DNA of 64,000 bases from Streptococcus hyointestinalis (GTDB lineage: Bacteria; Bacillota; Bacilli; Lactobacillales; Streptococcaceae): assembly GCF_900459405.1 (NCBI RefSeq), contig NZ_UHFN01000007.1, forward strand, positions 1,240,001 to 1,304,000, given 5' to 3'. Positions 1 through 64,000 of the stretch are shown here, piece after piece. The translations under genes were made by a program, and so were the position numbers. The notes beneath the pieces were generated by a model that was not told the DNA's origin, did no database searches, and worked only from the letters and a program-made list of their open reading frames with translations. How positions within the stretch are numbered: the stretch's first letter is position 1; the number at the start of each line of letters is the position of its first letter.

Positions 1-1
1 C

Positions 2-1492
2 TATATTGCACGTGGTGGACGCATGCTTAACTACCGCACTTACGTTGATTTGATGGATTTGCTTGACCGTATTCCATCGGCTACTGAGCAAGGAATGACT
101 GCTGCACAAGACACACGTGAGTTTGACGCAGCACACCCAACTTATGACAAAGCAAGATTGTTAGAAGGTGGCAAGGGTATTGTCAACGGTAGTCATTTAG
201 GGCTCAACAACACTAGCCGTAAGCTTCTCACTAAACTCATCATGATGCCCGACTCAAGAGAGGAAGAACTTGACAATGTTACCATTGCTGAGTACTTCAA
301 GGACGACCCTGAGTTTTTTGAAACCAACTTTTGGTTTATGTGGGAGACAACCTTTGCCTTTCGCACACAAAGCTCAGCGCAAGAATTGCGTCGCTACATG
401 CACCAAATGATTTATGAGTTTACGCAAATCGAGCACTTGGTCGGTGTCAATCGCACACGCTACAATCAATTTGAAAGTATCATGTTGCCTTTGATTAACT
501 ATCTCAAAGACCAAGGGTGCAAGATCGTCCTTAACCGTCTGGTGACAGACTGGGAATTTAAAGAAACACCTATGCAAGATGAGATTACAGTGACAGATCT
601 TCGTATGCTAAATACTGATACTAATCAAGAAGAGTTTGTCGAAGTCGATGAAGATACAGCAGTTATCTTTACCAATGGCTCTATCACAGACTCTGCTAGT
701 CTCGGTGATTTTGATACACCTGCTCCTGAAAATCCTGACTACGGTGCTGCTTCTAGTCTTTGGAAAAAAGCAACCCAACGTTTTTACAACTTGGGAAATC
801 CAGACAAATTCTTTGCGGATCGTGATGCCAGTGAATGGGTTAGCTTCACACTAACCACAAAAGATCATCTTCTCCTCGAAGAAATCACTCGTATCACCAC
901 ACAAGAACCCGGAAATGCGCTTAATTCGTTCATTTCGACCGTTCCTGTGACACCGCTCCATCAAAAGGACGTCACCATGTCTATCGTGGTACACCACCAA
1001 CCACACTTCACCACTCAAAAACCAAATGAAACCGTGCTTTGGGGATACTTCCTCTATCCACGTAGAAAAGGTGAATTTGTGGACAAACCTTACATCGAAA
1101 TGACTGGTCGTGAAATGGTCAAAGAGTTGATTGGACAATTAGCAAAAGTCGACCCAGGTCCTATCAATATCGAAACCAAAGAAAAAGCCATTATGAAGAG
1201 TGTGGTCAACTGTATCCCAGTTTACATGCCTTATGCTTCTGCACTCTTTAATAATCGTGCTAAGAGCGACCGTCCAAAGGTTATTCCAAAACATTCTACC
1301 AACCTTGCCTTTACCGGTGAGTTTGTTGAACAACCTTATCAAATGATTTTCACTGAGCAAAGTGCTGTACGCTCTGGTGAGATTGCAGCCTTCCACTTTG
1401 CAGGTGTGCCTATGTCACGACTCGTTCCTACACCTCGTTATGACAAAGATATCAAGACCCTGCTTAAAGCGGCTAAGAAAATGTTTGATTAA
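2..1492 (+). CDS. ohyA: Oleate hydratase (myosin-cross-reactive antigen family), 5' truncated
   Basis: The reading frame is open from base 2 (codons for YIARGGR precede the first Met at 23), so the gene starts before the window. The visible 496 or so residues match the central and C-terminal part of the 67 kDa myosin-cross-reactive antigen family, FAD-dependent oleate hydratases that add water to the 9,10 double bond of unsaturated fatty acids. Recognisable stretches include FWFMWETTFAF, NRTRYNQFESI and, near the C-terminus, FTGEFVEQPYQMIFTEQSAVRSG split over adjacent segments. Family members are about 590 residues, so roughly 95 N-terminal residues with the dinucleotide-binding fold are missing. 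In streptococci the enzyme is linked to fatty-acid detoxification. The family call is firm; substrate specificity is inferred. Confidence 0.93.
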   Translation, partial: YIARGGRMLNYRTYVDLMDLLDRIPSATEQGMTAAQDTREFDAAHPTYDKARLLEGGKGIVNGSHLGLNNTSRKLLTKLIMMPDSREEELDNVTIAEYFKDDPEFFETNFWFMWETTFAFRTQSSAQELRRYMHQMIYEFTQIEHLVGVNRTRYNQFESIMLPLINYLKDQGCKIVLNRLVTDWEFKETPMQDEITVTDLRMLNTDTNQEEFVEVDEDTAVIFTNGSITDSASLGDFDTPAPENPDYGAASSLWKKATQRFYNLGNPDKFFADRDASEWVSFTLTTKDHLLLEEITRITTQEPGNALNSFISTVPVTPLHQKDVTMSIVVHHQPHFTTQKPNETVLWGYFLYPRRKGEFVDKPYIEMTGREMVKELIGQLAKVDPGPINIETKEKAIMKSVVNCIPVYMPYASALFNNRAKSDRPKVIPKHSTNLAFTGEFVEQPYQMIFTEQSAVRSGEIAAFHFAGVPMSRLVPTPRYDKDIKTLLKAAKKMFD

Positions 1493-1495
1493 AGA

Positions 1496-1527
1496 AAAAT
1501 CACAGTGCTTTCGGTGCTGTGATTTTT
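1496..1527 (+). terminator. Rho-independent terminator after the oleate hydratase gene
   Basis: Stem AAAATCACAG / CTGTGATTTT with an 11-base loop, ending in a T run, four bases after the stop codon. Confidence 0.8.
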
Positions 1528-1597
1528 GTGCTTCTTAGCATACCGTTTTGAGCTGATTTATGCTAAACTAGTACTAACAATTGCTATGAGGTGACTT

Positions 1598-2668
1598 ATG
1601 AAAAAGCTAGTAAAATGGCTGCTTATCTTACTGTCTGTTTTTGTCTTGATTATCGGGAGCTATGTGGCTTATGTGCTTGTGGATTATCATCGTATCCCAG
1701 ATAATCAGACGCTCACAGTCACGCAAAAAGCGCCCAAAGGCAAACTTTCAACCAATCACAACTACCGTATCGCAACGTATAATATCGGCTTTGGCGCTTA
1801 TCTGCCTGATTTTTCATTTTTCATGGACGGCGGTAAGTCCTCTTGGGCAAAGAGTAAAAAGAGTGTGCAGTACGCTGTTAGTTCTGCTGTCAATACCATC
1901 AAAAAGGAAAAGGTTGACTTTGCTCTTTTCCAAGAGGTAGATCTAAACGGCACACGCTCCTATCATGTCAATGAGGAGAACTTGCTGACAAAGCAATTAA
2001 CAAACTACAGCCATACCTTTGCAATCAACTACCACTCCAGCTTTCTCTTTTACCCACTGACACAGCCACATGGCAAGAACACATCTGGGCTTGCGACTTA
2101 CAGCCGCTATCCTATCACAAGTGCTCTGCGGCGCTCTCTGCCTATATCAACCAGCTTTTCTAAATATCTGGACCTCGATCGTGCCTATGCCATCCACCAC
2201 ATCCCTGTCACTAACGACAAAGACCTCGTGCTCTTTAACGTCCATCTGTCCGCTTATGGCAATAGCGATAGCATTCGTAAAGCGCAGCTTGCTATGCTAA
2301 AAGCAGACATGGAAAAAGAGCTGGCTAAGGGCAATTACATCCTTGTCGGTGGCGACTTTAACCACAATCTAAAGGCAAAAGAGGGCGATAAAAGCTCTGT
2401 CACTTGGGCATATCCCTTCCCACGCTCAAGTCTAGGGGACGACTTTACGCTCGCTATGGACAGTCTCAGCCAAGCAGAGCTTGAGAATCTCGCAAACAGC
2501 GCTAGAAACACTGACACCTCTTACGTCAAGGGTAAGACCTATACTGTGATGCTAGACGGCTTTATCATCTCAAACAACATCAAGGTCAACCACTTGACTA
2601 CCAAAGAGACTGGCTTTGCCTACTCCGACCACGAGCCTGTTCTCATGGATTTTCAGTTATTAGACTAA
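1598..2668 (+). CDS. Membrane-anchored or secreted endonuclease/exonuclease/phosphatase (EEP) family protein
   Basis: This 356-residue protein starts with a positively charged, hydrophobic segment (about residues 5-28), either an uncleaved anchor or a signal peptide. The rest shows the DNase I-like EEP signature: IATYNIG near residue 58 (metal/catalytic Asn), FQEVD near 111 (metal-binding Glu), GGDFNHN near 251, and SDHEPVL close to the C-terminus (catalytic His). EEP enzymes hydrolyse phosphodiester bonds in DNA, RNA, phosphoinositides or sphingomyelin, and the substrate cannot be read from sequence. The gene is monocistronic, with a terminator on each side. The start is preceded by a GAGGTG ribosome-binding site. 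Confidence 0.88.
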   Translation: MKKLVKWLLILLSVFVLIIGSYVAYVLVDYHRIPDNQTLTVTQKAPKGKLSTNHNYRIATYNIGFGAYLPDFSFFMDGGKSSWAKSKKSVQYAVSSAVNTIKKEKVDFALFQEVDLNGTRSYHVNEENLLTKQLTNYSHTFAINYHSSFLFYPLTQPHGKNTSGLATYSRYPITSALRRSLPISTSFSKYLDLDRAYAIHHIPVTNDKDLVLFNVHLSAYGNSDSIRKAQLAMLKADMEKELAKGNYILVGGDFNHNLKAKEGDKSSVTWAYPFPRSSLGDDFTLAMDSLSQAELENLANSARNTDTSYVKGKTYTVMLDGFIISNNIKVNHLTTKETGFAYSDHEPVLMDFQLLD

Positions 2669-2671
2669 AGG

Positions 2672-2694
2672 AAAAACCGCAGTTGCGGTTTTTT
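2672..2694 (+). terminator. Rho-independent terminator after the EEP gene
   Basis: AAAAACCGCA / TGCGGTTTTT hairpin with a two-base loop gap, followed by T-rich sequence. Confidence 0.85.
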
Positions 2695-2701
2695 CGTTTT
2701 T

Positions 2702-4438
2702 CTAAGTGGCTTGCGCCATTTGCATGCTGTAATACATGCCTTTTTTGTCCATGAGGGCTTGGTGATTGCCATACTCGACGATGTCACCGTCCACCATGAC
2801 TAGGATAATATCAGCTGTCTCAATGGTTGATAAGCGGTGTGCGATGATAAAACTTGTCCGCCCTTGCATAAGCTTTTCAAATGCTGCTTGAATGAGCGCT
2901 TCTGTCCTGGTATCAATCGAAGACGTCGCCTCATCCAAAATCAAAATCTTCGGCAACTTGATAAAAATCCTTGCGATGGTCAGTAGCTGGCGTTGCCCTT
3001 GCGACAGCGACGCCCCGGCGTCTGCCAGATAGGTATCGTAGCCCTGTGGCAACTGTCTGATGAAAAAGTCAGCATTAGCAGCTTTTGCCGCAGCGATGAC
3101 CTCATCTCGACTAGCGTTTGGCTTGCCATAGGCGATATTGTCATGGATAGTAGCTGTTTTGAGCCAAGTCTCCTGCAAGACCATCCCAATCTGGCTACGC
3201 AAATCTTCGACGTCATAGTCAGAAATGGACACGCCGTCTAGCTTGATACTGCCCTTATCCACCTCGTAAAAGCGCATGAGGAGATTGATGAGAGTGGATT
3301 TACCAGCGCCAGTAGGTCCGACAACGGCGACTTTTGAAGCGGCAGGAATATCTAGATTGACATCCTTGATTAAGGGCTTGGTCTTGTCGTAGCCAAATTG
3401 GACATGCTCAAAACTCATCTGCCCGTAGAGGGTCTGGCTATCCAGCACACGCTTGACAGGTAGGTGATTTTCCTCCTCGTCTAGGACGAGATAGAGCCTC
3501 TCGGCACAGGCGATAGCGCTCTGCATTTCAGAGAGAACCGCTGAGATGTCGTTAAAGGGCTTGGTGTATTGGTTGACGTAGTTTAAAAAGGTAGTCAACT
3601 GCCCCACGCTAAAGGCGCCAGCCATGATACGCAGCGCCCCAACACCAGCTAGAAGCGCATAGATGAGGCTATTGATAAAGCGGGTCGTTGGATTGACCGT
3701 TGAAGAGTAAAAAATCGCACTCTTAGAGTAGTTTGCATAGTTTTCATTGAGCTCAGAAAAAGTCTCAATGCTTTTGTCTTGGGCATTGTAAGTTTGCAGT
3801 AGCGTCTCTTGAGTAATCATCTCCTCGATGTACTGCGTCACCTGCCCACGAGACTGGGTCTGCTTTTGATAGAGCGTGTAGCTCCTACTAGCAATAAAGC
3901 GAGCTGCAAAGAGCGACAGCGGCGTGAGTAGCAAAACCATCGCTAACATCAAGAGGTCAATATCCGCCATGCTAAAAATCGTCACAAGGATGGTCAAGAC
4001 ACCGATGAAAAACTGATTAAAGACCATCAGAAGTCCATTTGCCAGCTGCTCGGTGTCGGTCGTGACACGACTGACCAAGTCCCCAACGGACTTTTTATCC
4101 AGATAAGCGAGTGGCAGGTTGTCCAGCTTTTCCATGACACGCTGACGCAGACTTGCGATGTAGCGATAGGTCAGACGGTTGTAGATGATGGGATTGAGCC
4201 ACTGAACGATGGTGTTGAGTCCAATGACGACTGCCATACGATAGAGGATGGGGAGGATGTTGCGTAGGGCATTGGGTCTTATAACTACATCGACAGCCTG
4301 ACCGATAAGAACTGGCAGATAGACCGTCAGTCCTACCTGCACACAGGTCAAAACTGTCGCTATCAGCACCCATTTGCGCTCAGAAAGGATGTCAAGAGAA
4401 AGCCGTTTTAGAGTTGATTGCTGATGTCTAGCGCGCAT
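2702..4438 (-). CDS. ABC exporter half-transporter, catalytic-NBD subunit
   Basis: Type IV ABC exporter: an N-terminal six-helix membrane domain (about residues 25-310) and a C-terminal ATPase domain. The NBD shows Walker A GPTGAGKST, Walker B ILILDEATSS with the catalytic Glu, and the switch His in IIAHRLST. The signature loop is LSQGQ rather than LSGGQ. The Met at 4438 is chosen because AAGGAGA lies five bases upstream; a longer frame to 4519 lacks a site and sits inside the neighbour. It overlaps the upstream half-transporter by 11 bases, so the two are translationally coupled and probably form a heterodimer of the LmrCD/EfrAB/PatAB type. Such pumps export drugs or amphiphilic compounds; the real substrate is unknown. 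Confidence 0.92.
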   Translation of the reverse strand: MRARHQQSTLKRLSLDILSERKWVLIATVLTCVQVGLTVYLPVLIGQAVDVVIRPNALRNILPILYRMAVVIGLNTIVQWLNPIIYNRLTYRYIASLRQRVMEKLDNLPLAYLDKKSVGDLVSRVTTDTEQLANGLLMVFNQFFIGVLTILVTIFSMADIDLLMLAMVLLLTPLSLFAARFIASRSYTLYQKQTQSRGQVTQYIEEMITQETLLQTYNAQDKSIETFSELNENYANYSKSAIFYSSTVNPTTRFINSLIYALLAGVGALRIMAGAFSVGQLTTFLNYVNQYTKPFNDISAVLSEMQSAIACAERLYLVLDEEENHLPVKRVLDSQTLYGQMSFEHVQFGYDKTKPLIKDVNLDIPAASKVAVVGPTGAGKSTLINLLMRFYEVDKGSIKLDGVSISDYDVEDLRSQIGMVLQETWLKTATIHDNIAYGKPNASRDEVIAAAKAANADFFIRQLPQGYDTYLADAGASLSQGQRQLLTIARIFIKLPKILILDEATSSIDTRTEALIQAAFEKLMQGRTSFIIAHRLSTIETADIILVMVDGDIVEYGNHQALMDKKGMYYSMQMAQAT

Positions 4439-6161
4439 CTTGGTCTCCTTTCTGATGTTGTGACAAGTGGATAGCTTGATAGAGGTCATTGGTCTCAAGC
4501 AGTGCCTCATGACTGGCAAAGCCTGACTGACGTCCCTTATCCAGCACCAAAACCTTATCAGCTGTCCTTAGACTGTTTGTCCGCTGGGAAATCATGATCA
4601 AGGTCGTCTCAAGCTCACTAGTAATCGCCTTTAGGAGCTTGGACTCGGTCAGATAGTCAAGCGCTGAGGTTGAGTCATCTAGGACTAGAAAAGGCGACGC
4701 CTTGACGATGGCACGTGCGATGGTCAAGCGCTGGCGCTGCCCACCAGAGAAATTGCGCCCAAAAGCGGTGACTTCAGCATCCAGTTGTCCCTCTTTTTGT
4801 GCGACAAAGTCGCTTGCCTGCGCAATCTCAAGCGCCCGCCAAAGCTGTTCATCGCTGACCTCTTCTGAAATTCCAAGTAGAAGATTGGAGCGGATAGTTC
4901 CTTGAAAGAGCTCAGCCTTTTGCGGGACAACGTGTACCAAATCCCGCCATTCTCGGATGGTCTTTGGCGACTGCTGATCTGTAAAAATCTGCAAATCGCC
5001 TTCCTGCGGACGATACAATCGAGCCAGCAACTGCACAAGCGTTGACTTACCAGCGCCTGTCCCTCCGATGACGCCTAAAAAGGCGCCTTTTTGCAGAGAA
5101 AAGTCAAGTCCACTCAAAGACGGCTCGGCTGCTAAGGGATAGGTGAATTGAAGATTAGTTACCTTGAGCGCTGTTTGGTCTGTGACCTTTTCTTGCTTTA
5201 AGGGAGCGTCGAGTGCTTCTTCAGGTTTTGCAAAGACTTGACTAATTCGTCCAGCACTGATAAAGCTTTGATTGAGCGAGGTGACCAGCATGGTCATCTT
5301 GAGCAATTCCGTCAAAATCTGCAGGAGGTAATTGATAAGCGCAATCAAAAGCCCTTGTGAGAGGCGATTGTCTGTAATCAAGTGATTGCCCTGCCAAATA
5401 ACCAAAACCAAAGTGGCATTGACCACAAAGTAGGTCATGGGCGTCACCAAACTCGACCAATAGCCCGCCCGTATCTGCAGATGGGTGTAGTGGCTGTTGA
5501 GCGCTTCAAACTCTGCTTCCTCACGCTTCATCTGCCCAAAGGCTCTGATAACCCGCATACCCTGCATCTGCTCACGTGTCTTTGTCACGATACTGTCTGT
5601 CGCTAGGCGTATCTTGGCGTACAAGGGATTGAGCAGGCGTGACATGGTAAAGACAACCACAAAGAGGATGACCACCATACCTAAGAAATACAGCGTCATC
5701 TGCCTGCTAATGGTAAATGCCATGATAATCGCTCCAAAAACGATAATCGGCGCCCGTAAAAAGAGCCGCAAGAATTGATTGATACCCGTCTGTATCTGAT
5801 AAGTATCGCTCGTTAAGCGTGTCACCAGACTAGACGTAGTCAACTCATCTCGATCTTCCTTACTCAAGCGCATGACCTTGGCGTAAAGGTCAGCTGTTAA
5901 CTGCTTGGTGTAGCCAACGGCTGCCTTTGATGAAAAATACTGCGCACTAATGGACACGATGACACCAACCACCGCCAGCAAAAAGAGCAAGCCCATGAGC
6001 ATATACAGCTGCGACTTGTCCTTATGCGGGATAGCTGTGTCAACAATTTTTGCAATAATCAAGGGCACCATCAATTCAAACGATGCCTCTAACAATTTGA
6101 AAAGGGGTCCAAAGATTGTCTCTTTTAGATACCCCTTAAAATAATAACCTAGTTCTTTCAT
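4428..6161 (-). CDS. ABC exporter half-transporter, degenerate-NBD subunit
   Basis: 577 residues: membrane domain (about residues 15-300), then an ATPase domain with Walker A GGTGAGKST near residue 365 and an intact signature FSGGQRQR. Two key residues are non-canonical: the Walker B region reads FLVLDDST, with Asp in place of the catalytic Glu, and the switch region reads ISQRTNS, with Gln in place of His. This is the classic degenerate half of asymmetric heterodimeric exporters, and it complements the neighbour, which has an intact Walker B/His but an altered signature loop. The upstream ribosome-binding site is weak (AGAAAG). It is transcribed first in a two-gene operon. Confidence 0.92.
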   Translation of the reverse strand: MKELGYYFKGYLKETIFGPLFKLLEASFELMVPLIIAKIVDTAIPHKDKSQLYMLMGLLFLLAVVGVIVSISAQYFSSKAAVGYTKQLTADLYAKVMRLSKEDRDELTTSSLVTRLTSDTYQIQTGINQFLRLFLRAPIIVFGAIIMAFTISRQMTLYFLGMVVILFVVVFTMSRLLNPLYAKIRLATDSIVTKTREQMQGMRVIRAFGQMKREEAEFEALNSHYTHLQIRAGYWSSLVTPMTYFVVNATLVLVIWQGNHLITDNRLSQGLLIALINYLLQILTELLKMTMLVTSLNQSFISAGRISQVFAKPEEALDAPLKQEKVTDQTALKVTNLQFTYPLAAEPSLSGLDFSLQKGAFLGVIGGTGAGKSTLVQLLARLYRPQEGDLQIFTDQQSPKTIREWRDLVHVVPQKAELFQGTIRSNLLLGISEEVSDEQLWRALEIAQASDFVAQKEGQLDAEVTAFGRNFSGGQRQRLTIARAIVKASPFLVLDDSTSALDYLTESKLLKAITSELETTLIMISQRTNSLRTADKVLVLDKGRQSGFASHEALLETNDLYQAIHLSQHQKGDQDAR

Positions 6162-6182
6162 GCCTGTCTTTCTAATTCCAAC

Positions 6183-6782
6183 TTACCAATTGAACAACTG
6201 CATCAACCACAGGTTGAAATGCACTTCCCTAGCATAGTAGATATTGCCACCATTCTTATAAAGGCGACCACCAGAAATCAAAGCCAGAGGATGGTGGTAA
6301 AAGTAAGTCTCACCAGTTGTATTACCAAGACTGGGTGCCACTACATCTCGTGAATAGGTCTTAGCAAGCTCAATGGTGTGCTTCTTGCCGTGCTTTGCCA
6401 CATAGTCGATGTAGCCTGTCCCAAAATTATAAGCCTGCACAGCGCTCCAAGCGTCTGTACCTTTTTCATTTGCCAAGACAAGATTATCCGTCAAGAGCTT
6501 AACGCCTTGTTTGATACTGGTTTCAGAGTCTGTGATGGAGTTGGCTTGCCCGTCAACACTCTCGCTAGATTGCATGACATCAAGCTCTGCTCCCTTGGTC
6601 TCGGTATAGATAATGGCTAATATCAAGTCAATATTGGTATTGGTGCCGTTTTCAGCTAAACTGGTCGCTACCATACTTCTGTAGGCTTCAACTTTTTTGA
6701 CGCTCTCATGCACCAGATAAGCACGATAAGCCACGAAAGCCACAAGTAAAAGGATAACGAGACGTCTCAACCATTTAAACAT
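6183..6782 (-). CDS. Lysozyme-like cell-wall hydrolase (Pmp23/PvaA/CwlT-type transglycosylase family)
   Basis: 199 residues with one N-terminal membrane segment (about 7-22), so anchored outside the membrane. The mature part matches the bacterial lysozyme-like domain: IYTETKG around residue 61 gives the putative catalytic Glu, followed by SSESVDG and SIKQGVKLL, and further on AYNFGTGYIDY and TYFYHHP. Family members bind or cleave peptidoglycan glycan strands. It closes a tightly packed operon; its start is separated by one base from the stop of the nucleoid protein gene. Family call firm, enzymatic activity inferred. Confidence 0.85.
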   Translation of the reverse strand: MFKWLRRLVILLLVAFVAYRAYLVHESVKKVEAYRSMVATSLAENGTNTNIDLILAIIYTETKGAELDVMQSSESVDGQANSITDSETSIKQGVKLLTDNLVLANEKGTDAWSAVQAYNFGTGYIDYVAKHGKKHTIELAKTYSRDVVAPSLGNTTGETYFYHHPLALISGGRLYKNGGNIYYAREVHFNLWLMQLFNW

Positions 6783-6783
6783 A

Positions 6784-7761
6784 CTATTTACTTCTTATAT
6801 CTTCGATATTTTTGATGAGAATGGAGTAGGTGCCGTTGGCATTTTGGATAAACTCAACGGACTCCGCATCCTCATAGACATTATTAGGCACAATGAGCTC
6901 AATACCATTGGACAGAGACAACTTTTGATTTTCCAGCTTTTTCGCCTGCCGTGAATAATCAATATCTGATACAGGAATGCTCTCTGGAATGTCCTCTTTT
7001 AGCTCATCGACAAAGGTCAAGCGAGCCGTCAGATTGTCCTCAAAGAGTTGATTGGCGAGCTTTTCAGGCGAGAGCTCCTGCTCCTCTTCAAGGTGCGTAT
7101 AAAGAGCAGACTTCATCTTGCTTTGAAAATTAAAGTCGTCTTGATTGAAATTTTCAGCGATTTTCTGCGCTGTTTTTTCCACCTGCTGGATAGCTTTTTT
7201 GACAGACTGTCTAGGTTCCACTTGCAGCAGATTTTCTGAAAAATAATGCGTAAAACTGCCATTATGCTTCATCCGCTTCTCGATGAGATAATAGTCTCTA
7301 CTCACACGATTGACAACCAGCGCCTCATCAGGCGTTTGCGCTGCTGAGGGCAAGTTGTTTTGGGTGGTCTTGATGGGTGTGTCGCTATCCATGTCGATAT
7401 GGGCTAAGTGCTCCCGTAAAGCCACCCGCAAGAAAGCAAAATGCTCAACGCCGTCCTTATCAAACTGGATGAAAATCAAATCATTAGTCTTTTGGTCCTC
7501 TGAGCTGACAAACTCCTCACGCCACAGCTCGGCAATCTTTTTTGAAGATGTCATCAAGTCGTCATTGAGATAGCCAAAGAAGACATTGTCCTCCTCAAAA
7601 CGCCCACGCTTAGCGTCTTCGGTAAACACTTTAGCTAATTTTTTACGGAAATACTCATCTAGCTTGGGTGTGATACTGATAGGCTTGTCTGCAAAGTAGA
7701 GATCCGTGTCGTTTGGCGAGAACTGATGGATGATGATTTGTTTGATGTAGAGGTCTATCAT
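6784..7761 (-). CDS. Nucleoid-associated protein (37-kDa, YejK/NdpA-like family)
   Basis: 325 residues resembling the 37-kDa nucleoid-associated protein family. Features visible: an N-terminal segment [17 protein letters not shown], a central acidic-polar region and a C-terminal segment with an ordered beta pattern ([11 protein letters not shown]). No catalytic motif is evident. Family members associate with nucleoids in proteobacteria; the role in streptococci is not established. The start codon overlaps the glyA stop as ATGA, so it is translationally coupled to glyA. Confidence 0.8.
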
Positions 7762-9023
7762 TGCCCAAGTCCTTCGTAAAGTGGAAAGGCGTCTGTCAAC
7801 TTGGCAACCTCGCTACGCACCTCATCAAGCACCGCTTCGTTGTCATGATTTTCAAGAGCTTTCACCATGAGGTTGGCAATTTGACGTGATTCAGCAACGC
7901 CCATACCACGGCTTGTAATAGCCGGTGAGCCGATACGAATACCTGACGTCTTAAACGGTGACAGGGTCTCAAATGGGATAGAATTTTTATTGAGCGTGAT
8001 GTTGACATCTTCTAGGATATTCTGTGCGACTTTACCGTTTTCAACGACCTTGGTCACATCGACTAAGAAGACGTGATTGTCTGTACCGCCAGAGATGACA
8101 CGGAAATTGTCGTGTTGGTTAAAGACCTCAGCCATAGCAGCGGCATTATCCAAAACAGCTTGACCGTAGTCTTTGAAGGACGGATCGAGCGCTTCCTTAA
8201 AGGCAACAGCTTTTGCAGCGATGACATGCTCAAGAGGTCCACCTTGAAGCCCTGGAAAGACTGCTGAGTTGATTTTTTTAGCAAGGGCTTCATCATTTGT
8301 CAAAATCAAGCCACCACGAGGTCCACGAAGGGTTTTGTGGGTCGTTGTCGTTGTGATGTGAGCATAAGGCACAGGGCTTGGATGATGTCCTGAAGCGACA
8401 AGTCCTGCGATATGCGCCATATCCACCATGAGGTAAGCACCAACGCTATCAGCAATTTCACGGAATTTAGCAAAGTCAATAATGCGTGAGTAAGCTGACG
8501 CTCCAGCCACGATAAGCTTTGGCTTCACTTCCTCAGCGAGAGCTAGGATAGCATCGTAATCAAGGCGTTCGGTGTCCTTGTCGACATTGTAAGGGACGAA
8601 GTGATAAGTTTGTCCAGAAAAGCTGACAGGTGCACCGTGTGTCAAGTGTCCACCAGCTGCCAGGTCCATCCCCAGCACAGTGTCACCTGGTTTGATGAGT
8701 GCCATGTAGGCTGCGGCATTGGCTTGACTTCCAGAGTGGGCTTGGACATTGACAAACTCTGCGCCAAACAACTCTTTAGCACGCTCGATAGCGAGATTTT
8801 CAATCACGTCAACGCAGTCAGTTCCACCATAGTAGCGTTTGCCTGGGTAGCCTTCAGCGTACTTGTTGGTTAAGACAGTGCCTTGCGCTGCCATGACTGC
8901 TTTTGAGACAACATTTTCAGAAGCGATAAGCTCGATGTTGTTTTGCTGGCGACGCTCCTCAGCCGCTACTGCTTCCCATACCTCTGGGTCAAATGCACGA
9001 TAGTTTTCTTTGTCAAAAATCAT
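7758..9023 (-). CDS. glyA: Serine hydroxymethyltransferase
   Basis: PLP enzyme that interconverts serine and glycine while charging tetrahydrofolate with a one-carbon unit, feeding purine, thymidylate and methionine synthesis. The PLP lysine motif is [14 protein letters not shown], and [10 protein letters not shown] and VDMAHIAGL are typical SHMT signatures. I place the start at 9023 (MIFDKENY) because GGAGG at 9031-9035 is seven bases from that ATG but only one base from the upstream ATG at 9029. This gives 421 residues, the normal family size. Confidence 0.97.
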
Positions 9024-9063
9024 TTTCATACCTCCGTGGTTTCATCAACACAACAAAGTGTTC

Positions 9064-9660
9064 TTAATCAAAAGTGAGTTCAGGAACAGCCTCTAACAAC
9101 TGTTCTTTAGTAATCATACCTTGCCGTAAAATCCTTGCTTTTTCTTGCGAGATGTCTAGAATGGTCGAGTCCTTACCAGTGATTGCCGGGTCGTCCTCAT
9201 AGCCTAAGACTTGATGGTCAAACTCCGCCATGATATCCTCAAAGACCGTACCACTTTTCTTTCCGGAAATGTTGGCAGACGGACCTATTAAGGGACCTTC
9301 TTTTTGGATAAGTTCAAGCGTTTTGGGATGACTAGGGACTCTAAAGCCGACTGTATCATAGCCTGAGTTTATCCAAGCTGGCACTCTGCTATTTGCTTTT
9401 AGGATAATCGTCAAAGGTCCCGGCAAAAAAGCATCGTAGAGCTTTTTAAGAAAAGTTGGCTGATGAGACGAATAATCTACAATCTCATCAAAAGAGCTTA
9501 CGTTTAGGTTCATTGCTTTGTCCCGTGGACGTTTTTTGAGCTGATAGACATAGTCTACAGCCTCTTCATCCAGCGCCTTGGCAAAAAGACCATAGACCGT
9601 CTCTGTCGGCAAAACAACCGCTCGCTTTTCTTCTAGCTCAATCCTCAATTGAGACATCAT
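9064..9660 (-). CDS. L-threonylcarbamoyladenylate synthase (Sua5/YrdC/YciO family)
   Basis: 198 residues of the YrdC fold. It makes threonylcarbamoyl-AMP from threonine, bicarbonate and ATP, the first step of the t6A37 modification in ANN-decoding tRNAs. Motifs: VVLPTETVYGLFAKA, KKRPRDKAMNL (nucleotide-binding KRP/K region), PGPLTIILK and GPSANISG. It lacks the C-terminal Sua5 domain, so it is the short YrdC-like form. The gene overlaps prmC by 23 bases and is in the same operon, so translation is coupled. Confidence 0.93.
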   Translation of the reverse strand: MMSQLRIELEEKRAVVLPTETVYGLFAKALDEEAVDYVYQLKKRPRDKAMNLNVSSFDEIVDYSSHQPTFLKKLYDAFLPGPLTIILKANSRVPAWINSGYDTVGFRVPSHPKTLELIQKEGPLIGPSANISGKKSGTVFEDIMAEFDHQVLGYEDDPAITGKDSTILDISQEKARILRQGMITKEQLLEAVPELTFD

Positions 9661-10483
9661 CTACTGCCACCATCCTATCCTTGCCAAACATATCTTGAAT
9701 CACACGCACCCTTGCCTTTGGCAAGTGCTTTCGCACCATCTCTGCAAGTCCCTGCCCCTGCTTATAGCCAATCTCAAAATAGAGCTTGCCCTTAGCTGTG
9801 AGATAGCTACTTGCTTGTTCGATGATTTGCCGGTAAATAGCATAGCCATCTTCTTGAGCAAAGAGAGCACTATGAGGCTCTGAAGTGAGGACATTGACCC
9901 CCACCTCACCCTTATCACTCTCAGCGATGTAGGGCGGATTGGACACGATAATATCAAATGGACCTTGAACAGCGCTAAAAACGTCGGAGAGGACAAAGCT
10001 CACATCAAGCGCCAAAGCCTTGGCATTTTGCTGTGCTACATCCAGAGCAGCCTGCGAGAGGTCGCTGGCAGTGACCTGCCAGTTTGGACGTCCTTTTTTC
10101 AGTGCCAAAGCAATAGCTCCGCTACCTGTACCAATATCCAAGACTCTACAAGCTGTGTCTGGATTTTCAGTCAGTATCAGCTCAACCAGCTCCTCAGTCT
10201 CAGGTCGTGGAATAAGCACACGCTCATCCACATTAAGCGTCATATCGCAAAAGAGCGCATAACCCAAAATATACTGAGCAGGCTTGTGGCTAACCAGCTG
10301 GCTGTAGATAGCCTCAAGAAGAGCAAGGTCACTCTCAGAAATAGCTTGATTTTGCGCTAAGAGATAGTCAAGCGTTGACCAGCCTTTTTGCTCCTTAAAG
10401 ACAAAGGCTAACGCTTCACTTTCCTCGCCGATAATGGCTATTTTTTGCTGATAATGCTCAAAAGCTTGTGCGTAATTCATCAT
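9638..10483 (-). CDS. prmC: Peptide chain release factor N5-glutamine methyltransferase
   Basis: SAM-dependent methyltransferase that modifies the Gln of the GGQ motif in release factors. The N-terminal substrate-recognition domain occupies about residues 1-85; the Rossmann domain shows [13 protein letters not shown] and the hallmark [11 protein letters not shown]. It lies directly after prfA, which encodes its substrate, with start and stop overlapping by four bases (ATGA). Length (281 residues) is typical. Confidence 0.96.
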
Positions 10484-11559
10484 TGATTGAGCTTTTCTAG
10501 TTTTTGCGTTTGGTCGTAAAGAACAAGCGCATCAATGACCTCATCTAGCTTACCAGACAAGATACTGTCCAATTTTTGCAGCGTCAAGCCAATGCGGTGA
10601 TCCGTCACACGGTTTTGCGGGAAATTGTAAGTGCGGATACGCTCCGAGCGGTCTCCCGTACCGACTGTTGACTTACGCTCAGCGTCTTGCTCATCTTGAG
10701 CGATTTGGGCAAAGTGGTCTGCCACACGTGCACGGATAATTTTCATCGCCTTGTCACGGTTTTTCTGCTGCGTGCGCTCTTCTTGCATTTCCACCTTGAT
10801 ATTGGTTGGCAAGTGGACGATACGCACGGCAGTCGCTACCTTATTGACGTTTTGTCCACCAGCACCAGAAGCGTGGTAGATATCGATACGAAGGTCTTTT
10901 GGATCAATGTCGTACTCGACTTCTTCGATTTCAGGCATGACAAGAACGGTCGCTGTTGAGGTGTGGACACGCCCTTGGCTCTCAGTCACAGGCACACGCT
11001 GTACACGGTGCGCACCGCTTTCGTACTTGAGTTTCGAGTAGACCGATTGCCCTGAAACCATAGCGACCACTTCTTTGATACCGCCAACACCATTGACTGA
11101 TGTCTCCATGACCTCAAAGCGCCAGCCTTGGCTTTCAGCGTATTTTTGGTACATGTTGAGAAGGTCTCCGGCAAAGAGGGCGGCTTCATCACCACCTGCT
11201 GCGCCACGGATTTCAAGGATGATGTTCTTGTCATCGTTTGGATCTTTTGGCAATAGTAAAATCTTGAGTTTTTCTTCGTACTCTTCTTTTGTAGCCTTGG
11301 CTTCTTTCAGCTCTTCTTTTGCCATTTCCTCTAGTTCGCTATCACCAGAAGCGTCCTTAATCATCTCTTCGGCATCTGTGATATTTTGCAGAACCTTCTT
11401 GTAGTCACGGTAAACCGCAACGGTTTCACGAGTGCTTGCTTCTTCTTTTGACAAAGCCATAAAACGCTTGGTATCTGAGACGACCTCAGGGTCACTGAGC
11501 AATTCGCCAAGCTCCTCATAGCGATCTTCAACGGCTTGCAGTTGATCGTAGATATTCAT
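10480..11559 (-). CDS. prfA: Peptide chain release factor 1
   Basis: 359 residues. RF1 recognises UAA and UAG stop codons and triggers peptide release. The peptidyl-hydrolysis motif is visible as [10 protein letters not shown], and the codon-reading tripeptide region reads [10 protein letters not shown] (PVT, RF1-type). An N-terminal coiled-coil region (about residues 1-100) is rich in Glu and Lys. First gene of a coupled prfA-prmC-Sua5 set, with tdk just upstream. The protein length and both motifs are intact. Confidence 0.97.
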
Positions 11560-11575
11560 TGGTTTTGTAGTCTCC

Positions 11576-12181
11576 TTAGCTGTTAGTTGTGTTGAGCGGC
11601 TGGTCTAAGTCAGGGTGAAAATAATGCCTGCGACAAACAGGGATATAGGTCTCATTGCCACCGATTTGGATTTGCTCGCCGTGGTAAACAGGCTTGCCAT
11701 TTTCCGTACGCAAGACCATGGTTGCCTTTTTAGAGCAAAATTGGCAGATGGTTTTAATCTCTTCAATCTTGTCTGCCAAAAGCAAGAGGTATTTTGACCC
11801 TTCAAAAAGCTCATTTTGAAAATCATTTTTAAGCCCAAATGCCATGACAGGAATGTCATACTCATCCACCAAGCGTGCCAAGTCATAGACATTTTGCTTG
11901 CTCAAAAACTGACACTCATCAATCAAAACACAATAAGGCTTTTTAGGTAATCTAGTCACTAAGCCGATAATGTCAGTCTCATTTGAGATGGGAATCGCCT
12001 CACGGCGCATGCCGATACGGCTCGAGACAATCCCAACGCCGTCCCGTGTGTCAAGAGCACTCGTCATGATAACGACAGGCTTTCCCTGCTCCTCATAGTT
12101 GTGCGCTACTTTTAAAATTTCAATGGTCTTACCAGAATTCATGGTACCATACTTATAGTAGAGTTGTGCCAAAACGCTCAT
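11576..12181 (-). CDS. tdk: Thymidine kinase
   Basis: Type II thymidine kinase, 201 residues, phosphorylating thymidine (and deoxyuridine) for salvage. Walker A is YGTMNSGKT near residue 15; the lid and zinc site show the Cys pairs CQFC and later VCRRH. Start: ATG at 12181 follows AAGGTGAG; a GTG two codons upstream is within that ribosome-binding site and is rejected. It heads the tdk-prfA-prmC-Sua5-glyA operon, a common streptococcal arrangement. Confidence 0.95.
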
Positions 12182-12247
12182 TCTCACCTTCTAATATGAT
12201 CTCGTCTATTATATCAAAAAAGACGCTGTCTTGCTACTCTATACAGA

Positions 12248-12275
12248 TAAAAACCTCTCAACAAGAGTTGAGAGG
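12248..12275 (-). terminator. Rho-independent terminator after pbuX
   Basis: On the minus strand, CCTCTCAAC / GTTGAGAGG with a four-base loop is followed by TTTTTAT. It lies just after the permease stop codon and before tdk's promoter region. Confidence 0.88.
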
Positions 12276-12281
12276 CTAAGT

Positions 12282-13550
12282 TTATTTGGACTCTTTGCCG
12301 TTAAAGAGTAGATTTAGCGTAATAGAGCACAGTGTTGCGATGACAATACCGTTTGTCAAGAACATTTGAGCGTTGGTTGGTAGGCTATCAAAAAGATTGG
12401 TACCGTTAAATCCAACGCCTGCAGCAATTGAAACCGCTGCGATGATGAGATTGTGCTCGTTATTTTTGAAATCAACGGAGTTGAGGATTTGAATCCCTTG
12501 GACAGAGACCATCCCAAACATGACCAGCATACCGCCACCAAGCACTGGACTTGGAATCATCTGCGCTAGCGCTCCAAATTTTGGAAGCAATCCTAGAATA
12601 ACTAAGAAAAGCGCTGTGTAGTAGATTGGACGACGTGTGCGGATACCAGAGAGTTGCACCAAGCCGACATTTTGCGAGAAACCTGTGTATGGGAAAGTAT
12701 TGAAAATACCGCCAAGTAAAACGGCAAATCCTTCGGCACGGTAGCCATTTCTCAGACGCTTGCTATCAAGTGTCTCTCCTGTGATGTCAGCAAGAGCAAG
12801 ATAAACACCTGTCGACTCAACCAAGGACACCACTGCGATGATACACATCATGACAATAGATGACAGCTCAAACTTTGGCATACCAAAGTAAAATGGTGTT
12901 GGCACATGGACAATAGGCGCTTCTGCTACCGCTGAAAAATCAACTAGACCCATAAAGGCAGCAACCACAGTTCCCACAATCAAGCCAATCAAAATCGAAA
13001 TGGACTTGATAAAACCAGTGGTAAACTTATGCAGCAACAAGATAATAGCAATCGTTAGAAGAGATAAAATCAAGCTCGTAGCACTTGGTGACTTGGCATT
13101 GTCTCCCATATTGCCAACAGCGACTGAGATAAGCGTCAAGCCAATAGTTGTGATAACAGAACCTGTCACAATCGGCGGGAAAAACTGAGCGATTTTTGAA
13201 AAGACACCAGCAATCGCAATGACAAAGATACCAGATGCTATAAGAGCACCAAACATAGTGCCACTACCGTGCTTTGCTCCGATGATAGATAGCGGCGCTA
13301 CCGACTGAAAGGCGACCCCTAAGACTACTGGTAGCCCCACACCAAAGTGCTTACGCAACTGCACTTGGAGGAATGTCGCTATCCCGCACATGAAAATATC
13401 CGTCGAGATGAGATAGGTCAATTGCTCTGATGAGTAGTTAAGCGCTGAGGCGATCATGATAGGCACTAAAATAGAGCCAGAATACATAGCCAGCAAATGC
13501 TGCAAACCTAAAATGGCAGCTTGGGAATGTTTTTGTTCGTTGAGTTCCAT
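12282..13550 (-). CDS. pbuX: Xanthine permease (NCS2 family)
   Basis: About 422 residues with 12-14 predicted membrane segments, of the nucleobase:cation symporter-2 family. Motifs: LGLQHLLAMYSGSILVP at the N-terminus, the NCS2 loop GFSQNVGLVQLSGIRTR, and GGGMLVMFG. It imports xanthine, which the preceding gene's enzyme traps as XMP. The start is ambiguous: ATG at 13550 is 12 bases from GGAGG (13563-13567), while ATG at 13559 is only 3 bases away; both lie at or within the xpt stop. Longer starts inside xpt are less likely. Transcribed from the xpt riboswitch promoter. Confidence 0.93.
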   Translation of the reverse strand: MELNEQKHSQAAILGLQHLLAMYSGSILVPIMIASALNYSSEQLTYLISTDIFMCGIATFLQVQLRKHFGVGLPVVLGVAFQSVAPLSIIGAKHGSGTMFGALIASGIFVIAIAGVFSKIAQFFPPIVTGSVITTIGLTLISVAVGNMGDNAKSPSATSLILSLLTIAIILLLHKFTTGFIKSISILIGLIVGTVVAAFMGLVDFSAVAEAPIVHVPTPFYFGMPKFELSSIVMMCIIAVVSLVESTGVYLALADITGETLDSKRLRNGYRAEGFAVLLGGIFNTFPYTGFSQNVGLVQLSGIRTRRPIYYTALFLVILGLLPKFGALAQMIPSPVLGGGMLVMFGMVSVQGIQILNSVDFKNNEHNLIIAAVSIAAGVGFNGTNLFDSLPTNAQMFLTNGIVIATLCSITLNLLFNGKESK

Positions 13551-13551
13551 C

Positions 13552-14133
13552 TTACGCATCTGCCTCCATAAAGGTGATTTGACCGTTTTCAAGCGACTGC
13601 AAGCGGGCAAGTGAAGTCACTCGCACACCCTCTTTTTCTAAGAACTGGCGCCCGTCTTGGAAGGATTTCTCAATGACAATGCCGACACCTGCTACCTTGG
13701 CACCAGCCTGCTCGATGATACTAATCAAGCCCTTAGCTGCCTGACCATTTGCCAAAATATCATCCACAATCAAAACCACGTCATCTTCACTTAAAAACTT
13801 GCTAGCAATAGAGACTTGGCTAGTGGTTTGTTTGGTAAATGAATAAACGTCAGCGCTTAAAATGCCCTCTGTCATGGTGATGTTTTTGGCTTTTTTGGCA
13901 AAAATCATCGGCACCTGCATAGTCTCTGCAGTATAGAGTGCAGGAGCAATCCCTGAGGCTTCAATGGTGACAATCTTTGTGATACCAGCGTCTTTGTAAG
14001 CTTCTGAAAAGACTTTCCCAATTTCTTTCATCAAGCCAGTATCCACTTGGTGGGTCAAAAAGCTGTCCACTTTTAAAACTGTGTCACTTAAAACGCTGCC
14101 GTCTTTGACAATACGGTCTTCTAATAATTTCAT
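13552..14133 (-). CDS. xpt: Xanthine phosphoribosyltransferase
   Basis: 193 residues. Converts xanthine and PRPP to XMP in purine salvage. The PRPP-binding loop is [18 protein letters not shown] near residue 125; the N-terminus ([25 protein letters not shown] in part) is typical of Xpt. GGAGG is positioned directly upstream. Forms an operon with the xanthine permease and is preceded by a purine riboswitch with attenuator, so it is switched off when guanine is plentiful. Confidence 0.96.
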
Positions 14134-14150
14134 TTTTCCTCCAAAAAAGT

Positions 14151-14174
14151 AAAAAAGGCTAAGGAATCCTTAAC
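14151..14174 (-). terminator. Riboswitch-controlled attenuator in the xpt leader
   Basis: On the minus strand GGTTAAGG / CCTTAGCC with a three-base loop is followed by TTTTTTA, ending 17 bases before the xpt start codon. Part of the 5' arm (TTAAG) can instead pair with CTTAG just downstream of the aptamer, a plausible antiterminator. Confidence 0.82.
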
Positions 14175-14204
14175 CTCATTGTGCATTCTACCAGTAGACT
14201 AAGC

Positions 14205-14271
14205 TACCTCATTGTTAGGCATTTACGGTGCCTTGTAGAAACGTTGAGCCCATTCTCAACATAAATAAGGT
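14205..14271 (-). promoter_or_regulatory. Purine (guanine-class) riboswitch aptamer
   Basis: Read on the minus strand: P1 arms ACCTTATT and AATGAGGT; P2 TTGAG-loop-CTCAA; the conserved joining segment GTTTCTAC; P3 with the core GCACCGTAAATGC; and the closing segment AACAATG. The position equivalent to nucleotide 74 (GACUAUG in guanine and GAUUAUG in adenine aptamers) is C, which predicts guanine or xanthine-type rather than adenine recognition. Placement before xpt-pbuX agrees. Confidence 0.9.
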
Positions 14272-14302
14272 TTTTATAGGGTCACTAACTTATGACCTTT
14301 TC

Positions 14303-14331
14303 ATTGTATCATTTCAACACTTATATTGCAA
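14303..14331 (-). promoter_or_regulatory. xpt-pbuX promoter
   Basis: On the minus strand TTGCAA (14326-14331), a 17-base spacer and TACAAT (14303-14308). The transcript would begin about 25 bases before the riboswitch P1 stem. Confidence 0.82.
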
Positions 14332-14346
14332 GATGACAAAAAAGTG

Positions 14347-15282
14347 TCATTGATAGCGCTTCATGATGGCACACAGTTTCTCCAGATAAGCTTCACGCAA
14401 AAAAGAAGGCTCTAAAACCGTCACATGCTCACCGAAAGTGATGAGATAATGCACTAGATAATCTAACTCTTCACGATTAAAACGCCCGACAATGTAGCTT
14501 TTGTCATTTTCTTCTTGTAGCTTCATATCACGATAAGCCCCTTTTAGAAAATGCTCTTTGCCCATAGCGTCTACCTCACACTTAAACGGCGTGTCCAGAT
14601 AATCTTGATAAAAAGATCTGAAAGACTGAGCGAGCTCTTTGCGACTTTGTCGCTTTTCTTGATTGTCTGCTTTCTCGCAGGCTAAGAGACAATCCACACG
14701 ATAAGTCTTCCACCTCGCCTCATCTACCACATAGGCTTCAAAAAACCAGATACCACTACGGTAAAAGACTGTGTAGATTTGGATGACTTGCTGCAAGTGC
14801 TCTTTTTGCTGGTAATCAATCCACAGCAACTGCTCCTCTACCGTCGCTTCTAGCAATTGTCTCAAAAATGTACTAGATGAAATCACCGGAATATCGTAAA
14901 ATTCCAGGACATCTAAAATCTTTAAAACATAGTCTTTCTGCCTTTTGGAGAGAGAAGCCAGCAGTTTTTCAAAAATCTGCGGATAGCTTTTGTCAAACGG
15001 CGTCACAGACAGTCTCTTTACGGACTGGAGAGCGTAAAAAATCATGGTCAAGTCATCTTGTGTAAAATAAACTGGAGCTAGTAGACTTTTTTGCACCAAA
15101 TGATAGCCACCGTTTTTGCCAGTTTCGGTATAAAAAGCCAAGCCCATCTCCTCTAGTGCCGTCATGTCTCGCAGAGCCGTTCGCTTTGAAATCTCAAACT
15201 CTGACATGAGGTCTTTGAGCTGGAAAAAGGAGCGTTCTGATAGGAATATAAGTTCTTGGTTGAGGCGTTCTGATTTTTTCAT
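14347..15282 (-). CDS. WYL-domain HTH transcriptional regulator (DeoR-like)
   Basis: 311 residues. The N-terminus (about 1-60) is a winged helix-turn-helix: FQLKDLMSEFEISKRTALRDMTALEEMGL. The C-terminal two thirds form a WYL-type ligand-sensing module (motif region LLWIDYQQKEH ... YRSGIWFFEAYVVDEARWKTYRVDCL, given in parts). Start at 15282 is preceded by AAGGAAAG; the longer frame to 15306 would include a palindromic operator. It is divergent from a flavodoxin-fold oxidoreductase, so it likely controls that gene and itself. WYL proteins can bind nucleotides or nucleic acids; the signal here is unknown. Confidence 0.85.
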   Translation of the reverse strand: MKKSERLNQELIFLSERSFFQLKDLMSEFEISKRTALRDMTALEEMGLAFYTETGKNGGYHLVQKSLLAPVYFTQDDLTMIFYALQSVKRLSVTPFDKSYPQIFEKLLASLSKRQKDYVLKILDVLEFYDIPVISSSTFLRQLLEATVEEQLLWIDYQQKEHLQQVIQIYTVFYRSGIWFFEAYVVDEARWKTYRVDCLLACEKADNQEKRQSRKELAQSFRSFYQDYLDTPFKCEVDAMGKEHFLKGAYRDMKLQEENDKSYIVGRFNREELDYLVHYLITFGEHVTVLEPSFLREAYLEKLCAIMKRYQ

Positions 15283-15299
15283 CTTTTCTTTCCTTATTG

Positions 15300-15316
15300 G
15301 TGTCATATTTTGACAC
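15300..15316. promoter_or_regulatory. Palindromic operator between the WYL regulator and oxidoreductase genes
   Basis: GTGTCA-TATTT-TGACAC, a perfect six-base inverted repeat. It spans the -35 position of an extended -10 promoter, TGTTATGAT at 15324-15332, that would serve the plus-strand oxidoreductase. The likely binder is the divergently encoded WYL regulator. Confidence 0.55.
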
Positions 15317-15363
15317 TATTTTCTGTTATGATAAGCATATCAAAAGAAAAAGGAGAACACAAA

Positions 15364-16002
15364 ATGAAAACTTTACTTATCAATGCCCACCCAGATTTTA
15401 ACAATAAAACAAGCTATAGTGCCTACTTGCAAGAAAAATTCCTTGATAAGTACAGGGCGCAATTTCCACACCAAGACCTGACCATTTTAAATCTCTATGA
15501 GGAAACCATCCCACGTATCGAGCAGGATGAATTGCTCGGCATTTGGCAAAAACAAGCGGATAATCTTCCTTTGACAGAAAGCGAAGCCAGTCTAGCCCAG
15601 CAATCGCAAGCTCTGTTAGAGCAATTTAAAGCCCACCACCGTATCGTCATCGTCTCTCCTCTGCATAATTTCAATGTGACCTCACGCATGAAAGACTACA
15701 TCGACAATATTTTGATTGCTAGAGAGACCTTTAGATACACTGAAAGCGGTTCTGTCGGGCTCATGAGTGATGATTATCAAGTGCTTCTGCTACTTGCCAG
15801 TGGCTCTATCTACACCAATCAAGACCGCTATACGTATCTTGATTTTGCACCCAACTATATCCGTGGCATTTTCCAAGAAATCATGGGCTTTGACGCCTTT
15901 CACCTTGTGAGAGCGCAAGGCACTTCTGTTCGCTCTAGGGAGGAAGTCCTATCGGAGGCAAATGCTGACTTGGAAAAAGCGTTTCCTGCCTTTTATCAGT
16001 AA
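15364..16002 (+). CDS. Flavodoxin-fold NAD(P)H-dependent oxidoreductase (azoreductase/quinone reductase type)
   Basis: 212 residues. The N-terminus MKTLLINAHPDFNNKTSYS is the FMN phosphate loop of the flavodoxin_2 family; VSPLHNFNVTSRMKDYIDNIL contains the flavin-contacting PxxNF motif typical of AzoR-like enzymes. These reduce quinones, azo dyes or nitroaromatics by two electrons using NAD(P)H. Start at 15364 has AAGGAGAA upstream. Divergent from the WYL regulator, suggesting induction by an electrophile or quinone. Confidence 0.88.
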   Translation: MKTLLINAHPDFNNKTSYSAYLQEKFLDKYRAQFPHQDLTILNLYEETIPRIEQDELLGIWQKQADNLPLTESEASLAQQSQALLEQFKAHHRIVIVSPLHNFNVTSRMKDYIDNILIARETFRYTESGSVGLMSDDYQVLLLLASGSIYTNQDRYTYLDFAPNYIRGIFQEIMGFDAFHLVRAQGTSVRSREEVLSEANADLEKAFPAFYQ

Positions 16003-16005
16003 AAT

Positions 16006-16034
16006 AAAGCTGGGACTTGCCCAGCTTTGTTTTT
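16006..16034. terminator. Bidirectional terminator between the oxidoreductase gene and guaC
   Basis: AAAGCTGGG / CCCAGCTTT with a five-base loop, T-rich on the plus side and A-rich on the other, sitting between two convergent genes. Confidence 0.85.
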
Positions 16035-17016
16035 AAATCGAGTCGCCATTCCAAATGGAGTTTTTGACGATAACGTAGTCAACATGGCGTAGACTCTCAA
16101 GGTCTCGTCCCCCAGCGTAGGAGATGGAGCTTTGAAGGTCTTGCTGCATTTCCGTCAATGTATCAGAGAGATGTCCTTTGACTGGTAGCAGGATTTTCTT
16201 GCCTTCGACATTTTTATGTTCACCCTTTTGATACTCAGACGCTGAACCGTAGTATTCCTTGTACTGCTCGCCATCCACTTCTACTAACTTTCCAGGGCTT
16301 TCTAGGTGCCCTGCAAAGAGTGAGCCAATCATGACCATGGTCGCTCCAAAGCGGATGGACTTGGCAATATCACCGTGCGTGCGGATACCACCATCAGCGA
16401 TGATAGGCTTTCTAGCAGCCTTAGCACACCAACGCAGAGCCGCCAATTGCCAACCACCGGTACCAAAGCCAGTCTTGACCTTGGTGATACAGACTTTCCC
16501 CGGTCCAATGCCTAGCTTTGTAGCATCAGCGCCAGCATTTTCCAAATCACGAACCGCCTGTGGTGTGCCGACATTGCCAGCGATGACAAAGGTCTCAGGC
16601 AACTCTTTTTTGATATGCTTTATCATCTCAATCACGCTGTCTGCATGCCCGTGCGCAATATCAATGGTGATAAACTCAGGAACATCGTCCTTAAGCGAGC
16701 TGACAAAGTCATACTCGTAGTTCTTGACACCGACAGAGATTGAGGCGATAAGCCCCTTGTCGTGCATGCGCTTGATAAAAGGTTTACGTGCCTCCTCGTC
16801 AAAACGGTGCATGATGTAAAAGTAGCCTTCTTTTGCCAAATTCTCCGCAATCGCTTCATCGATGATAGTCTGCATATTGGCAGGAACGACTGGCATCTTG
16901 AAGCGGTAGTTGCCAAGTGTGACACTAGTATCCGCTTCAGAGCGGCTCTTGATGATACACTTGTTTGGCACTAGCTGGATATCTTCGTAATCAAAAACAG
17001 GGATGTCATTTAACAT
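16033..17016 (-). CDS. guaC: GMP reductase
   Basis: 327 residues of the IMPDH/GMPR TIM-barrel family without a CBS insert. Converts GMP to IMP with NADPH, releasing ammonia. The catalytic Cys is in [15 protein letters not shown] near residue 177, followed by [16 protein letters not shown] (phosphate-binding loop) and [13 protein letters not shown]. The length fits GuaC, not GuaB (about 490). It works with xpt/pbuX in purine interconversion but has its own promoter. Confidence 0.95.
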
Positions 17017-17096
17017 ATGATACTCCTAAATTCATAAAATGACCTTCCTATGTGACAAATCACATCGCTAGGTAATTTCTTACCCTTCCGCTATCA

Positions 17097-17125
17097 ATTG
17101 TAGAGCATTCTTTGTCTTTTGTCAA
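17097..17125 (-). promoter_or_regulatory. guaC promoter
   Basis: On the minus strand TTGACA (17120-17125), 17-base spacer, TACAAT (17097-17102). The predicted leader of about 75 bases contains a hairpin ATGTGA-loop-TCACAT (about 17050-17066). Confidence 0.8.
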
Positions 17126-17253
17126 TAAATAGAGATTATCTCATGTAAAATCCCGCTAAAACACAAACATTATTTTCCGCTACTGCTTCTACTAGATTTA
17201 TGATACAATAGGCATGAACAGTTATCTGTATCCTAGAGAAAGTTGGTTCTACC

Positions 17254-17439
17254 ATGCCATTTGTTAAAATTGATTTATTTGAAGGGCGCACACAAGAGCA
17301 AAAAGATGAGTTGGCTCGTGAAGTGACTGAGGTTGTCTCACGCATTGCTAAAGCGCCAAAAGAAGCTATCCACGTCTTTATCAATGACATGCCAGAAGGC
17401 ACTTACTACCCACATGGTGAGATGAAAAAGAAAAACTAA
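17254..17439 (+). CDS. 4-oxalocrotonate tautomerase family protein
   Basis: 61 residues. After removal of Met the N-terminal residue is Pro (MPFVKIDLFEGRT), the general base of this superfamily; the rest (KDELAREVTEVVSRIAKAP, then VFINDMPEGTYYP) fits the short hexameric 4-OT form. Streptococci lack the catechol meta-cleavage pathway, so the physiological substrate is unknown. An extended -10 (TGATACAAT, 17201-17209) lies 45 bases upstream; the ribosome-binding site is weak (AGAAAG). Confidence 0.88.
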   Translation: MPFVKIDLFEGRTQEQKDELAREVTEVVSRIAKAPKEAIHVFINDMPEGTYYPHGEMKKKN

Positions 17440-17440
17440 G

Positions 17441-17466
17441 CTGCTTGATTAAAGCAGTTTTTCTTT
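17441..17466 (+). terminator. Rho-independent terminator after the tautomerase gene
   Basis: CTGCTT / AAGCAG hairpin with a five-base loop followed by TTTTTCTTTT. Confidence 0.8.
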
Positions 17467-17512
17467 TGACCTGAAAACAGCTGTAATAGTCTTAGAAAAA
17501 TTCAGAAAAGGC

Positions 17513-17541
17513 TTGCATTTTTGAAAAGATAGCGCTATCAT
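17513..17541 (+). promoter_or_regulatory. apbE operon promoter
   Basis: TTGCAT (17513-17518), 17-base spacer, TATCAT (17536-17541). The same hexamer pair form, TTGCWT-N17-TATCAT, occurs at 23902-23930 before the distant flavinylation-motif gene. Confidence 0.7.
17524..17539. promoter_or_regulatory. Candidate operator in the apbE promoter
   Basis: AAAAGATAGCGCTATC contains the perfect 12-base palindrome GATAGCGCTATC, overlapping the -10 element, a position typical of repression. The near-identical AAAAGATAGTGCTATC is at 23846-23861. Confidence 0.5.
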
Positions 17542-17564
17542 ATAGTGTATAAGGAGGTGTTTTC

Positions 17565-18503
17565 GTGTATGCTAACCGCCGTCTCAAGATGATGGGAACG
17601 GTCATTGACATTGCTATTTATTCTCATCAGGCAGAACGTCAGATAGATGAGGTCATCGAGCAGCTGACTGTCCTTAAAAACCGCTTTAGTGCTAACGACG
17701 ATGACTCTGAACTGATGACTATCAATCACAGCGCAGGCATTTCAAGCATCTCAGTGCAGCCAGATTTGTATCACTTGATTGCTATTGGCAAGGAGCATAG
17801 TCTAGAGAAGCCCAGCAATCTCAACATCGCACTGGGTCCTGTCGTGCAGGCTTGGCGGATTGGCTTTAGCGACGCTAGAGTTCCTAGCGAAGATGAGATT
17901 ACTCAGGCGCTAGCGCTGTCTGACCCTAGAGACATCATCCTAGACGAGAAGGAGCACAGCGTTTTTCTCGCCAAAAAAGGCATGAAAATTGACCTCGGTG
18001 CTCTTGCCAAGGGCTATATAGCAGACGCTATCATGGCTACTCTTGCTAAGCAAGACGCAAGCTCTGCTATGATTAACCTCGGTGGTAACGTGCTGGTCTA
18101 TGGAGCCAATCCCAAGCGCCCAAGCGGTGAGTGGTTCATCGGTATCCAAGCGCCTAGTCACAAAAGAGGAGTGCATCTAGGTGTTCTCCCTATCACATCG
18201 GGGTCTGTGGTGACTTCTGGTATCTATGAGCGACATCTTAGCGTAAATGGCAAGGACTACCACCATATCTTTGACAAAAAGACAGGCTATCCTATCGAGA
18301 GTCCTCTCTCAAGTCTTACCATTGTGTCTGCTTTGTCGCTTGATTGTGAGATTTGGACGACGAGACTTTTTGGACTAGCGCTTGATGAGGTGCTTTTTGC
18401 CATTGAACAAACACCCCACATTGAGGGTATCTTAGTGACCAGGGAGGGACGTGTCATTCTCTCAAGTGGTCTTGAGAAGCGCTTCATCCCTTATCACTTT
18501 TAG
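17565..18503 (+). CDS. apbE: FAD:protein FMN transferase (cytosolic-type ApbE)
   Basis: 312 residues. ApbE transfers FMN from FAD to a Thr or Ser in target proteins through a phosphoester bond, with Mg2+. Motifs: N-terminal MMGTVIDIAI, the central KIDLGALAKGYIAD near residue 145, INLGGNVLVYG, and KDYHHIFDKKTGYP near 230. There is no signal peptide or lipobox, unlike exported ApbE, so it should act in the cytosol. Translation begins at GTG, seven bases after AAGGAGG. It is followed at 23 bases by an FMN reductase gene and then by a larger one whose C-terminal tail carries two candidate acceptor motifs. Confidence 0.93.
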   Translation: MYANRRLKMMGTVIDIAIYSHQAERQIDEVIEQLTVLKNRFSANDDDSELMTINHSAGISSISVQPDLYHLIAIGKEHSLEKPSNLNIALGPVVQAWRIGFSDARVPSEDEITQALALSDPRDIILDEKEHSVFLAKKGMKIDLGALAKGYIADAIMATLAKQDASSAMINLGGNVLVYGANPKRPSGEWFIGIQAPSHKRGVHLGVLPITSGSVVTSGIYERHLSVNGKDYHHIFDKKTGYPIESPLSSLTIVSALSLDCEIWTTRLFGLALDEVLFAIEQTPHIEGILVTREGRVILSSGLEKRFIPYHF

Positions 18504-18526
18504 GATTATAGAATTGAGGAAATGAT

Positions 18527-19129
18527 ATGAAACTTATCGGAATTGTCGGAACAAACTCGGCTAAGTCAACCAACCGCCAACTCTTAGAATACATGCAAAA
18601 GCACTTTGCAGATAAAGCTGAGATTGAGCTGGTTGAGATTAAGGACTTGCCTGTTTTTAACAAACCTGCCAATAAACAAGTCCCTGACATCGTGCTTGAA
18701 ATCGCAGGAAAAATCGAGCAAGCAGACGGTGTCATCATCGGCACACCCGAGTATGACCACTCTATCCCTGCCGTTTTGATGAATGCCCTTGCTTGGCTGT
18801 CTTACGGTATCTACCCACTGCTCAATAAACCAGTCATGATTACTGGAGCGTCCTTTGGAACGCTTGGCTCGTCTTGTGCCCAGCTGCAGCTGCGCCAGAT
18901 TCTCAACGCTCCTGAACTCAAGGCAAATGTCCTGCCAGATGAGTTCTTGCTCTCTCATTCTCTGCAAGCTTTTGACAAGGATGGTAACCTTCAAGATTTG
19001 GAAACTGTGCAAAAATTGGACGCTATCTTTGATGACTTCCGCCTCTTTGTCAAAATCGCAGGAAAACTCTCCAATGCGCAAGCGCTTTTGCGCCAAGAAG
19101 CTGAAAACTTTGATTGGGAAACATTATAA
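18527..19129 (+). CDS. NADPH-dependent FMN reductase family protein
   Basis: 200 residues of the flavodoxin-like FMN_red fold. MKLIGIVGTNSAKSTNRQLL gives the FMN phosphate loop, GVIIGTPEYDHSIPAVLMNALAWLS is the family's flavin-contacting motif (TPEYnhs), and MITGASFGTLGSSCAQLQLRQIL follows. It is a stand-alone domain with no flavinylation motif. It could supply reduced flavin or reduce quinone-like acceptors. Second gene of the apbE operon, 14 bases before the next, similar protein. Confidence 0.9.
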   Translation: MKLIGIVGTNSAKSTNRQLLEYMQKHFADKAEIELVEIKDLPVFNKPANKQVPDIVLEIAGKIEQADGVIIGTPEYDHSIPAVLMNALAWLSYGIYPLLNKPVMITGASFGTLGSSCAQLQLRQILNAPELKANVLPDEFLLSHSLQAFDKDGNLQDLETVQKLDAIFDDFRLFVKIAGKLSNAQALLRQEAENFDWETL

Positions 19130-19143
19130 AAAAGGAGAAGATC

Positions 19144-20379
19144 ATGAAATTTGTAGGTATCGTTGGATCAAATGCTGAGCAGTCATACAATCGCATGCTC
19201 TTAGAGTTTATTCGCAAGCAGTTCAAGCACAAATTTGAGCTTGAGGTTTTGGAAATCGCTGATGTTCCTATATTTAACCAAGACCAAAACTGGAAGGAAA
19301 GCTTTCAGTTGCGCCTATTGAACAATAAAATCACACGTGCAGACGGTGTCATCATCGCAACACCTGAGCACAATCACACCATCACCGCTGCGCTCAAGAG
19401 TGTCCTTGAGTGGCTGTCTTATGAGACTCATCCATTTGAAAATAAACCTGTTATGATTGTAGGCGCTTCTTATTATGACCAAGGAACCTCTCGTGCACAA
19501 GTCCACCTGCGCAAAATCCTTGACGCCCCTGGTGTCAACGCTTATACCCTTCCTGGCAATGAATTTCTCCTTGGAAAAACCAAAGAAGCCTTTGACAATG
19601 ACGGTAATATCATTAGCGAAGGCACGGTCGCCTTTCTTGGGACTTGCCTAGATAACTTTGTCAAGTATGTCGAGGTGGTCTCTAAACTGCAAAAGCCAAA
19701 ACCAATTGCACCAGAGGATTTGGACTGTAACCATCCTATCGCAACTACTGTGACAGAGGTTGACCCTGATGACCCAGAGTGGGTAGAAAAGGTAGCTGAG
19801 CTGACAGGTGCTGTCTCTGGTGACACTTATGTCAAGCTGGATTACGGTATCCTCACGGTTGATCAGATTAACATGTTTCTCAACTCTATGCCGTTTGAAT
19901 TGACCTATGCCGATGATAACAACCAGTTTTTATACTACAATAACGCTCACCAAGACCCAGACACCATGCTAGCCAAGCGTGTGCCGTCTCAATCAGGTAG
20001 TCGCCTCTCAACCGTTCACAATAGCCTGCCTGCTAACCGCATGAAAAATGTCGAGTGGGTTATCGGAACCCTGCGTAATGGCAATCAAGAATACGTGCGT
20101 ACCATTGTCCCTGGCTCACCAGCTGGTGTCATCAATACGCACAATTACCAAGCCATGTATTATCCAGACGGCTCTTACGCTGGTATCAATGAAATTGTCT
20201 TTAATTTCCAACCATGGCTAGACTGGTACTTAGAAACTACAGGACAGCGCTTGGTCGGTGGCTCAGGTCCATTTGCCCCTACTGCTGCAGCAAGTGACGC
20301 CACTTCTGGTGCTTCAGATAGCGGACACAGCGCAAGCGACACGCAAGCAGACGCTACATCTGGCGCCTCATCACACTAA
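19144..20379 (+). CDS. FMN reductase–PAS-like fusion with two C-terminal flavinylation motifs
   Basis: 411 residues, started at 19144 after AAGGAGAA. Domain 1 (about 1-185) is an FMN_red domain paralogous to the preceding protein (MKFVGIVGSNAEQSYNRML, then IIATPEHNHTITAALKSVLEWLS). Domain 2 (about 225-365) resembles the PAS domain seen with DUF438/PAS_10 proteins: MFLNSMPFELTYADDNNQFLYY ... NYQAMYYPDGSYAGINEIVF. The last 40 or so residues are Ser/Ala/Asp-rich and contain DATSGAS twice (residues 385-391 and 403-409), matching the ApbE acceptor pattern D-x-x-[ST]-G-A-[ST]. I infer a soluble reductase carrying covalent FMN on a flexible tail. The acceptor and physiological role are unknown. Confidence 0.85.
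   Translation: MKFVGIVGSNAEQSYNRMLLEFIRKQFKHKFELEVLEIADVPIFNQDQNWKESFQLRLLNNKITRADGVIIATPEHNHTITAALKSVLEWLSYETHPFENKPVMIVGASYYDQGTSRAQVHLRKILDAPGVNAYTLPGNEFLLGKTKEAFDNDGNIISEGTVAFLGTCLDNFVKYVEVVSKLQKPKPIAPEDLDCNHPIATTVTEVDPDDPEWVEKVAELTGAVSGDTYVKLDYGILTVDQINMFLNSMPFELTYADDNNQFLYYNNAHQDPDTMLAKRVPSQSGSRLSTVHNSLPANRMKNVEWVIGTLRNGNQEYVRTIVPGSPAGVINTHNYQAMYYPDGSYAGINEIVFNFQPWLDWYLETTGQRLVGGSGPFAPTAAASDATSGASDSGHSASDTQADATSGASSH
20296..20370 (+). other. Twin ApbE-acceptor (flavinylation) motifs
   Basis: Codons 20296-20316 and 20350-20370 each encode DATSGAS. The two DNA copies use different codons (gcc/act/tct/ggt versus gct/aca/tct/ggc), so the repeat looks conserved at protein level and is not a fresh DNA duplication. 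The final Ser of each copy would be the acceptor. Confidence 0.6.
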
Positions 20380-20380
20380 G

Positions 20381-20424
20381 AAAAAAGGACTTCGCTTTGT
20401 CTACACAAGGCTGAGTCCTTTTTA
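20381..20424. terminator. Bidirectional terminator between the flavin operon and an SDR gene
   Basis: AAAAAGGACT / AGTCCTTTTT with a long 22-base loop, between convergent genes. Confidence 0.75.
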
Positions 20425-20432
20425 GTTTGATT

Positions 20433-21257
20433 TTACCTGACTTCGTCCACATCACCATACCAATAGTTGGCAGTTACTCCACCATCCATGAGAAAATCAG
20501 AACCGTTGATAAAACTTCCTGTTTCTCTGAGAAGAAATTCCCCAAGCGCTCCGATTTCATCTGGTGTACAAGCACGCCCTTGGACGGTCTTTGCTATCAT
20601 AGCTTTGTAGCCAGCGCCTCGAGGTCCATTTAACTCATCAAGAGCAAGTGGTGTCATGACAATGCCTGGGCTAATGGTATTGATACGAGCACCTTTTTTG
20701 CCCCAATGAACGGCTTGACTTTGGACACGAAGCCCATTACCACGCTTAGCGTATTGATAAGCTTCAAGGCCATCTTTGACGTCTGACAACATCTCCAAAT
20801 CAAGCAATTCTTCCGTTGGTGTTGTTGCTAATAAGCTATCTTTTTCAGCACCAAGTGCTGGCAGGCGATAACCAGATTGAGAAGAGATGACAATAGCGCT
20901 ACTACCTTTAGTGACTAGGTCACCAAAAATGTCAAGAATAAGAGCGGTGCCGTACAAGTCAACTCTAAGAACCGTTTCTTTATCAACTTGGGAGGGCGAC
21001 ACACCTGCTGCATGGATGAGGTATTTAATCGTACCCATTTGCCTTGCTTTATCAGCAAGAGCTTGAACAGAGACACGTTCAGCGATATCAACGGTCGCTG
21101 TTTCAACGTTATAACCTGCTTCCCGTAAGGTTTTAGCGACACGCTCTGCATTTTCTTGACGAAGGTCAGCGACTAGGATAGTTTTTCCCGCACTGACACG
21201 ACGAGCAATAGCAATTCCAATACTTCCTGCTCCGATGAGCACAACTACTTCTGTCAT
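20433..21257 (-). CDS. Short-chain dehydrogenase/reductase (SDR)
   Basis: About 274 residues. Rossmann motif VVVLIGAGSIGIAIARR at the N-terminus (GxGxxG-like, unusual for SDRs which normally read TGxxxGIG), active-site region with YQYAKRG (YxxxK) near residue 165, then INTISPGIVMTPLA and the C-terminal FLMDGGVTANYW typical of classical SDRs. Substrate unknown. Start at Met 21257 has a weak AGAAAG site; a Met at 21278 lacks one. It lies 45 bases after a second NAD(P)-binding gene, probably one operon, opposite a LysR regulator. Confidence 0.85.
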   Translation of the reverse strand: MTEVVVLIGAGSIGIAIARRVSAGKTILVADLRQENAERVAKTLREAGYNVETATVDIAERVSVQALADKARQMGTIKYLIHAAGVSPSQVDKETVLRVDLYGTALILDIFGDLVTKGSSAIVISSQSGYRLPALGAEKDSLLATTPTEELLDLEMLSDVKDGLEAYQYAKRGNGLRVQSQAVHWGKKGARINTISPGIVMTPLALDELNGPRGAGYKAMIAKTVQGRACTPDEIGALGEFLLRETGSFINGSDFLMDGGVTANYWYGDVDEVR

Positions 21258-21302
21258 TTTTACACACTTTCTATTCATTATCTAATGTCATTTCACTCTC
21301 TT

Positions 21303-21884
21303 TTATCGTACAATGCCCCAATTTTCCTTGACACCAAAACTTGGGTCTTGAACCAGCCTTTTGACCAAATCTGCGATGGCTTTACGAGAAATATCATTGC
21401 CATAAATGGTTTCACCTTTTGGATAAAGTGTATAAGAAATGTCGTTGGAGTTATTAAACCACCCTGGACGGACAATGGTATAGTCTAGGGTGGAAGCTTC
21501 AATCATATCGGCTGCTTTGCGATAAGGCGCTAAAACACCAGTACCATTTTGACTCGCACCATCAATCTCACCATAAATGCCATAGGAAGAAATAAAGACA
21601 AGCCGTCTGCTGCTAACCTTTGTCATCGCTTTAATGATTTGCTGAGCCATGGTTGGCAAATCTCCAGAAAGAGCTACAAAGACTAGGTCTGCTCCTTTAA
21701 CCGCTTTTTCTAAGACTTCCTTATCAGCTGTTGACCCTGCTATATTTTCAACACGTGGATGATAAGCCAATTGGTCAGCCGAACGGGAAAAAAGTGTCAA
21801 ATGAACATCTGTTTCTTCTAAGAGTGTTTTAGTGACGACACGTCCAAGTGAACCTGTCGCACCGATAATCGTTACTTGTGTCAT
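21303..21884 (-). CDS. NAD(P)H-binding atypical SDR (NmrA-like)
   Basis: 193 residues. MTQVTIIGATGSLGRVVTKTL is the GxxGxxG nucleotide motif of atypical SDRs; VFISSYGIYG and DYTIVRPGWFNN are typical of the NAD(P)H-binding (NmrA/YwnB) group. AAGGAAAG precedes the start. Function is probably redox sensing or reduction of a small carbonyl compound; the sequence does not say which. First gene of a two-gene set divergent from the LysR-type regulator. Confidence 0.85.
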   Translation of the reverse strand: MTQVTIIGATGSLGRVVTKTLLEETDVHLTLFSRSADQLAYHPRVENIAGSTADKEVLEKAVKGADLVFVALSGDLPTMAQQIIKAMTKVSSRRLVFISSYGIYGEIDGASQNGTGVLAPYRKAADMIEASTLDYTIVRPGWFNNSNDISYTLYPKGETIYGNDISRKAIADLVKRLVQDPSFGVKENWGIVR

Positions 21885-21940
21885 ATTTTCTTTCCTTTCT
21901 TCGCCAGAATAAACATATTATTTCTTAACTTGATAAATTC

Positions 21941-21970
21941 ATTATAATCCTCTACAATAAAATTATCCAA
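21941..21970 (-). promoter_or_regulatory. Promoter of the NmrA-like/SDR gene pair
   Basis: On the minus strand TTGGAT (21965-21970), 18-base spacer, TATAAT (21941-21946), inside the 134-base region shared with the divergent LysR gene. Confidence 0.6.
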
Positions 21971-22018
21971 TACATTCTTTTTGTTATTGATTAGATTATT
22001 TTATTAAAGAGGTTACAA

Positions 22019-22909
22019 ATGAATTCTAAACAAATGGATTATTTAATTGAGCTTTCAAAAACGCTAAATTTCAACCGTGCAGCTGAAAATCTATTTATCT
22101 CACAACCTGCATTGTCTTATCAGATTAAAGTAATTGAGGAAGAAGTAGGTTTTGCCATCTTTGAGCGTGTTGGAAAATCCGTCCATCTGACACCCGCAGG
22201 GCAACAATTTTGCCAACAGATAACACATATCAAGCAAGAGTTACAGTCCGCCATTGAACAAGGGCAAAATTTTTCTTCTCGCTATAGTCAAAATCTCACT
22301 ATCGGCTACTCCTTGCGATCTCATCTACACTTTCTGCCAGAGGTCATCAGAGAATTTAGGGAATTACACCCCGACGTTTTGATTACCCCTCGAATCGCTT
22401 TAGAAGATTGGTTTAGTCGATTTAGAGAAGGCAGTGTGGACATGATTTTCACCACCAAAGAGGAAGCTCAAAAATTACCAAATGCACGTATCCACCCGCT
22501 GTATACCAGCTCTATCTATCTTCTAGTAAATCCCGATGATACTCTTGCTCAACTGCAAAAAGCAAATGCTAGAGATTTAGACGGACGGACGCTTCTAGTT
22601 AATGGTGGTTCTAGCCAGACACTTCGTAGAGTGCAAAAGCAAGTGCTTGACCAAGTGCCACTCCAAACACTTAACAGCCCAACACATGACTTTACCATGG
22701 TTTCTGTCGCATCAGGGCAAGCCATTTGTCTTAGCCCAGGTTACCTCAAAGATTTCTCCAGTGCCTTTGTCTGGGTACCTTTTGATACGCAAGAACACTT
22801 CGATTGCGTCCTAGTTACCCATGAAAACGATAAAAGACAAAGCCTAGCCGACTTTGTCTTACTCATGCAAGATATCTACGAAGAAAAAGCTAAAAAACAC
22901 CAATTGTAG
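22019..22909 (+). CDS. LysR-family transcriptional regulator
   Basis: 296 residues. The N-terminal HTH (about 1-60) reads MDYLIELSKTLNFNRAAENLFISQPALSYQIK, and residues 90-290 form the periplasmic-binding-like effector domain. Divergent from the NmrA-like and SDR genes, so the classic LysR arrangement predicts that it regulates them and itself. The co-inducer cannot be deduced. A terminator follows directly. Confidence 0.92.
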   Translation: MNSKQMDYLIELSKTLNFNRAAENLFISQPALSYQIKVIEEEVGFAIFERVGKSVHLTPAGQQFCQQITHIKQELQSAIEQGQNFSSRYSQNLTIGYSLRSHLHFLPEVIREFRELHPDVLITPRIALEDWFSRFREGSVDMIFTTKEEAQKLPNARIHPLYTSSIYLLVNPDDTLAQLQKANARDLDGRTLLVNGGSSQTLRRVQKQVLDQVPLQTLNSPTHDFTMVSVASGQAICLSPGYLKDFSSAFVWVPFDTQEHFDCVLVTHENDKRQSLADFVLLMQDIYEEKAKKHQL

Positions 22910-22921
22910 CGACTTATCTTC

Positions 22922-22948
22922 AAGGTAACACAATGTGTTACCTTTTTT
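22922..22948. terminator. Terminator between the LysR gene and the HAD gene
   Basis: AGGTAACAC / GTGTTACCT with a three-base loop, followed by TTTTTT. It also overlaps the end of the convergent HAD gene. Confidence 0.88.
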
Positions 22949-23796
22949 AATCATCTAATAATCCTAATTGCTCAAAAGCCTTGTAAAGCCCATCATGCTC
23001 AACATCGTCTGTAATCATATCTGCCATGGCTAGAATCTCAGGACCACCATTTCCCATAGCTACACCTACAGCGCAATAGTCCAGCATGGGAATGTCAACC
23101 TTGGCATCGCCAAATGCAATAGTGTCTTTCTGGCTAGCACCAAGGTGGGCAAGGATACGGCGAATTGCCTGCGCCTTGTCAATGTCTTTGACGCCCAAGT
23201 CACCAAAGAGAGCACTCTCACCTCGTCCGCCCCAAGTGCCTGCCTTGAGATTTGGAAATGCAGCTTTAGAGTCCAGATGGTCTTGATAAGAAGAGAGGAC
23301 AAAGCTGACCTTGTTGAGGTCGTCTCGGTAGAGCTCGCCCCCCATAGATGAGACCGTGCATGACGTCATCAGTCTTTAGATGTGCTACTTCTTCTGTACT
23401 CTTGCCCTTGCCTAGCATGTACTCTCTCAGCGCTGGCTGTGCTTTTTCTTTAAAATTTTCACTAGCAAATAGCCCGTTATTGCTCTCTAGATAAAATGCC
23501 AAATCACGCTCTTTGAGCCAGTCAACGATGTCTCTTGCTTCGTCTTTTGGGATGACCTCATGATAGATAACCTCGCCCCTATACTCGATGTAAGAGCCGT
23601 TGCCGCCAATCATGCCATCAATGCCCATCTCCCAGATGTCTTTTTGCATCTCAGCCTTGCTGCGTCCTGTGCAGACAAAGACCAAGTGTCCTTTTTGCCT
23701 TGCTCGCTTTACGGCAGTAATAGCTGACGCTGGCAGTTGATTATGATAATCTACCAGCGTGCCGTCCACATCTAAAAAAATCACTTTGCGCTCCAT
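22947..23796 (-). pseudogene. Cof-type HAD-IIB phosphatase gene, frameshifted
   Basis: The N-terminal part (from 23796) begins MERKVIFLDVDGTLVDYH, with the HAD nucleophile DxDGT, then VFVCTGRS (motif II). The C-terminal part carries ASQKDTIAFGDAKVDIPML (motif IV, GDaxxD). The two lie in different frames that meet at a run of six G (minus strand) at 23338-23343. With five G the product would read continuously LIYGGELYRDD and give 282 residues, normal for Cof-type sugar-phosphate or FMN/PLP phosphatases. So one extra G breaks the gene. It may be a real mutation, a slippage-prone tract or a sequencing error. Confidence 0.85.
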
Positions 23797-23845
23797 AATT
23801 TGCCTCCTTGTCTTGTTCTTATTCTATTGTAACAAGTCCTCCCAT

Positions 23846-23861
23846 AAAAGATAGTGCTATC
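23846..23861. promoter_or_regulatory. Candidate operator shared with apbE
   Basis: AAAAGATAGTGCTATC differs from the block in the apbE promoter (17524-17539) at a single base. It lies between the divergent HAD gene and the flavinylation-motif gene, centred about 80 bases before the predicted start of the latter. Confidence 0.45.
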
Positions 23862-23894
23862 CTGCGCTAAACTGATACTATCCTAGCGACAAAC
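23857..23894 (+). repeat. Pair of direct repeats upstream of the flavinylation-motif gene
   Basis: CTATCCTGCGCTAAAC (23857) and CTATCCTAGCGACAAAC (23878) start 21 bases apart, two helical turns, and end eight bases before the -35 element, as for an activator site. A related sequence, ACTGATACTATTCTACGAT, is at 46962-46980. Confidence 0.4.
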
Positions 23895-23901
23895 AGCTTT
23901 C

Positions 23902-23930
23902 TTGCTTAATGGCCTAAAAATCGTTATCAT
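23902..23930 (+). promoter_or_regulatory. Promoter predicting a leaderless transcript
   Basis: TTGCTT (23902-23907), 17-base spacer, TATCAT (23925-23930). The A of the ATG at 23937 is seven bases after the -10 element, where transcription should start, and there is no ribosome-binding site. Confidence 0.6.
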
Positions 23931-23936
23931 AGCACT

Positions 23937-24614
23937 ATGAAAGCAAAAAATATTTTAGCGCTGGCAAAAAGCACAGCAGAGCGTACTTACTTTGAAGATA
24001 TGGTAGAGCCTTTCTCTGACCTTTTTACCATCAGCATTGCAGATAGCTATCAAGACAACCATAACTATGATGGACTATTTTGCTTTGAAAGACAAGAGCT
24101 TGGCGTGCCACAGCTGCTCTTTAGTTTTGAGGAAAAGAAAGACTATGTATTTACTGATCCGCACCCTTTTTCTGACACTCAAAAAACCATCACTCTCACC
24201 CAGCAATTGACATCCTTTTACCATTACTTGGAGACACATTTTCTTGATTATTTGCCTTACCGAGTGGCTTTTTACGATACTTCTGGTGCGGTTGCTTATG
24301 ACAATCACAAACCCAGCAATCCTTTTGAGCTCACAGACGACGCCACAGCGCTTGACGGTTGGATTAAAGACCAGCTAGACAGCACAGAAAAAGGGCAGTT
24401 GCACCTGCCCTTAGCTCAATCTGCCTTTTCTGCTATTCTCATGGACTCTTACTACAAGGTCACAAGTCCTAGTGGAGACAAGGGTTACGTGGAAATCGTC
24501 CAAGACATCAAGCCACTACTTGAAGCTTATCTAGCAGACTCTGCGCAAGCCTTGGTCGGTTGGTCAGATGTAACCTCTGGCGCATCCATAGCATCCGATG
24601 ACTTCGACCTATAA
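23937..24614 (+). CDS. PAS-like protein with a C-terminal flavinylation motif
   Basis: 225 residues without signal peptide or membrane segment. The second half resembles the PAS-like domain of the fusion protein encoded at 19144-20379: [19 protein letters not shown] aligns with its MPFELTYADDNNQFLYYNN, and [20 protein letters not shown] with its NYQAMYYPDGSYAGINEIVF. Like that protein it ends in an ApbE-type acceptor motif, here DVTSGAS (residues 211-217), eight residues before the C-terminus. I infer a small carrier of covalent FMN. The N-terminal 90 residues are not recognised. The last 88 bases are antisense to the end of kup. Probably co-regulated with apbE. Confidence 0.75.
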
Positions 24615-26593
24615 GGACGCTCCTCCTCGATAGCATAGCCACCCGCATCCTCAATCAAAATCGGCACATGCTCGATAGAGACATCGGTAAACTGCAGTGA
24701 AAACCACTTGATAGGACTGGCTGTATAGTGCTTGATAGCGGCTTTTAGCTGGAGAATGAAGCTGGCACCCGCTGACAGGCTGCTGGTATCCTCCACACGC
24801 TCATCTAAAACGACAAAGCGAAAATCACCAACTTCACGCCCCTCATCAATCGTGTACTTCTGCTTTTGCTTAGGCAGTCTGTGGCTTGCCATCAGCTCCT
24901 GCACAATCGTGCGTAGATATTTTGGCACTGCTTGGCGCACCCTAAAGCCGAGATTGAGCTCAACCTTGACGATAAAGTCCGTACCCATCATGTCCACCTT
25001 GTAATTGGAAGTGTAAGGCTCATCTGTGACATTGACCTTGACAAACCAATAGACGCAAGCACGTTTTGGGTGCTTGTCTAAGATAGAATAGAGAATGGAG
25101 CGGTCAATCTTATCACCCTCAAGTCTGTTGGTCAGGTAGACAATGTTGGTTTGATAAAGTGGGTACTGACTGTCATTTTTTAGCTCATCGAGCTGCTCTT
25201 TATAGTCATTGAGGTCTAGAAGTTTGACATGTCTAGAGATGATTTTAGCGCCGAGATACCAGACTAACATCAAGCTCAAAATGGCTAAGGTTAGAACGAT
25301 AACGACATAACCACCCTCTAAAAACTTAACCGCAGACGCCGCAAAAAAGACAAACTCAATGGCTGCAAACACTGCCATACCACACCTTGCAAAGAGCGGA
25401 CGCACCCCCTTTTGCATGAGATAATAGGTCAGTAAAACTGTCGTCATCAGCATGGTGATGGTAATAGCAAGCCCGTAAGCCGCCTCCATATTTGACGAGG
25501 ATTTGAAAAAGAGCACAGCACAACTGGTTAAGGCGAATAATATCCAGTTGATGGCTGGAATATAAGATTGCCCACGACTGTCCCCTGGATAAGTCGTTTT
25601 AAAGAGTGGAAAGAGCTTTAGCCCCATGGCCTCAGAAACCAAGGTGAAAGAACCCGAAATCAGCGCCTGCGACGCAATGATAGCTGCTAGTGTCGCAAGT
25701 AAAACGAGGAAAATCCGAAATTGCTCAGGGATACTGGCAAAAAAGGGATTGAGCGCTATGTCTTCCCCTTTGTGGCTCAAAAGCCAAGCACCCTGCCCAC
25801 AGTAGGAGAGGATGATGGCTATCTTGACAAAAGGCCAAGACACGTAGATATTACCACGTCTGACATGCCCCATATCCGAGTAAAGCGCCTCTGCTCCTGT
25901 CGTCGCTAGGAAAATAGACCCTAGTATGAAAATACCACGATGATTTTCAGGGCTCATCAAAAAATGAAGCGCATAATAGGGATTGATAGCCTTAAAAACA
26001 GCCAAATAAGAAAAACTGTTCAACAGCCCACTAAACCCCAAAACAAAGAACCAAGTCATCATGACTGGACCAAAAACCCGTCCAATAAAGCGTGTCCCAA
26101 AGCGCTGAATGCTAAAAAGAAGCAACAAGATACACAGCGTTGTCACCACCACATGCCACTGGTCACTATAAAAATGACTAAAGAAAGGTACAGCTCGCAA
26201 GCCCTCGATGGCTGTCGTCACCGTAACAGCTGGTGTCATCGCACCGTCTGACAAGAGAGTCGCACCGCCTATCATGGCTGGAATAATCAGCCACGGGCTC
26301 ATCTTGCGAACCAAGGTATACAGCGAGAAAATCCCACCTTCATGATGATTATCTGCCCTTAGCGCAATCAAAACATACTTGATAGTCGTCACCAAGGTCA
26401 AAGTCCAGATAATCAGTGAAATGGACCCTAGTATAAAATCCTCGCTGATGTGACTTGCACCTCCTTGGTTGGTCACCAAGGACTGCATGGTGTAGAGCGG
26501 GCTTGTCCCAATGTCACCGTAGACAATCCCTAGAGCCACCAAAAAACCTGAGCGTGTCGCTTTATCAAAAGCTGATACTTGTGTTTGTCCCAT
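24527..26593 (-). CDS. kup: KUP-family potassium uptake protein
   Basis: 688 residues: about 12 membrane helices (residues 15-440), then a cytosolic C-terminal domain. Family motifs: [17 protein letters not shown] at the N-terminus, [19 protein letters not shown], and [18 protein letters not shown] proteins are K+:H+ symporters; in lactic acid bacteria the C-terminal domain can bind c-di-AMP, which I cannot confirm here. The last 29 or so codons run antisense to the flavinylation-motif gene. An extended -10 promoter is upstream; the leader is about 35 bases. Confidence 0.95.
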
Positions 26594-26629
26594 TTTTCAT
26601 GTTTAGCCTCCGTTTTTTATGACCCAACC

Positions 26630-26635
26630 ATTATA
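26630..26635 (-). promoter_or_regulatory. kup promoter -10 element
   Basis: On the minus strand TGCTATAAT, an extended -10 with perfect TATAAT; no good -35 is visible. Confidence 0.65.
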
Positions 26636-26647
26636 GCACAGACGCTC

Positions 26648-26674
26648 AAAAAGAAAAGCCCTAATAGAGGGCTT
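26648..26674 (-). terminator. Terminator upstream of kup
   Basis: On the minus strand AAGCCCT / AGGGCTT with a short loop, then TTTTCTTTTT. It ends transcripts coming from the SDR gene or from the structured region at 26732-26784. Confidence 0.75.
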
Positions 26675-26731
26675 GCTATTTTAAATATTCCAATTATTAC
26701 AAAAGACAGCTAGACAACTAGGCATTCTGGC

Positions 26732-26784
26732 TGTCACTATCCCTTTTCTCTTCTCATCATAACAGAAATGTTACGATAGTGACA
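26732..26784. repeat. Nested inverted repeats between the SDR gene and kup
   Basis: Outer arms TGTCACTATC / GATAGTGACA (10 bases, perfect) enclose TAACA-GAAA-TGTTA at 26760-26773. The rest of the 237-base intergenic region holds only the terminator and the kup promoter. Confidence 0.7.
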
Positions 26785-26830
26785 TGGTTTTGTAATCGAA
26801 TATTTCAGTTATTTTTCATAAACTGTTTTT

Positions 26831-27586
26831 TTACAGGTCACGATAGACTGGCTGCGCTCCAAAGGTTTGCGAGGTAGGCATGATTTCGATACGGTTGATA
26901 TTGACATGCTCAGGCTGGCTAGCTATCCAAGAGACAGTCTCTGCGATGTCTTTTGCTTGAATAGCGTGCGCTCCCTCGTAGAGCTTTTCAGCACGCTCAT
27001 CATCACCCTTAAAACGGACATTGGAAAACTCTGTCCCCTCACAAAGCCCAGGCTCAATGTTAGATACACGAATGCGTGTCCCAGCAAGGTCAGCCCGCAG
27101 ATTGAGCGAGAACTGCTTGACAAAAGCCTTGGTGCTGCCATAGACATTGGCACCAGGGTAAGGCACGGTACCTGCTGTTGAGCCCAGATTGACAATCAAA
27201 CCGTGATTGCGCTTGACCATATCAGGCAGGAGCTTTCTTGTCACATAGGCTAAGCCAATCACATTGGTCTCAATCATGGTTAGCCAATCCTCAAAATCCG
27301 CTTCGTAAGCTTTATCAAGCCCCAGCGCCAAGCCAGCATTATTGACCAAAAGGGAAATGGGCTCAAAAGACGTTGGCAAAGACGCTAACGCCTTATCAAC
27401 AGAGCTTCTGTCTGTCACATCCATCTCCAGCGGGTAAAAATCCTCACCGAGTCTTTTTGCCAGTTCTTGCAGTTTCTCAAAGCGCCTTGCGGCACCAACT
27501 ACCTTGTAGCCATCCGCTATTAAGCGCTCCACAATGGCAATGCCAAAACCTGCCGAAGCGCCTGTCACTAAAGCAATATCTGTCAT
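26831..27586 (-). CDS. SDR family oxidoreductase (YdfG-type NADP-dependent 3-hydroxy acid dehydrogenase)
   Basis: 251 residues, classical SDR: IALVTGASAGFGIAI (TGxxxGxG), LVNNAGLALG, and the catalytic YGSTK with an upstream Ser in NLGSTAG. The overall pattern, including YVTRKLLPDM and SNIEPGLCEGTEFSNVRF, is that of YdfG-like serine/3-hydroxy acid dehydrogenases with broad specificity. It seems to be monocistronic. Confidence 0.88.
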   Translation of the reverse strand: MTDIALVTGASAGFGIAIVERLIADGYKVVGAARRFEKLQELAKRLGEDFYPLEMDVTDRSSVDKALASLPTSFEPISLLVNNAGLALGLDKAYEADFEDWLTMIETNVIGLAYVTRKLLPDMVKRNHGLIVNLGSTAGTVPYPGANVYGSTKAFVKQFSLNLRADLAGTRIRVSNIEPGLCEGTEFSNVRFKGDDERAEKLYEGAHAIQAKDIAETVSWIASQPEHVNINRIEIMPTSQTFGAQPVYRDL

Positions 27587-27601
27587 GTCTTACCTCATTT
27601 C

Positions 27602-27632
27602 TAAAAAGAAAGAGCGAGTTTTACTTCCTCGC
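27602..27632 (-). terminator. Probable terminator after pta
   Basis: On the minus strand AGCGAG / CTCGCT with a nine-base loop, then TCTTTCTTTTT. Modest stem, so only moderately convincing. Confidence 0.5.
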
Positions 27633-27646
27633 TTCTTTTATCTCCA

Positions 27647-28633
27647 TCAGTGTCTATCAAGCGCTTGCGCTGCTGTGATAATAGACAGTTTGTAAATGTC
27701 CTCGGCACTAGATCCTCGTGACAAATCATTCACAGGTGCGTTGAGCCCTTGAAGGACAGGTCCAATCGCCTCAAACATCCCTAGGCGCTGTGCAATTTTG
27801 TAGCCGATATTGCCAGACTGCAAATCTGGGAAAACAAAGACATTGGCTTGTCCCGCAACAGGGCTGTCTGGTGCCTTGATGGCTGCTGTTTCAGCGACAA
27901 AGGCAGCGTCAAACTGCAACTCACCGTCAATGGCAACATCAGGCGCTATTTCTTTTGCCAGTCTAACGGCTTCTTGTACCTTATCCACCTGCGGCGCTTT
28001 GGCACTACCTTTGGTTGAAAAGCTCAAGAGAGCCACTTTAGGGTCAATGCCAAATATAGCTGCTGTTTCCGCAGTGTTGACTGCAATCTCAGCCAATTCT
28101 TGAGCGTTTGGGTCGATGTTAATGGCACAGTCCGCAAAGAGAAAACGATGGTTAGTGGATTCACGGTTCATCAAAAAGACGCCTGATGTCCTTGAAATGC
28201 CTGGCTTGGTCTTGATGATTTGAAGCGCTGGGCGCACAGTGTCCGCTGTCGAGTGAATGGCTCCAGATACCATCCCATCAGCCAAGCCCATCTTGACTAA
28301 CATAACCCCAAAATAATTGACATCACGCAAAAGACGGTCAGCATCCTCTAGGGTCGCTTTGCCTTTTCGTATCTCAACAAAAGCTTCTTTCATCTTCTCA
28401 AAGTAAGCGTAGTCATTGGGATTGATAATGGTATAGTCTTGGTCTACAAAACCTAGACGAGCTAGTGAATCGTGTACCTCGTCATATTCACCGAGGATAA
28501 CTGGGTCAATCAAGCCTTCAAACTTGAGGCGTGCTGCAGCTCGCAAGACACGGTCGTCATTTCCCTCTGGAAAGACAATCTTGACATAGTTACTAGCTAC
28601 TTTTTCACGTAAAGTTCCAAATAAAGAGCGCAT
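27647..28633 (-). CDS. pta: Phosphate acetyltransferase
   Basis: 328 residues. Interconverts acetyl-CoA and acetyl phosphate; with acetate kinase it yields ATP in mixed-acid fermentation. Motifs: IVFPEGNDDRVLRAA at the N-terminus, DGMVSGAIHSTADTVRPALQIIKT, and the C-terminal VFPDLQSGNIGYKIAQRL. The ATG at 28633 has AAGGAG upstream and is chosen over an alternative TTG two codons earlier. Last gene of the relQ-nadK-rluD-type-pta operon. Confidence 0.96.
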   Translation of the reverse strand: MRSLFGTLREKVASNYVKIVFPEGNDDRVLRAAARLKFEGLIDPVILGEYDEVHDSLARLGFVDQDYTIINPNDYAYFEKMKEAFVEIRKGKATLEDADRLLRDVNYFGVMLVKMGLADGMVSGAIHSTADTVRPALQIIKTKPGISRTSGVFLMNRESTNHRFLFADCAINIDPNAQELAEIAVNTAETAAIFGIDPKVALLSFSTKGSAKAPQVDKVQEAVRLAKEIAPDVAIDGELQFDAAFVAETAAIKAPDSPVAGQANVFVFPDLQSGNIGYKIAQRLGMFEAIGPVLQGLNAPVNDLSRGSSAEDIYKLSIITAAQALDRH

Positions 28634-28648
28634 AGTCAACTCCTTCTA

Positions 28649-29539
28649 TTATTTTTTTTTCAGTTCTATGATAACGCTATCAAAATCATCTGTCAAGCCA
28701 ATTTCATGACAGCGCTGCTTTTTTGTGAAAGGGTCTGTGAATCTAAGAGAATGACAATGAAGAGCTTGGCGAGTAATGCCCAGATCCATCCTCCCGCCGT
28801 ACAAATCATCGCCCAAAAGTGGAAAGCCAATATGCGAAAAATGCACACGTATCTGATGAGTGCGCCCTGTGTGCAGCCAGACATCCACCAAAGCCACATC
28901 GCCAAATCGCTCTACTACTTGATAGCTAGTATGCGCATACTTTCCAGACTTGTGCACACGTCTCGTGATGATACTGTCGACATCCCTTGCAATCGGTGCG
29001 ATAATTTCACCAGAGTCTGGCAAATCTCCCTCACCAGACACCAAGGCATAGTAGCGCTTTTCGATGGACTTTGTCTGCAATTGCTTATCCAGTCTCGCAT
29101 GGGCGTAGCCGTGTTTAGCAAAGAGCATGAGCCCACTGGTATCCTTATCCAGCCGTGTCACGATATGCACCTGCTGGTTTGGATAGCCCTTTTCTTGATA
29201 ATAGTGCTTGATAAAATTCGCCATGGTGTTGGTGTGGTTCTTGCTCGGGATACTAGCTACACCGTAGGGTTTATTGAGAACCAGAAAGTGATCGTCCTCT
29301 GCGACGATGTCCAGTTCTTTTTTGACTGGGATAAGCGTCTCATGAGGCGCTTCATCAGGGATGTCAATAGCTACTTTATCGCCGACATCAAGGAGATAAA
29401 TGGCGTTTTGCTCCACACCGTTGACCCAGATGTTGCCACCCTTAAACTTGACCTTAGCCAGCAAGCCTTTTGAAATATCGTGGCTTTTGAGAAGCGTTTT
29501 GACCTTGACTTGTCTGTCTGCTACAAACTCAAATCTCAT
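28649..29539 (-). CDS. RluA-family RNA pseudouridine synthase
   Basis: 296 residues. An S4-like N-terminal region ([20 protein letters not shown]) precedes the catalytic domain, in which [19 protein letters not shown] contains the conserved catalytic Asp (RLDxxTSG). [16 protein letters not shown] and LLGDDLYGG are also conserved. It isomerises uridines in 23S rRNA (RluD-like) or tRNA; the exact target is not determined. Start at 29539 has GGAGAG seven bases upstream and overlaps the nadK stop by four bases. Confidence 0.92.
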
Positions 29540-30378
29540 GAATCGCACTCTCCGATAAAGGCATCCATGACACGCTCCCAAAAGCTGGTGTGACTCGGTG
29601 TCGCCACAAAGTGAATTTTCTTGCTGTCAATGCTGTACTCAATCTTTTTGACATTGCGGTACTGCATGGTTTTATTATCAATAGAAATGGTATAGACCCC
29701 CAAGCGCTTTGGCACCACTTCGATAGCATCCTTTCTAGGGATGATGAGGGAGGAACCAATGGTGCGATAAACACGGTTATTGAGACTTGAGATTTCAGTC
29801 AATTGCAGCGCTTCAATGGTTGGGTGTAAAATAGCTCCACCCAGTGATTTATTGTAAGCCGTGCTTCCTGTCGGTGTTGAGACAGACAGACCGTCACCAC
29901 GAAAACGCTCAAACTTGACCTTATTGATGACGACATCAGCCACCATGGTTTTTTCAATACGCTTAATGGTCGACTCATTGAGCGCACGCCCTTTGATAAC
30001 ACGCCCATCTGCTAAGGTAATCTTAACCTTAACGATAGGATAAGAAATACTCTCTCCCTTATCCTGTCTGAGATTTTCAATCAGTTTATCCACCTCAAAG
30101 TCACGATAGTCCGTGTAAAAACCCAAATGCCCTGTGTGAATGCCGACAAAACGCACATGGTCTAGAGCCTTCTCGTACATATGAAAAGCAGACAACAACA
30201 TGCCGTCACCACCAATACTAATCACCACATCTGGGTCTCTTTTGGTCAGATAAAAATTATCAGCGTCCTTAAAAATCGCAAAGAGCTTGCCTGCAATACG
30301 CTTACTCTGGTACTTGCCGTTACTAATAATCGCCACACGAGTGGGCTTTTTCTTATCGGTATAATTCATCTGTGTCAT
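29536..30378 (-). CDS. nadK: NAD kinase
   Basis: 280 residues. Phosphorylates NAD to NADP. The signature [11 protein letters not shown] (GGDG ATP/NAD-binding motif near residue 58) and the later [17 protein letters not shown] are diagnostic. The start at 30378 lies within the end of relQ (26-base overlap); a second Met three codons later is possible. Coupled with relQ, so alarmone synthesis and NADP supply are produced from one message. Confidence 0.95.
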
Positions 30379-31024
30379 CGCTATTTCCTACACCATCACT
30401 TAACTTTCTATTTTCAGGGTCAAATAAAAGCTGCGCTTCACGAATATCCTCACGGATCTTACGCATTTCCTCATCCAACTCAAAAGCAATCTTAGCCGTC
30501 ACTTCCAAACGTTTTTTGATTTCTTCTGGAAAATCACCTTGGTATTTGTAGTTGAGCGAGTGCTCAATAGTCGCCCAAAAATTCATGGCTAAGGTTCTAA
30601 TCTGTATCTCAGCTAGAATCTTCTTTTGCCCATGAATGGTATCAACAGGATACTCTACAATCACATGATAAGAGCGGTAACCACTAGCCTTCATATGATG
30701 GATATAATCACGCTCCTGTACAATGGTCATGTCCTGACGTTTGCGCAGAAGCTCAAGCACATCATCAACGTCATCAACAAACTGCACCATGATACGAAGC
30801 CCAGCAATATCCTGCAAATCCGTTGCTAAATTTTCAAAACGAATATCACGCAAGACCATCTTTTCTTTGATACTCTCAATGGACTTGACACGTCCTGTCA
30901 CAAACTCGATGGGCGAGTGTTTATTTTGCTTACGAAATTGCTTGCGAATACTTCTCAGCTTGATTTTCAACTCACCAACTGTCTGGATATAAGGGTCTAA
31001 AAAGGTTTCCCAGTCCATGCCCAT
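30353..31024 (-). CDS. relQ: Small alarmone synthetase RelQ (GTP pyrophosphokinase)
   Basis: 223 residues with a synthetase domain only, no hydrolase, TGS or ACT domain. [28 protein letters not shown] carries the basic pyrophosphoryl-donor site; [15 protein letters not shown] and [14 protein letters not shown] are conserved RelA/SpoT motifs, with the metal-binding Asp in the former. RelQ enzymes form tetramers, are activated by pppGpp and respond to cell-wall stress. The GAGGAGAG ribosome-binding site is good. First gene of relQ-nadK-rluD-type-pta. Confidence 0.94.
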
Positions 31025-31130
31025 ACGCTCTCTCCTCTAAGCCCATGACAAAACCTTGTCAAATGAGCCAATTTCTTATAAAATAAACTTAACGTTTATT
31101 ATACCATAAAATTTCCAAAGGACGTGAACT

Positions 31131-31718
31131 ATGAACCATCTTGAGATAGAATTTAAAACGATGCTGACAAAAGACGAGTTTAATCGTCTCAAGGCGCAAT
31201 TTTCACACGTAGCACCTGTCACACAAACCAACTACTACTTTGATACTGAAAACTTCGACATGAAAGCCCACCGTATGTCACTGCGTATCCGCACCATCTC
31301 AAACGCAGCCGAGCTGACCCTAAAAATCCCAAAAAACGTCGGCAACTGGGAGTACAATATCGCTCTGCCCATTGATGAGGCTAAGGAGATGATTAAAACA
31401 GGAAAATTACCTGAAAATGACATTACAAAGCGTATCAAAGACCAAGGGGTCGACCCAAGTGCGCTAGCTGTTTTTGGCTATCTCACCACCACTAGACGAG
31501 AATGCCAAACGGCGATTGGGCTCATGGCTTTAGATGACAATCAATACGCTGGCATTCGTGACTATGAACTTGAGCTAGAAGTGCTTGACGCTAAAAAAGG
31601 TAAGGATGATTTTGACCACTTCTTAGCCGAGCAAAGTATCAATTTCAAATACGCTAAAAGCAAGGTTGCCAGATTCAGTGCTACACTGAGACACCAAAAG
31701 ACAGATAAAAACAGCTAG
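31131..31718 (+). CDS. CYTH-domain protein (YjbK-like, triphosphate-tunnel family)
   Basis: 195 residues. The N-terminal EIEFK (ExExK, residues 4-8) is the hallmark of CYTH/triphosphate tunnel metalloenzymes, and charged strands (MSLRIRT, ELTLKIP, DYELELEV, KSKVARF) supply the tunnel residues. Likely an inorganic triphosphatase or polyphosphate-binding protein. It is divergent from relQ, a conserved arrangement in Firmicutes that suggests a functional link with nucleotide alarmones, though this is inference. Confidence 0.9.
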   Translation: MNHLEIEFKTMLTKDEFNRLKAQFSHVAPVTQTNYYFDTENFDMKAHRMSLRIRTISNAAELTLKIPKNVGNWEYNIALPIDEAKEMIKTGKLPENDITKRIKDQGVDPSALAVFGYLTTTRRECQTAIGLMALDDNQYAGIRDYELELEVLDAKKGKDDFDHFLAEQSINFKYAKSKVARFSATLRHQKTDKNS

Positions 31719-31735
31719 ATTAGCTGTTTTTATCT
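31703..31735. terminator. Bidirectional terminator between the CYTH gene and the metal ATPase gene
   Basis: Perfect 15-base arms AGATAAAAACAGCTA / TAGCTGTTTTTATCT with a three-base loop, overlapping both convergent stop regions. Confidence 0.88.
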
Positions 31736-33523
31736 GTCTTTTCTCGCTCTTAGCGCTGATAAAATGGATATGGTATCAATAACCTCCTGTAAGATAGCAC
31801 CTAGTAAAGCTGGGATAACACCAGTACTTGCTATCAACATCAATAAGAAACAAATACCAAGCCCAATCCATACAGACTGTTTTGCAACAAGAAGCGTATC
31901 TTTTGAGATACCAACCAAGTCAGCCACTTTACTGAGGTCATCTTGGAGGATGACAACGTCCGCATTTTCACTAGCCGTTGTCGCACCGTGCGCTCCCATG
32001 GCAATACCGACATCAGCTGCGACAAGCGCTGGAGCGTCATTGACCCCATCTCCTACCATGACTGTTGGGTGTTGGTCACTTGGGGCGTCCTGCAGACGTT
32101 TGATTTTATCTTGGGGCAGACACTCTGCCTGCACTTGTGTGATACCCACTTCTTTAGCGACTTTTTCAGCGACAGCTTTTTTGTCCCCTGTCAGCATAAG
32201 CACATTTTGAATGCCATAGTTTTTGAGGCGCTCTATGGTTTTTTTAGACTCTGGGCGAATGGTATCCTTAAAGCTGATATAACCTAGATAGTGGTCGTCT
32301 TTTGAGACATAAATAGCGGTCTCATGCGCCTGCAAATCACTAGACAAATCAGTCATCAGGCTCGCCTTTCCTGCTCGGATGAGATGCCCATCAATCTGAC
32401 TCTCCACTCCCATGGCTGTTAGCTCCTTGCTAGAAGTCAGTGGCAACAAGTCTATGCCTTCTTGTTTAGCGTAATCAACCAAGGAACGAGCCAAAATGTG
32501 TGTGGATTCTTGCTCGCTACTAGCTGCAATCTGCAAGAGTTCTTCTTTTGAGACGCCAGTATTTGGAACAATGTTAGCCACCATAAGCTGACCGTTGGTG
32601 ATGGTGCCTGTCTTATCAAAGGCGATTAGCTTTGCTTTTTCCAGCATTTCAAAGCTGGTTGCTGACTTGATGACAATACCAGAGCGGCTTGAGCGACTCA
32701 TCCCTGCCACAAAGGCAATTGGCGCTGCTAAAATCAAAGGACAAGGAGAGGCAACCACTAAAACTTGTGCAAAGCGCATGACATCACCACTGATATACCA
32801 AGCAAGCCCACCAATGACAAAGGCAGCAACGGTAAACGGTACCGCATAGCGGTCTGCCAGACGCACAAAGCGGGCAGGCTTTTGCTCTGTTTCCTTGATG
32901 AGATTAACCAAGACTTGGTACTGACTGTCCTTAGCCAAACGACTTGCTTTTATCCGAATGGCATTGTCGCCATTTATCGAACCAGACAGCACTTCGTCGT
33001 TAAGCGTTTTATCTACTAGGAGTGACTCACCCGTCAGAGAGGATTCATTGACGCTGGTCTCTCCTTGCACCACTACACCGTCAATAGGGATGACTTCGTT
33101 TGGTTTTACTAAAATAATATCGCCAATCGCTACGTCATCAACAGGAACATCTACCCAGTCTTCTCCTTTTTTCAGGTGCGCTTCTTGTGGTGAATTGTCC
33201 AAAAGCTCTCGCAATTCTCGACCAGCCTGACGGCTAGCATACTCTTCTAAGCTCTCACCACCTGTCAGCATGATTAAAATCATGAGACTCGCCCAGTAGT
33301 CACCGACTAAAAGCGTCGTCACAATAGCCACGATGGCTAAAAGGTCAACACCATATTGACCACGGCGAAGCGTCTTAATCATATCAACCAACATGACAAG
33401 CGCCATACACCCACCTGCAATAGCCACCAAAAGATAAGCAATGTGAGGCTGGTCAAAGATAAACTCCATAACAAGCGCAAAGATACCAATCAGTGCCGTG
33501 ATGATAAATTTTCTAAATCGCAT
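31730..33523 (-). CDS. Heavy-metal P-type ATPase (P1B) without N-terminal metal-binding domain
   Basis: 597 residues. Membrane pore motif SPCPLILAAPIA (SPC, not CPC), phosphorylation site DKTGTITNG, hinge GDGVNDAPALVAADVGIAMG, and the dephosphorylation loop TGES. There is no CxxC or HMA domain at the N-terminus. SPC is seen in P1B-4-like exporters (Co, Fe, Zn; e.g. PmtA of S. pyogenes), but the last helix reads QEVIDTISILSALR where those usually have HEGxT, so the metal is uncertain. Its promoter lies within a large palindrome, so expression should be tightly regulated. Confidence 0.92.
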   Translation of the reverse strand: MRFRKFIITALIGIFALVMEFIFDQPHIAYLLVAIAGGCMALVMLVDMIKTLRRGQYGVDLLAIVAIVTTLLVGDYWASLMILIMLTGGESLEEYASRQAGRELRELLDNSPQEAHLKKGEDWVDVPVDDVAIGDIILVKPNEVIPIDGVVVQGETSVNESSLTGESLLVDKTLNDEVLSGSINGDNAIRIKASRLAKDSQYQVLVNLIKETEQKPARFVRLADRYAVPFTVAAFVIGGLAWYISGDVMRFAQVLVVASPCPLILAAPIAFVAGMSRSSRSGIVIKSATSFEMLEKAKLIAFDKTGTITNGQLMVANIVPNTGVSKEELLQIAASSEQESTHILARSLVDYAKQEGIDLLPLTSSKELTAMGVESQIDGHLIRAGKASLMTDLSSDLQAHETAIYVSKDDHYLGYISFKDTIRPESKKTIERLKNYGIQNVLMLTGDKKAVAEKVAKEVGITQVQAECLPQDKIKRLQDAPSDQHPTVMVGDGVNDAPALVAADVGIAMGAHGATTASENADVVILQDDLSKVADLVGISKDTLLVAKQSVWIGLGICFLLMLIASTGVIPALLGAILQEVIDTISILSALRARKDR

Positions 33524-33537
33524 TTTAATTCCTCGTT

Positions 33538-33584
33538 TATGTTTTCTTATTTAGAATGATACCAAATAAGAAAACATAAAGCAA
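33538..33584 (-). promoter_or_regulatory. P1B ATPase promoter embedded in a 41-base palindrome
   Basis: On the minus strand TTGCTT (33579-33584), 17-base spacer, TATCAT (33556-33561). Arms TATGTTTTCTTATTT and AAATAAGAAAACATA (33538-33552 and 33564-33578), perfect over 15 bases, flank an 11-base centre holding the -10. TTAGAATGATACCAA at 33551-33565 matches a PerR box at about 10 of 14 positions. Confidence 0.7.
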
Positions 33585-33678
33585 GTAATTTGACGCTAGA
33601 GGGTGAATTTTCTCCTCTTTTTTGATAAAATGAAAGTATTACTTTTATAAGGTTTATAATTAAAGGAGTTTCCAAGAA

Positions 33679-34644
33679 ATGGTCGAACAATATGCCGACA
33701 AACCTATCAAGTTATTTTCACTCACTTCCAACCTTCCAATTGCTGAGAAGATTTCTGAAGTCTCAGGAATCCCGCTTGGAAAGGTTTCTTGCCGTCAGTT
33801 CTCAGATGGCGAGATTATGATTAACATTGAGGAAACTGTGCGTGGTGATGATATTTACATCATCCAGTCGACTAGTTTTCCAGTCAATGACAATCTTTGG
33901 GAATTATTGATTATGATTGATGCGTGTAAGCGTGCTAGTGCCAACTCTGTCAATGTTGTCATTCCATACTTTGGCTACGCTAGACAGGATCGTATCGCTG
34001 CGTCTCGTGAGCCAATCACAGCAAAACTTGTTGCTAATATGCTAGTCAAAGCTGGTGTTGACCGCTTATTGACACTTGACCTGCACGCTGTTCAAGTACA
34101 AGGATTTTTCGATATCCCAGTTGATAATCTCTTTACTGTGCCGCTTTTTGCTGAGCATTACTCACGCCTTGGCTTTACTGGTGAGGATGTTGTCGTTGTT
34201 AGCCCTAAAAACTCAGGTATCAAGCGTGCCCGCAGTCTTGCTGAAGTGTTAGACGCGCCGATTGCTATCATTGACTACGCTCAAGACGACGCTTCTCGTG
34301 AAGAGGGCTACATCATTGGTGAGGTTGAAGGTAAAAAAGCTATCATCATTGACGACATCTTAAATACTGGAAAAACATTTGCTGAAGCAGCGAAAATTTT
34401 GGAGCGTGGTGGCGCTACTGACATCTACGCTGTTGCCAGCCATGGTCTCTTTGCTGGCGGTGCTGCTGATGTCTTGGAAGCTTCTCCAATCAAAGACATC
34501 GTCGTTACAGACTCTGTTCTGACAAAAGAGCGTGTCCCAGAAAATGTGACTTACCTCTCTGCAGCTGACCTCATTGCAAAAGCAATCGTGCGCATCCACG
34601 AGCGCCGTCCGCTCAGCCCATTGTTTGCATACCAAAAAGACTAA
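33679..34644 (+). CDS. prs: Ribose-phosphate pyrophosphokinase
   Basis: 321 residues. Makes PRPP from ribose-5-phosphate and ATP for nucleotide, His and Trp synthesis. Motifs: [23 protein letters not shown] (catalytic flexible-loop region), [12 protein letters not shown], and the PRPP-binding loop [17 protein letters not shown]. The divergence of the loop from the usual DDMIDTAGT suggests a second PRPP synthetase type (often called Prs2 in streptococci). AAAGGAG precedes the start. First gene before the cysteine desulfurase. Confidence 0.93.
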
Positions 34645-34665
34645 TTGAGGTCTTTAAGAAAGGAT

Positions 34666-35802
34666 TTGACCACTATCACACACACACCAATTTACTTAGA
34701 CAATGCTGCTACTACCGCTATGACACCCTCAGTCATTGAAGCGATGACTGAGCTGATGACGACAGACTTTGGCAACCCCTCTAGTATCCATAGTTTTGGA
34801 CGACAGGCAAACCAAAGGCTGCGCACTTATCGTCAAACCTTGGCGCAGGCGCTTGATGCCCCAAGTCATGAAGTCATCTTTACCTCTGGAGCTACAGAGA
34901 GCAACAACCATGCCATTAAAGGCTATGCTCTTGCTAACCAGGAGAAGGGAAAACACCTCATCACAACAGAGATTGAGCACCATTCTGTCCTGCATACAAT
35001 GGCGTATCTGGAGGATCGCTTCGGCTTTGAGGTGACCTATCTCAAGCCACAAAACGGTCAGATTACAGCCGATATGCTCAAAGAAGCGCTACGAGATGAC
35101 ACTATCCTAGTCAGTGTCATGTACTCTAACAATGAAACAGGAGACTTGCTTCCTATTGCTGAAATGGCGGAGGCGCTTAGAGACCACCAAGCTGTTTTTC
35201 ACGTGGACGCTGTGCAGGCTTTTGGTAAGCTAGCGCTAAGACCGCATGAGTTGGGGATTGATTTTCTTTCTGCTTCTGCTCATAAATTCCATGGACCAAA
35301 AGGTGTCGGTATTTTGTTTGCTAAGGCACATCACATGGATAGCCTCCTTCATGGTGGTGAGCAAGAGGAAAAGCGCCGAGCTAGCACTGAAAATATGGTA
35401 GGCATTGCTGGTATGGCACAGGCAACTGCTGACGCTATGCTTCATTTGGAGGAAAACTACCGCAAGGTAGAACAACTCAAAGATACCTTCCTAGCCGAGC
35501 TAGACGGTGTGGACTACTACATCAACGGTAGCGACACAAGAATGCCGCATGTCTTAAATATTGGTTTTCCTAATCAGTCAAACAGTGTGCTCTTGACACT
35601 GCTTGATTTGAAAGGCTTTGCTGTCTCCACTGGCTCTGCTTGTACAGCTGGGACTGTTGAGCCTAGTCATGTCCTAACCAGCTATTACGGTAGCCACTCT
35701 AAGCGTTTGGCGGAGTCTATCCGTATCAGCATCTCAGACCTCAACACCCTAGAGGAAGTCACACTTCTTGCCCAAGCTTTAAAAGAAATCATAGGGAGAT
35801 AA
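34666..35802 (+). CDS. Cysteine desulfurase (NifS/IscS family)
   Basis: About 378 residues. PLP enzyme that releases sulfur from cysteine as an enzyme persulfide, here probably for tRNA thiolation or Fe-S assembly. Motifs: IYLDNAATTAMTP, SGATESNNHAIKGYA, VDAVQAFGKL, SASAHKFHGPKGVG (PLP Lys) and the persulfide loop STGSACTAGTVEPSH. The start is uncertain because there is no ATG: TTG at 34666 follows AGAAAGGA very closely; TTG at 34645, adjoining the prs stop, is the alternative. Just upstream of a DUF1831 gene. Confidence 0.92.
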   Translation: MTTITHTPIYLDNAATTAMTPSVIEAMTELMTTDFGNPSSIHSFGRQANQRLRTYRQTLAQALDAPSHEVIFTSGATESNNHAIKGYALANQEKGKHLITTEIEHHSVLHTMAYLEDRFGFEVTYLKPQNGQITADMLKEALRDDTILVSVMYSNNETGDLLPIAEMAEALRDHQAVFHVDAVQAFGKLALRPHELGIDFLSASAHKFHGPKGVGILFAKAHHMDSLLHGGEQEEKRRASTENMVGIAGMAQATADAMLHLEENYRKVEQLKDTFLAELDGVDYYINGSDTRMPHVLNIGFPNQSNSVLLTLLDLKGFAVSTGSACTAGTVEPSHVLTSYYGSHSKRLAESIRISISDLNTLEEVTLLAQALKEIIGR

Positions 35803-35804
35803 CC

Positions 35805-36152
35805 ATGGCTTTTGAAACTGAAATTCATCTGGCTGATTGTCCTTTTATCTACACGATCAGCCCAAACATCAAAAAATACACATTACGTGATACGACCTTT
35901 GTGCAAAATAAAGTCGGCAATTTTGAATTAACACGACTGCTTGAGGAAGTGCCCAATTCTGGTGACGGCTTTCCTCTTAAAATCACGATTAACAAAGATT
36001 TAACAGCTTTTAAACTTGTCATTACAGACAAATCGGGGCTTCGCTTGGTCAATATTTTCAAAAATAAAGACCTCAAAATTTTGCAAGACAAGTTCTACTT
36101 TTTAATGGATAGCCTGGTAGAGCGTGACGTCTTTACCAAGAGAGAGGCTTAA
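35805..36152 (+). CDS. DUF1831 family protein
   Basis: 115 residues, small soluble alpha/beta protein with no motif of known activity: ETEIHLADCPFIYTISPN at the start and LVNIFKNKDLKILQDKFYFLMD near the end are recognisable for DUF1831. It sits two bases after the desulfurase stop, preceded by AGGGAGA, so the two are co-translated; a role next to sulfur transfer is only inferred. Confidence 0.85.
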   Translation: MAFETEIHLADCPFIYTISPNIKKYTLRDTTFVQNKVGNFELTRLLEEVPNSGDGFPLKITINKDLTAFKLVITDKSGLRLVNIFKNKDLKILQDKFYFLMDSLVERDVFTKREA

Positions 36153-36160
36153 TAACACGA

Positions 36161-36190
36161 AAAAAATCTTATGCCAACATAAGATTTTTT
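36161..36190 (+). terminator. Rho-independent terminator after DUF1831
   Basis: Perfect 13-base arms AAAAAATCTTATG / CATAAGATTTTTT with a four-base loop. Confidence 0.9.
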
Positions 36191-36206
36191 AGATAAAAGG
36201 CTCCAT

Positions 36207-36239
36207 TTGTTGCTATTTTCACAAACTTTTTGATACAAT
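36207..36239 (+). promoter_or_regulatory. rex: rex promoter with a candidate Rex box
   Basis: TTGCTA (36210-36215), 18-base spacer, TACAAT (36234-36239). TTGTTGCTATTTTCACAA at 36207-36224 has the Rex-box architecture (TTGTGA-N6-TCACAA): a perfect right half and a degenerate left half over the -35, suggesting NADH-responsive autoregulation. Confidence 0.6.
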
Positions 36240-36297
36240 AAAAGAGATGACACTTATCAACTATAGTAAATTCCTTACATCTAGGAGGTGTTGTTTC

Positions 36298-36948
36298 ATG
36301 ACTATTGATAAGTCTATTCCTAAGGCAACAGCAAAGCGATTGCCACTTTATTACAGGATTTTTAAACGGTTTAACACCAACAATTTTGAAAAAGCCAGCT
36401 CAAAACAGATTGCAGACGCTATTGGTATTGACTCAGCGACGGTGCGTCGTGACTTTTCCTATTTTGGTGAGCTGGGACGTCGTGGATTTGGCTATGATGT
36501 CAAAAAACTCATGAATTTTTTTGCTGATATTCTAAACGACCACTCGACGACCAATGTCATGCTGGTGGGGTGTGGTAATATCGGACGAGCGCTTCTACAC
36601 TACCGCTTTCATGACCGCAACAAAATGCAAATCACGCTCGCTTTTGACCGTGATGATAACAGCCTAGTCGGCACTAAAACCGAAGATGGCATTCCTATCT
36701 ATGGGATTTCAACCATAAAAGAGCACTTAAAAGACCAGTATATCGAAACAGCGATTTTGACCGTTCCTAGCTTGCAGGCTCAGGAAGTGGCTGATATTCT
36801 CGTTGACGCTGGTATCAAAGGCATTTTGAGCTTTTCACCTGTTCACCTCAATGTGCCAAAAGATGTGATTGTCCAGTATGTGGACTTGACGAGTGAGCTT
36901 CAGACCTTACTGTACTTTATGAGTCAAGCCCATGACCAGACAAGCTAG
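36298..36948 (+). CDS. rex: Redox-sensing transcriptional repressor Rex
   Basis: 216 residues. The N-terminal winged helix (about 1-80) contains [34 protein letters not shown], strongly conserved in Rex; the Rossmann domain shows [16 protein letters not shown] (NADH-binding GxGxxG). It senses NADH/NAD and represses fermentation and respiration-related genes, likely including ldh, nox and pta in this window (inference). AGGAGGTG sits before Met 36298; an upstream Met lacks one. Confidence 0.95.
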
Positions 36949-36976
36949 CAAAAACGACTTAGAGAAAGGAGAGAAC

Positions 36977-37669
36977 ATGGTAAAACCAATTATTGGGATT
37001 ATGGGAAACCAACGCATTAAAAAAGACATCAACCTCCCGTGGTCATACGCCCCAACGGGCTTTGTCAAGGGGGTACAACGAGCTGGAGGGCTACCGCTTA
37101 TCCTGCCAATCAGTAGCGAAGAAGACGCTAAAACCTATGTCTCTATGGTGGACAAGGTCTTGTTGATTGGTGGGCAAAATGTTGACCCCAAATTTTATCA
37201 AGAAGAACGCCACGCTAGTGAAAACGATTTCTTTCTTGAACGTGATGTCTTTGAGCTGGCTGTCATCAAAGAAGCTATCAAGCAGAAAAAGCCCATATTT
37301 GGTGTTTGCCGTGGACTGCAGCTGATGAATGTAGCCCTTGGTGGCACGCTGAACCAAGACATCAAGGGGCATTGGCAAAGTGAAGAGGGCAATGTCAGAA
37401 CGCACCCTGTCGTCATCAAAAACGACTGCATTCTCTCAAAAATCTACGGTGCGCATGCGCAGATCAACTCTTTTCACCGTCAAAGCATCAAAACAATGGC
37501 AGAGTCTCTAAAGCCTATCGCCTTTGACCCCGATACAGGGATTGTTGAGGCGGCAGTTTCAGTTGATAAAACCATCACTTTTTTAGGCGTTCAATGGCAT
37601 CCAGAATTGCTCATTGATGACAGTGCCAAGGATATGGCGCTCTTTGACTACTTTGTCAATGAACTCTAA
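36977..37669 (+). CDS. Gamma-glutamyl-gamma-aminobutyrate hydrolase family (class I glutamine amidotransferase-like)
   Basis: 230 residues. Peptidase C26/PuuD-like: [10 protein letters not shown], nucleophile Cys in [17 protein letters not shown] near residue 115, and catalytic His-Glu in [12 protein letters not shown]. It hydrolyses gamma-glutamyl amide bonds; the substrate is not established in streptococci. AAAGGAGAG sits before the start. It follows rex by 28 bases in the same direction and its end overlaps radC, convergent, by four bases. Confidence 0.9.
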
Positions 37670-38352
37670 TCGCAAAGCACCTCTCCCTCTTCTCGAAAAC
37701 TGTAATACTCTTTTTGTCCGACAATGATATGATCCAAGCAGACAATGCCAATCATCTGGCAAGCTGCTTGGATTTTTTCAGTGAATTTTTTGTCATTTTG
37801 GCTTGGCGTGGCGCTGCCTGATGGGTGATTGTGCACGATGATGAGACTCGTCGCCATATTTTTACAGGCATAATAGAGAATCTCACGAGGTTCAGCGACC
37901 GAGCGTCGCACCGTTCCAATGAAAATCGTCTTTTGCTCGATGATACGATTTTGCGTGTCCAGATAAAGGGCAATCAAGTGCTCTTGCTTGCTGTCAGAGA
38001 GCTCTAACATCATACGGCGTGCCAACTGCTGACTGCTTAAAATCTGGTCTGCACGCTTATACTCAGAATCTTGGATGCGCCTTGCTAGCTCTATCATGGC
38101 TTTTAACTCGATAGACTTGACCTTGCCGATTCCTTTGATTTGCTGCAATTCTTGTAAAGACAAGTGCTTAAAATCAGCTAGAGAGGTCATCTGGTTGATG
38201 ATTTGCGTTGAAATGTCAAGGACAGGCATTTCCTTGGTGCCAGTTCTTAACAGGATAGCTAGTAACTCGTGATTGCTTAATTTGTCAGCTCCTAGAGCCT
38301 GCAGGCGTTCTCTTGGGCGTAACTGCTCAGCTTGGTTCTGGATTTCATACAT
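37666..38352 (-). CDS. radC: RadC-family JAMM/MPN+ protein
   Basis: 228 residues: N-terminal helix-hairpin-helix region ([23 protein letters not shown]) followed by the JAB/MPN+ domain with [18 protein letters not shown] (zinc-binding HxHPSGxxxxSxxD). Originally linked to DNA repair, but evidence for that role is weak. Its ribosome-binding site GGAGG (38363-38367) lies in the stem of a strong hairpin. The frame is intact and of usual length. Confidence 0.93.
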
Positions 38353-38357
38353 ATTAA

Positions 38358-38408
38358 AAATACCTCCACTTATCCTATCCGTAAAAGGACAGGTAAGTAG
38401 AGGTATTT
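38358..38408 (-). terminator. Hairpin that combines a terminator with the radC ribosome-binding site
   Basis: On the minus strand AAATACCTCTACTTACCTGTCC can pair with GGATAGGATAAGTGGAGGTATTT, with few mismatches and a six-base loop, followed by TTTTAAT. The 3' arm contains radC's GGAGG. Confidence 0.75.
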
Positions 38409-38409
38409 C

Positions 38410-39567
38410 TTATTCATCAATAATTTCAGATGGTATCTTTTGGTCAGGGTTGTCTAAATCCACTGACTGGCGCTTTGCCACTTGGTCTTTGATGATTTGG
38501 TAGATACTAGCTGCAATAGGGACAGCCATAAGCATTCCCAGAAAACCATAGAGACTGCCACCGATGGTAATCGCCACCAAGACCCACATCCCAGGAAGCC
38601 CGATAGAGCCACCAACGACACGAGGATAGATGAGATTGCCCTCAAACTGCTGCAGGATAATCATAAAGATAACAAAGGCAACTGCTTGAGGGACAGACTG
38701 GGTAACGATAAGGAAAAAGCCAATCGTCACACCTATGTATGCTCCAATCACGGGGATAAGGGCTGTAAAAGCGACCAAAACGCCAATCGTACTAGCATAA
38801 GGAAAACTTAGTATCATCATACCAATAGCTGTCAAAGTCCCTAAAATCATGGCTTCTAGTGTTTGACCAACGATGAAACCGTGAAAACGTTTGTGCAAAA
38901 TCCCAATGACATAGTGCATTTTTTTGGCATACTTACCTGCAAAGGTATCAATCAAGAGATTAAACTGACGCCCAAGTTTTTCCTTGTTGCCCAAAACATA
39001 GAAAGAAAAAATCACGCTCATAAAGACATTGATAAAGGTCTGTGCGATAGAGGTCACAGAGGTCATGAGTGACATCAAGGCTGTCAGCACTTGTTTTAAA
39101 ATCTGTTGCCCAAAGTTTGTGATTTGTGAGACAATCTCCTTGTCTGAGCCGACATAGTTAATCACTCTTGCAATATGCGGATTTTGATTGATTTCTTTGA
39201 TGAGCTTTTTGATGATGGAGGTATCGATATTCATCAGCGAGCTGATACTTGCGATAAGATCTGGCAGGATAATCGAAAAGAGCCAGATGATGACAACCAC
39301 AAAGGTCGTATAGGCTAAAATCATCGACAGCGGACGCTTGAGCCCTTTCATAAAGGCAACATTCTTAAACAGCCAGTCATAGCCTATCTCGTAAAGAGAC
39401 ATGACGATATTGACTACATAAGCCACTGCTGCTCCAATCAAGAATGGCTGCGCTGCTTTAAAAACAGTGCTCACAATAGAAGCTGCCGCATCCCAATAAT
39501 TTAAAACAGCCAAAAAGAGTATAAACAAAGCAAGTAAATAGTAAACTTGTTTTTTTCCAAAACGCAT
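38410..39567 (-). CDS. AI-2E family transporter (PerM/UPF0118 type membrane protein)
   Basis: 385 residues, about eight predicted membrane segments with a large soluble loop between the third and fourth. Motifs: the C-terminal IGAYIGVTIGFFLIV, IYPRVVGGSIGLPGMWVL and the family's GFLGMLMAVPIAA. Members have been associated with autoinducer-2 export or sodium/proton exchange, but the substrate of this one is not known. It ends just before the radC hairpin. Confidence 0.9.
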   Translation of the reverse strand: MRFGKKQVYYLLALFILFLAVLNYWDAAASIVSTVFKAAQPFLIGAAVAYVVNIVMSLYEIGYDWLFKNVAFMKGLKRPLSMILAYTTFVVVIIWLFSIILPDLIASISSLMNIDTSIIKKLIKEINQNPHIARVINYVGSDKEIVSQITNFGQQILKQVLTALMSLMTSVTSIAQTFINVFMSVIFSFYVLGNKEKLGRQFNLLIDTFAGKYAKKMHYVIGILHKRFHGFIVGQTLEAMILGTLTAIGMMILSFPYASTIGVLVAFTALIPVIGAYIGVTIGFFLIVTQSVPQAVAFVIFMIILQQFEGNLIYPRVVGGSIGLPGMWVLVAITIGGSLYGFLGMLMAVPIAASIYQIIKDQVAKRQSVDLDNPDQKIPSEIIDE

Positions 39568-39586
39568 AATTTTTTCAATACCTCAA

Positions 39587-40423
39587 TTATAATGTCATAG
39601 ACAAACGTCTCACATGGTGATAATAATGCTTATATAAAGCAGCATAACGCCCTCTGTAACTGTCCTTCCACGGCTTATCACGCCCACAAAAATGCAAAAA
39701 AACAGTATGCTCAATCACCCAGTTCAAATCCCATTCCCCAAAACTCCTTGCATAGTAGAGTGTGTTGTAGCGTGCGTCATAGTTGTAGATACTATCTGGG
39801 ACAAGCTCCACCAAGTGCCCATACAGCGCATTTAAAATGTCCTGGTCAGGCAGCAACAAGAGTGCTCCTTTTTTCTGGATATAGTCTAAAATAGCAGAGC
39901 GTTTGACCGTTTTTCGGATTTCAGAGAGATTCATCAGCAAAACGCCAGTGTTGTAATAGCCGTCGGTCTCAAAATTTTGCAAGCGCAGCTTATTGACAAG
40001 CTCTGGAATATTGCTGTCTGCGGTATGGCTACTAGCAGCGTAGCATTTACCGGATAAATCCATCTCGTAAAATGGCACAATGTCGTTAAGACACAAGATA
40101 TCAGCATCCACATACAGAATACGCTCTAGATCCTCTGGGAGAAACTCGTGAGCGAGCAGACGGTAGTAAATCGTCTCTGGATAGCGGTCTGTCGTTGGCG
40201 CATCCTTAAAAGCATCATCTCCCATGACAACAGGGTGATAAGACACACCCAATTGCTCACAAAAAAGGGCAATCGTCTCATTTTGCGCTAGGGGCTGCTT
40301 TTGCATGACATAGACATCAAACGACGCCTTAGAACTATTGGTCACAATCGAATACAATGTCACCATAAACTGCTCAACGTAGTGGTCATCAATAGCAAAT
40401 AACAAATGAATCGAAGAGTTCAC
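39587..40423 (-). CDS. Family 8 glycosyltransferase
   Basis: 278 residues. GT8 signature: HLLFAIDDHYVEQFMVTLYSI at the N-terminus, the metal-binding DxD in RILYVDADILCLND near residue 106, and GYYNTGVLLMNL. The C-terminal FLHFCGRDKPWK is typical. Retaining transferase using a UDP-sugar, likely on a cell-surface glycan or glycoprotein. No neighbouring glycan cluster. Confidence 0.92.
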   Translation of the reverse strand: MNSSIHLLFAIDDHYVEQFMVTLYSIVTNSSKASFDVYVMQKQPLAQNETIALFCEQLGVSYHPVVMGDDAFKDAPTTDRYPETIYYRLLAHEFLPEDLERILYVDADILCLNDIVPFYEMDLSGKCYAASSHTADSNIPELVNKLRLQNFETDGYYNTGVLLMNLSEIRKTVKRSAILDYIQKKGALLLLPDQDILNALYGHLVELVPDSIYNYDARYNTLYYARSFGEWDLNWVIEHTVFLHFCGRDKPWKDSYRGRYAALYKHYYHHVRRLSMTL

Positions 40424-40525
40424 AGGCTCAATCCTCTCTAAAAGTACATCTGTTACAATTATACACGATTTTACACAAAAATGCCCCCTTTATCAGTAAA
40501 TAGGCAAAGAAATATGTGGAGAGAG

Positions 40526-40549
40526 AAAAAGCACCGCTTGCGGGTGCTT
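40526..40549 (-). terminator. Terminator after the DUF1275 gene
   Basis: On the minus strand AAGCACC / GGTGCTT with a six-base loop followed by TTTTCTCTC. Confidence 0.8.
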
Positions 40550-40577
40550 GGTCCTATCATAAAATGACTAGCTATGT

Positions 40578-41291
40578 TTACCTAGTATTCTCCATTAGTG
40601 ACCCCTCATACTGGCTACTAGCTGTTTCTGGATGTTTTTCAAAGAGAAGGTAGGCGTTTATCATCAAAAGGGGGATGAGGACGGTATAGAGTGCATACTC
40701 GCCGATGATTTGCGTGAGCAGCGCTGCTGCAAAGGCGCCGAGGCAAAAGGTCAGAAGAACCCAAGCGATGTGTAAGCCTTTTGAGATGGCTTTGCGGTCT
40801 TTTTGGAGAAAGCCTGTTGTGAGCTGCTGAGAGATACGCTTGATATTTCCAATCATCATGATATTGGCGTAAGCCTGCCCACGCACACGCTTAAAGGTAT
40901 CCAGCTGCATGGCTGCACAAAAGGACAAACCTGAGATGGTTGCATTGTGCCCCACAAATGGCGAATAAACAGCGACAATGGCAACACCAATCGTTATCAA
41001 ACAACTACTGACAAAGTGCCAATGATAGCCTTTTTGCCGAACCAATGGCTCTAAAAAGACGTTAACCGACTGCCCCAGAGCAAAAAAGAGCACCGGCACA
41101 AGATAAGTCAGCGATAAAAAAACATGCCCGTCTGCCAAGTGCACCATCATGTTGATGAGATTGCCAGTCTGGAGACCTGCAAAGCGCTGATTTTGCGTGG
41201 TGAAGGTATAAGCGTCTAAAAAGCCACTGACAAAGGTTAAGAGCGCCGCAAACCGCAGACGCTCAAAGATACGAAATGTTTGTTTTTCCAA
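40578..41291 (-). CDS. YoaK/DUF1275 family membrane protein
   Basis: 237 residues with about six membrane segments. Conserved elements: FVSGFLDAYTFTTQNQRFAGLQTGNLINMMVHLA, PVLFFALGQSVNVF, and AMQLDTFKRVRGQAYANIMMIGN. The function of this family is unknown. Monocistronic with its own terminator. Confidence 0.88.
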   Translation of the reverse strand: MEKQTFRIFERLRFAALLTFVSGFLDAYTFTTQNQRFAGLQTGNLINMMVHLADGHVFLSLTYLVPVLFFALGQSVNVFLEPLVRQKGYHWHFVSSCLITIGVAIVAVYSPFVGHNATISGLSFCAAMQLDTFKRVRGQAYANIMMIGNIKRISQQLTTGFLQKDRKAISKGLHIAWVLLTFCLGAFAAALLTQIIGEYALYTVLIPLLMINAYLLFEKHPETASSQYEGSLMENTR

Positions 41292-41364
41292 GAAATCTGA
41301 CTCCTCTAAAAAATCACTACCTTTTTATTGTACCGATTATCTAGTAAAATTTCAAGACCAGTTT

Positions 41365-42930
41365 TTATTTGGTTAGTGTGACCACAAGGACGATAAAAAC
41401 GAGTAGCGCCATAGCAAAACAGAGCCACATGACTCCAGCCAATTGTACTGAAAAGGACAGTAGAGCGCCTGTCAGCATAAAGGTCAAAAAGAGCAGAGCT
41501 AGTACAAAGCGATTAGCGACATTTTTCAGGGTCTTGATACGATTAGAGTAATCATAAAAATCATGATTGACGAGAATACGTCCATTTAGGATTTGCTCTA
41601 GGAGTTGATTGAGGCGTCTTGGGACATTTTTGCCGTTTTTTAGCAGGTAAAAAAGCTCAATCAGCAGGGTTTCTTTATTGAGCGACTGCTTAAGCATGTC
41701 TGGTCCCATATTTTGCAAAAAGTAGTTTTTAGCAAGGGTCATAAGATCCACATCTGGTGCCAAGGTCTGAAAAATCCCCTCTACCTGCAGCGCAGCTTTT
41801 TCCAAAATGGTAATCTGAGCGGACGCTTTCAAGCGATTGCGGACAAAAATCGACACTAAATCCTCCAGCAAATCCGTAATGGACAGCTTGCCTAGGTCGA
41901 GATTACCATACTTTGCAAGCATTCGCTCGATGTCATGGCTGAGCTCCACCTTGTTTAGAGAAGTGTCAAAGCTAGTCATCGCCAGCACAGCCCGTGTCAT
42001 GCCGTCCACATCTTGCGCTGTAAAGCCATAGAGAATATCGTTTAGCGCCGAGCGCATGCCCTCCTCAAGCTGCCCCATTATCCCAAAGTCAATAAAGTAA
42101 ATCTTGTTGTTACTGATGATGAGATTGCCAGGGTGCGGGTCGCCATGAAAATAACCATCCTTAAAGACCTGCTTGATAAAGCTCAGCATGAGCTTACGCC
42201 CAATATCCTCCAAATCATAGCCAGCAAGCAAAAGCTGGTCATAGTGATTGATAGGAATACCCTCGATATACTCCTCAACAATCAAACGCTCCGTCGTGTA
42301 GTTATTATAAACCTTGGGCACGCCAACACAGCGAACCGAACGATTGGTCTCTTTAAAGCGTATCATGGCTTGCGCTTCGTGACGAAAATCAATCTCATAC
42401 AAGAGCGACGCTTTTAGTTGCAAGAGCACTTCTGTCAAGTCCACCATGGGAATGAAATGCTTTGGAATGCGACGTGACAGCTTGATGAGAAGATTCAGAT
42501 CCTCTTGGACGATTTCTGCTAAGTGTGGACGTTGGATTTTGAGGACGACCTGCTGACCTGATTTTAAAGTAGCAAGATGGGTCTGAGCAACAGAACCGCT
42601 CGCCAAAGGCTCGCTCTTAATCTCCTCAAAAACATCCGCTATGGGCTGAGTAAGCTCTGCTTGAATAGCAGCCATGACCACATCTGTCTCTAGTGGCAGG
42701 ACGTTATTTTGCAGTTTACTGAGTTCAGTGATGTAGGCTTCTGGCAAAAGGTCATCTCGTGTGGAGAGAATCTGCCCAATCTTGACAAAGCTAGGTCCCA
42801 ACTGCTCAAAGGCAAGACGCAGTTTTTTCGGAGCCTCTTTATCCTCATCTGCTTTTCGTCTGTCCTTTAAGCTGGTCAGCCCGACAGAGGAGAAAGCTCC
42901 GACAATTTCTCTAAGGCGCTTGGTTGACAT
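41365..42930 (-). CDS. ABC1 atypical kinase (AarF/UbiB/COQ8 family)
   Basis: 521 residues. KLRLAFEQLGPSFVKIGQILSTR includes the family's KxGQ motif; the Ala-rich nucleotide loop reads LASGSVAQTH, then VVLKIQRP (catalytic Lys). FHGDPHPGNLI and FIDFGIMGQL give the catalytic loop and the metal-binding DFG. Two membrane helices end the protein (about 470-520). Family members support quinone lipid synthesis in other organisms; as many streptococci lack ubiquinone, the role here is unclear. Follows the phasin-like gene by eight bases. Confidence 0.93.
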   Translation of the reverse strand: MSTKRLREIVGAFSSVGLTSLKDRRKADEDKEAPKKLRLAFEQLGPSFVKIGQILSTRDDLLPEAYITELSKLQNNVLPLETDVVMAAIQAELTQPIADVFEEIKSEPLASGSVAQTHLATLKSGQQVVLKIQRPHLAEIVQEDLNLLIKLSRRIPKHFIPMVDLTEVLLQLKASLLYEIDFRHEAQAMIRFKETNRSVRCVGVPKVYNNYTTERLIVEEYIEGIPINHYDQLLLAGYDLEDIGRKLMLSFIKQVFKDGYFHGDPHPGNLIISNNKIYFIDFGIMGQLEEGMRSALNDILYGFTAQDVDGMTRAVLAMTSFDTSLNKVELSHDIERMLAKYGNLDLGKLSITDLLEDLVSIFVRNRLKASAQITILEKAALQVEGIFQTLAPDVDLMTLAKNYFLQNMGPDMLKQSLNKETLLIELFYLLKNGKNVPRRLNQLLEQILNGRILVNHDFYDYSNRIKTLKNVANRFVLALLFLTFMLTGALLSFSVQLAGVMWLCFAMALLVFIVLVVTLTK

Positions 42931-42938
42931 AGGCGCTC

Positions 42939-43226
42939 TTAGTCTTTAGTGTCGTCTTTTGAGAGGAGACGGTCTAACTTCGCTTCAAGGCGTGCGAGGT
43001 CTTCTTTTGTGGCGTATTTGTAAGGCTCTGCCTTTGCCTTGACTTCGTTGATGACAGCCTGTGCCTCTACTTCGCCTTTACGTTTCAGCTCTTGTTGCAG
43101 TTCTTTGCCCTCATCCATACTGATACGCCCTTTGTCGACCAGTTCTTTGACAAAAGCATCCGCTTTTTCAAGCGTCATTGAGGTTAAGCCAATACCAGCT
43201 AACAATACTTTTTTGAGTTCTTCCAT
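42939..43226 (-). CDS. Phasin-like/coiled-coil protein of unknown function
   Basis: 95 residues, soluble, highly charged, mostly helical: KVLLAGIGLTSMTLEKADAFVKELVDKGRIS, then a Lys/Glu-rich helix ending LARLEAKLDRLLSK. It resembles small phasin/PhaR-like proteins encoded just before ABC1 kinases in Firmicutes, so the pair probably functions together. Exact role unknown. Confidence 0.85.
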   Translation of the reverse strand: MEELKKVLLAGIGLTSMTLEKADAFVKELVDKGRISMDEGKELQQELKRKGEVEAQAVINEVKAKAEPYKYATKEDLARLEAKLDRLLSKDDTKD

Positions 43227-43305
43227 ATTATTGCCTCTTTTCTAATGTTTCTTTTACTCTTATTGTAACACTTTTCTAACGAATAGCAAGATTTTTGAGA
43301 ATGTC

Positions 43306-43331
43306 AAAAACACCTAGTAAGACTAGCTGTT
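43306..43331 (-). terminator. Terminator after the histidine phosphatase gene
   Basis: On the minus strand AACAGCTAGT / ACTAGGTGTT with a three-base loop and TTT after it. Confidence 0.75.
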
Positions 43332-43334
43332 TTC

Positions 43335-43922
43335 TCAGTCATAAAGCTTAATTTCGTGATGGATAGGGTCAATGGAGCGCTTCAAATGAAATTGTCCCTC
43401 TTCAAAAACAAGCTCTTGAATGGCACAATTACTAAAGAGTGGACGTTCATCCGTTGAAAAATCACGAAAAGTTTTCAAAAAGCGAAAACAAGCACCACCA
43501 TGACTGACCGCAAGAGCCGTCTCATTTTCTGACAAGTCTGTCACGATGTCCGTCAAGGTCGCAAGCATACGACAGCTAACTTCATCTCCACTCTCACCAC
43601 CATAGGCGACAAACTCTGTACTGTAAGGAGCCTTAGGATTGAGCCGCTCGCTCTCTCCTTCAAACAGACCAAAGTTCCATTCTTTAAGTCCCTTCAAGCG
43701 CTGATAGTCTTGTGATGTTACGAGCTCTAGCGTGTCACAAGCCCGCTCTTGCGTTGAAGCATAGGCTTTGTCAAAGCGAATGCCTTCCTTTTCAAAAAAG
43801 TCACGTGCGAGCTTTGCTTGGCTCTTTCCTGCTTCTGTCAAAGGGGAATCACACCAGCCTTGAATCTTGCCAAGAGAGTTGAAAAGCGTCTGACCATGTC
43901 GCATAAGATAAAGTTTCTTCAT
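43335..43922 (-). CDS. Histidine phosphatase (phosphoglycerate mutase-like)
   Basis: 195 residues. N-terminal LYLMRHGQTLFNSLGKIQGWCDSPLT holds the phospho-acceptor His (RHG); the second His is in ALAVSHGGACFRFL and the acid is in EWNFGLFEGES. Too short and divergent for a glycolytic mutase, so a sugar- or nucleotide-phosphate phosphatase is more likely. It starts two bases after a GH1 gene and could act on its phosphorylated product. Confidence 0.9.
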   Translation of the reverse strand: MKKLYLMRHGQTLFNSLGKIQGWCDSPLTEAGKSQAKLARDFFEKEGIRFDKAYASTQERACDTLELVTSQDYQRLKGLKEWNFGLFEGESERLNPKAPYSTEFVAYGGESGDEVSCRMLATLTDIVTDLSENETALAVSHGGACFRFLKTFRDFSTDERPLFSNCAIQELVFEEGQFHLKRSIDPIHHEIKLYD

Positions 43923-43924
43923 GC

Positions 43925-45382
<1,458 letters not shown>

Positions 45383-45400
45383 TTAGTATTGAAATACTTT

Positions 45401-46948
<1,548 letters not shown>

Positions 46949-46984
46949 TATGATTAGAAAAACTGATACTATTCTACGATAAGC

Positions 46985-47011
46985 AAAAAAGCCAGTTTGA
47001 TAAACTGACTT
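46985..47011 (-). terminator. Terminator after the Nramp-like gene
   Basis: On the minus strand AAGTCAGTTT / AAACTGGCTT with a three-base loop, then TTTTGC. Confidence 0.8.
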
Positions 47012-47018
47012 TTCTTTT

Positions 47019-48275
47019 CTAAACAGCTCCTGTTATCATGGCATAAAGGAAGAACAAGGCAAAGCCAAAGAGATAGATAAGCCCCACGATTGATAGGACA
47101 TTTAGCCATTTGGCGATACGGTGCTCTTTGTTATTAACCAAAATGTAGTTGAGGTAAGCAAAGAACGGTGTTGTGAGGAAAGAAGCAATCATGGCAAAGC
47201 GTAGCATGATAGCGACATTTCCTGAGAAGAAAAAGACAATGACAAGAGCTATCGCTGAAGTGAGCGTCATCCAGATGTTGAGATTTTTCTGCTTAGCTTC
47301 TTTCTCACCTAGGAGCAAACGCAGGGTCTCGTTATTAGCTCGTGAATAACCGTCGATAACCGTGATGACCGTACCAAAGATACATAAGAAAGCGATAAAG
47401 GCAATCAAGAGACGAGACCAATTACCAAGAGCTTTAGCATACATGCCGATAAACTGCTGAATGTAAGCAGCACTCGCCCCCTGCACCTTCTCACCTGAGC
47501 CAAACTGGATGAGCGCTCCAAGCGCTAGGAAAATAAAGGCAAGAATAGCTGTACCGATATAACCAACGTTAAAGTCAAACAATCCATCGTTATAAGACAC
47601 CTTGACACTCTTTTGCTTTTCAACACTCCACATGGAGTTAATAGCTGAAATCTCGATAGGCGCAGGCATCCAGCCCATCAAAGAAACGATAAAAGGCAGA
47701 GCAGACAGCTGCCAAGGGCTAGGAGCGACAAAGTTTGGGGCGTACTCTCTGTGTTGGAAAAGAGCGATGATAACCGCTAAACTTGTCGCCAGAGTCAAAG
47801 CTGTCATGACCCACTTAGACAGCCCGTCTATAAAGCGATAACCACCAATGAGCAACATCGCCCAAGTCACCACGATAATTATGGTCGTCAACTGCGAGAT
47901 AGATAATCCAAAACCATTTGGAAAGATATTATAGAGAATAGCTGCCGCTAGGATACTAACTGCTGCGGTATTGACCAGAGCAGAAAAGATATTCATCACA
48001 AAAAAGAGAACTAGATAGCCCTTTCCCTTTTCGCTGTAGCCCTCTATCAAGCTTTTTCCTGTCGTCAGCGTGTACTGCGTCCCAAATCGAAAGAAAGGAT
48101 ACTTAAACAAATTGATAAGTAAGATGATAATAGCTAACTGCCAGCCGTAAATAGCGCCAGCTTGCGTTGAGGAGACGATGTGTGAGCCACCGACCGCTGC
48201 GGACGCCATGAGAATACCAGGTCCCATTGCCCGAAGACGGCTTTTCCACTTTGATTGACTGTCTGTACTGTCCAT
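47019..48275 (-). CDS. Nramp-related transporter without the canonical metal motif
   Basis: 418 residues, about 11 membrane helices with the Nramp/LeuT-type layout (GPGILMASAAVGGSHIVSSTQAGAIYGW in helix 1, GWMPAPIEISAINS in helix 6). Canonical Nramp Mn/Fe carriers have DPGN in helix 1 and MPHN in helix 6; here these are GSHIVSS and MPAP. So it belongs to a divergent Nramp branch, perhaps with a different substrate (magnesium or something other than Mn/Fe). A strong sigma-A promoter precedes it. Confidence 0.85.
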   Translation of the reverse strand: MDSTDSQSKWKSRLRAMGPGILMASAAVGGSHIVSSTQAGAIYGWQLAIIILLINLFKYPFFRFGTQYTLTTGKSLIEGYSEKGKGYLVLFFVMNIFSALVNTAAVSILAAAILYNIFPNGFGLSISQLTTIIIVVTWAMLLIGGYRFIDGLSKWVMTALTLATSLAVIIALFQHREYAPNFVAPSPWQLSALPFIVSLMGWMPAPIEISAINSMWSVEKQKSVKVSYNDGLFDFNVGYIGTAILAFIFLALGALIQFGSGEKVQGASAAYIQQFIGMYAKALGNWSRLLIAFIAFLCIFGTVITVIDGYSRANNETLRLLLGEKEAKQKNLNIWMTLTSAIALVIVFFFSGNVAIMLRFAMIASFLTTPFFAYLNYILVNNKEHRIAKWLNVLSIVGLIYLFGFALFFLYAMITGAV

Positions 48276-48293
48276 AAATAAACCTCTTTCTCA

Positions 48294-48311
48294 AATTATC
48301 GTCAGATAATT
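48294..48311. promoter_or_regulatory. Inverted repeat in the Nramp-like gene leader
   Basis: AATTATC-GTCA-GATAATT, a perfect seven-base inverted repeat just after the expected transcription start, suitable as a repressor site. Confidence 0.5.
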
Positions 48312-48325
48312 CTGAATTTAATAGA

Positions 48326-48354
48326 ATTGTATCAACTTATAGAAAACTTGTCAA
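48326..48354 (-). promoter_or_regulatory. Nramp-like gene promoter
   Basis: On the minus strand TTGACA (48349-48354), 17-base spacer, TACAAT (48326-48331). Confidence 0.82.
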
Positions 48355-48376
48355 TGCTTTCTGAAAATTTTTTGAA

Positions 48377-48405
48377 ACAAAAAACAGCTAGACCTCGTCT
48401 AGCTG
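48377..48405 (-). terminator. Terminator after the DUF1002 gene
   Basis: On the minus strand CAGCTAGAC / GTCTAGCTG with a three-base loop and TTTTTTG. Confidence 0.85.
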
Positions 48406-48413
48406 CCTCTATT

Positions 48414-49382
48414 TTATGAAAATAAATTGGTAAAGAAGTTAACGATTTGTTGCCACAAGTTAGCAAAGAACCCTTTTCCAGACTCGATAGCGCTGTTGGC
48501 GTCAAAGTTGAGATTGATACCGCTAAAGGTTGACTTAGCCTTTGAGACAATGCTGTTTTTAAGAGAAGTCAAAGTTGACTTGAAGTTACTGTTTTTAATG
48601 ACAGAACTTTTTGACAAATTAACAGCAAAGTTAACGATGACAGTGATTTGGTTGCTGGTCATAGAGTCCTTAAGTCCATAGTTTGACAGTGTGTCCTCAA
48701 CGATCTTTCGGATGTCAGACTCAGACAGGCTAGAGCCACCATCTGCTACAGCAGACTTGATATCTGTCATGGCAACGTTCAGTTTATCTGCGTCGTAGCC
48801 TTCTTTATTTTGGTTTTCAGCGTTAATATCAGAAAGTGCATTGAGCTCTTCTTGCGCTAGCTCTTTACTTTCAGTAGAGACACTGGCTCCATTTTGCTCG
48901 AGCGAGTAGTAAATCCCTGCAAGCGCACTCTCTCCCGTTACTTGGATAGGGGAGGCAACTGTGATTTCAGCGTGCTCAATTCCTAGTGTAACAGCAGCGT
49001 TACGGTACATGTCCTCAGTGACCTTGGTGATATTTTCTGGAGTCACGATAGAAACACTCAAGCCCTTAGATGAGCCTAGCTTTTTGATTTTCACGGATGA
49101 ATAGAGCTGCAAACTGCTGTCATCTGCCACATCCATAATCGAAGCGTAGGCACTTGTCGTTAGCGTCTTGACACTCGTGTCTTTTGACGAATCATAACCT
49201 AAAAGAGAAAGCGTCTCGCTACGCTGACTGTCTGAGAGTGAGTAGCCCAGCACATAGTCTGGCTGCACATAAGACTCATCGATGACCTCTTGCACGCTAC
49301 TGGTCGCTGCTTGGGCTTTGGTCGCAAAAGAAAATGCCATTAAGGCTAAGCCAACACCCATAATCAGTTTTTTCAAACGCAT
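48414..49382 (-). CDS. Secreted DUF1002 domain protein
   Basis: 322 residues with a signal peptide (MRLKKLIMGVGLALMAFSFA, probable cleavage after AQA near residue 25). The remainder matches DUF1002: VLGYSLSDSQRSETLSLLGYD, MYRNAAVTLGIEHAEITVASP and a C-terminal amphipathic helix-rich segment ending WQQIVNFFTNLFS. No catalytic motif is recognised. Likely extracytoplasmic; role unknown. Confidence 0.87.
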   Translation of the reverse strand: MRLKKLIMGVGLALMAFSFATKAQAATSSVQEVIDESYVQPDYVLGYSLSDSQRSETLSLLGYDSSKDTSVKTLTTSAYASIMDVADDSSLQLYSSVKIKKLGSSKGLSVSIVTPENITKVTEDMYRNAAVTLGIEHAEITVASPIQVTGESALAGIYYSLEQNGASVSTESKELAQEELNALSDINAENQNKEGYDADKLNVAMTDIKSAVADGGSSLSESDIRKIVEDTLSNYGLKDSMTSNQITVIVNFAVNLSKSSVIKNSNFKSTLTSLKNSIVSKAKSTFSGINLNFDANSAIESGKGFFANLWQQIVNFFTNLFS

Positions 49383-49482
49383 ATAATATCCTCGTTTTTC
49401 TTTTTTTCCTAACTTTCTTCCAAAATCTTATGACTTATTATAACATCTTTTGCTTAAAGTAGCGCTAGAAAACAGTTTTCTC

Positions 49483-49884
49483 TCATTCGTGCAGTTCTAG
49501 AGGCAAACCATCTGGGTCAAAGAAAAAGGTCATCTTCTCACCGGTAAAAGTATCTCTACGAATAGGCTCCACAAAAATCCCTAAGTCCTCTAGTTCTTTT
49601 TTTCGGGTCTCGATGTCATCGACATAAAAGGCTAAATGGCGCAGCCCGCAAGCTTCAGGGTAACTAAGCCGTTTTGGTGGCTCGGTATAATTTTTCTCAC
49701 TTCTTTTTTGCCCAAAAATCTCTAGCTCAACACTTCCACACCTCAAGTCTAACTTGTAGTCTCCTCTATCTGGGCGGTGATTTTCACGAATAATCTCAAA
49801 ACCCAGTTTGTCCACGTAAAAGGCACGTGAGACCTCATAATCCGAAACGATAATCGCCACATGATGAACAGCATTCCACTGCAT
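49483..49884 (-). CDS. VOC-family protein (glyoxalase I-like)
   Basis: 133 residues with the two betaalphabetabetabeta modules of the vicinal oxygen chelate fold. Potential metal ligands: His in HHVAIIV, Glu in SVELEIFG, His in LRHLAFYVDD and Glu in LPLELHE. Might be a lactoylglutathione lyase-like detoxification enzyme. AAGGAGA precedes the Met at 49884; an upstream Met would include that site. Confidence 0.87.
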   Translation of the reverse strand: MQWNAVHHVAIIVSDYEVSRAFYVDKLGFEIIRENHRPDRGDYKLDLRCGSVELEIFGQKRSEKNYTEPPKRLSYPEACGLRHLAFYVDDIETRKKELEDLGIFVEPIRRDTFTGEKMTFFFDPDGLPLELHE

Positions 49885-49907
49885 ATTAGTCTCCTTTCTC
49901 ATAGAGA

Positions 49908-49933
49908 AAATCAGAAACCGAAGTTTCTGATTT
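49908..49933 (-). terminator. Terminator after srtA
   Basis: On the minus strand AAATCAGAAAC / GTTTCTGATTT with a four-base loop; it includes the stop codon and is followed by TCTC. Confidence 0.8.
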
Positions 49934-50681
49934 ACGTTGTCATTTGATTGTAAGATTTGCTAAAGGCGTCTAAGATTTCTTGACTAGCCTTGCTGTAGTC
50001 GACCGTCGCAGTTAGCTCACCACGTACAATAGTACGCTCGGTAGCTTCTGCGTCAGTACAAGTCACCAAGGTCACTTGACTCTTTCCAGCCTCGTCATCA
50101 ATCACTTCGACATGATCAGGTGTTACCACAGTTACATCTGTAACGACATATGTGTAGACCTTTTCCTTGTCTGTCAGGTAAATTTTCATGCCTTTTTTAG
50201 CTCTATCAAGAGGGGAAAAGAGCATGTCCGTTGAGCCTGTCATGCCAAAGACATGGTGACTCGCTAGAGCATAGTTGTTTTCCCCACCCATGACTTGGTT
50301 TTCCTTCATGGTGCCAGCTCCGTAGGAAAGCTCGGTGTTGCCCACACCTTTAAATATCGGCAGATTAAGCCCCACATCAGGAATAGCGATACCACCGATA
50401 ACAGGCAGCTGCTGCGCATCCATCTGTGCCTTTAGGATAGACTCCGCACTGATAGACTGCACTGAGTCAAAATCATAGGTCGTCTTTGCCTTCTTATTTT
50501 TTTCAATCGTCTTCTTGCTGACTTTTGTAATCTGGTACTTGTTGGTATTCATACCAATCAGATAATTTCGGATTGGTTTATTGAAAACCAAAACCAAGCC
50601 GACAAGCAATAGAACGATAAAGAGTACCGTTCGTAAGATACTAAAGAATTTTTTTCCTTTTTTCGTTTTCTGCTTTGCCAT
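49932..50681 (-). CDS. srtA: Class A sortase
   Basis: 249 residues. N-terminal membrane anchor (about 10-30), then the sortase beta-barrel. Catalytic His in ALASHHVFG near residue 144, Cys in VTLVTCTD near 210, and Arg in RTIVRGEL near 220. It anchors LPXTG proteins to the cell wall. The position just after gyrA (13 bases) is the conserved streptococcal arrangement for housekeeping sortase. Confidence 0.96.
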   Translation of the reverse strand: MAKQKTKKGKKFFSILRTVLFIVLLLVGLVLVFNKPIRNYLIGMNTNKYQITKVSKKTIEKNKKAKTTYDFDSVQSISAESILKAQMDAQQLPVIGGIAIPDVGLNLPIFKGVGNTELSYGAGTMKENQVMGGENNYALASHHVFGMTGSTDMLFSPLDRAKKGMKIYLTDKEKVYTYVVTDVTVVTPDHVEVIDDEAGKSQVTLVTCTDAEATERTIVRGELTATVDYSKASQEILDAFSKSYNQMTT

Positions 50682-50694
50682 AAATTGTCTCTAA

Positions 50695-53145
50695 TTATTC
50701 CTCATTCTCCTGCTGCACGTCCTCTTCGCTAGCAACCAAGGCAAAAGTGACAATCTTAGCCTCATCTGCTAAGCGCATCAACTTGACCCCTTGAGCACTA
50801 CGTCCCGTCTCAGAAATAGCAGCAACGCTGGTGCGGATAACCACGCCTGTATCGGTAATAACCATCAAGTCCTCATCTCCAGTCACCGTGGCGAGACCTG
50901 CTAGGCTACCGTTTCGCTCAGTGATATTAGCTGTCTTGATACCCTTACCACCACGATTTTTAGTTGGGTAGGCGCTTGCTGGCGTTCGCTTACCGAAACC
51001 TTTTTCAGTCACGATAAGAACATCTTGATTATCTTTAATCGTAGAAACGCCGATAACGCTATCATCTTCTCTTAGGGTAATCCCTTTGACACCTGCTGCG
51101 CTACGCCCCATCACTCGGATACCATCTTCGTTGAAGCGCACAGAGTAAGCTTGACGAGTCCCGATGATGATGTCCTCACTACCGTTAGTTGCCACAACAC
51201 TCATCAGCTCGTCTCCTTCTTTGAGGGTCAGAGCCTTGAGTCCGTTTTGGCGAATGTTATGGAACTCTGAGACACGTGAGCGTTTGACAAGCCCATGTCG
51301 TGTCGTAAAGAAGAAATAAGACTCCTCGCTCGTGTCACTATCAAGGTTAATCATGGTCTGAACCGTCTCACCCTCATCTAAGCGCAAGAGATTGACAATC
51401 GGAAGACCTTTTGCGGTACGACCGTATTCAGGAATTTCATAGGCTTTCAAGCGGTAAACACGCCCTAGATTGGTGAAAAAGAGCAGTGGATTGTGGGTGT
51501 TGGTAGACACCAAATCTTTAACAAAGTCGTCTTCGTTAACACCAGTTCCTTGAACGCCACGACCGCCACGCTTTTGCGCACGAAACTCATCCTGCGCTAG
51601 ACGCTTGATGTAGCCTTTATTAGACAAGGTAATTAACACATTTTCTTCTTCGATGAGGTCTTCGTCCTCAAGCGTCAAGACCTCACCCACCATGAGCTCA
51701 GTACGGCGCTCATCAGCGTATTTGCGCTTAATCTCGTCCATCTCGTCCTTGATAATCGTCATAACACGCTCTGGTTTTGCCAAGATATCCGCCAAATCCG
51801 CAATCAAAGCTAGCAAATCGTTGTACTCAGACTGAATCTTGTCACGTTCCAATCCTGTCAAACGACGCAGACGCATGTCTAAGATGGCTTGACTTTGACG
51901 CTCAGACAGGTCAAAACGACGCATCAGCTCCGCTTGGGCAATGCTGTCTGTCTCACTAGAGCGGATAATGTTTATCACCTCATCCAGGTGATCAAGCGCA
52001 ATCAGCAAACCCTCTAAGATATGAGCACGAGCTTCCGCACGATCCTTATCAAACTCCGTACGACGGACAATCACTTCTTTTTGGTGCTCGATGTAGTTGT
52101 CGATAATCTGACGAAGCGTCAAAATTTTAGGGACACCCTTTTCAATCGCTAGCATATTGAAGCTAAAGTTTGTCTGAAGCTGTGTTTGTTTAAAGAGATT
52201 GTTGAGGATGACATTGGCAGAGGCGTCACGCTTAATCTCAATAACAAAGCGAACACCCTCACGGCTGGACTCATCACGCACCGCTGTTATCCCCTCAATG
52301 CGCTTCTCCTGCACCAAACGCACAATGTGCTCATGTACCTTGGTTTTATTGACCCCATAAGGGAACTCTGTCACAACGATACGCTCTCTACCTGTCCGAG
52401 TGGTCTCAATCTCAGTACGTGAACGTAGAACGATTGATCCCTTTCCTGTATCATAGGCTTTATAAATACCAGAGCGCCCCATCACAAGAGCACCAGTTGG
52501 AAAGTCAGGACCAGGCAGCACTTCCATAAGGTCACGAGTTGTCGCTTCTGGATTGTCCATAACAAGCTTCACCGCATCAATAGACTCCCCTAGATTGTGC
52601 GGTGGGATGTTGGTTGCCATCCCGACAGCGATACCAGTCGCCCCATTGACCAAAAGGTTTGGAAAACGAGACGGCAATACCAAAGGCTCACGCTCACTAC
52701 CATCATAGTTATCTTGGAAATCAACCGTATTTTTGTTGATGTCACGCAACATCTCAAGCGCAATCTTACTCATACGAGCCTCAGTATAACGCTGAGCAGC
52801 GGCGCCATCACCATCCATAGAGCCAAAGTTTCCGTGCCCATCAACGAGCATGTGACGATATGACCACCACTGCGCCATACGAACCATAGCTTCATAGATA
52901 GAGGAGTCACCATGTGGGTGGTATTTACCCATGACGTCCCCTGTGATACGAGCGGACTTCTTATGTGGCTTGTCAGGCGTTACCCCAAGTTCGTTCATCC
53001 CATAGAGAATACGACGATGCACAGGCTTTAGACCATCTCTCACATCAGGAAGCGCCCGTGCGACAATAACACTCATGGCATAGTCAATGAAACTCGTTTT
53101 CATTTCACTTGTTAAATTGACATTTACTAAATTTTTATCTTTCAT
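50695..53145 (-). CDS. gyrA: DNA gyrase subunit A
   Basis: 816 residues. Catalytic Tyr120 is in AAAQRYTEA. The quinolone-resistance region reads [12 protein letters not shown] with Ser81 and Glu85 in wild-type form, so no classic gyrA resistance mutation is present. The C-terminal beta-pinwheel includes the GyrA box (QKRGGRG), required for supercoiling. With GyrB (elsewhere) it introduces negative supercoils. GAAGGA precedes the ATG, and an extended -10 is upstream. Confidence 0.98.
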
Positions 53146-53175
53146 GAACAGTTGTCCTTCATTTTATTACTATAT

Positions 53176-53181
53176 ATTATA
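53176..53181 (-). promoter_or_regulatory. gyrA promoter -10 element
   Basis: On the minus strand TGGTATAAT, an extended -10; the -35 is not clear. Confidence 0.65.
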
Positions 53182-53320
53182 CCATATTTTCTGCTATTTT
53201 TCCCTTATTTTTATCGACCTATTCCGAACATTCAAACGACTGTGGCAGGTCATCAGCTACACTTTTCTGAAAGCTATTTGTGAATTTTTTACCATTTTCC
53301 AATTTTTTCACCATTTCCTC

Positions 53321-53349
53321 GTGACAGAACGGTATGAAAATGCTAAAAT
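53321..53349 (+). promoter_or_regulatory. ldh promoter
   Basis: GTGACA (53321-53326), 17-base spacer, TAAAAT (53344-53349) with TG at the extended -10 position. TTGTGAATTTTTTACCAT at 53278-53295 contains one good Rex half-site upstream. Confidence 0.72.
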
Positions 53350-53397
53350 AAGGATGTACGGGAATTTTCCCCATAATAAATTTAAGGAGATGTTTAG

Positions 53398-54390
<993 letters not shown>

Positions 54391-54407
54391 TCTCTAGTTT
54401 CTAGATA

Positions 54408-54439
54408 CAAAATCAGCTGATATTTTCAGCTGGTTTTTT
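54408..54439 (+). terminator. Rho-independent terminator after ldh
   Basis: AAAATCAGCTGA / TTCAGCTGGTTTT hairpin with a short loop and TTTTTT. Confidence 0.85.
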
Positions 54440-54466
54440 GTTCACTTCTATTTCACGGAGTTTTTT

Positions 54467-54979
54467 ATGAAAATGGTTATTATTGGCTATTCTGGCGCTG
54501 GAAAATCAACACTAGCAAAGAAGCTCACAGACTTCTACAAGTTACCACTCCTACACTTAGACAAGCTACGTTTTTCGAATGGCTGGCAAGCTCGTAAAAA
54601 AGAGAATATAAGCGCTGATATACAAGCTTTTTTAGACACGCATGACAGTTGGGTTATTGAAGGAAATCTATCCTCATGTCTCTTTGAAGAAAGACTAAAT
54701 GCCGCCGATAAGATTATTATCTTACAACTACCACGTCTCATCTGCCTCAAGCGTGCTTACAAACGCTATAGACAGCACCGTGGGCAAACACGTGATAGCA
54801 TGGCAGAGGGTTGTCCTGAGCGATTTGATCTTGACTTCATCAAATGGATTTTGATAGATGGCAGACACCCGCAAATACAAGAGCGATTTCAGTCTGTTTT
54901 GGAAAACTATTCTGATAAAACCCTTCATTTGACCAGTCAAAAAGATATTGATACTTTCTTACAAGACATGAAAAAATGA
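54467..54979 (+). CDS. P-loop kinase-like protein (FlaR/topology-modulation family)
   Basis: 170 residues. Walker A GYSGAGKST at residues 7-15, then LLHLDKLRFSNGW, VIEGNLSS (Walker B-like region), and Arg-rich lid LKRAYKRYRQHRGQTR. This matches adenylate-kinase-like proteins annotated as DNA topology modulation protein. Real substrate unknown. It begins 77 bases after ldh. Confidence 0.85.
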   Translation: MKMVIIGYSGAGKSTLAKKLTDFYKLPLLHLDKLRFSNGWQARKKENISADIQAFLDTHDSWVIEGNLSSCLFEERLNAADKIIILQLPRLICLKRAYKRYRQHRGQTRDSMAEGCPERFDLDFIKWILIDGRHPQIQERFQSVLENYSDKTLHLTSQKDIDTFLQDMKK

Positions 54980-55002
54980 GTCGATATTTCGACTCATTTT
55001 TG
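54972..55002. terminator. Terminator between the P-loop kinase gene and nox
   Basis: AAAATGAGTCGA / TCGACTCATTTT with a four-base loop; overlaps the kinase stop and works for both convergent genes. Confidence 0.85.
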
Positions 55003-55004
55003 TG

Positions 55005-56372
55005 TTATTCTGCTGAGAGAGCAGCCATTGTAATGTAGTTGTAAGGTTGGTTGAAGTGTGGCAAGAAGAAGAGATCTGTCAATGCCAATTTGTCGATGGT
55101 TACCTTTTCTTGGATAGCCAGTGAGAAGAGATGGATTGCTAGCGCAATATCGTCGTAAGACGCCATTTGACAACCTAAAATCACACGGCTATCTTTATCA
55201 TAGACAATCTTAATGGTTACTTCGTAGTTATCGTGCTTGATAAAGCCTGGTTTTTGCAGGTCTGTAAAGGTTGTTTCAACGGCATTGTGCCCTGCTTGTT
55301 TAGCTTTTTCAAGTGTCAAACCTGTAGACACCATGTGGAGTCCGTAAATTGAGATACCGTTTGAACCTTGAACACCAATACCTTCAAGCTCATGACCACA
55401 AGCGTTGTGAGCAGCAACGATACCAGTACGTACAGCATTTGACGCAAGGGCGATATAGTTGATGTCGTCTAATGAGTTATCATAAACTGTCGCACAGTCA
55501 CCGATAGCATAAACATCTTTCATGCTGGTTTCTTGTTTTTTATTGACAACCCATGCACCGTTACGGAAAGTTTCAAGGCGACCTTTACCAAGTTCTGTGT
55601 TTGGACGGAAACCAACTGCCATAACGACCATATCCACATCAAAGGTTTCTTTGTCAGTCACAAGACGTTCAACCTTACCATCACCTTCGACTGCTTGAAC
55701 AGCTTGACCATAAGCAAGACGAATGCCGTGGTCTTCCAAGTTCTTGCTCATCATATCTGTAAGGTCACGGTCGTAGTAGCCGACCATGCAAGTTTCTGCA
55801 ATATCAACCAAAGTCACTTCTTTTCCAATACGTTGGAAAGCTTCTGCCAATTCCACACCAATGTAGCCTGCCCCAACGACAGCCACACGGTCAATGCCTG
55901 GCTTAGCCAATTTTTCAATAACTTCTGCTGAGTTTTGATAGAGTTTTACAAACTGAAGGTTTTCAAGTGTCGCTTTAAACTCACGAGACCCTTCTTCGAT
56001 TTCCACTCCCTTAATCGGTGGGATAACAGGTTGTGAGCCTGTCGCCAAAATCAATTTATCATAAGACTCGATATGTTCTTTACCATCAACGAGCGCTTTG
56101 ACTTCTTTTTTATCAAAGTCAATATCTAAGACAGGAGACTCCATGTAAACCTTTGCTCCCATACCTTCTAGCTGCTCCTTATCAGAGTAGAACAAACCTT
56201 CTGGTCCGTCAATTTGCTCACCAATCCAAAGAGCCATCCCGCATCCTAGGAAAGAAATGTTTGAGTTTTGGTCAAAAGTCACCACTTCATTTTCATCTCC
56301 ATAGTTGCTAAGCATGGTTTTTATAGCTGCTGTGCCGGCGTGGTTTGTTCCAACAACAACGATTTTACTCAT
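55005..56372 (-). CDS. nox: H2O-forming NADH oxidase
   Basis: 455 residues, FAD-dependent pyridine nucleotide-disulfide family. The redox-active Cys44 is in [19 protein letters not shown] is the FAD motif, [17 protein letters not shown] the NADH motif, and [12 protein letters not shown] the C-terminal FAD site. It reduces O2 to water by four electrons, protecting against oxygen and reoxidising NADH. Its promoter carries an inverted repeat resembling cre/Rex sites. Confidence 0.95.
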
Positions 56373-56407
56373 AATTAAATTCCTCTTTTCTATATCTTAC
56401 AATTAGC

Positions 56408-56436
56408 ATTATACCATATTTGTAAACCGCTTACAA
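56408..56436 (-). promoter_or_regulatory. nox promoter with an inverted repeat over the -35
   Basis: On the minus strand TTGTAA (56431-56436), 17-base spacer, TATAAT (56408-56413) with TG extended -10. TTGTAAACCGCTTACAA (56420-56436, plus strand) is palindromic with TTGTAA/TTACAA arms; it resembles both a cre and a shortened Rex box. Confidence 0.72.
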
Positions 56437-56465
56437 TTGTTTTGCATATCTTTTTAGAATTGCTC

Positions 56466-56494
56466 TAAAAAAAACTTCTCTCATACGAGAGAAG
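56466..56494 (-). terminator. Terminator after the nucleoside ABC transporter operon
   Basis: On the minus strand CTTCTCTC / GAGAGAAG with a four-base loop followed by TTTTTTTT. Confidence 0.88.
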
Positions 56495-56498
56495 CTCT

Positions 56499-57452
56499 TT
56501 ATTTTGATTTGATATAGTTGACACCGTCTGCTTTTGGTGCCACTGATTTTCCTAGGAAGGCAGCTAGCACAATGATGGTCAACACATACGGCGTGATTTG
56601 CAAGTAAACCGCTGGAATATCTTTCAAGAAAGCGAGATTGCCACCGATAACCGCTAGACTTTGTGATAAACCAAAGAAGAGACTAGCTAGCATAGCGCCG
56701 ATTGGATTCCATTTCCCAAAAATCATAGCTGCAAGAGCGATGAAACCTGGACCGGTGATTGTTGTCACAGAAAAGTTTCCTGAGATAGATTGCGCATAGA
56801 TAGCACCACCCATACCGCCAAGAAAACCTGAAATAAGAACACCCATATAACGCATAAAGTAAACGTTAATTCCAAGTGTATCAGCCGCTTGTGGGTGCTC
56901 ACCTACTGAGCGCAAACGCAAACCAAAACGTGTCTTGTAAAGGACAAACCAAGCTAGGAAAGTAAAGGCAATTACTACATAGCCGATAGCGCTGGTACCT
57001 GCAAAGAAAATCTCGCCAATAATCGGGATTTTAGCAAGCACTGGAAAGTCAAACTTTCCAAAAGATTGTGTGATACTATCTGTCTGTCCTTTGTTGTAGA
57101 TAACACGGCAGAGGAAAACAGCTAACGCCGGTGCTAAAAGATTGAGTACGGTACCGCTGACGATATGGTCAGCACGGAAGTTTACTGTCGCAGCCGCATG
57201 GATGATGGAGAAGAGCAAACCAACGACACCTCCGACCAAGACGCCTAGCCAAGGGGTCGCTTTACCAAACGCATCCGCAAATTCTAGGTTGAAAACAACT
57301 CCAGAAAAAGCTCCCATAACCATGATACCTTCTAAGCCGACATTGACAACACCACTACGTTCTGAGAAGGTACCACCAATACTGGTCAAAATCAAAGGCG
57401 TTGCATAGATTAAAGTCGTTGAGACTAAAAGTGCTAATGTTGTAGTCGACAT
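56499..57452 (-). CDS. Nucleoside ABC transporter permease, second subunit
   Basis: 317 residues, about eight to nine membrane segments, of the CUT2/BPD_transp_2 type (LivM/RbsC-like). Motifs: GTFSERSGVVNVGLEGIMVMGAF and the EAA-like ERSVGEHPQAADTLGINVYFMRY. Works with the preceding permease, the double ATPase and the Bmp lipoprotein to import ribonucleosides, as in the RnsBACD transporter of S. mutans. Start and stop codons of adjacent genes overlap by one base. Confidence 0.9.
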   Translation of the reverse strand: MSTTTLALLVSTTLIYATPLILTSIGGTFSERSGVVNVGLEGIMVMGAFSGVVFNLEFADAFGKATPWLGVLVGGVVGLLFSIIHAAATVNFRADHIVSGTVLNLLAPALAVFLCRVIYNKGQTDSITQSFGKFDFPVLAKIPIIGEIFFAGTSAIGYVVIAFTFLAWFVLYKTRFGLRLRSVGEHPQAADTLGINVYFMRYMGVLISGFLGGMGGAIYAQSISGNFSVTTITGPGFIALAAMIFGKWNPIGAMLASLFFGLSQSLAVIGGNLAFLKDIPAVYLQITPYVLTIIVLAAFLGKSVAPKADGVNYIKSK

Positions 57453-58513
57453 TATTTACCACCTTTCATTTGTTTTTTAGGCTTGATATAGCGCTCAATG
57501 ATATAATGTGCACCAACAAAGAAAATAATCAAAGCTGTCACGATACTAATCAATTCTTTTGGAATTCCTGCAATTGTCATTCCTGATGACCCTACGCTAA
57601 GGAATGAGAAAAGAAAGGATGAGAAAAGAATACCGATTGGGTTATTTTGAGCAAGTAGGGCTACTGCCATACCGTCAAAACCGATGGATACCGAGCTTGC
57701 CTGCACAAAGACGTTTTCAAAAGTTCCAAGACCGTAGACAACACCACCAAGACCAGCAAAAGCACCTGAGATAATCATTGATAGAATAATGGTGCGTTTA
57801 GCTGACATCCCTGCGTATTCACTGGCATTTGGGTTTAGTCCGACTGAGCGAATTTCAAAACCAAGGGTTGTTTTGTTGAGCAAGATCCAGATGATGATGA
57901 TACCGATAATAGCAATGAAAATACCGATATTCATCCGTGAGTGATCGGTCAGCGTGTCTAACCAAGCTGTCTGATAGGAAACATTTTCAGAGACCTTGAT
58001 ACTAGAGTCTGCATTACGCATGATATCTTTAGAAAAGAGACCACGAATAATAGCATTTCCTGAATAAAGAACGATATAGTTCATCATAATGGTTACGATA
58101 ACCTCGCTGGTACCGAGATAAGCTCGTAAAATCCCAGGGATAGCACCGATAATACCACCAGCAATCATCCCGATAAGAACGGTTGAGATGATACTTAATG
58201 GGCGACTCATGTCAGGATTTGAGAGACCAAACCAACCTGCAGCAATCCAACCTGCATAGGCTTGCCCTGGTAGCCCAACGTTAAAGAAACCTGCTCGGCT
58301 TGCTACCGCAAAACCAAGTGCCACCAAAATCAGTGGACCCATGTTTGTAAAAATTTCACCGATATCTTTGGCACTACCAAAAGCTTTGTTAAAGAGCTCT
58401 TCATAACCCCAAATAGGGTCGTAACCAAAGATAAACATAATAACAGCGCCAAGAACGATTCCCAGTAATACTGAAATCAGAGGAACCGCAATTTGTTGAG
58501 TTCGCTTAGACAT
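57452..58513 (-). CDS. Nucleoside ABC transporter permease, first subunit
   Basis: 353 residues with about ten membrane segments. AGFFNVGLPGQAYAGW and IRSVGLNPNASEYAGMSAKRTI are conserved in CUT2-type permeases. Tightly coupled to the ATPase gene upstream and the second permease downstream, so the stoichiometry is probably one of each. Confidence 0.9.
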   Translation of the reverse strand: MSKRTQQIAVPLISVLLGIVLGAVIMFIFGYDPIWGYEELFNKAFGSAKDIGEIFTNMGPLILVALGFAVASRAGFFNVGLPGQAYAGWIAAGWFGLSNPDMSRPLSIISTVLIGMIAGGIIGAIPGILRAYLGTSEVIVTIMMNYIVLYSGNAIIRGLFSKDIMRNADSSIKVSENVSYQTAWLDTLTDHSRMNIGIFIAIIGIIIIWILLNKTTLGFEIRSVGLNPNASEYAGMSAKRTIILSMIISGAFAGLGGVVYGLGTFENVFVQASSVSIGFDGMAVALLAQNNPIGILFSSFLFSFLSVGSSGMTIAGIPKELISIVTALIIFFVGAHYIIERYIKPKKQMKGGK

Positions 58514-60039
58514 TACTCGCCTCCTTTTCCAATATTACCACCAGCCATCAAAATACCTAACTCTTGCTTATTGGTTTCAGCAGGTGTTACGATACCTTGA
58601 ATGCTTCCATCATGGATAACAGCAATGCGGTCAGAAAGGTTGAGAATTTCATCCAACTCAAAGCTAACCACTAATACCGCTTTTCCTTTATCTCGCTCTT
58701 CAATCAGACGTTTGTGGATATACTCAATCGCTCCAACGTCTAAACCACGAGTTGGCTGACTAACAATTAAAAGGTCTGGGTCACGATCAATCTCACGTGC
58801 GATAATCGCTTTTTGCTGATTTCCTCCAGAAAAGCCCTTTGCTGGTACCAATTCATTGACTCCACGGACGTCAAACTCCTTCATCAGCTTACGAGCATGT
58901 TCATTGATATTATTGAAATTAAGGATACCGTTTTTACTCATTGGCTCCTTGTAGTAGGTCTGTAGCGCCATATTTTCAGCCAATGTCATCTCAAGCACCA
59001 AACCATCACGATGACGATCTTCAGGGACATGTCCAACACTCAGCTCGGTAATTTTACGAGTCGTTAGATGTGTCACGTCTTGTCCTTTGATGGTAATGCT
59101 GCCTGACTTGACCTTTCTGAGTCCTGTAATAGCCTGTACCAGCTCGCTCTGACCATTGCCATCAATCCCTGCGATACCGACAATCTCACCACCACGAACA
59201 TCAAGATTGAGCTGTTTTACTGCAGGAACACCACGGTTTTCATTGACCACAAGGTCTTTGATAGACAAGATGACATCTTTTGGTTTTGCAGGCTCTTTTT
59301 CTGTCGTAAAGGAAACAGAATGTCCCACCATCATCTCAGCCAAATCAGCAGAAGTTGCACCTGCCACTTCAACCGTCTCAATACTCTTACCTCGACGAAT
59401 AACCGTTACACGGTCGGCTACTGCACGAATCTCATCAAGTTTATGCGTGATAAGGATGATAGATTTACCTTCTTTGACAAGATTTTTCATGATATCCATC
59501 AGCTCTGCGATTTCTGATGGTGTCAAAACAGCTGTCGGCTCATCAAAGATAAGAATATCAGCACCACGGTAGAGCGTCTTTAAGATTTCCACACGCTGTT
59601 GCATCCCAACAGAAATATCTGCTACCTTAGCATGAGGCTCTACAGTCAAACCGTACTTTTTAGACAGTTCTTCAATATCTTTTGTTGCCTGCTTTAAATC
59701 AAGCACCCCATTTTTGACGGTCTCTGTTCCTAGGATGATATTTTCAGCAACAGTGAAAGCTTCCACCAACATAAAGTGCTGGTGCACCATCCCGATACCG
59801 AGCTGAGAGGACTTTGACGGCGAGTCAATTGTAACACTCTCACCATTGACCACAATCTCACCACTTGTTGGTTGCAACAAGCCAGCCAGCATATTCATCA
59901 GAGTTGATTTTCCTGCACCGTTTTCCCCTAATAGTGCATGGATTTCACCCTTTTGAATAGACAAGTTGATATGGTCATTTGCGACGAAATCACCAAATTT
60001 TTTGGTAATTTCTTTCATTTCAATGACATGCTTAGACAT
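58513..60039 (-). CDS. Nucleoside ABC transporter ATP-binding protein, two tandem NBDs
   Basis: 508 residues. NBD1 (about 1-250): Walker A GENGAGKST, signature SVGMQQR, Walker B LIFDEPTAVL. NBD2 (about 255-500): Walker A GIDGNGQSE (degenerate), signature FSGGNQQK, and LLIVSQPTRGLDVG with Gln instead of Glu after Walker B. So NBD2 looks less competent, as in RbsA/MglA-type CUT2 ATPases. A terminator-like hairpin and two other hairpins separate it from bmpA. Confidence 0.92.
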   Translation of the reverse strand: MSKHVIEMKEITKKFGDFVANDHINLSIQKGEIHALLGENGAGKSTLMNMLAGLLQPTSGEIVVNGESVTIDSPSKSSQLGIGMVHQHFMLVEAFTVAENIILGTETVKNGVLDLKQATKDIEELSKKYGLTVEPHAKVADISVGMQQRVEILKTLYRGADILIFDEPTAVLTPSEIAELMDIMKNLVKEGKSIILITHKLDEIRAVADRVTVIRRGKSIETVEVAGATSADLAEMMVGHSVSFTTEKEPAKPKDVILSIKDLVVNENRGVPAVKQLNLDVRGGEIVGIAGIDGNGQSELVQAITGLRKVKSGSITIKGQDVTHLTTRKITELSVGHVPEDRHRDGLVLEMTLAENMALQTYYKEPMSKNGILNFNNINEHARKLMKEFDVRGVNELVPAKGFSGGNQQKAIIAREIDRDPDLLIVSQPTRGLDVGAIEYIHKRLIEERDKGKAVLVVSFELDEILNLSDRIAVIHDGSIQGIVTPAETNKQELGILMAGGNIGKGGE

Positions 60040-60073
60040 ATCTTCTCCCTTTCAAGAAATAACAATTATAGTT

Positions 60074-60126
60074 CAGTAAAACACACCTACAGGCGTGCTT
60101 TACTGAGATATAATCTTATATCTCAG
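60074..60126. repeat. Two hairpins sharing three bases in the bmpA–ATPase intergenic region
   Basis: CAGTAAA...TTTACTG (60074-60105, with partly paired interior) and the perfect 11-base inverted repeat CTGAGATATAA-TC-TTATATCTCAG (60103-60126). They cannot both form fully because they share bases 60103-60105. Confidence 0.65.
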
Positions 60127-60131
60127 TTTTG

Positions 60132-60160
60132 AAAAAAAGCGGACCTCTTAGACCGCTTTT
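60132..60160 (-). terminator. Internal terminator-like hairpin after bmpA
   Basis: On the minus strand AAAAGCGG / CCGCTTTT followed by TTT. Because the transporter genes follow in the same direction, it may act as a partial terminator. Confidence 0.75.
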
Positions 60161-60173
60161 CTTCTAAGATTGA

Positions 60174-61223
60174 TTATTTTTCAGGGACTTTGATATCACC
60201 GTCAATAATTTTTTGTTTTGCTTCTTTGATAGCTGTGTTGGTATCAGCAGTTGTGTTTGTAAGTGCAATATCTACACCACCTGCTTTAAGACCGTAGCGA
60301 GTAGTTTTCCCGCCAGGGAATTTACCATCAAGCGTATCGTCAGAAATCAATTGAAGCGATTTACCAACTTCTTTGATAGTAGAAGCAAGAACGAAGTTTG
60401 ATGTTTGTCCATCTTTAGATGTGTAATTACCGTCTTCTTTTTGGTCACGGTCAACACCGATTACCCAAACTTTATCGGCTTCATTACGGCTTTCGTTGAT
60501 AGATTTAGCTTCGCTAAAGACACCAGTTCCAGAACCACCAGCTGCATGGTAGATAACGTCAGCACCGTCTGCATATTGTGCAGCAGCGATTGTTTTACCT
60601 TTGGCAGCATCACCAAATGAACCAACGTAGTTAACCTTGACTTTGATTGTGTCATCAACTGATTTGACACCAGCTTTGAAACCAGCTTCAAAACGGTCAA
60701 TAACAGTGCCTTCTTGTCCTCCTACAAAGCCAACTGTTTTTGTCTTAGTGGTTTTGGCTGCTGCAATACCTGCAAGATAAGCGGCTTCATTATCAGCAAA
60801 AAGAACGCTCGCTACATTGTCTTTATCTTTGACTTCGTCATCGATAATAACAAAGTTTGTGTCGGTATTGTTATCAGCAGCATCTTCAATAGCATCGTGA
60901 AGCGCAAATCCGACACCAAAAATCAATTGGTAACCACCTGAGACAGCAGTATCAAGGTTGTTGGTGTATTCTGATTCATTTGTTGATTGGAAGTAATCAT
61001 ACCCTTGTCCCTTTTTAAGGTTGTGCTTTTTACCCCACGCTTGCAAACCTTCCCAAGCAGACTGGTTGAATGATTTATCATCAATACCACCAACATCAGT
61101 AACCATAGCGACTTTCAAGCTGTCACTTGATGAGCTACTTGATTTTGAACTACGACTACCACACGCAGTTAAACCAAGAGCAGCAACTGCCGCTAAACCT
61201 AGACCGATAACCTTCTTGTTCAT
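60174..61223 (-). CDS. bmpA: Bmp-family nucleoside-binding lipoprotein
   Basis: 349 residues. Signal peptide with lipobox LTAC (Cys about 21), a Ser-rich linker, then the PnrA/Bmp fold: KVAMVTDVGGIDDKSFNQSAWEGL, GFALHDAIEDAA, TVGFVGGQEGTVIDRFEAGFKAG and VIGVDRDQKEDG. It captures ribonucleosides for the ABC importer downstream. ATG at 61223 is preceded by GGAGGG nine bases upstream. Follows cdd in the salvage operon. Confidence 0.94.
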   Translation of the reverse strand: MNKKVIGLGLAAVAALGLTACGSRSSKSSSSSSDSLKVAMVTDVGGIDDKSFNQSAWEGLQAWGKKHNLKKGQGYDYFQSTNESEYTNNLDTAVSGGYQLIFGVGFALHDAIEDAADNNTDTNFVIIDDEVKDKDNVASVLFADNEAAYLAGIAAAKTTKTKTVGFVGGQEGTVIDRFEAGFKAGVKSVDDTIKVKVNYVGSFGDAAKGKTIAAAQYADGADVIYHAAGGSGTGVFSEAKSINESRNEADKVWVIGVDRDQKEDGNYTSKDGQTSNFVLASTIKEVGKSLQLISDDTLDGKFPGGKTTRYGLKAGGVDIALTNTTADTNTAIKEAKQKIIDGDIKVPEK

Positions 61224-61255
61224 CAAAATGAACCCTCCTAAAAAAACTAAAATAC

Positions 61256-61302
61256 TTTAAGTCTTACGACTTTAAACCCTAACAGATTTACGTTAAATCT
61301 GT
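61256..61302. repeat. Two hairpins at the end of cdd
   Basis: ACAGATTTA-CGT-TAAATCTGT (61282-61302, perfect nine-base arms, including the cdd stop) and AAGTC-TTAC-GACTT (61259-61272). Neither has a T run, so RNA processing or stability is more likely than termination. Confidence 0.5.
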
Positions 61303-61689
61303 AAACGAATATGGAAGTAATTCCCCGACCGTCATCTCGACCGTCGTTACACCATCTTCTGCAATCAAGATGACCTTAGCAGATGGTTCAAAAAATTCAG
61401 CCATGACTTGGCGACAAGCACCACATGGTGAAATTGGCTCTGCCGAATGCCCATAAACGGCAATTTCAGATAATTTAACATGTCCCTCAGAAACAGCTTT
61501 GAAAATAGCTGTTCGCTCACCACAATTTGTCAAACCAAAGCTGGCATTTTCAATATTACACCCCGTGAAAATAGCACCGCTTTCTGTTTTGACAGCAGCT
61601 CCTATTGGAAAATGCGAGTAAGGGACATAAGCGTCCTCACTAGCCTTAATAGCTAGCGCAATCAACTCCTTGCTACTAGTATCCGCCAT
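61288..61689 (-). CDS. cdd: Cytidine deaminase
   Basis: 133 residues, tetrameric type. Zinc site: [10 protein letters not shown] (Cys53/Glu55 region) and PCGACRQV near residue 88. Deaminates cytidine and deoxycytidine to uridine forms. The start at 61689 (MADTSSKEL) overlaps the deoC stop by 14 bases and is preceded by GGAGA; a longer frame running into deoC is not real. Confidence 0.95.
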
Positions 61690-62341
61690 TAGCTGTATCT
61701 CCAGAAACAATCGCAACACCTGCAGAGGTTCCAATACGTGTCGCACCTGCTGCGATAAAGGCTTCTGCGTCTGCCAAACTGCGAGCACCGCCCGCTGCCT
61801 TGACACCGATATCAGGTCCTACGGTTTGACGCATCAATGCCACATCCTCTATTGTCGCACCATGCAGAGAAAATCCTGTTGACGTCTTGACGTAGTCAGC
61901 GCCTGCTGCTACAGATAACTGGCATGCCTTAACCTTTTCATCATTGGTTAACAAGCAAGCTTCTATGATGACCTTAACGAGCTTGTCACCACTTGCTTCA
62001 ACAACGGCACGAATGTCGTCTTCAACCTCATCGTATTGTTTTGACTTGAGCTTTCCGATGTTGATGACCATATCCACCTCATCAGCACCGTTTGCAATCG
62101 CATCTTGTGTCTCAAAAGCTTTTGTTTGACTAGTTGTTGCCCCTAGAGGAAAACCAATTACCGTGCAGACTTTTACATCGCTATCTTTTAGTTGTTCCTT
62201 AGCGTAAGCCACCCAAGTTGGATTGACACAGACACTTGCAAAATGATAGGCTTTTGCTTCGTCTGTTAATTGTTTGATTTGTTCCTGCGTGCTCTCTGGT
62301 TTTAAGAGCGTATGATCGATATAGGTATTGATAGAAGTCAT
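61676..62341 (-). CDS. deoC: Deoxyribose-phosphate aldolase
   Basis: 221 residues. Class I aldolase splitting deoxyribose-5-phosphate to acetaldehyde and glyceraldehyde-3-phosphate. [19 protein letters not shown] is diagnostic; the Schiff-base Lys is in [11 protein letters not shown] near residue 152 and the second Lys in VKAAGGARS. Placed between pdp and cdd, it completes pyrimidine nucleoside catabolism. Confidence 0.96.
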
Positions 62342-62372
62342 AATGCCTCCAATGCATTGAAATATTAGCTAA

Positions 62373-63650
62373 TCATGAGATAATTTCGATAATTTCTTGT
62401 GGAACAGATTTCTCTCTATTTATTTTAACATTTTTTTTGAATTCTGTAACCTCTTTTTCGTCTAATATTTTATCTGAGTAGATTGTCGCTACATTATCCC
62501 CTATTTTGACAACATCTCCAACTTTTTTATGAAAAACGATTCCTGTTTCATAATTGAGCTTATCAGTTTTCACTGAGCGCCCAGCACCAAGTCTCATAGC
62601 AAAAAGACCAAATTCCAAGGCTGATAACGCCTCGATATAACCATCTTCGTCAGCGACAATGTCAGTGGTGTATGTGGCACGAGAAGGACGATACAAGTCA
62701 TCTAGATCCCCACCCTGTGCTAATACCATCTCATGAAACTTATTAAGCGCAGCGCCATTGACAAGGTGGTCGTAAATCACTTCATCACTTGCCTTAACTC
62801 CTGCCAAATCCAGCATTATCTTAGCTAAATCACAGATAAACTGCGTGACATCAGAGCGTCCTTTTCCTTGCATAATATCAAGTGCCTCTAACACCTCAAG
62901 ACGATTACCAATAGCGCAGCCAAGAGGTTGAGACATATCTGTGATAACGGCTACGGTTTGACGTCCTACTTCATTCCCCAAAGCTACCATTGTTTTAGCC
63001 AATTCTCGAGCTTCTTCAACCGTTTTCATGAAAGCACCATCACCAACAGTGACGTCTAGCAAAATCTTATCTGCACCTGCTGCGATTTTCTTACTCATAA
63101 CAGAGCTTGCTATCAAAGGGATGATGTCTACAGTGGCTGTCACATCTCGAAGCGCATAAAGTAGTTTATCTGCCTTGACCAGCTTATCGGATTGCCCAAT
63201 GACAGAGAGATTAATAGCCTTGACTTGATTGATAAACTCTTCTTCTGTGCGCTCAATTTGAAAGCCCTTGATAGACTCAAGCTTATCTAGCGTCCCACCG
63301 GTATGCCCAAGACCACGCCCACTCATCTTGGCAACAGGGACATCAAAGCTAGCAACGAGCGGAGCAAGGATAAGTGTCACCTTATCCCCAACACCACCTG
63401 TCGAGTGCTTATCCGTTTTGATACCAGGGATGGACGACAAATCAATTTCATCGCCAGATTTTACCATACACATGGTCAAGTCTCTGACCTCACGCATAGA
63501 CATGCCTTTAAAGTAGACAGCCATAGCAAAGGCAGACATTTGATAATCAGGCACACTGCCATCGACATAGCCTGAAATGAGCCACTCAATCTCTGCAGTA
63601 GACAGCTCACCACCATCGCGTTTTTTCTGGATTAAATCAACAGCTCTCAT
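62373..63650 (-). CDS. pdp: Pyrimidine-nucleoside phosphorylase
   Basis: 425 residues. Phosphorolysis of uridine/thymidine to base and (deoxy)ribose-1-phosphate. The signature KTDKHSTGGVGDKVTLILAPLVA is near residue 80, with KMSGRGLGHTGGTLDKLES following. The gene overlaps the upstream methyltransferase by 14 bases, so it is part of the same message, then deoC, cdd and bmpA follow. Confidence 0.95.
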   Translation of the reverse strand: MRAVDLIQKKRDGGELSTAEIEWLISGYVDGSVPDYQMSAFAMAVYFKGMSMREVRDLTMCMVKSGDEIDLSSIPGIKTDKHSTGGVGDKVTLILAPLVASFDVPVAKMSGRGLGHTGGTLDKLESIKGFQIERTEEEFINQVKAINLSVIGQSDKLVKADKLLYALRDVTATVDIIPLIASSVMSKKIAAGADKILLDVTVGDGAFMKTVEEARELAKTMVALGNEVGRQTVAVITDMSQPLGCAIGNRLEVLEALDIMQGKGRSDVTQFICDLAKIMLDLAGVKASDEVIYDHLVNGAALNKFHEMVLAQGGDLDDLYRPSRATYTTDIVADEDGYIEALSALEFGLFAMRLGAGRSVKTDKLNYETGIVFHKKVGDVVKIGDNVATIYSDKILDEKEVTEFKKNVKINREKSVPQEIIEIIS

Positions 63651-64000
63651 CTTTCACACTCCTTAAAATGTAATAGCCTTTATCTTTTTTGATAATCTCA
63701 CAATTTCCAAATATATCTTCCATTTTAGCTTTGGCACTCGGTGCTCCTTGCTTTTTCTGGATGACAATGGTCAAGTCACCTCCATCATCTAGATACTGGA
63801 TACTCTCTTCAATGACTGTATGAACCACTTTTTTTCCTGCTCTGATTGGAGGATTACTGATGATATGCTGGAAAGTGCCTGTGACATTGTCATAGAGATT
63901 GGACTGAAAAATCTGCGCCTTAACCCCATTTTTTTCGGCATTTTTTTGCGCTAGAGCAACAGCACGTTGATTGATATCAATCATGGTAACATCTAGCCCC
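63637..64000 (-). CDS. Class I SAM-dependent rRNA methyltransferase (RsmC-like), truncated by the window edge
   Basis: The frame is open to base 64000 (codons for GLDVT precede the first Met at 63984), so the N-terminus is outside. The visible part has the methyltransferase MIDINQRAVALAQKNAEKNG (SAM-binding acidic loop) and the catalytic HIISNPPIRAGKKV (NPP motif of the MTS/RsmC group). Likely a 16S rRNA guanine-N2 methyltransferase. It precedes pdp with a 14-base overlap. Confidence 0.88.
   Translation of the reverse strand, partial: GLDVTMIDINQRAVALAQKNAEKNGVKAQIFQSNLYDNVTGTFQHIISNPPIRAGKKVVHTVIEESIQYLDDGGDLTIVIQKKQGAPSAKAKMEDIFGNCEIIKKDKGYYILRSVKDESC

Follow-up and report, generated by a model that had tools for sequence, protein, structure and literature searches.

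Two described systems resemble the locus analysed here most closely. FMN_red proteins of Lactococcus that carry tagged C-terminal extensions and are linked to ApbE were found by experiment in 2024 to be flavinylated, with Ser or Thr needed at the site, and ApbE-associated tagged FMN_red proteins occur mainly in Firmicutes (PMC11334425). In a Lactococcus model, the predicted sites were placed near conserved flavin-binding sites (Huang et al., PMC11334425). The second system, FRedA/FRedB/LjPAS of Lactobacillus johnsonii, is an NADH:FMN reductase that forms H2O2; it was described in 2015 and studied without ApbE (PMC4500961). FRedA and FRedB form an obligate heterodimer with NADH oxidase activity and two FMN sites, which binds FMN weakly (KD about 2 µM, two sites), accepts free FMN as substrate (Km 20 µM) and yields H2O2. 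This pair works in vitro in the absence of ApbE, so its activity does not depend on the tag. In vitro, preincubation of LjPAS with FRedB roughly halved the initial rate, and LjPAS had no effect after the heterodimer had formed; in L. plantarum, PAS is fused to an FMN reductase (PMC4500961). The words ApbE, covalent and flavinyl are absent from the main text of that paper, and ApbE does not appear in the accessible part of its strain table. In the text of the Lactococcus study, the only matches to "pas" are "passed" and "pasteurianum".

Organization of the locus

The window, the whole 64,000-nucleotide stretch of Streptococcus hyointestinalis DNA that was analysed, contains the following features.

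17527..17540, + strand: cre-like site AGATAGCGCTATCA upstream of apbE, with 2 mismatches to TGWAANCGNTNWCA, which we take to be the CcpA (cre) consensus
17565..18503, + strand: apbE, predicted cytosolic FAD:protein FMN transferase (312 aa; PF02424)
18527..19129, + strand: FMN_red protein without tag (200 aa; PF03358, 2.6e-35), putative FRedA/FRedB-like partner subunit
19144..20379, + strand: FMN_red-PAS_10 reductase with a C-terminal tail tagged twice (411 aa; Pfam, homologues)
19144..19581, + strand: FMN_red domain of the 411-aa protein, residues 1-146 (PF03358, 7.1e-36)
19867..20208, + strand: PAS_10 domain of the 411-aa protein, residues 242-355 (PF13596, 4.3e-23)
20296..20316, + strand: putative flavinylation motif 1, DATSGAS, residues 385-391, predicted acceptor Ser391 (motif scan, homologues, alignment)
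20350..20370, + strand: putative flavinylation motif 2, DATSGAS, residues 403-409, predicted acceptor Ser409 (motif scan, homologues, alignment)
23937..24614, + strand: second candidate ApbE substrate outside the operon (225 aa), a PAS fold followed by a DVTSGAS tail (AlphaFold2, Foldseek, alignment)
24567..24587, + strand: putative flavinylation motif DVTSGAS of the 225-aa protein, residues 211-217 (motif scan, alignment)

The original prediction had described an ApbE lacking a signal peptide, co-directional with two FMN reductase genes, the last of which joins FMN_red, a PAS-like domain and a low-complexity tail with two DATSGAS motifs. This description was confirmed throughout: the three genes lie close together on one strand, separated by 23 and 14 bp, the 316-aa open frame of apbE is too short to include a signal peptide, and the domains and motifs were located by Pfam and by position. 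Neither an output nor a DNA-binding domain was detected in the 411-aa protein by Pfam, and a profile search for FMN_bind (PF04205) gave no match in this protein or anywhere else in the genome. The AlphaFold model of the fusion (mean pLDDT 53.8) was poor outside FMN_red, with the PAS domain and tail both below 50, and gives no structural support for tail docking.

The window ApbE scored 245.1 bits against PF02424 (curated cut-off 25.6) and was the sole match in the genome in the profile search. The nearest solved sequence is 7esa, an FAD:protein FMN transferase (E 1.9e-65) that we take to be Listeria FmnB. The catalytic residues of FmnB, as numbered in a review, are Ser257, His273, Arg262 and Asp301 of the catalytic triad. 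Alignment to 7esa, with an offset of 20 to native numbering derived in this analysis, showed that the equivalents Ser218, His234 and Arg223 are kept; in an alignment of 183 ApbEs, Ser and Arg are present in 182, with one gap, and His in all. The triad Asp position is occupied by Glu262, and Glu is found there in 159/159 operon-type ApbEs (the window, 75 order-level, 83 Streptococcus), in contrast to Asp in 24/24 ApbEs from the loci of top-scoring Streptococcus ApbEs. A simple lipobox pattern is present in 20 of these 24. This split appears to be new here. Asp-to-Glu would be a conservative change, and assignment of the operon-type enzymes as putative FMN transferases rests on the profile; given Glu in all 159, activity is assumed from conservation.

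The 411-aa protein has FMN_red, one to two C-terminal motifs and a co-localised apbE in common with the flavinylated FMN_red class. In that class the C-terminal extension is unstructured and near the flavin pocket; in the window protein the low pLDDT of the tail is shared by the PAS domain. It resembles Lactococcus lactis WP_021723379.1 and L. taiwanensis WP_205872264.1 in these respects but, as compared with the paper's text, has PAS_10 between reductase and tail (PMC11334425). With FRedA/FRedB/LjPAS and the relatives Lp2732 and EF1227, the locus has in common a pair of neighbouring FMN_red genes plus a PAS module, which is fused as in the relatives (PMC4500961). In other streptococci, FMN_red-FMN_bind-FAD_binding_2 reductases of about 800-830 aa (assigned by Pfam in L078 and by overlapping profile matches in others) also carry the flavinylation site (DAVSGAS in L078) on one chain with FMN_red, so that FMN_red next to covalent FMN is an existing layout. 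Their site, however, lies in FMN_bind beside an FAD domain, and the window protein has neither domain. As far as the accessible portions of the reports describe, Klebsiella likewise pairs a signal-peptide-less ApbE with a soluble target, there a fumarate reductase (PMC12052999), and a short C-terminal DxxxGA[TS] peptide, the engineered Flavin-tag, suffices for loading by ApbE (PMC10722498), whereas the tag in the window is natural and repeated. The arrangement had been predicted to be unfamiliar. It is less so than that, as its components have been published separately; no paper joining the ApbE-tagged FMN_red with the two-FMN_red-plus-PAS set was found in the literature searched.

Carbon-catabolite control of the operon by CcpA is probable. 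The best upstream cre site had 0-1 mismatch in 69 of 72 scorable named loci (8 of 80 were left unscored) compared with 6 of 360 single-base shuffles, with the reservation that the loci are related and positions vary. The 80 fetched loci include no S. mutans, in which SMU.1088-1090 are presumably apbE, FMN_red and FMN_red-PAS. In the accessible parts of the published data, SMU.1088-1090 showed a log2(TW1/UA159) of 1.7 on glucose, TW1 being a ccpA mutant, and SMU.1088 is listed as a RegPrecise CcpA target (PMC3610829); SMU_1090 was up on aeration and heat and down on vancomycin (PMC5656683).

Tail motifs and linkage to ApbE

At least two motifs are expected by chance in the 38-residue tail with P = 7e-5 (200,000 composition shuffles), and the remaining 373 residues contain none. 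The 120 listed of 1401 homologues divide into 103 with two canonical motifs, 12 with one, 4 with three and 1 with none. In a 24-row alignment D-A...A-S is invariant at both sites, while the linkers differ in length and letters. Of the 80 named loci, which are almost all from Streptococcus, 72 have exactly two canonical motifs. The tails of 100 homologues fetched from other Lactobacillales genera together hold 176 canonical motifs, with as many as 6 in one protein, where 0.4 would be expected in total. In 23 of these tails the canonical form was not counted; 20 of the 23 have a relaxed form with G changed to S, T or A (D-x-x-[ST]-[GSTA]-A-[ST]), so that 97 of the 100 carry one or the other. The reported enzyme favours Thr, and Gly to Ala reduces flavinylation. 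Two sequences (L023, L084) include masked stretches.

Homologues beside apbE but lacking the motif, which the original prediction had held would count against it, do occur: one among 80 named loci (L322, DD10) and, by the tail rule, 20 of 75 order-level loci with ApbE. Eighteen of the 20 have the relaxed form, and L209, scored as motif-less, carries a canonical pair in another part of its ORF. In L203, the last of the 20, the motif Asp is replaced by N or H.

A genome-wide scan with a loose DNA pattern gave 29 matches (8 for the reversed control). After matches whose last codon could not encode Ser/Thr were discarded by eye and the rest checked in frames, the in-frame matches comprised both window proteins, one PurR-like protein and, in L011, a stop-to-stop frame of 50 residues. 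The DTLTGAS of the PurR-like protein was judged chance and the L011 frame non-coding.

Co-occurrence of apbE with the reductase, which had been put forward as a check, was counted. The reductase was detected at E 1e-90 in 147 of 345 Lactobacillales genomes searched, and ApbE was present in all 147 compared with 163 of 198 genomes without it (Fisher 1.2e-9, relatedness ignored). Three triple-PAS genomes, G180, G414 and G450, fall outside this cut-off; all have ApbE. In the Streptococcus count, 12 genomes matching only other FMN_red proteins (1e-37 to 1e-70) were not scored as fusion-bearing, which leaves 121 of 147, some broken. None of the 3 Streptococcus genomes without ApbE has the reductase, FMN_bind or the 225-aa protein. 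ApbE lies within the fetched locus in 75 of 100 order-level and 77 of 80 named loci (the exceptions being L246, L304 and L316). The ApbE of L190 is a fragment of 80 residues at the end of a contig. As relatedness is left out of this test and many non-Streptococcus genomes have two or more ApbEs, adjacency is the better evidence. Overall, the view of the 411-aa reductase as a predicted ApbE target is well supported: the motif is kept while the linker drifts, the genes share an operon, the genome has no FMN_bind, and there is a precedent in Lactococcus.

A second candidate substrate with a predicted PAS fold

The third motif in the window, the DVTSGAS of the 225-aa protein, had not been linked to ApbE by the original prediction. 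The AlphaFold2 model of this protein has a mean pLDDT of 84.7, and its top Foldseek match is an S. mutans PAS structure (2qkp, E 4.7e-5); many other PAS structures, LOV and NifL PAS domains among them, matched at weak E-values and were not taken as evidence of flavin binding. Although family members are mostly 29-45% identical, they are nearly invariant around the motif, with 12 of 13 invariant columns (33 relatives) at residues 195-217. Pro takes the place of the motif Ala in 13 of the 33 relatives in the alignment and in 17 of 30 loci; no published support for the Pro form was found.

The PAS-plus-tag module also recurs in LjPAS-like proteins, in triple-PAS fusions with 8-9 canonical-or-relaxed motifs each and in membrane or lipoprotein-like forms; this recurrence, seen in the sequences, appears to be new here. 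Tagged PAS proteins without FMN_red exist. For the stand-alone PAS protein in 11 of 13 listed g9 genomes, three canonical motifs were seen in 8; L363 has two, L364 a single one and L361, where the tail appears to be out of frame, none. Some more distant PAS_10 relatives are tagless (L362/L376, L374, L375, L377-L383). In two other proteins (L390, L372), PAS_10 adjoins FMN_bind, where flavin carriage is the usual role. Tagged FMN_red genes without PAS were also seen: L077 and L079 neighbour an amylase-family gene and a Cas9-like gene, which give no functional clue, and L076 neighbours another FMN_red.

It is quite possible, though less likely than not, that PAS_10 with a D-x-x-[ST]-G-A-[ST] tail serves Lactobacillales generally as a flavin carrier, a flexible brush of 1 to 9 tags per protein loaded by the Glu-type cytosolic ApbE and placed on FMN reductases, stand-alone PAS proteins and forms resembling membrane proteins or lipoproteins. 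In that case LjPAS, which has been described as a sensor pacing H2O2 formation in L. johnsonii, would carry electrons on several flavins, its true form having been missed when it was made without its ApbE. The Pro-for-Ala exchange, the tagless PAS_10 relatives and the g9 motif counts slightly lower the probability of this reading.

Proposed mechanism and alternatives

The three genes likely encode a soluble NADH:flavin reductase equipped with FMN attached by ApbE, the heterodimer passing electrons from NADH to tethered FMN and on to O2 or another acceptor. ApbE would move FMN from FAD onto the last Ser of each DATSGAS, as the Lactococcus precedent suggests. The untagged FMN_red and the FMN_red-PAS subunit would pair, by analogy with FRedA/FRedB, into a heterodimer with two flavin pockets, in which flavin would be reduced by NADH. 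The tethered FMNs may dip into or beside these pockets in place of free FMN and give electrons to O2, forming superoxide/H2O2, or to another soluble acceptor. The PAS domain may position the tail or pace assembly.

The tags might instead be a retention device only, two tags holding FMN in two weak FMN_red pockets and the tail having no separate electron-carrier role. The micromolar, two-site FMN binding of FRedA/B, the predominance of exactly two motifs in the named loci and the placement of the Lactococcus sites near flavin-binding sites all fit this explanation. It is nevertheless unlikely, as up to 6 canonical motifs, or the 8-9 of the triple-PAS proteins, exceed what two pockets could use, and tagged PAS proteins exist without FMN_red. 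Still less probable is that the PAS domain docks the tethered flavin to sense its redox state, the protein regulating reductase assembly rather than carrying electrons. PAS_10 is present and LjPAS slowed the reaction when preincubated with FRedB, but the 411-aa protein has no output or DNA-binding domain by Pfam, LjPAS was without effect on the formed heterodimer, and the proteins joining PAS_10 to FMN_bind point to flavin carriage. That the motifs are unmodified by-products of a tail rich in Ala, Ser, Gly and Asp is very improbable: the tail is of low complexity, the PurR-like protein has a chance motif and some relatives adjoining ApbE lack the canonical form, yet the shuffles, the excess of motifs in the order-level tails, the presence of ApbE in every reductase genome and the near-invariant motif in the divergent 225-aa family all speak against it.

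The FMN_red/PAS set is widespread in Lactobacillales, and its L. johnsonii relative makes H2O2. The main role suggested for flavinylation is prevention of flavin loss outside the cell (PMC11334425), a view with which a cytosolic, repeated tag fits poorly. Should the flavin used in the cell be one tethered by ApbE, kinetics measured with free FMN would concern the wrong substrate, and the function assigned to the PAS protein would have to be reconsidered.

The operon and its ApbE

As the original prediction held, an ApbE without a signal peptide is co-directional with two FMN_red genes, and the last of these encodes an FMN_red protein with a PAS-like domain and DATSGAS twice in its tail. All three genes run in one direction.

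Features of the operon and a downstream gene
17565-18503, + strand: apbE, no signal peptide
18527-19129, + strand: FMN_red gene, starting after a 23 bp gap from apbE
19144-20379, + strand: FMN_red-PAS_10 gene (411 aa), after a 14 bp gap from the FMN_red gene
23937-24614, + strand: 225-aa protein whose tail bears DVTSGAS; it lies about 3.6 kb past the operon and is a second candidate substrate for ApbE

Direct reading 3' of the stop of the 411-aa gene reveals an inverted repeat, AAAAAGGACT ... AGTCCTTTTT, which reads as a terminator. The window comes from a Streptococcus genome, for which the closest named relative found was S. hyointestinalis B19 (98% identity in the best segment of the 411-aa protein). 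The ApbE is the sole ApbE match in its genome, where FMN_bind gave no match.

Alignment of this ApbE to the FMN transferase 7esa (E 1.9e-65) indicates that the active-site Ser, His and Arg are kept and that the triad Asp is replaced by Glu (Glu262). We take 7esa to be Listeria FmnB; the FmnB residue numbers come from a review passage, and their offset of 20 to the 7esa chain was worked out in this analysis. Among 183 aligned ApbEs, Glu was present in all 159 of the operon type (the window's and 158 more), and the triad Asp in 24 of 24 drawn from the loci that held the highest-scoring Streptococcus ApbEs. A simple lipobox pattern was matched by 20 of the 24 Asp-type proteins, and by 0 of 75 operon-type ORFs from Lactobacillales outside Streptococcus and 1 of 83 from Streptococcus. 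The Glu appears to mark a cytosolic ApbE subclass, the sequences compared being related.

Conservation of the tags beside apbE

A search with the reductase profile (A1, E 1e-90) matched 147 of 345 Lactobacillales genomes, spread over 44 of 79 genera. ApbE occurs in 310 of the 345, and the count of co-occurrence that had been called for gave ApbE in 147 of 147 reductase genomes. The fetched locus itself includes ApbE in 75 of 100 order-level loci (all matches outside Streptococcus, fetched with flanks) and in 77 of 80 named loci, nearly all Streptococcus. Within Streptococcus, 121 of 147 genomes carry the fusion reductase, some copies being broken (counted by hand), and 144 carry ApbE; the three ApbE-less genomes (G041, G053 and G055) are without the fusion, FMN_bind or the 225-aa protein.

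In 200,000 shuffles of the 38-residue tail of the 411-aa protein, at least two canonical motifs (D-x-x-[ST]-G-A-[ST]) arose at P 7e-5; no canonical motif lies elsewhere in the protein. Among the matches listed (120 of 1401), two canonical motifs were present in 103 homologues, one in 12, three in 4 and none in 1. An alignment of 24 homologues shows D-A and A-S unchanged in both motifs, with linkers that vary in length and sequence. The 100 order-level tails hold 176 canonical motifs vs 0.4 expected from shuffling, which controls composition and not shared descent. At least one canonical motif occurs in 77 of these tails, and the canonical or a relaxed form (S, T or A for G) in 97.

Homologues lacking the motif beside a retained apbE had been named as evidence against flavinylation. 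Such loci do occur: among the 75 order-level loci that include ApbE, the tail rule found the canonical motif absent in 20, and 18 of these 20 have the relaxed form. In DD10 (L322), apbE adjoins a gene whose tail reads DATASAS and DATSSAS, with the canonical motif absent. L209 was counted as motif-less by the tail rule, though two canonical motifs lie elsewhere in the ORF, and in L203 N and H replace the motif Asp. In passages of a JBC review (PMC12052999), flavinylation is reported to fall to about half when the motif Gly is changed to Ala and to be little affected by Asp to Ala, with Thr a better flavin acceptor than Ser; given these reported effects, relaxed motifs are possible candidate ApbE substrates.

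Tagged PAS proteins beyond the reductase

One genus (g9) has stand-alone PAS proteins some 250 aa long; they carry three canonical motifs in 8 of the 11 genomes searched, and two, one and none in 1 each. By size and layout they would be LjPAS-like, LjPAS being the 28 kDa PAS protein of the Lactobacillus johnsonii H2O2-forming reductase set. Two or three flavinylation motifs are present in those of L354-L360, L363 and L365; the tail of the L361 protein looks out of frame. A second, shorter stand-alone PAS-like protein of the same genus (178-207 aa; L366-L371, L373) ends in DAESGAS.

In proteins of about 880-900 aa, FMN_red is joined to three PAS_10 domains (identified by Pfam in L384, and as three matches each in L385 and L386), and 8-9 canonical or relaxed motifs are placed after the PAS modules. 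A DVTSGAS and PAS_10 protein with a hydrophobic N-terminus by eye (L389:4291-5055) is perhaps a membrane-located tagged PAS. A lipoprotein-like chain holds FMN_bind, DADSGAS and PAS_10 (L390:4651-5892), and a further protein has two FMN_bind domains and PAS_10 (L372:1156-2496); both carry extra DxxSGAS-type tags. Since PAS_10 stands beside FMN_bind in a single chain, this PAS type has a link to flavinylation that does not depend on the reductase. Tagless PAS_10 proteins, more distantly related, were also found, so PAS_10 by itself is no predictor of a tag. S. mutans and S. gallolyticus encode FMN_red proteins that are tagged but lack PAS (P0134, P0136, P0143); a single canonical motif was read in 13 of 14 such proteins. 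A PurR-like regulator with DTLTGAS (L003:1228-2139) was judged a chance match.

The 225-aa protein matched no Pfam family. Its AlphaFold model (mean pLDDT 84.7) has an alpha/beta part, a PAS-like part and a low-confidence tail, and a Foldseek search ranked the PAS structure 2qkp first. Of 147 Streptococcus genomes, 36 encode a relative. An alignment of 33 family members, which share 29-45% identity with the 225-aa protein apart from two closer ones at 87-92%, places 12 of its 13 invariant columns at residues 195-217, surrounding the motif; the motif Ala is Pro in 13 of the 33, and the DxxSGPS variant appears in 17 of 30 family loci (e.g. L100-L103, L109, L113-L119). Coordinates compared in 19 genomes put the gene at most about 12 kb from an apbE in 14 and at least 47 kb away in 5.

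Regulation, published systems and proposed function

A cre-like site with at most one mismatch lies upstream of apbE in 69 of 72 named Streptococcus loci scored, compared with 6 of 360 single-base shuffles; in the window itself the site has two mismatches. These putative sites are in keeping with a CcpA effect on S. mutans genes that we presume to be orthologous to the operon.

Huang et al. (2024) describe FMN_red proteins, predominantly from Firmicutes, that adjoin apbE and bear one to two motif-like sequences in the C-terminal region (PMC11334425). Two from Lactococcus were flavinylated in a manner that depended on the acceptor-site Ser/Thr; the results text describes co-expression of the cognate apbE in E. 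coli, and the methods text addition of Listeria ApbE to lysates. In an engineering study, a short C-terminal tag was loadable by ApbE (PMC10722498). Because the eLife 2021 survey (PMC8238504) retained a cluster only if it had a signal peptide or lipidation site, operons like this one were left out. As reported by Valladares et al. (2015; PMC4500961), purified L. johnsonii FRedA/FRedB is an NADH-using heterodimer with two FMN sites that makes H2O2 and has a Km of 20 uM for free FMN; loss of its genes abolished H2O2 (Hertzberger 2014, as told there). That paper notes that other lactic acid bacteria, L. plantarum included, have the PAS and FMN reductase as a fusion, with Lp2732 and EF1227 given in a figure legend; the terms ApbE, covalent and flavinyl are absent from its main text. 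Among the papers it covered, our literature search found none joining ApbE flavinylation with the FMN reductase-PAS/H2O2 line in Lactobacillus.

In the proposed working, Ser391 and Ser409 would both be loaded with FMN, the tail flavins would be a built-in substrate or carrier of the enzyme, and the PAS domain would position the tail. The finding is real and sensible: flavinylated FMN_red is already known, and the PAS-bearing, multi-tag, cytosolic form is new. What a specialist would find surprising is the possibility that LjPAS and related proteins carry flavin.
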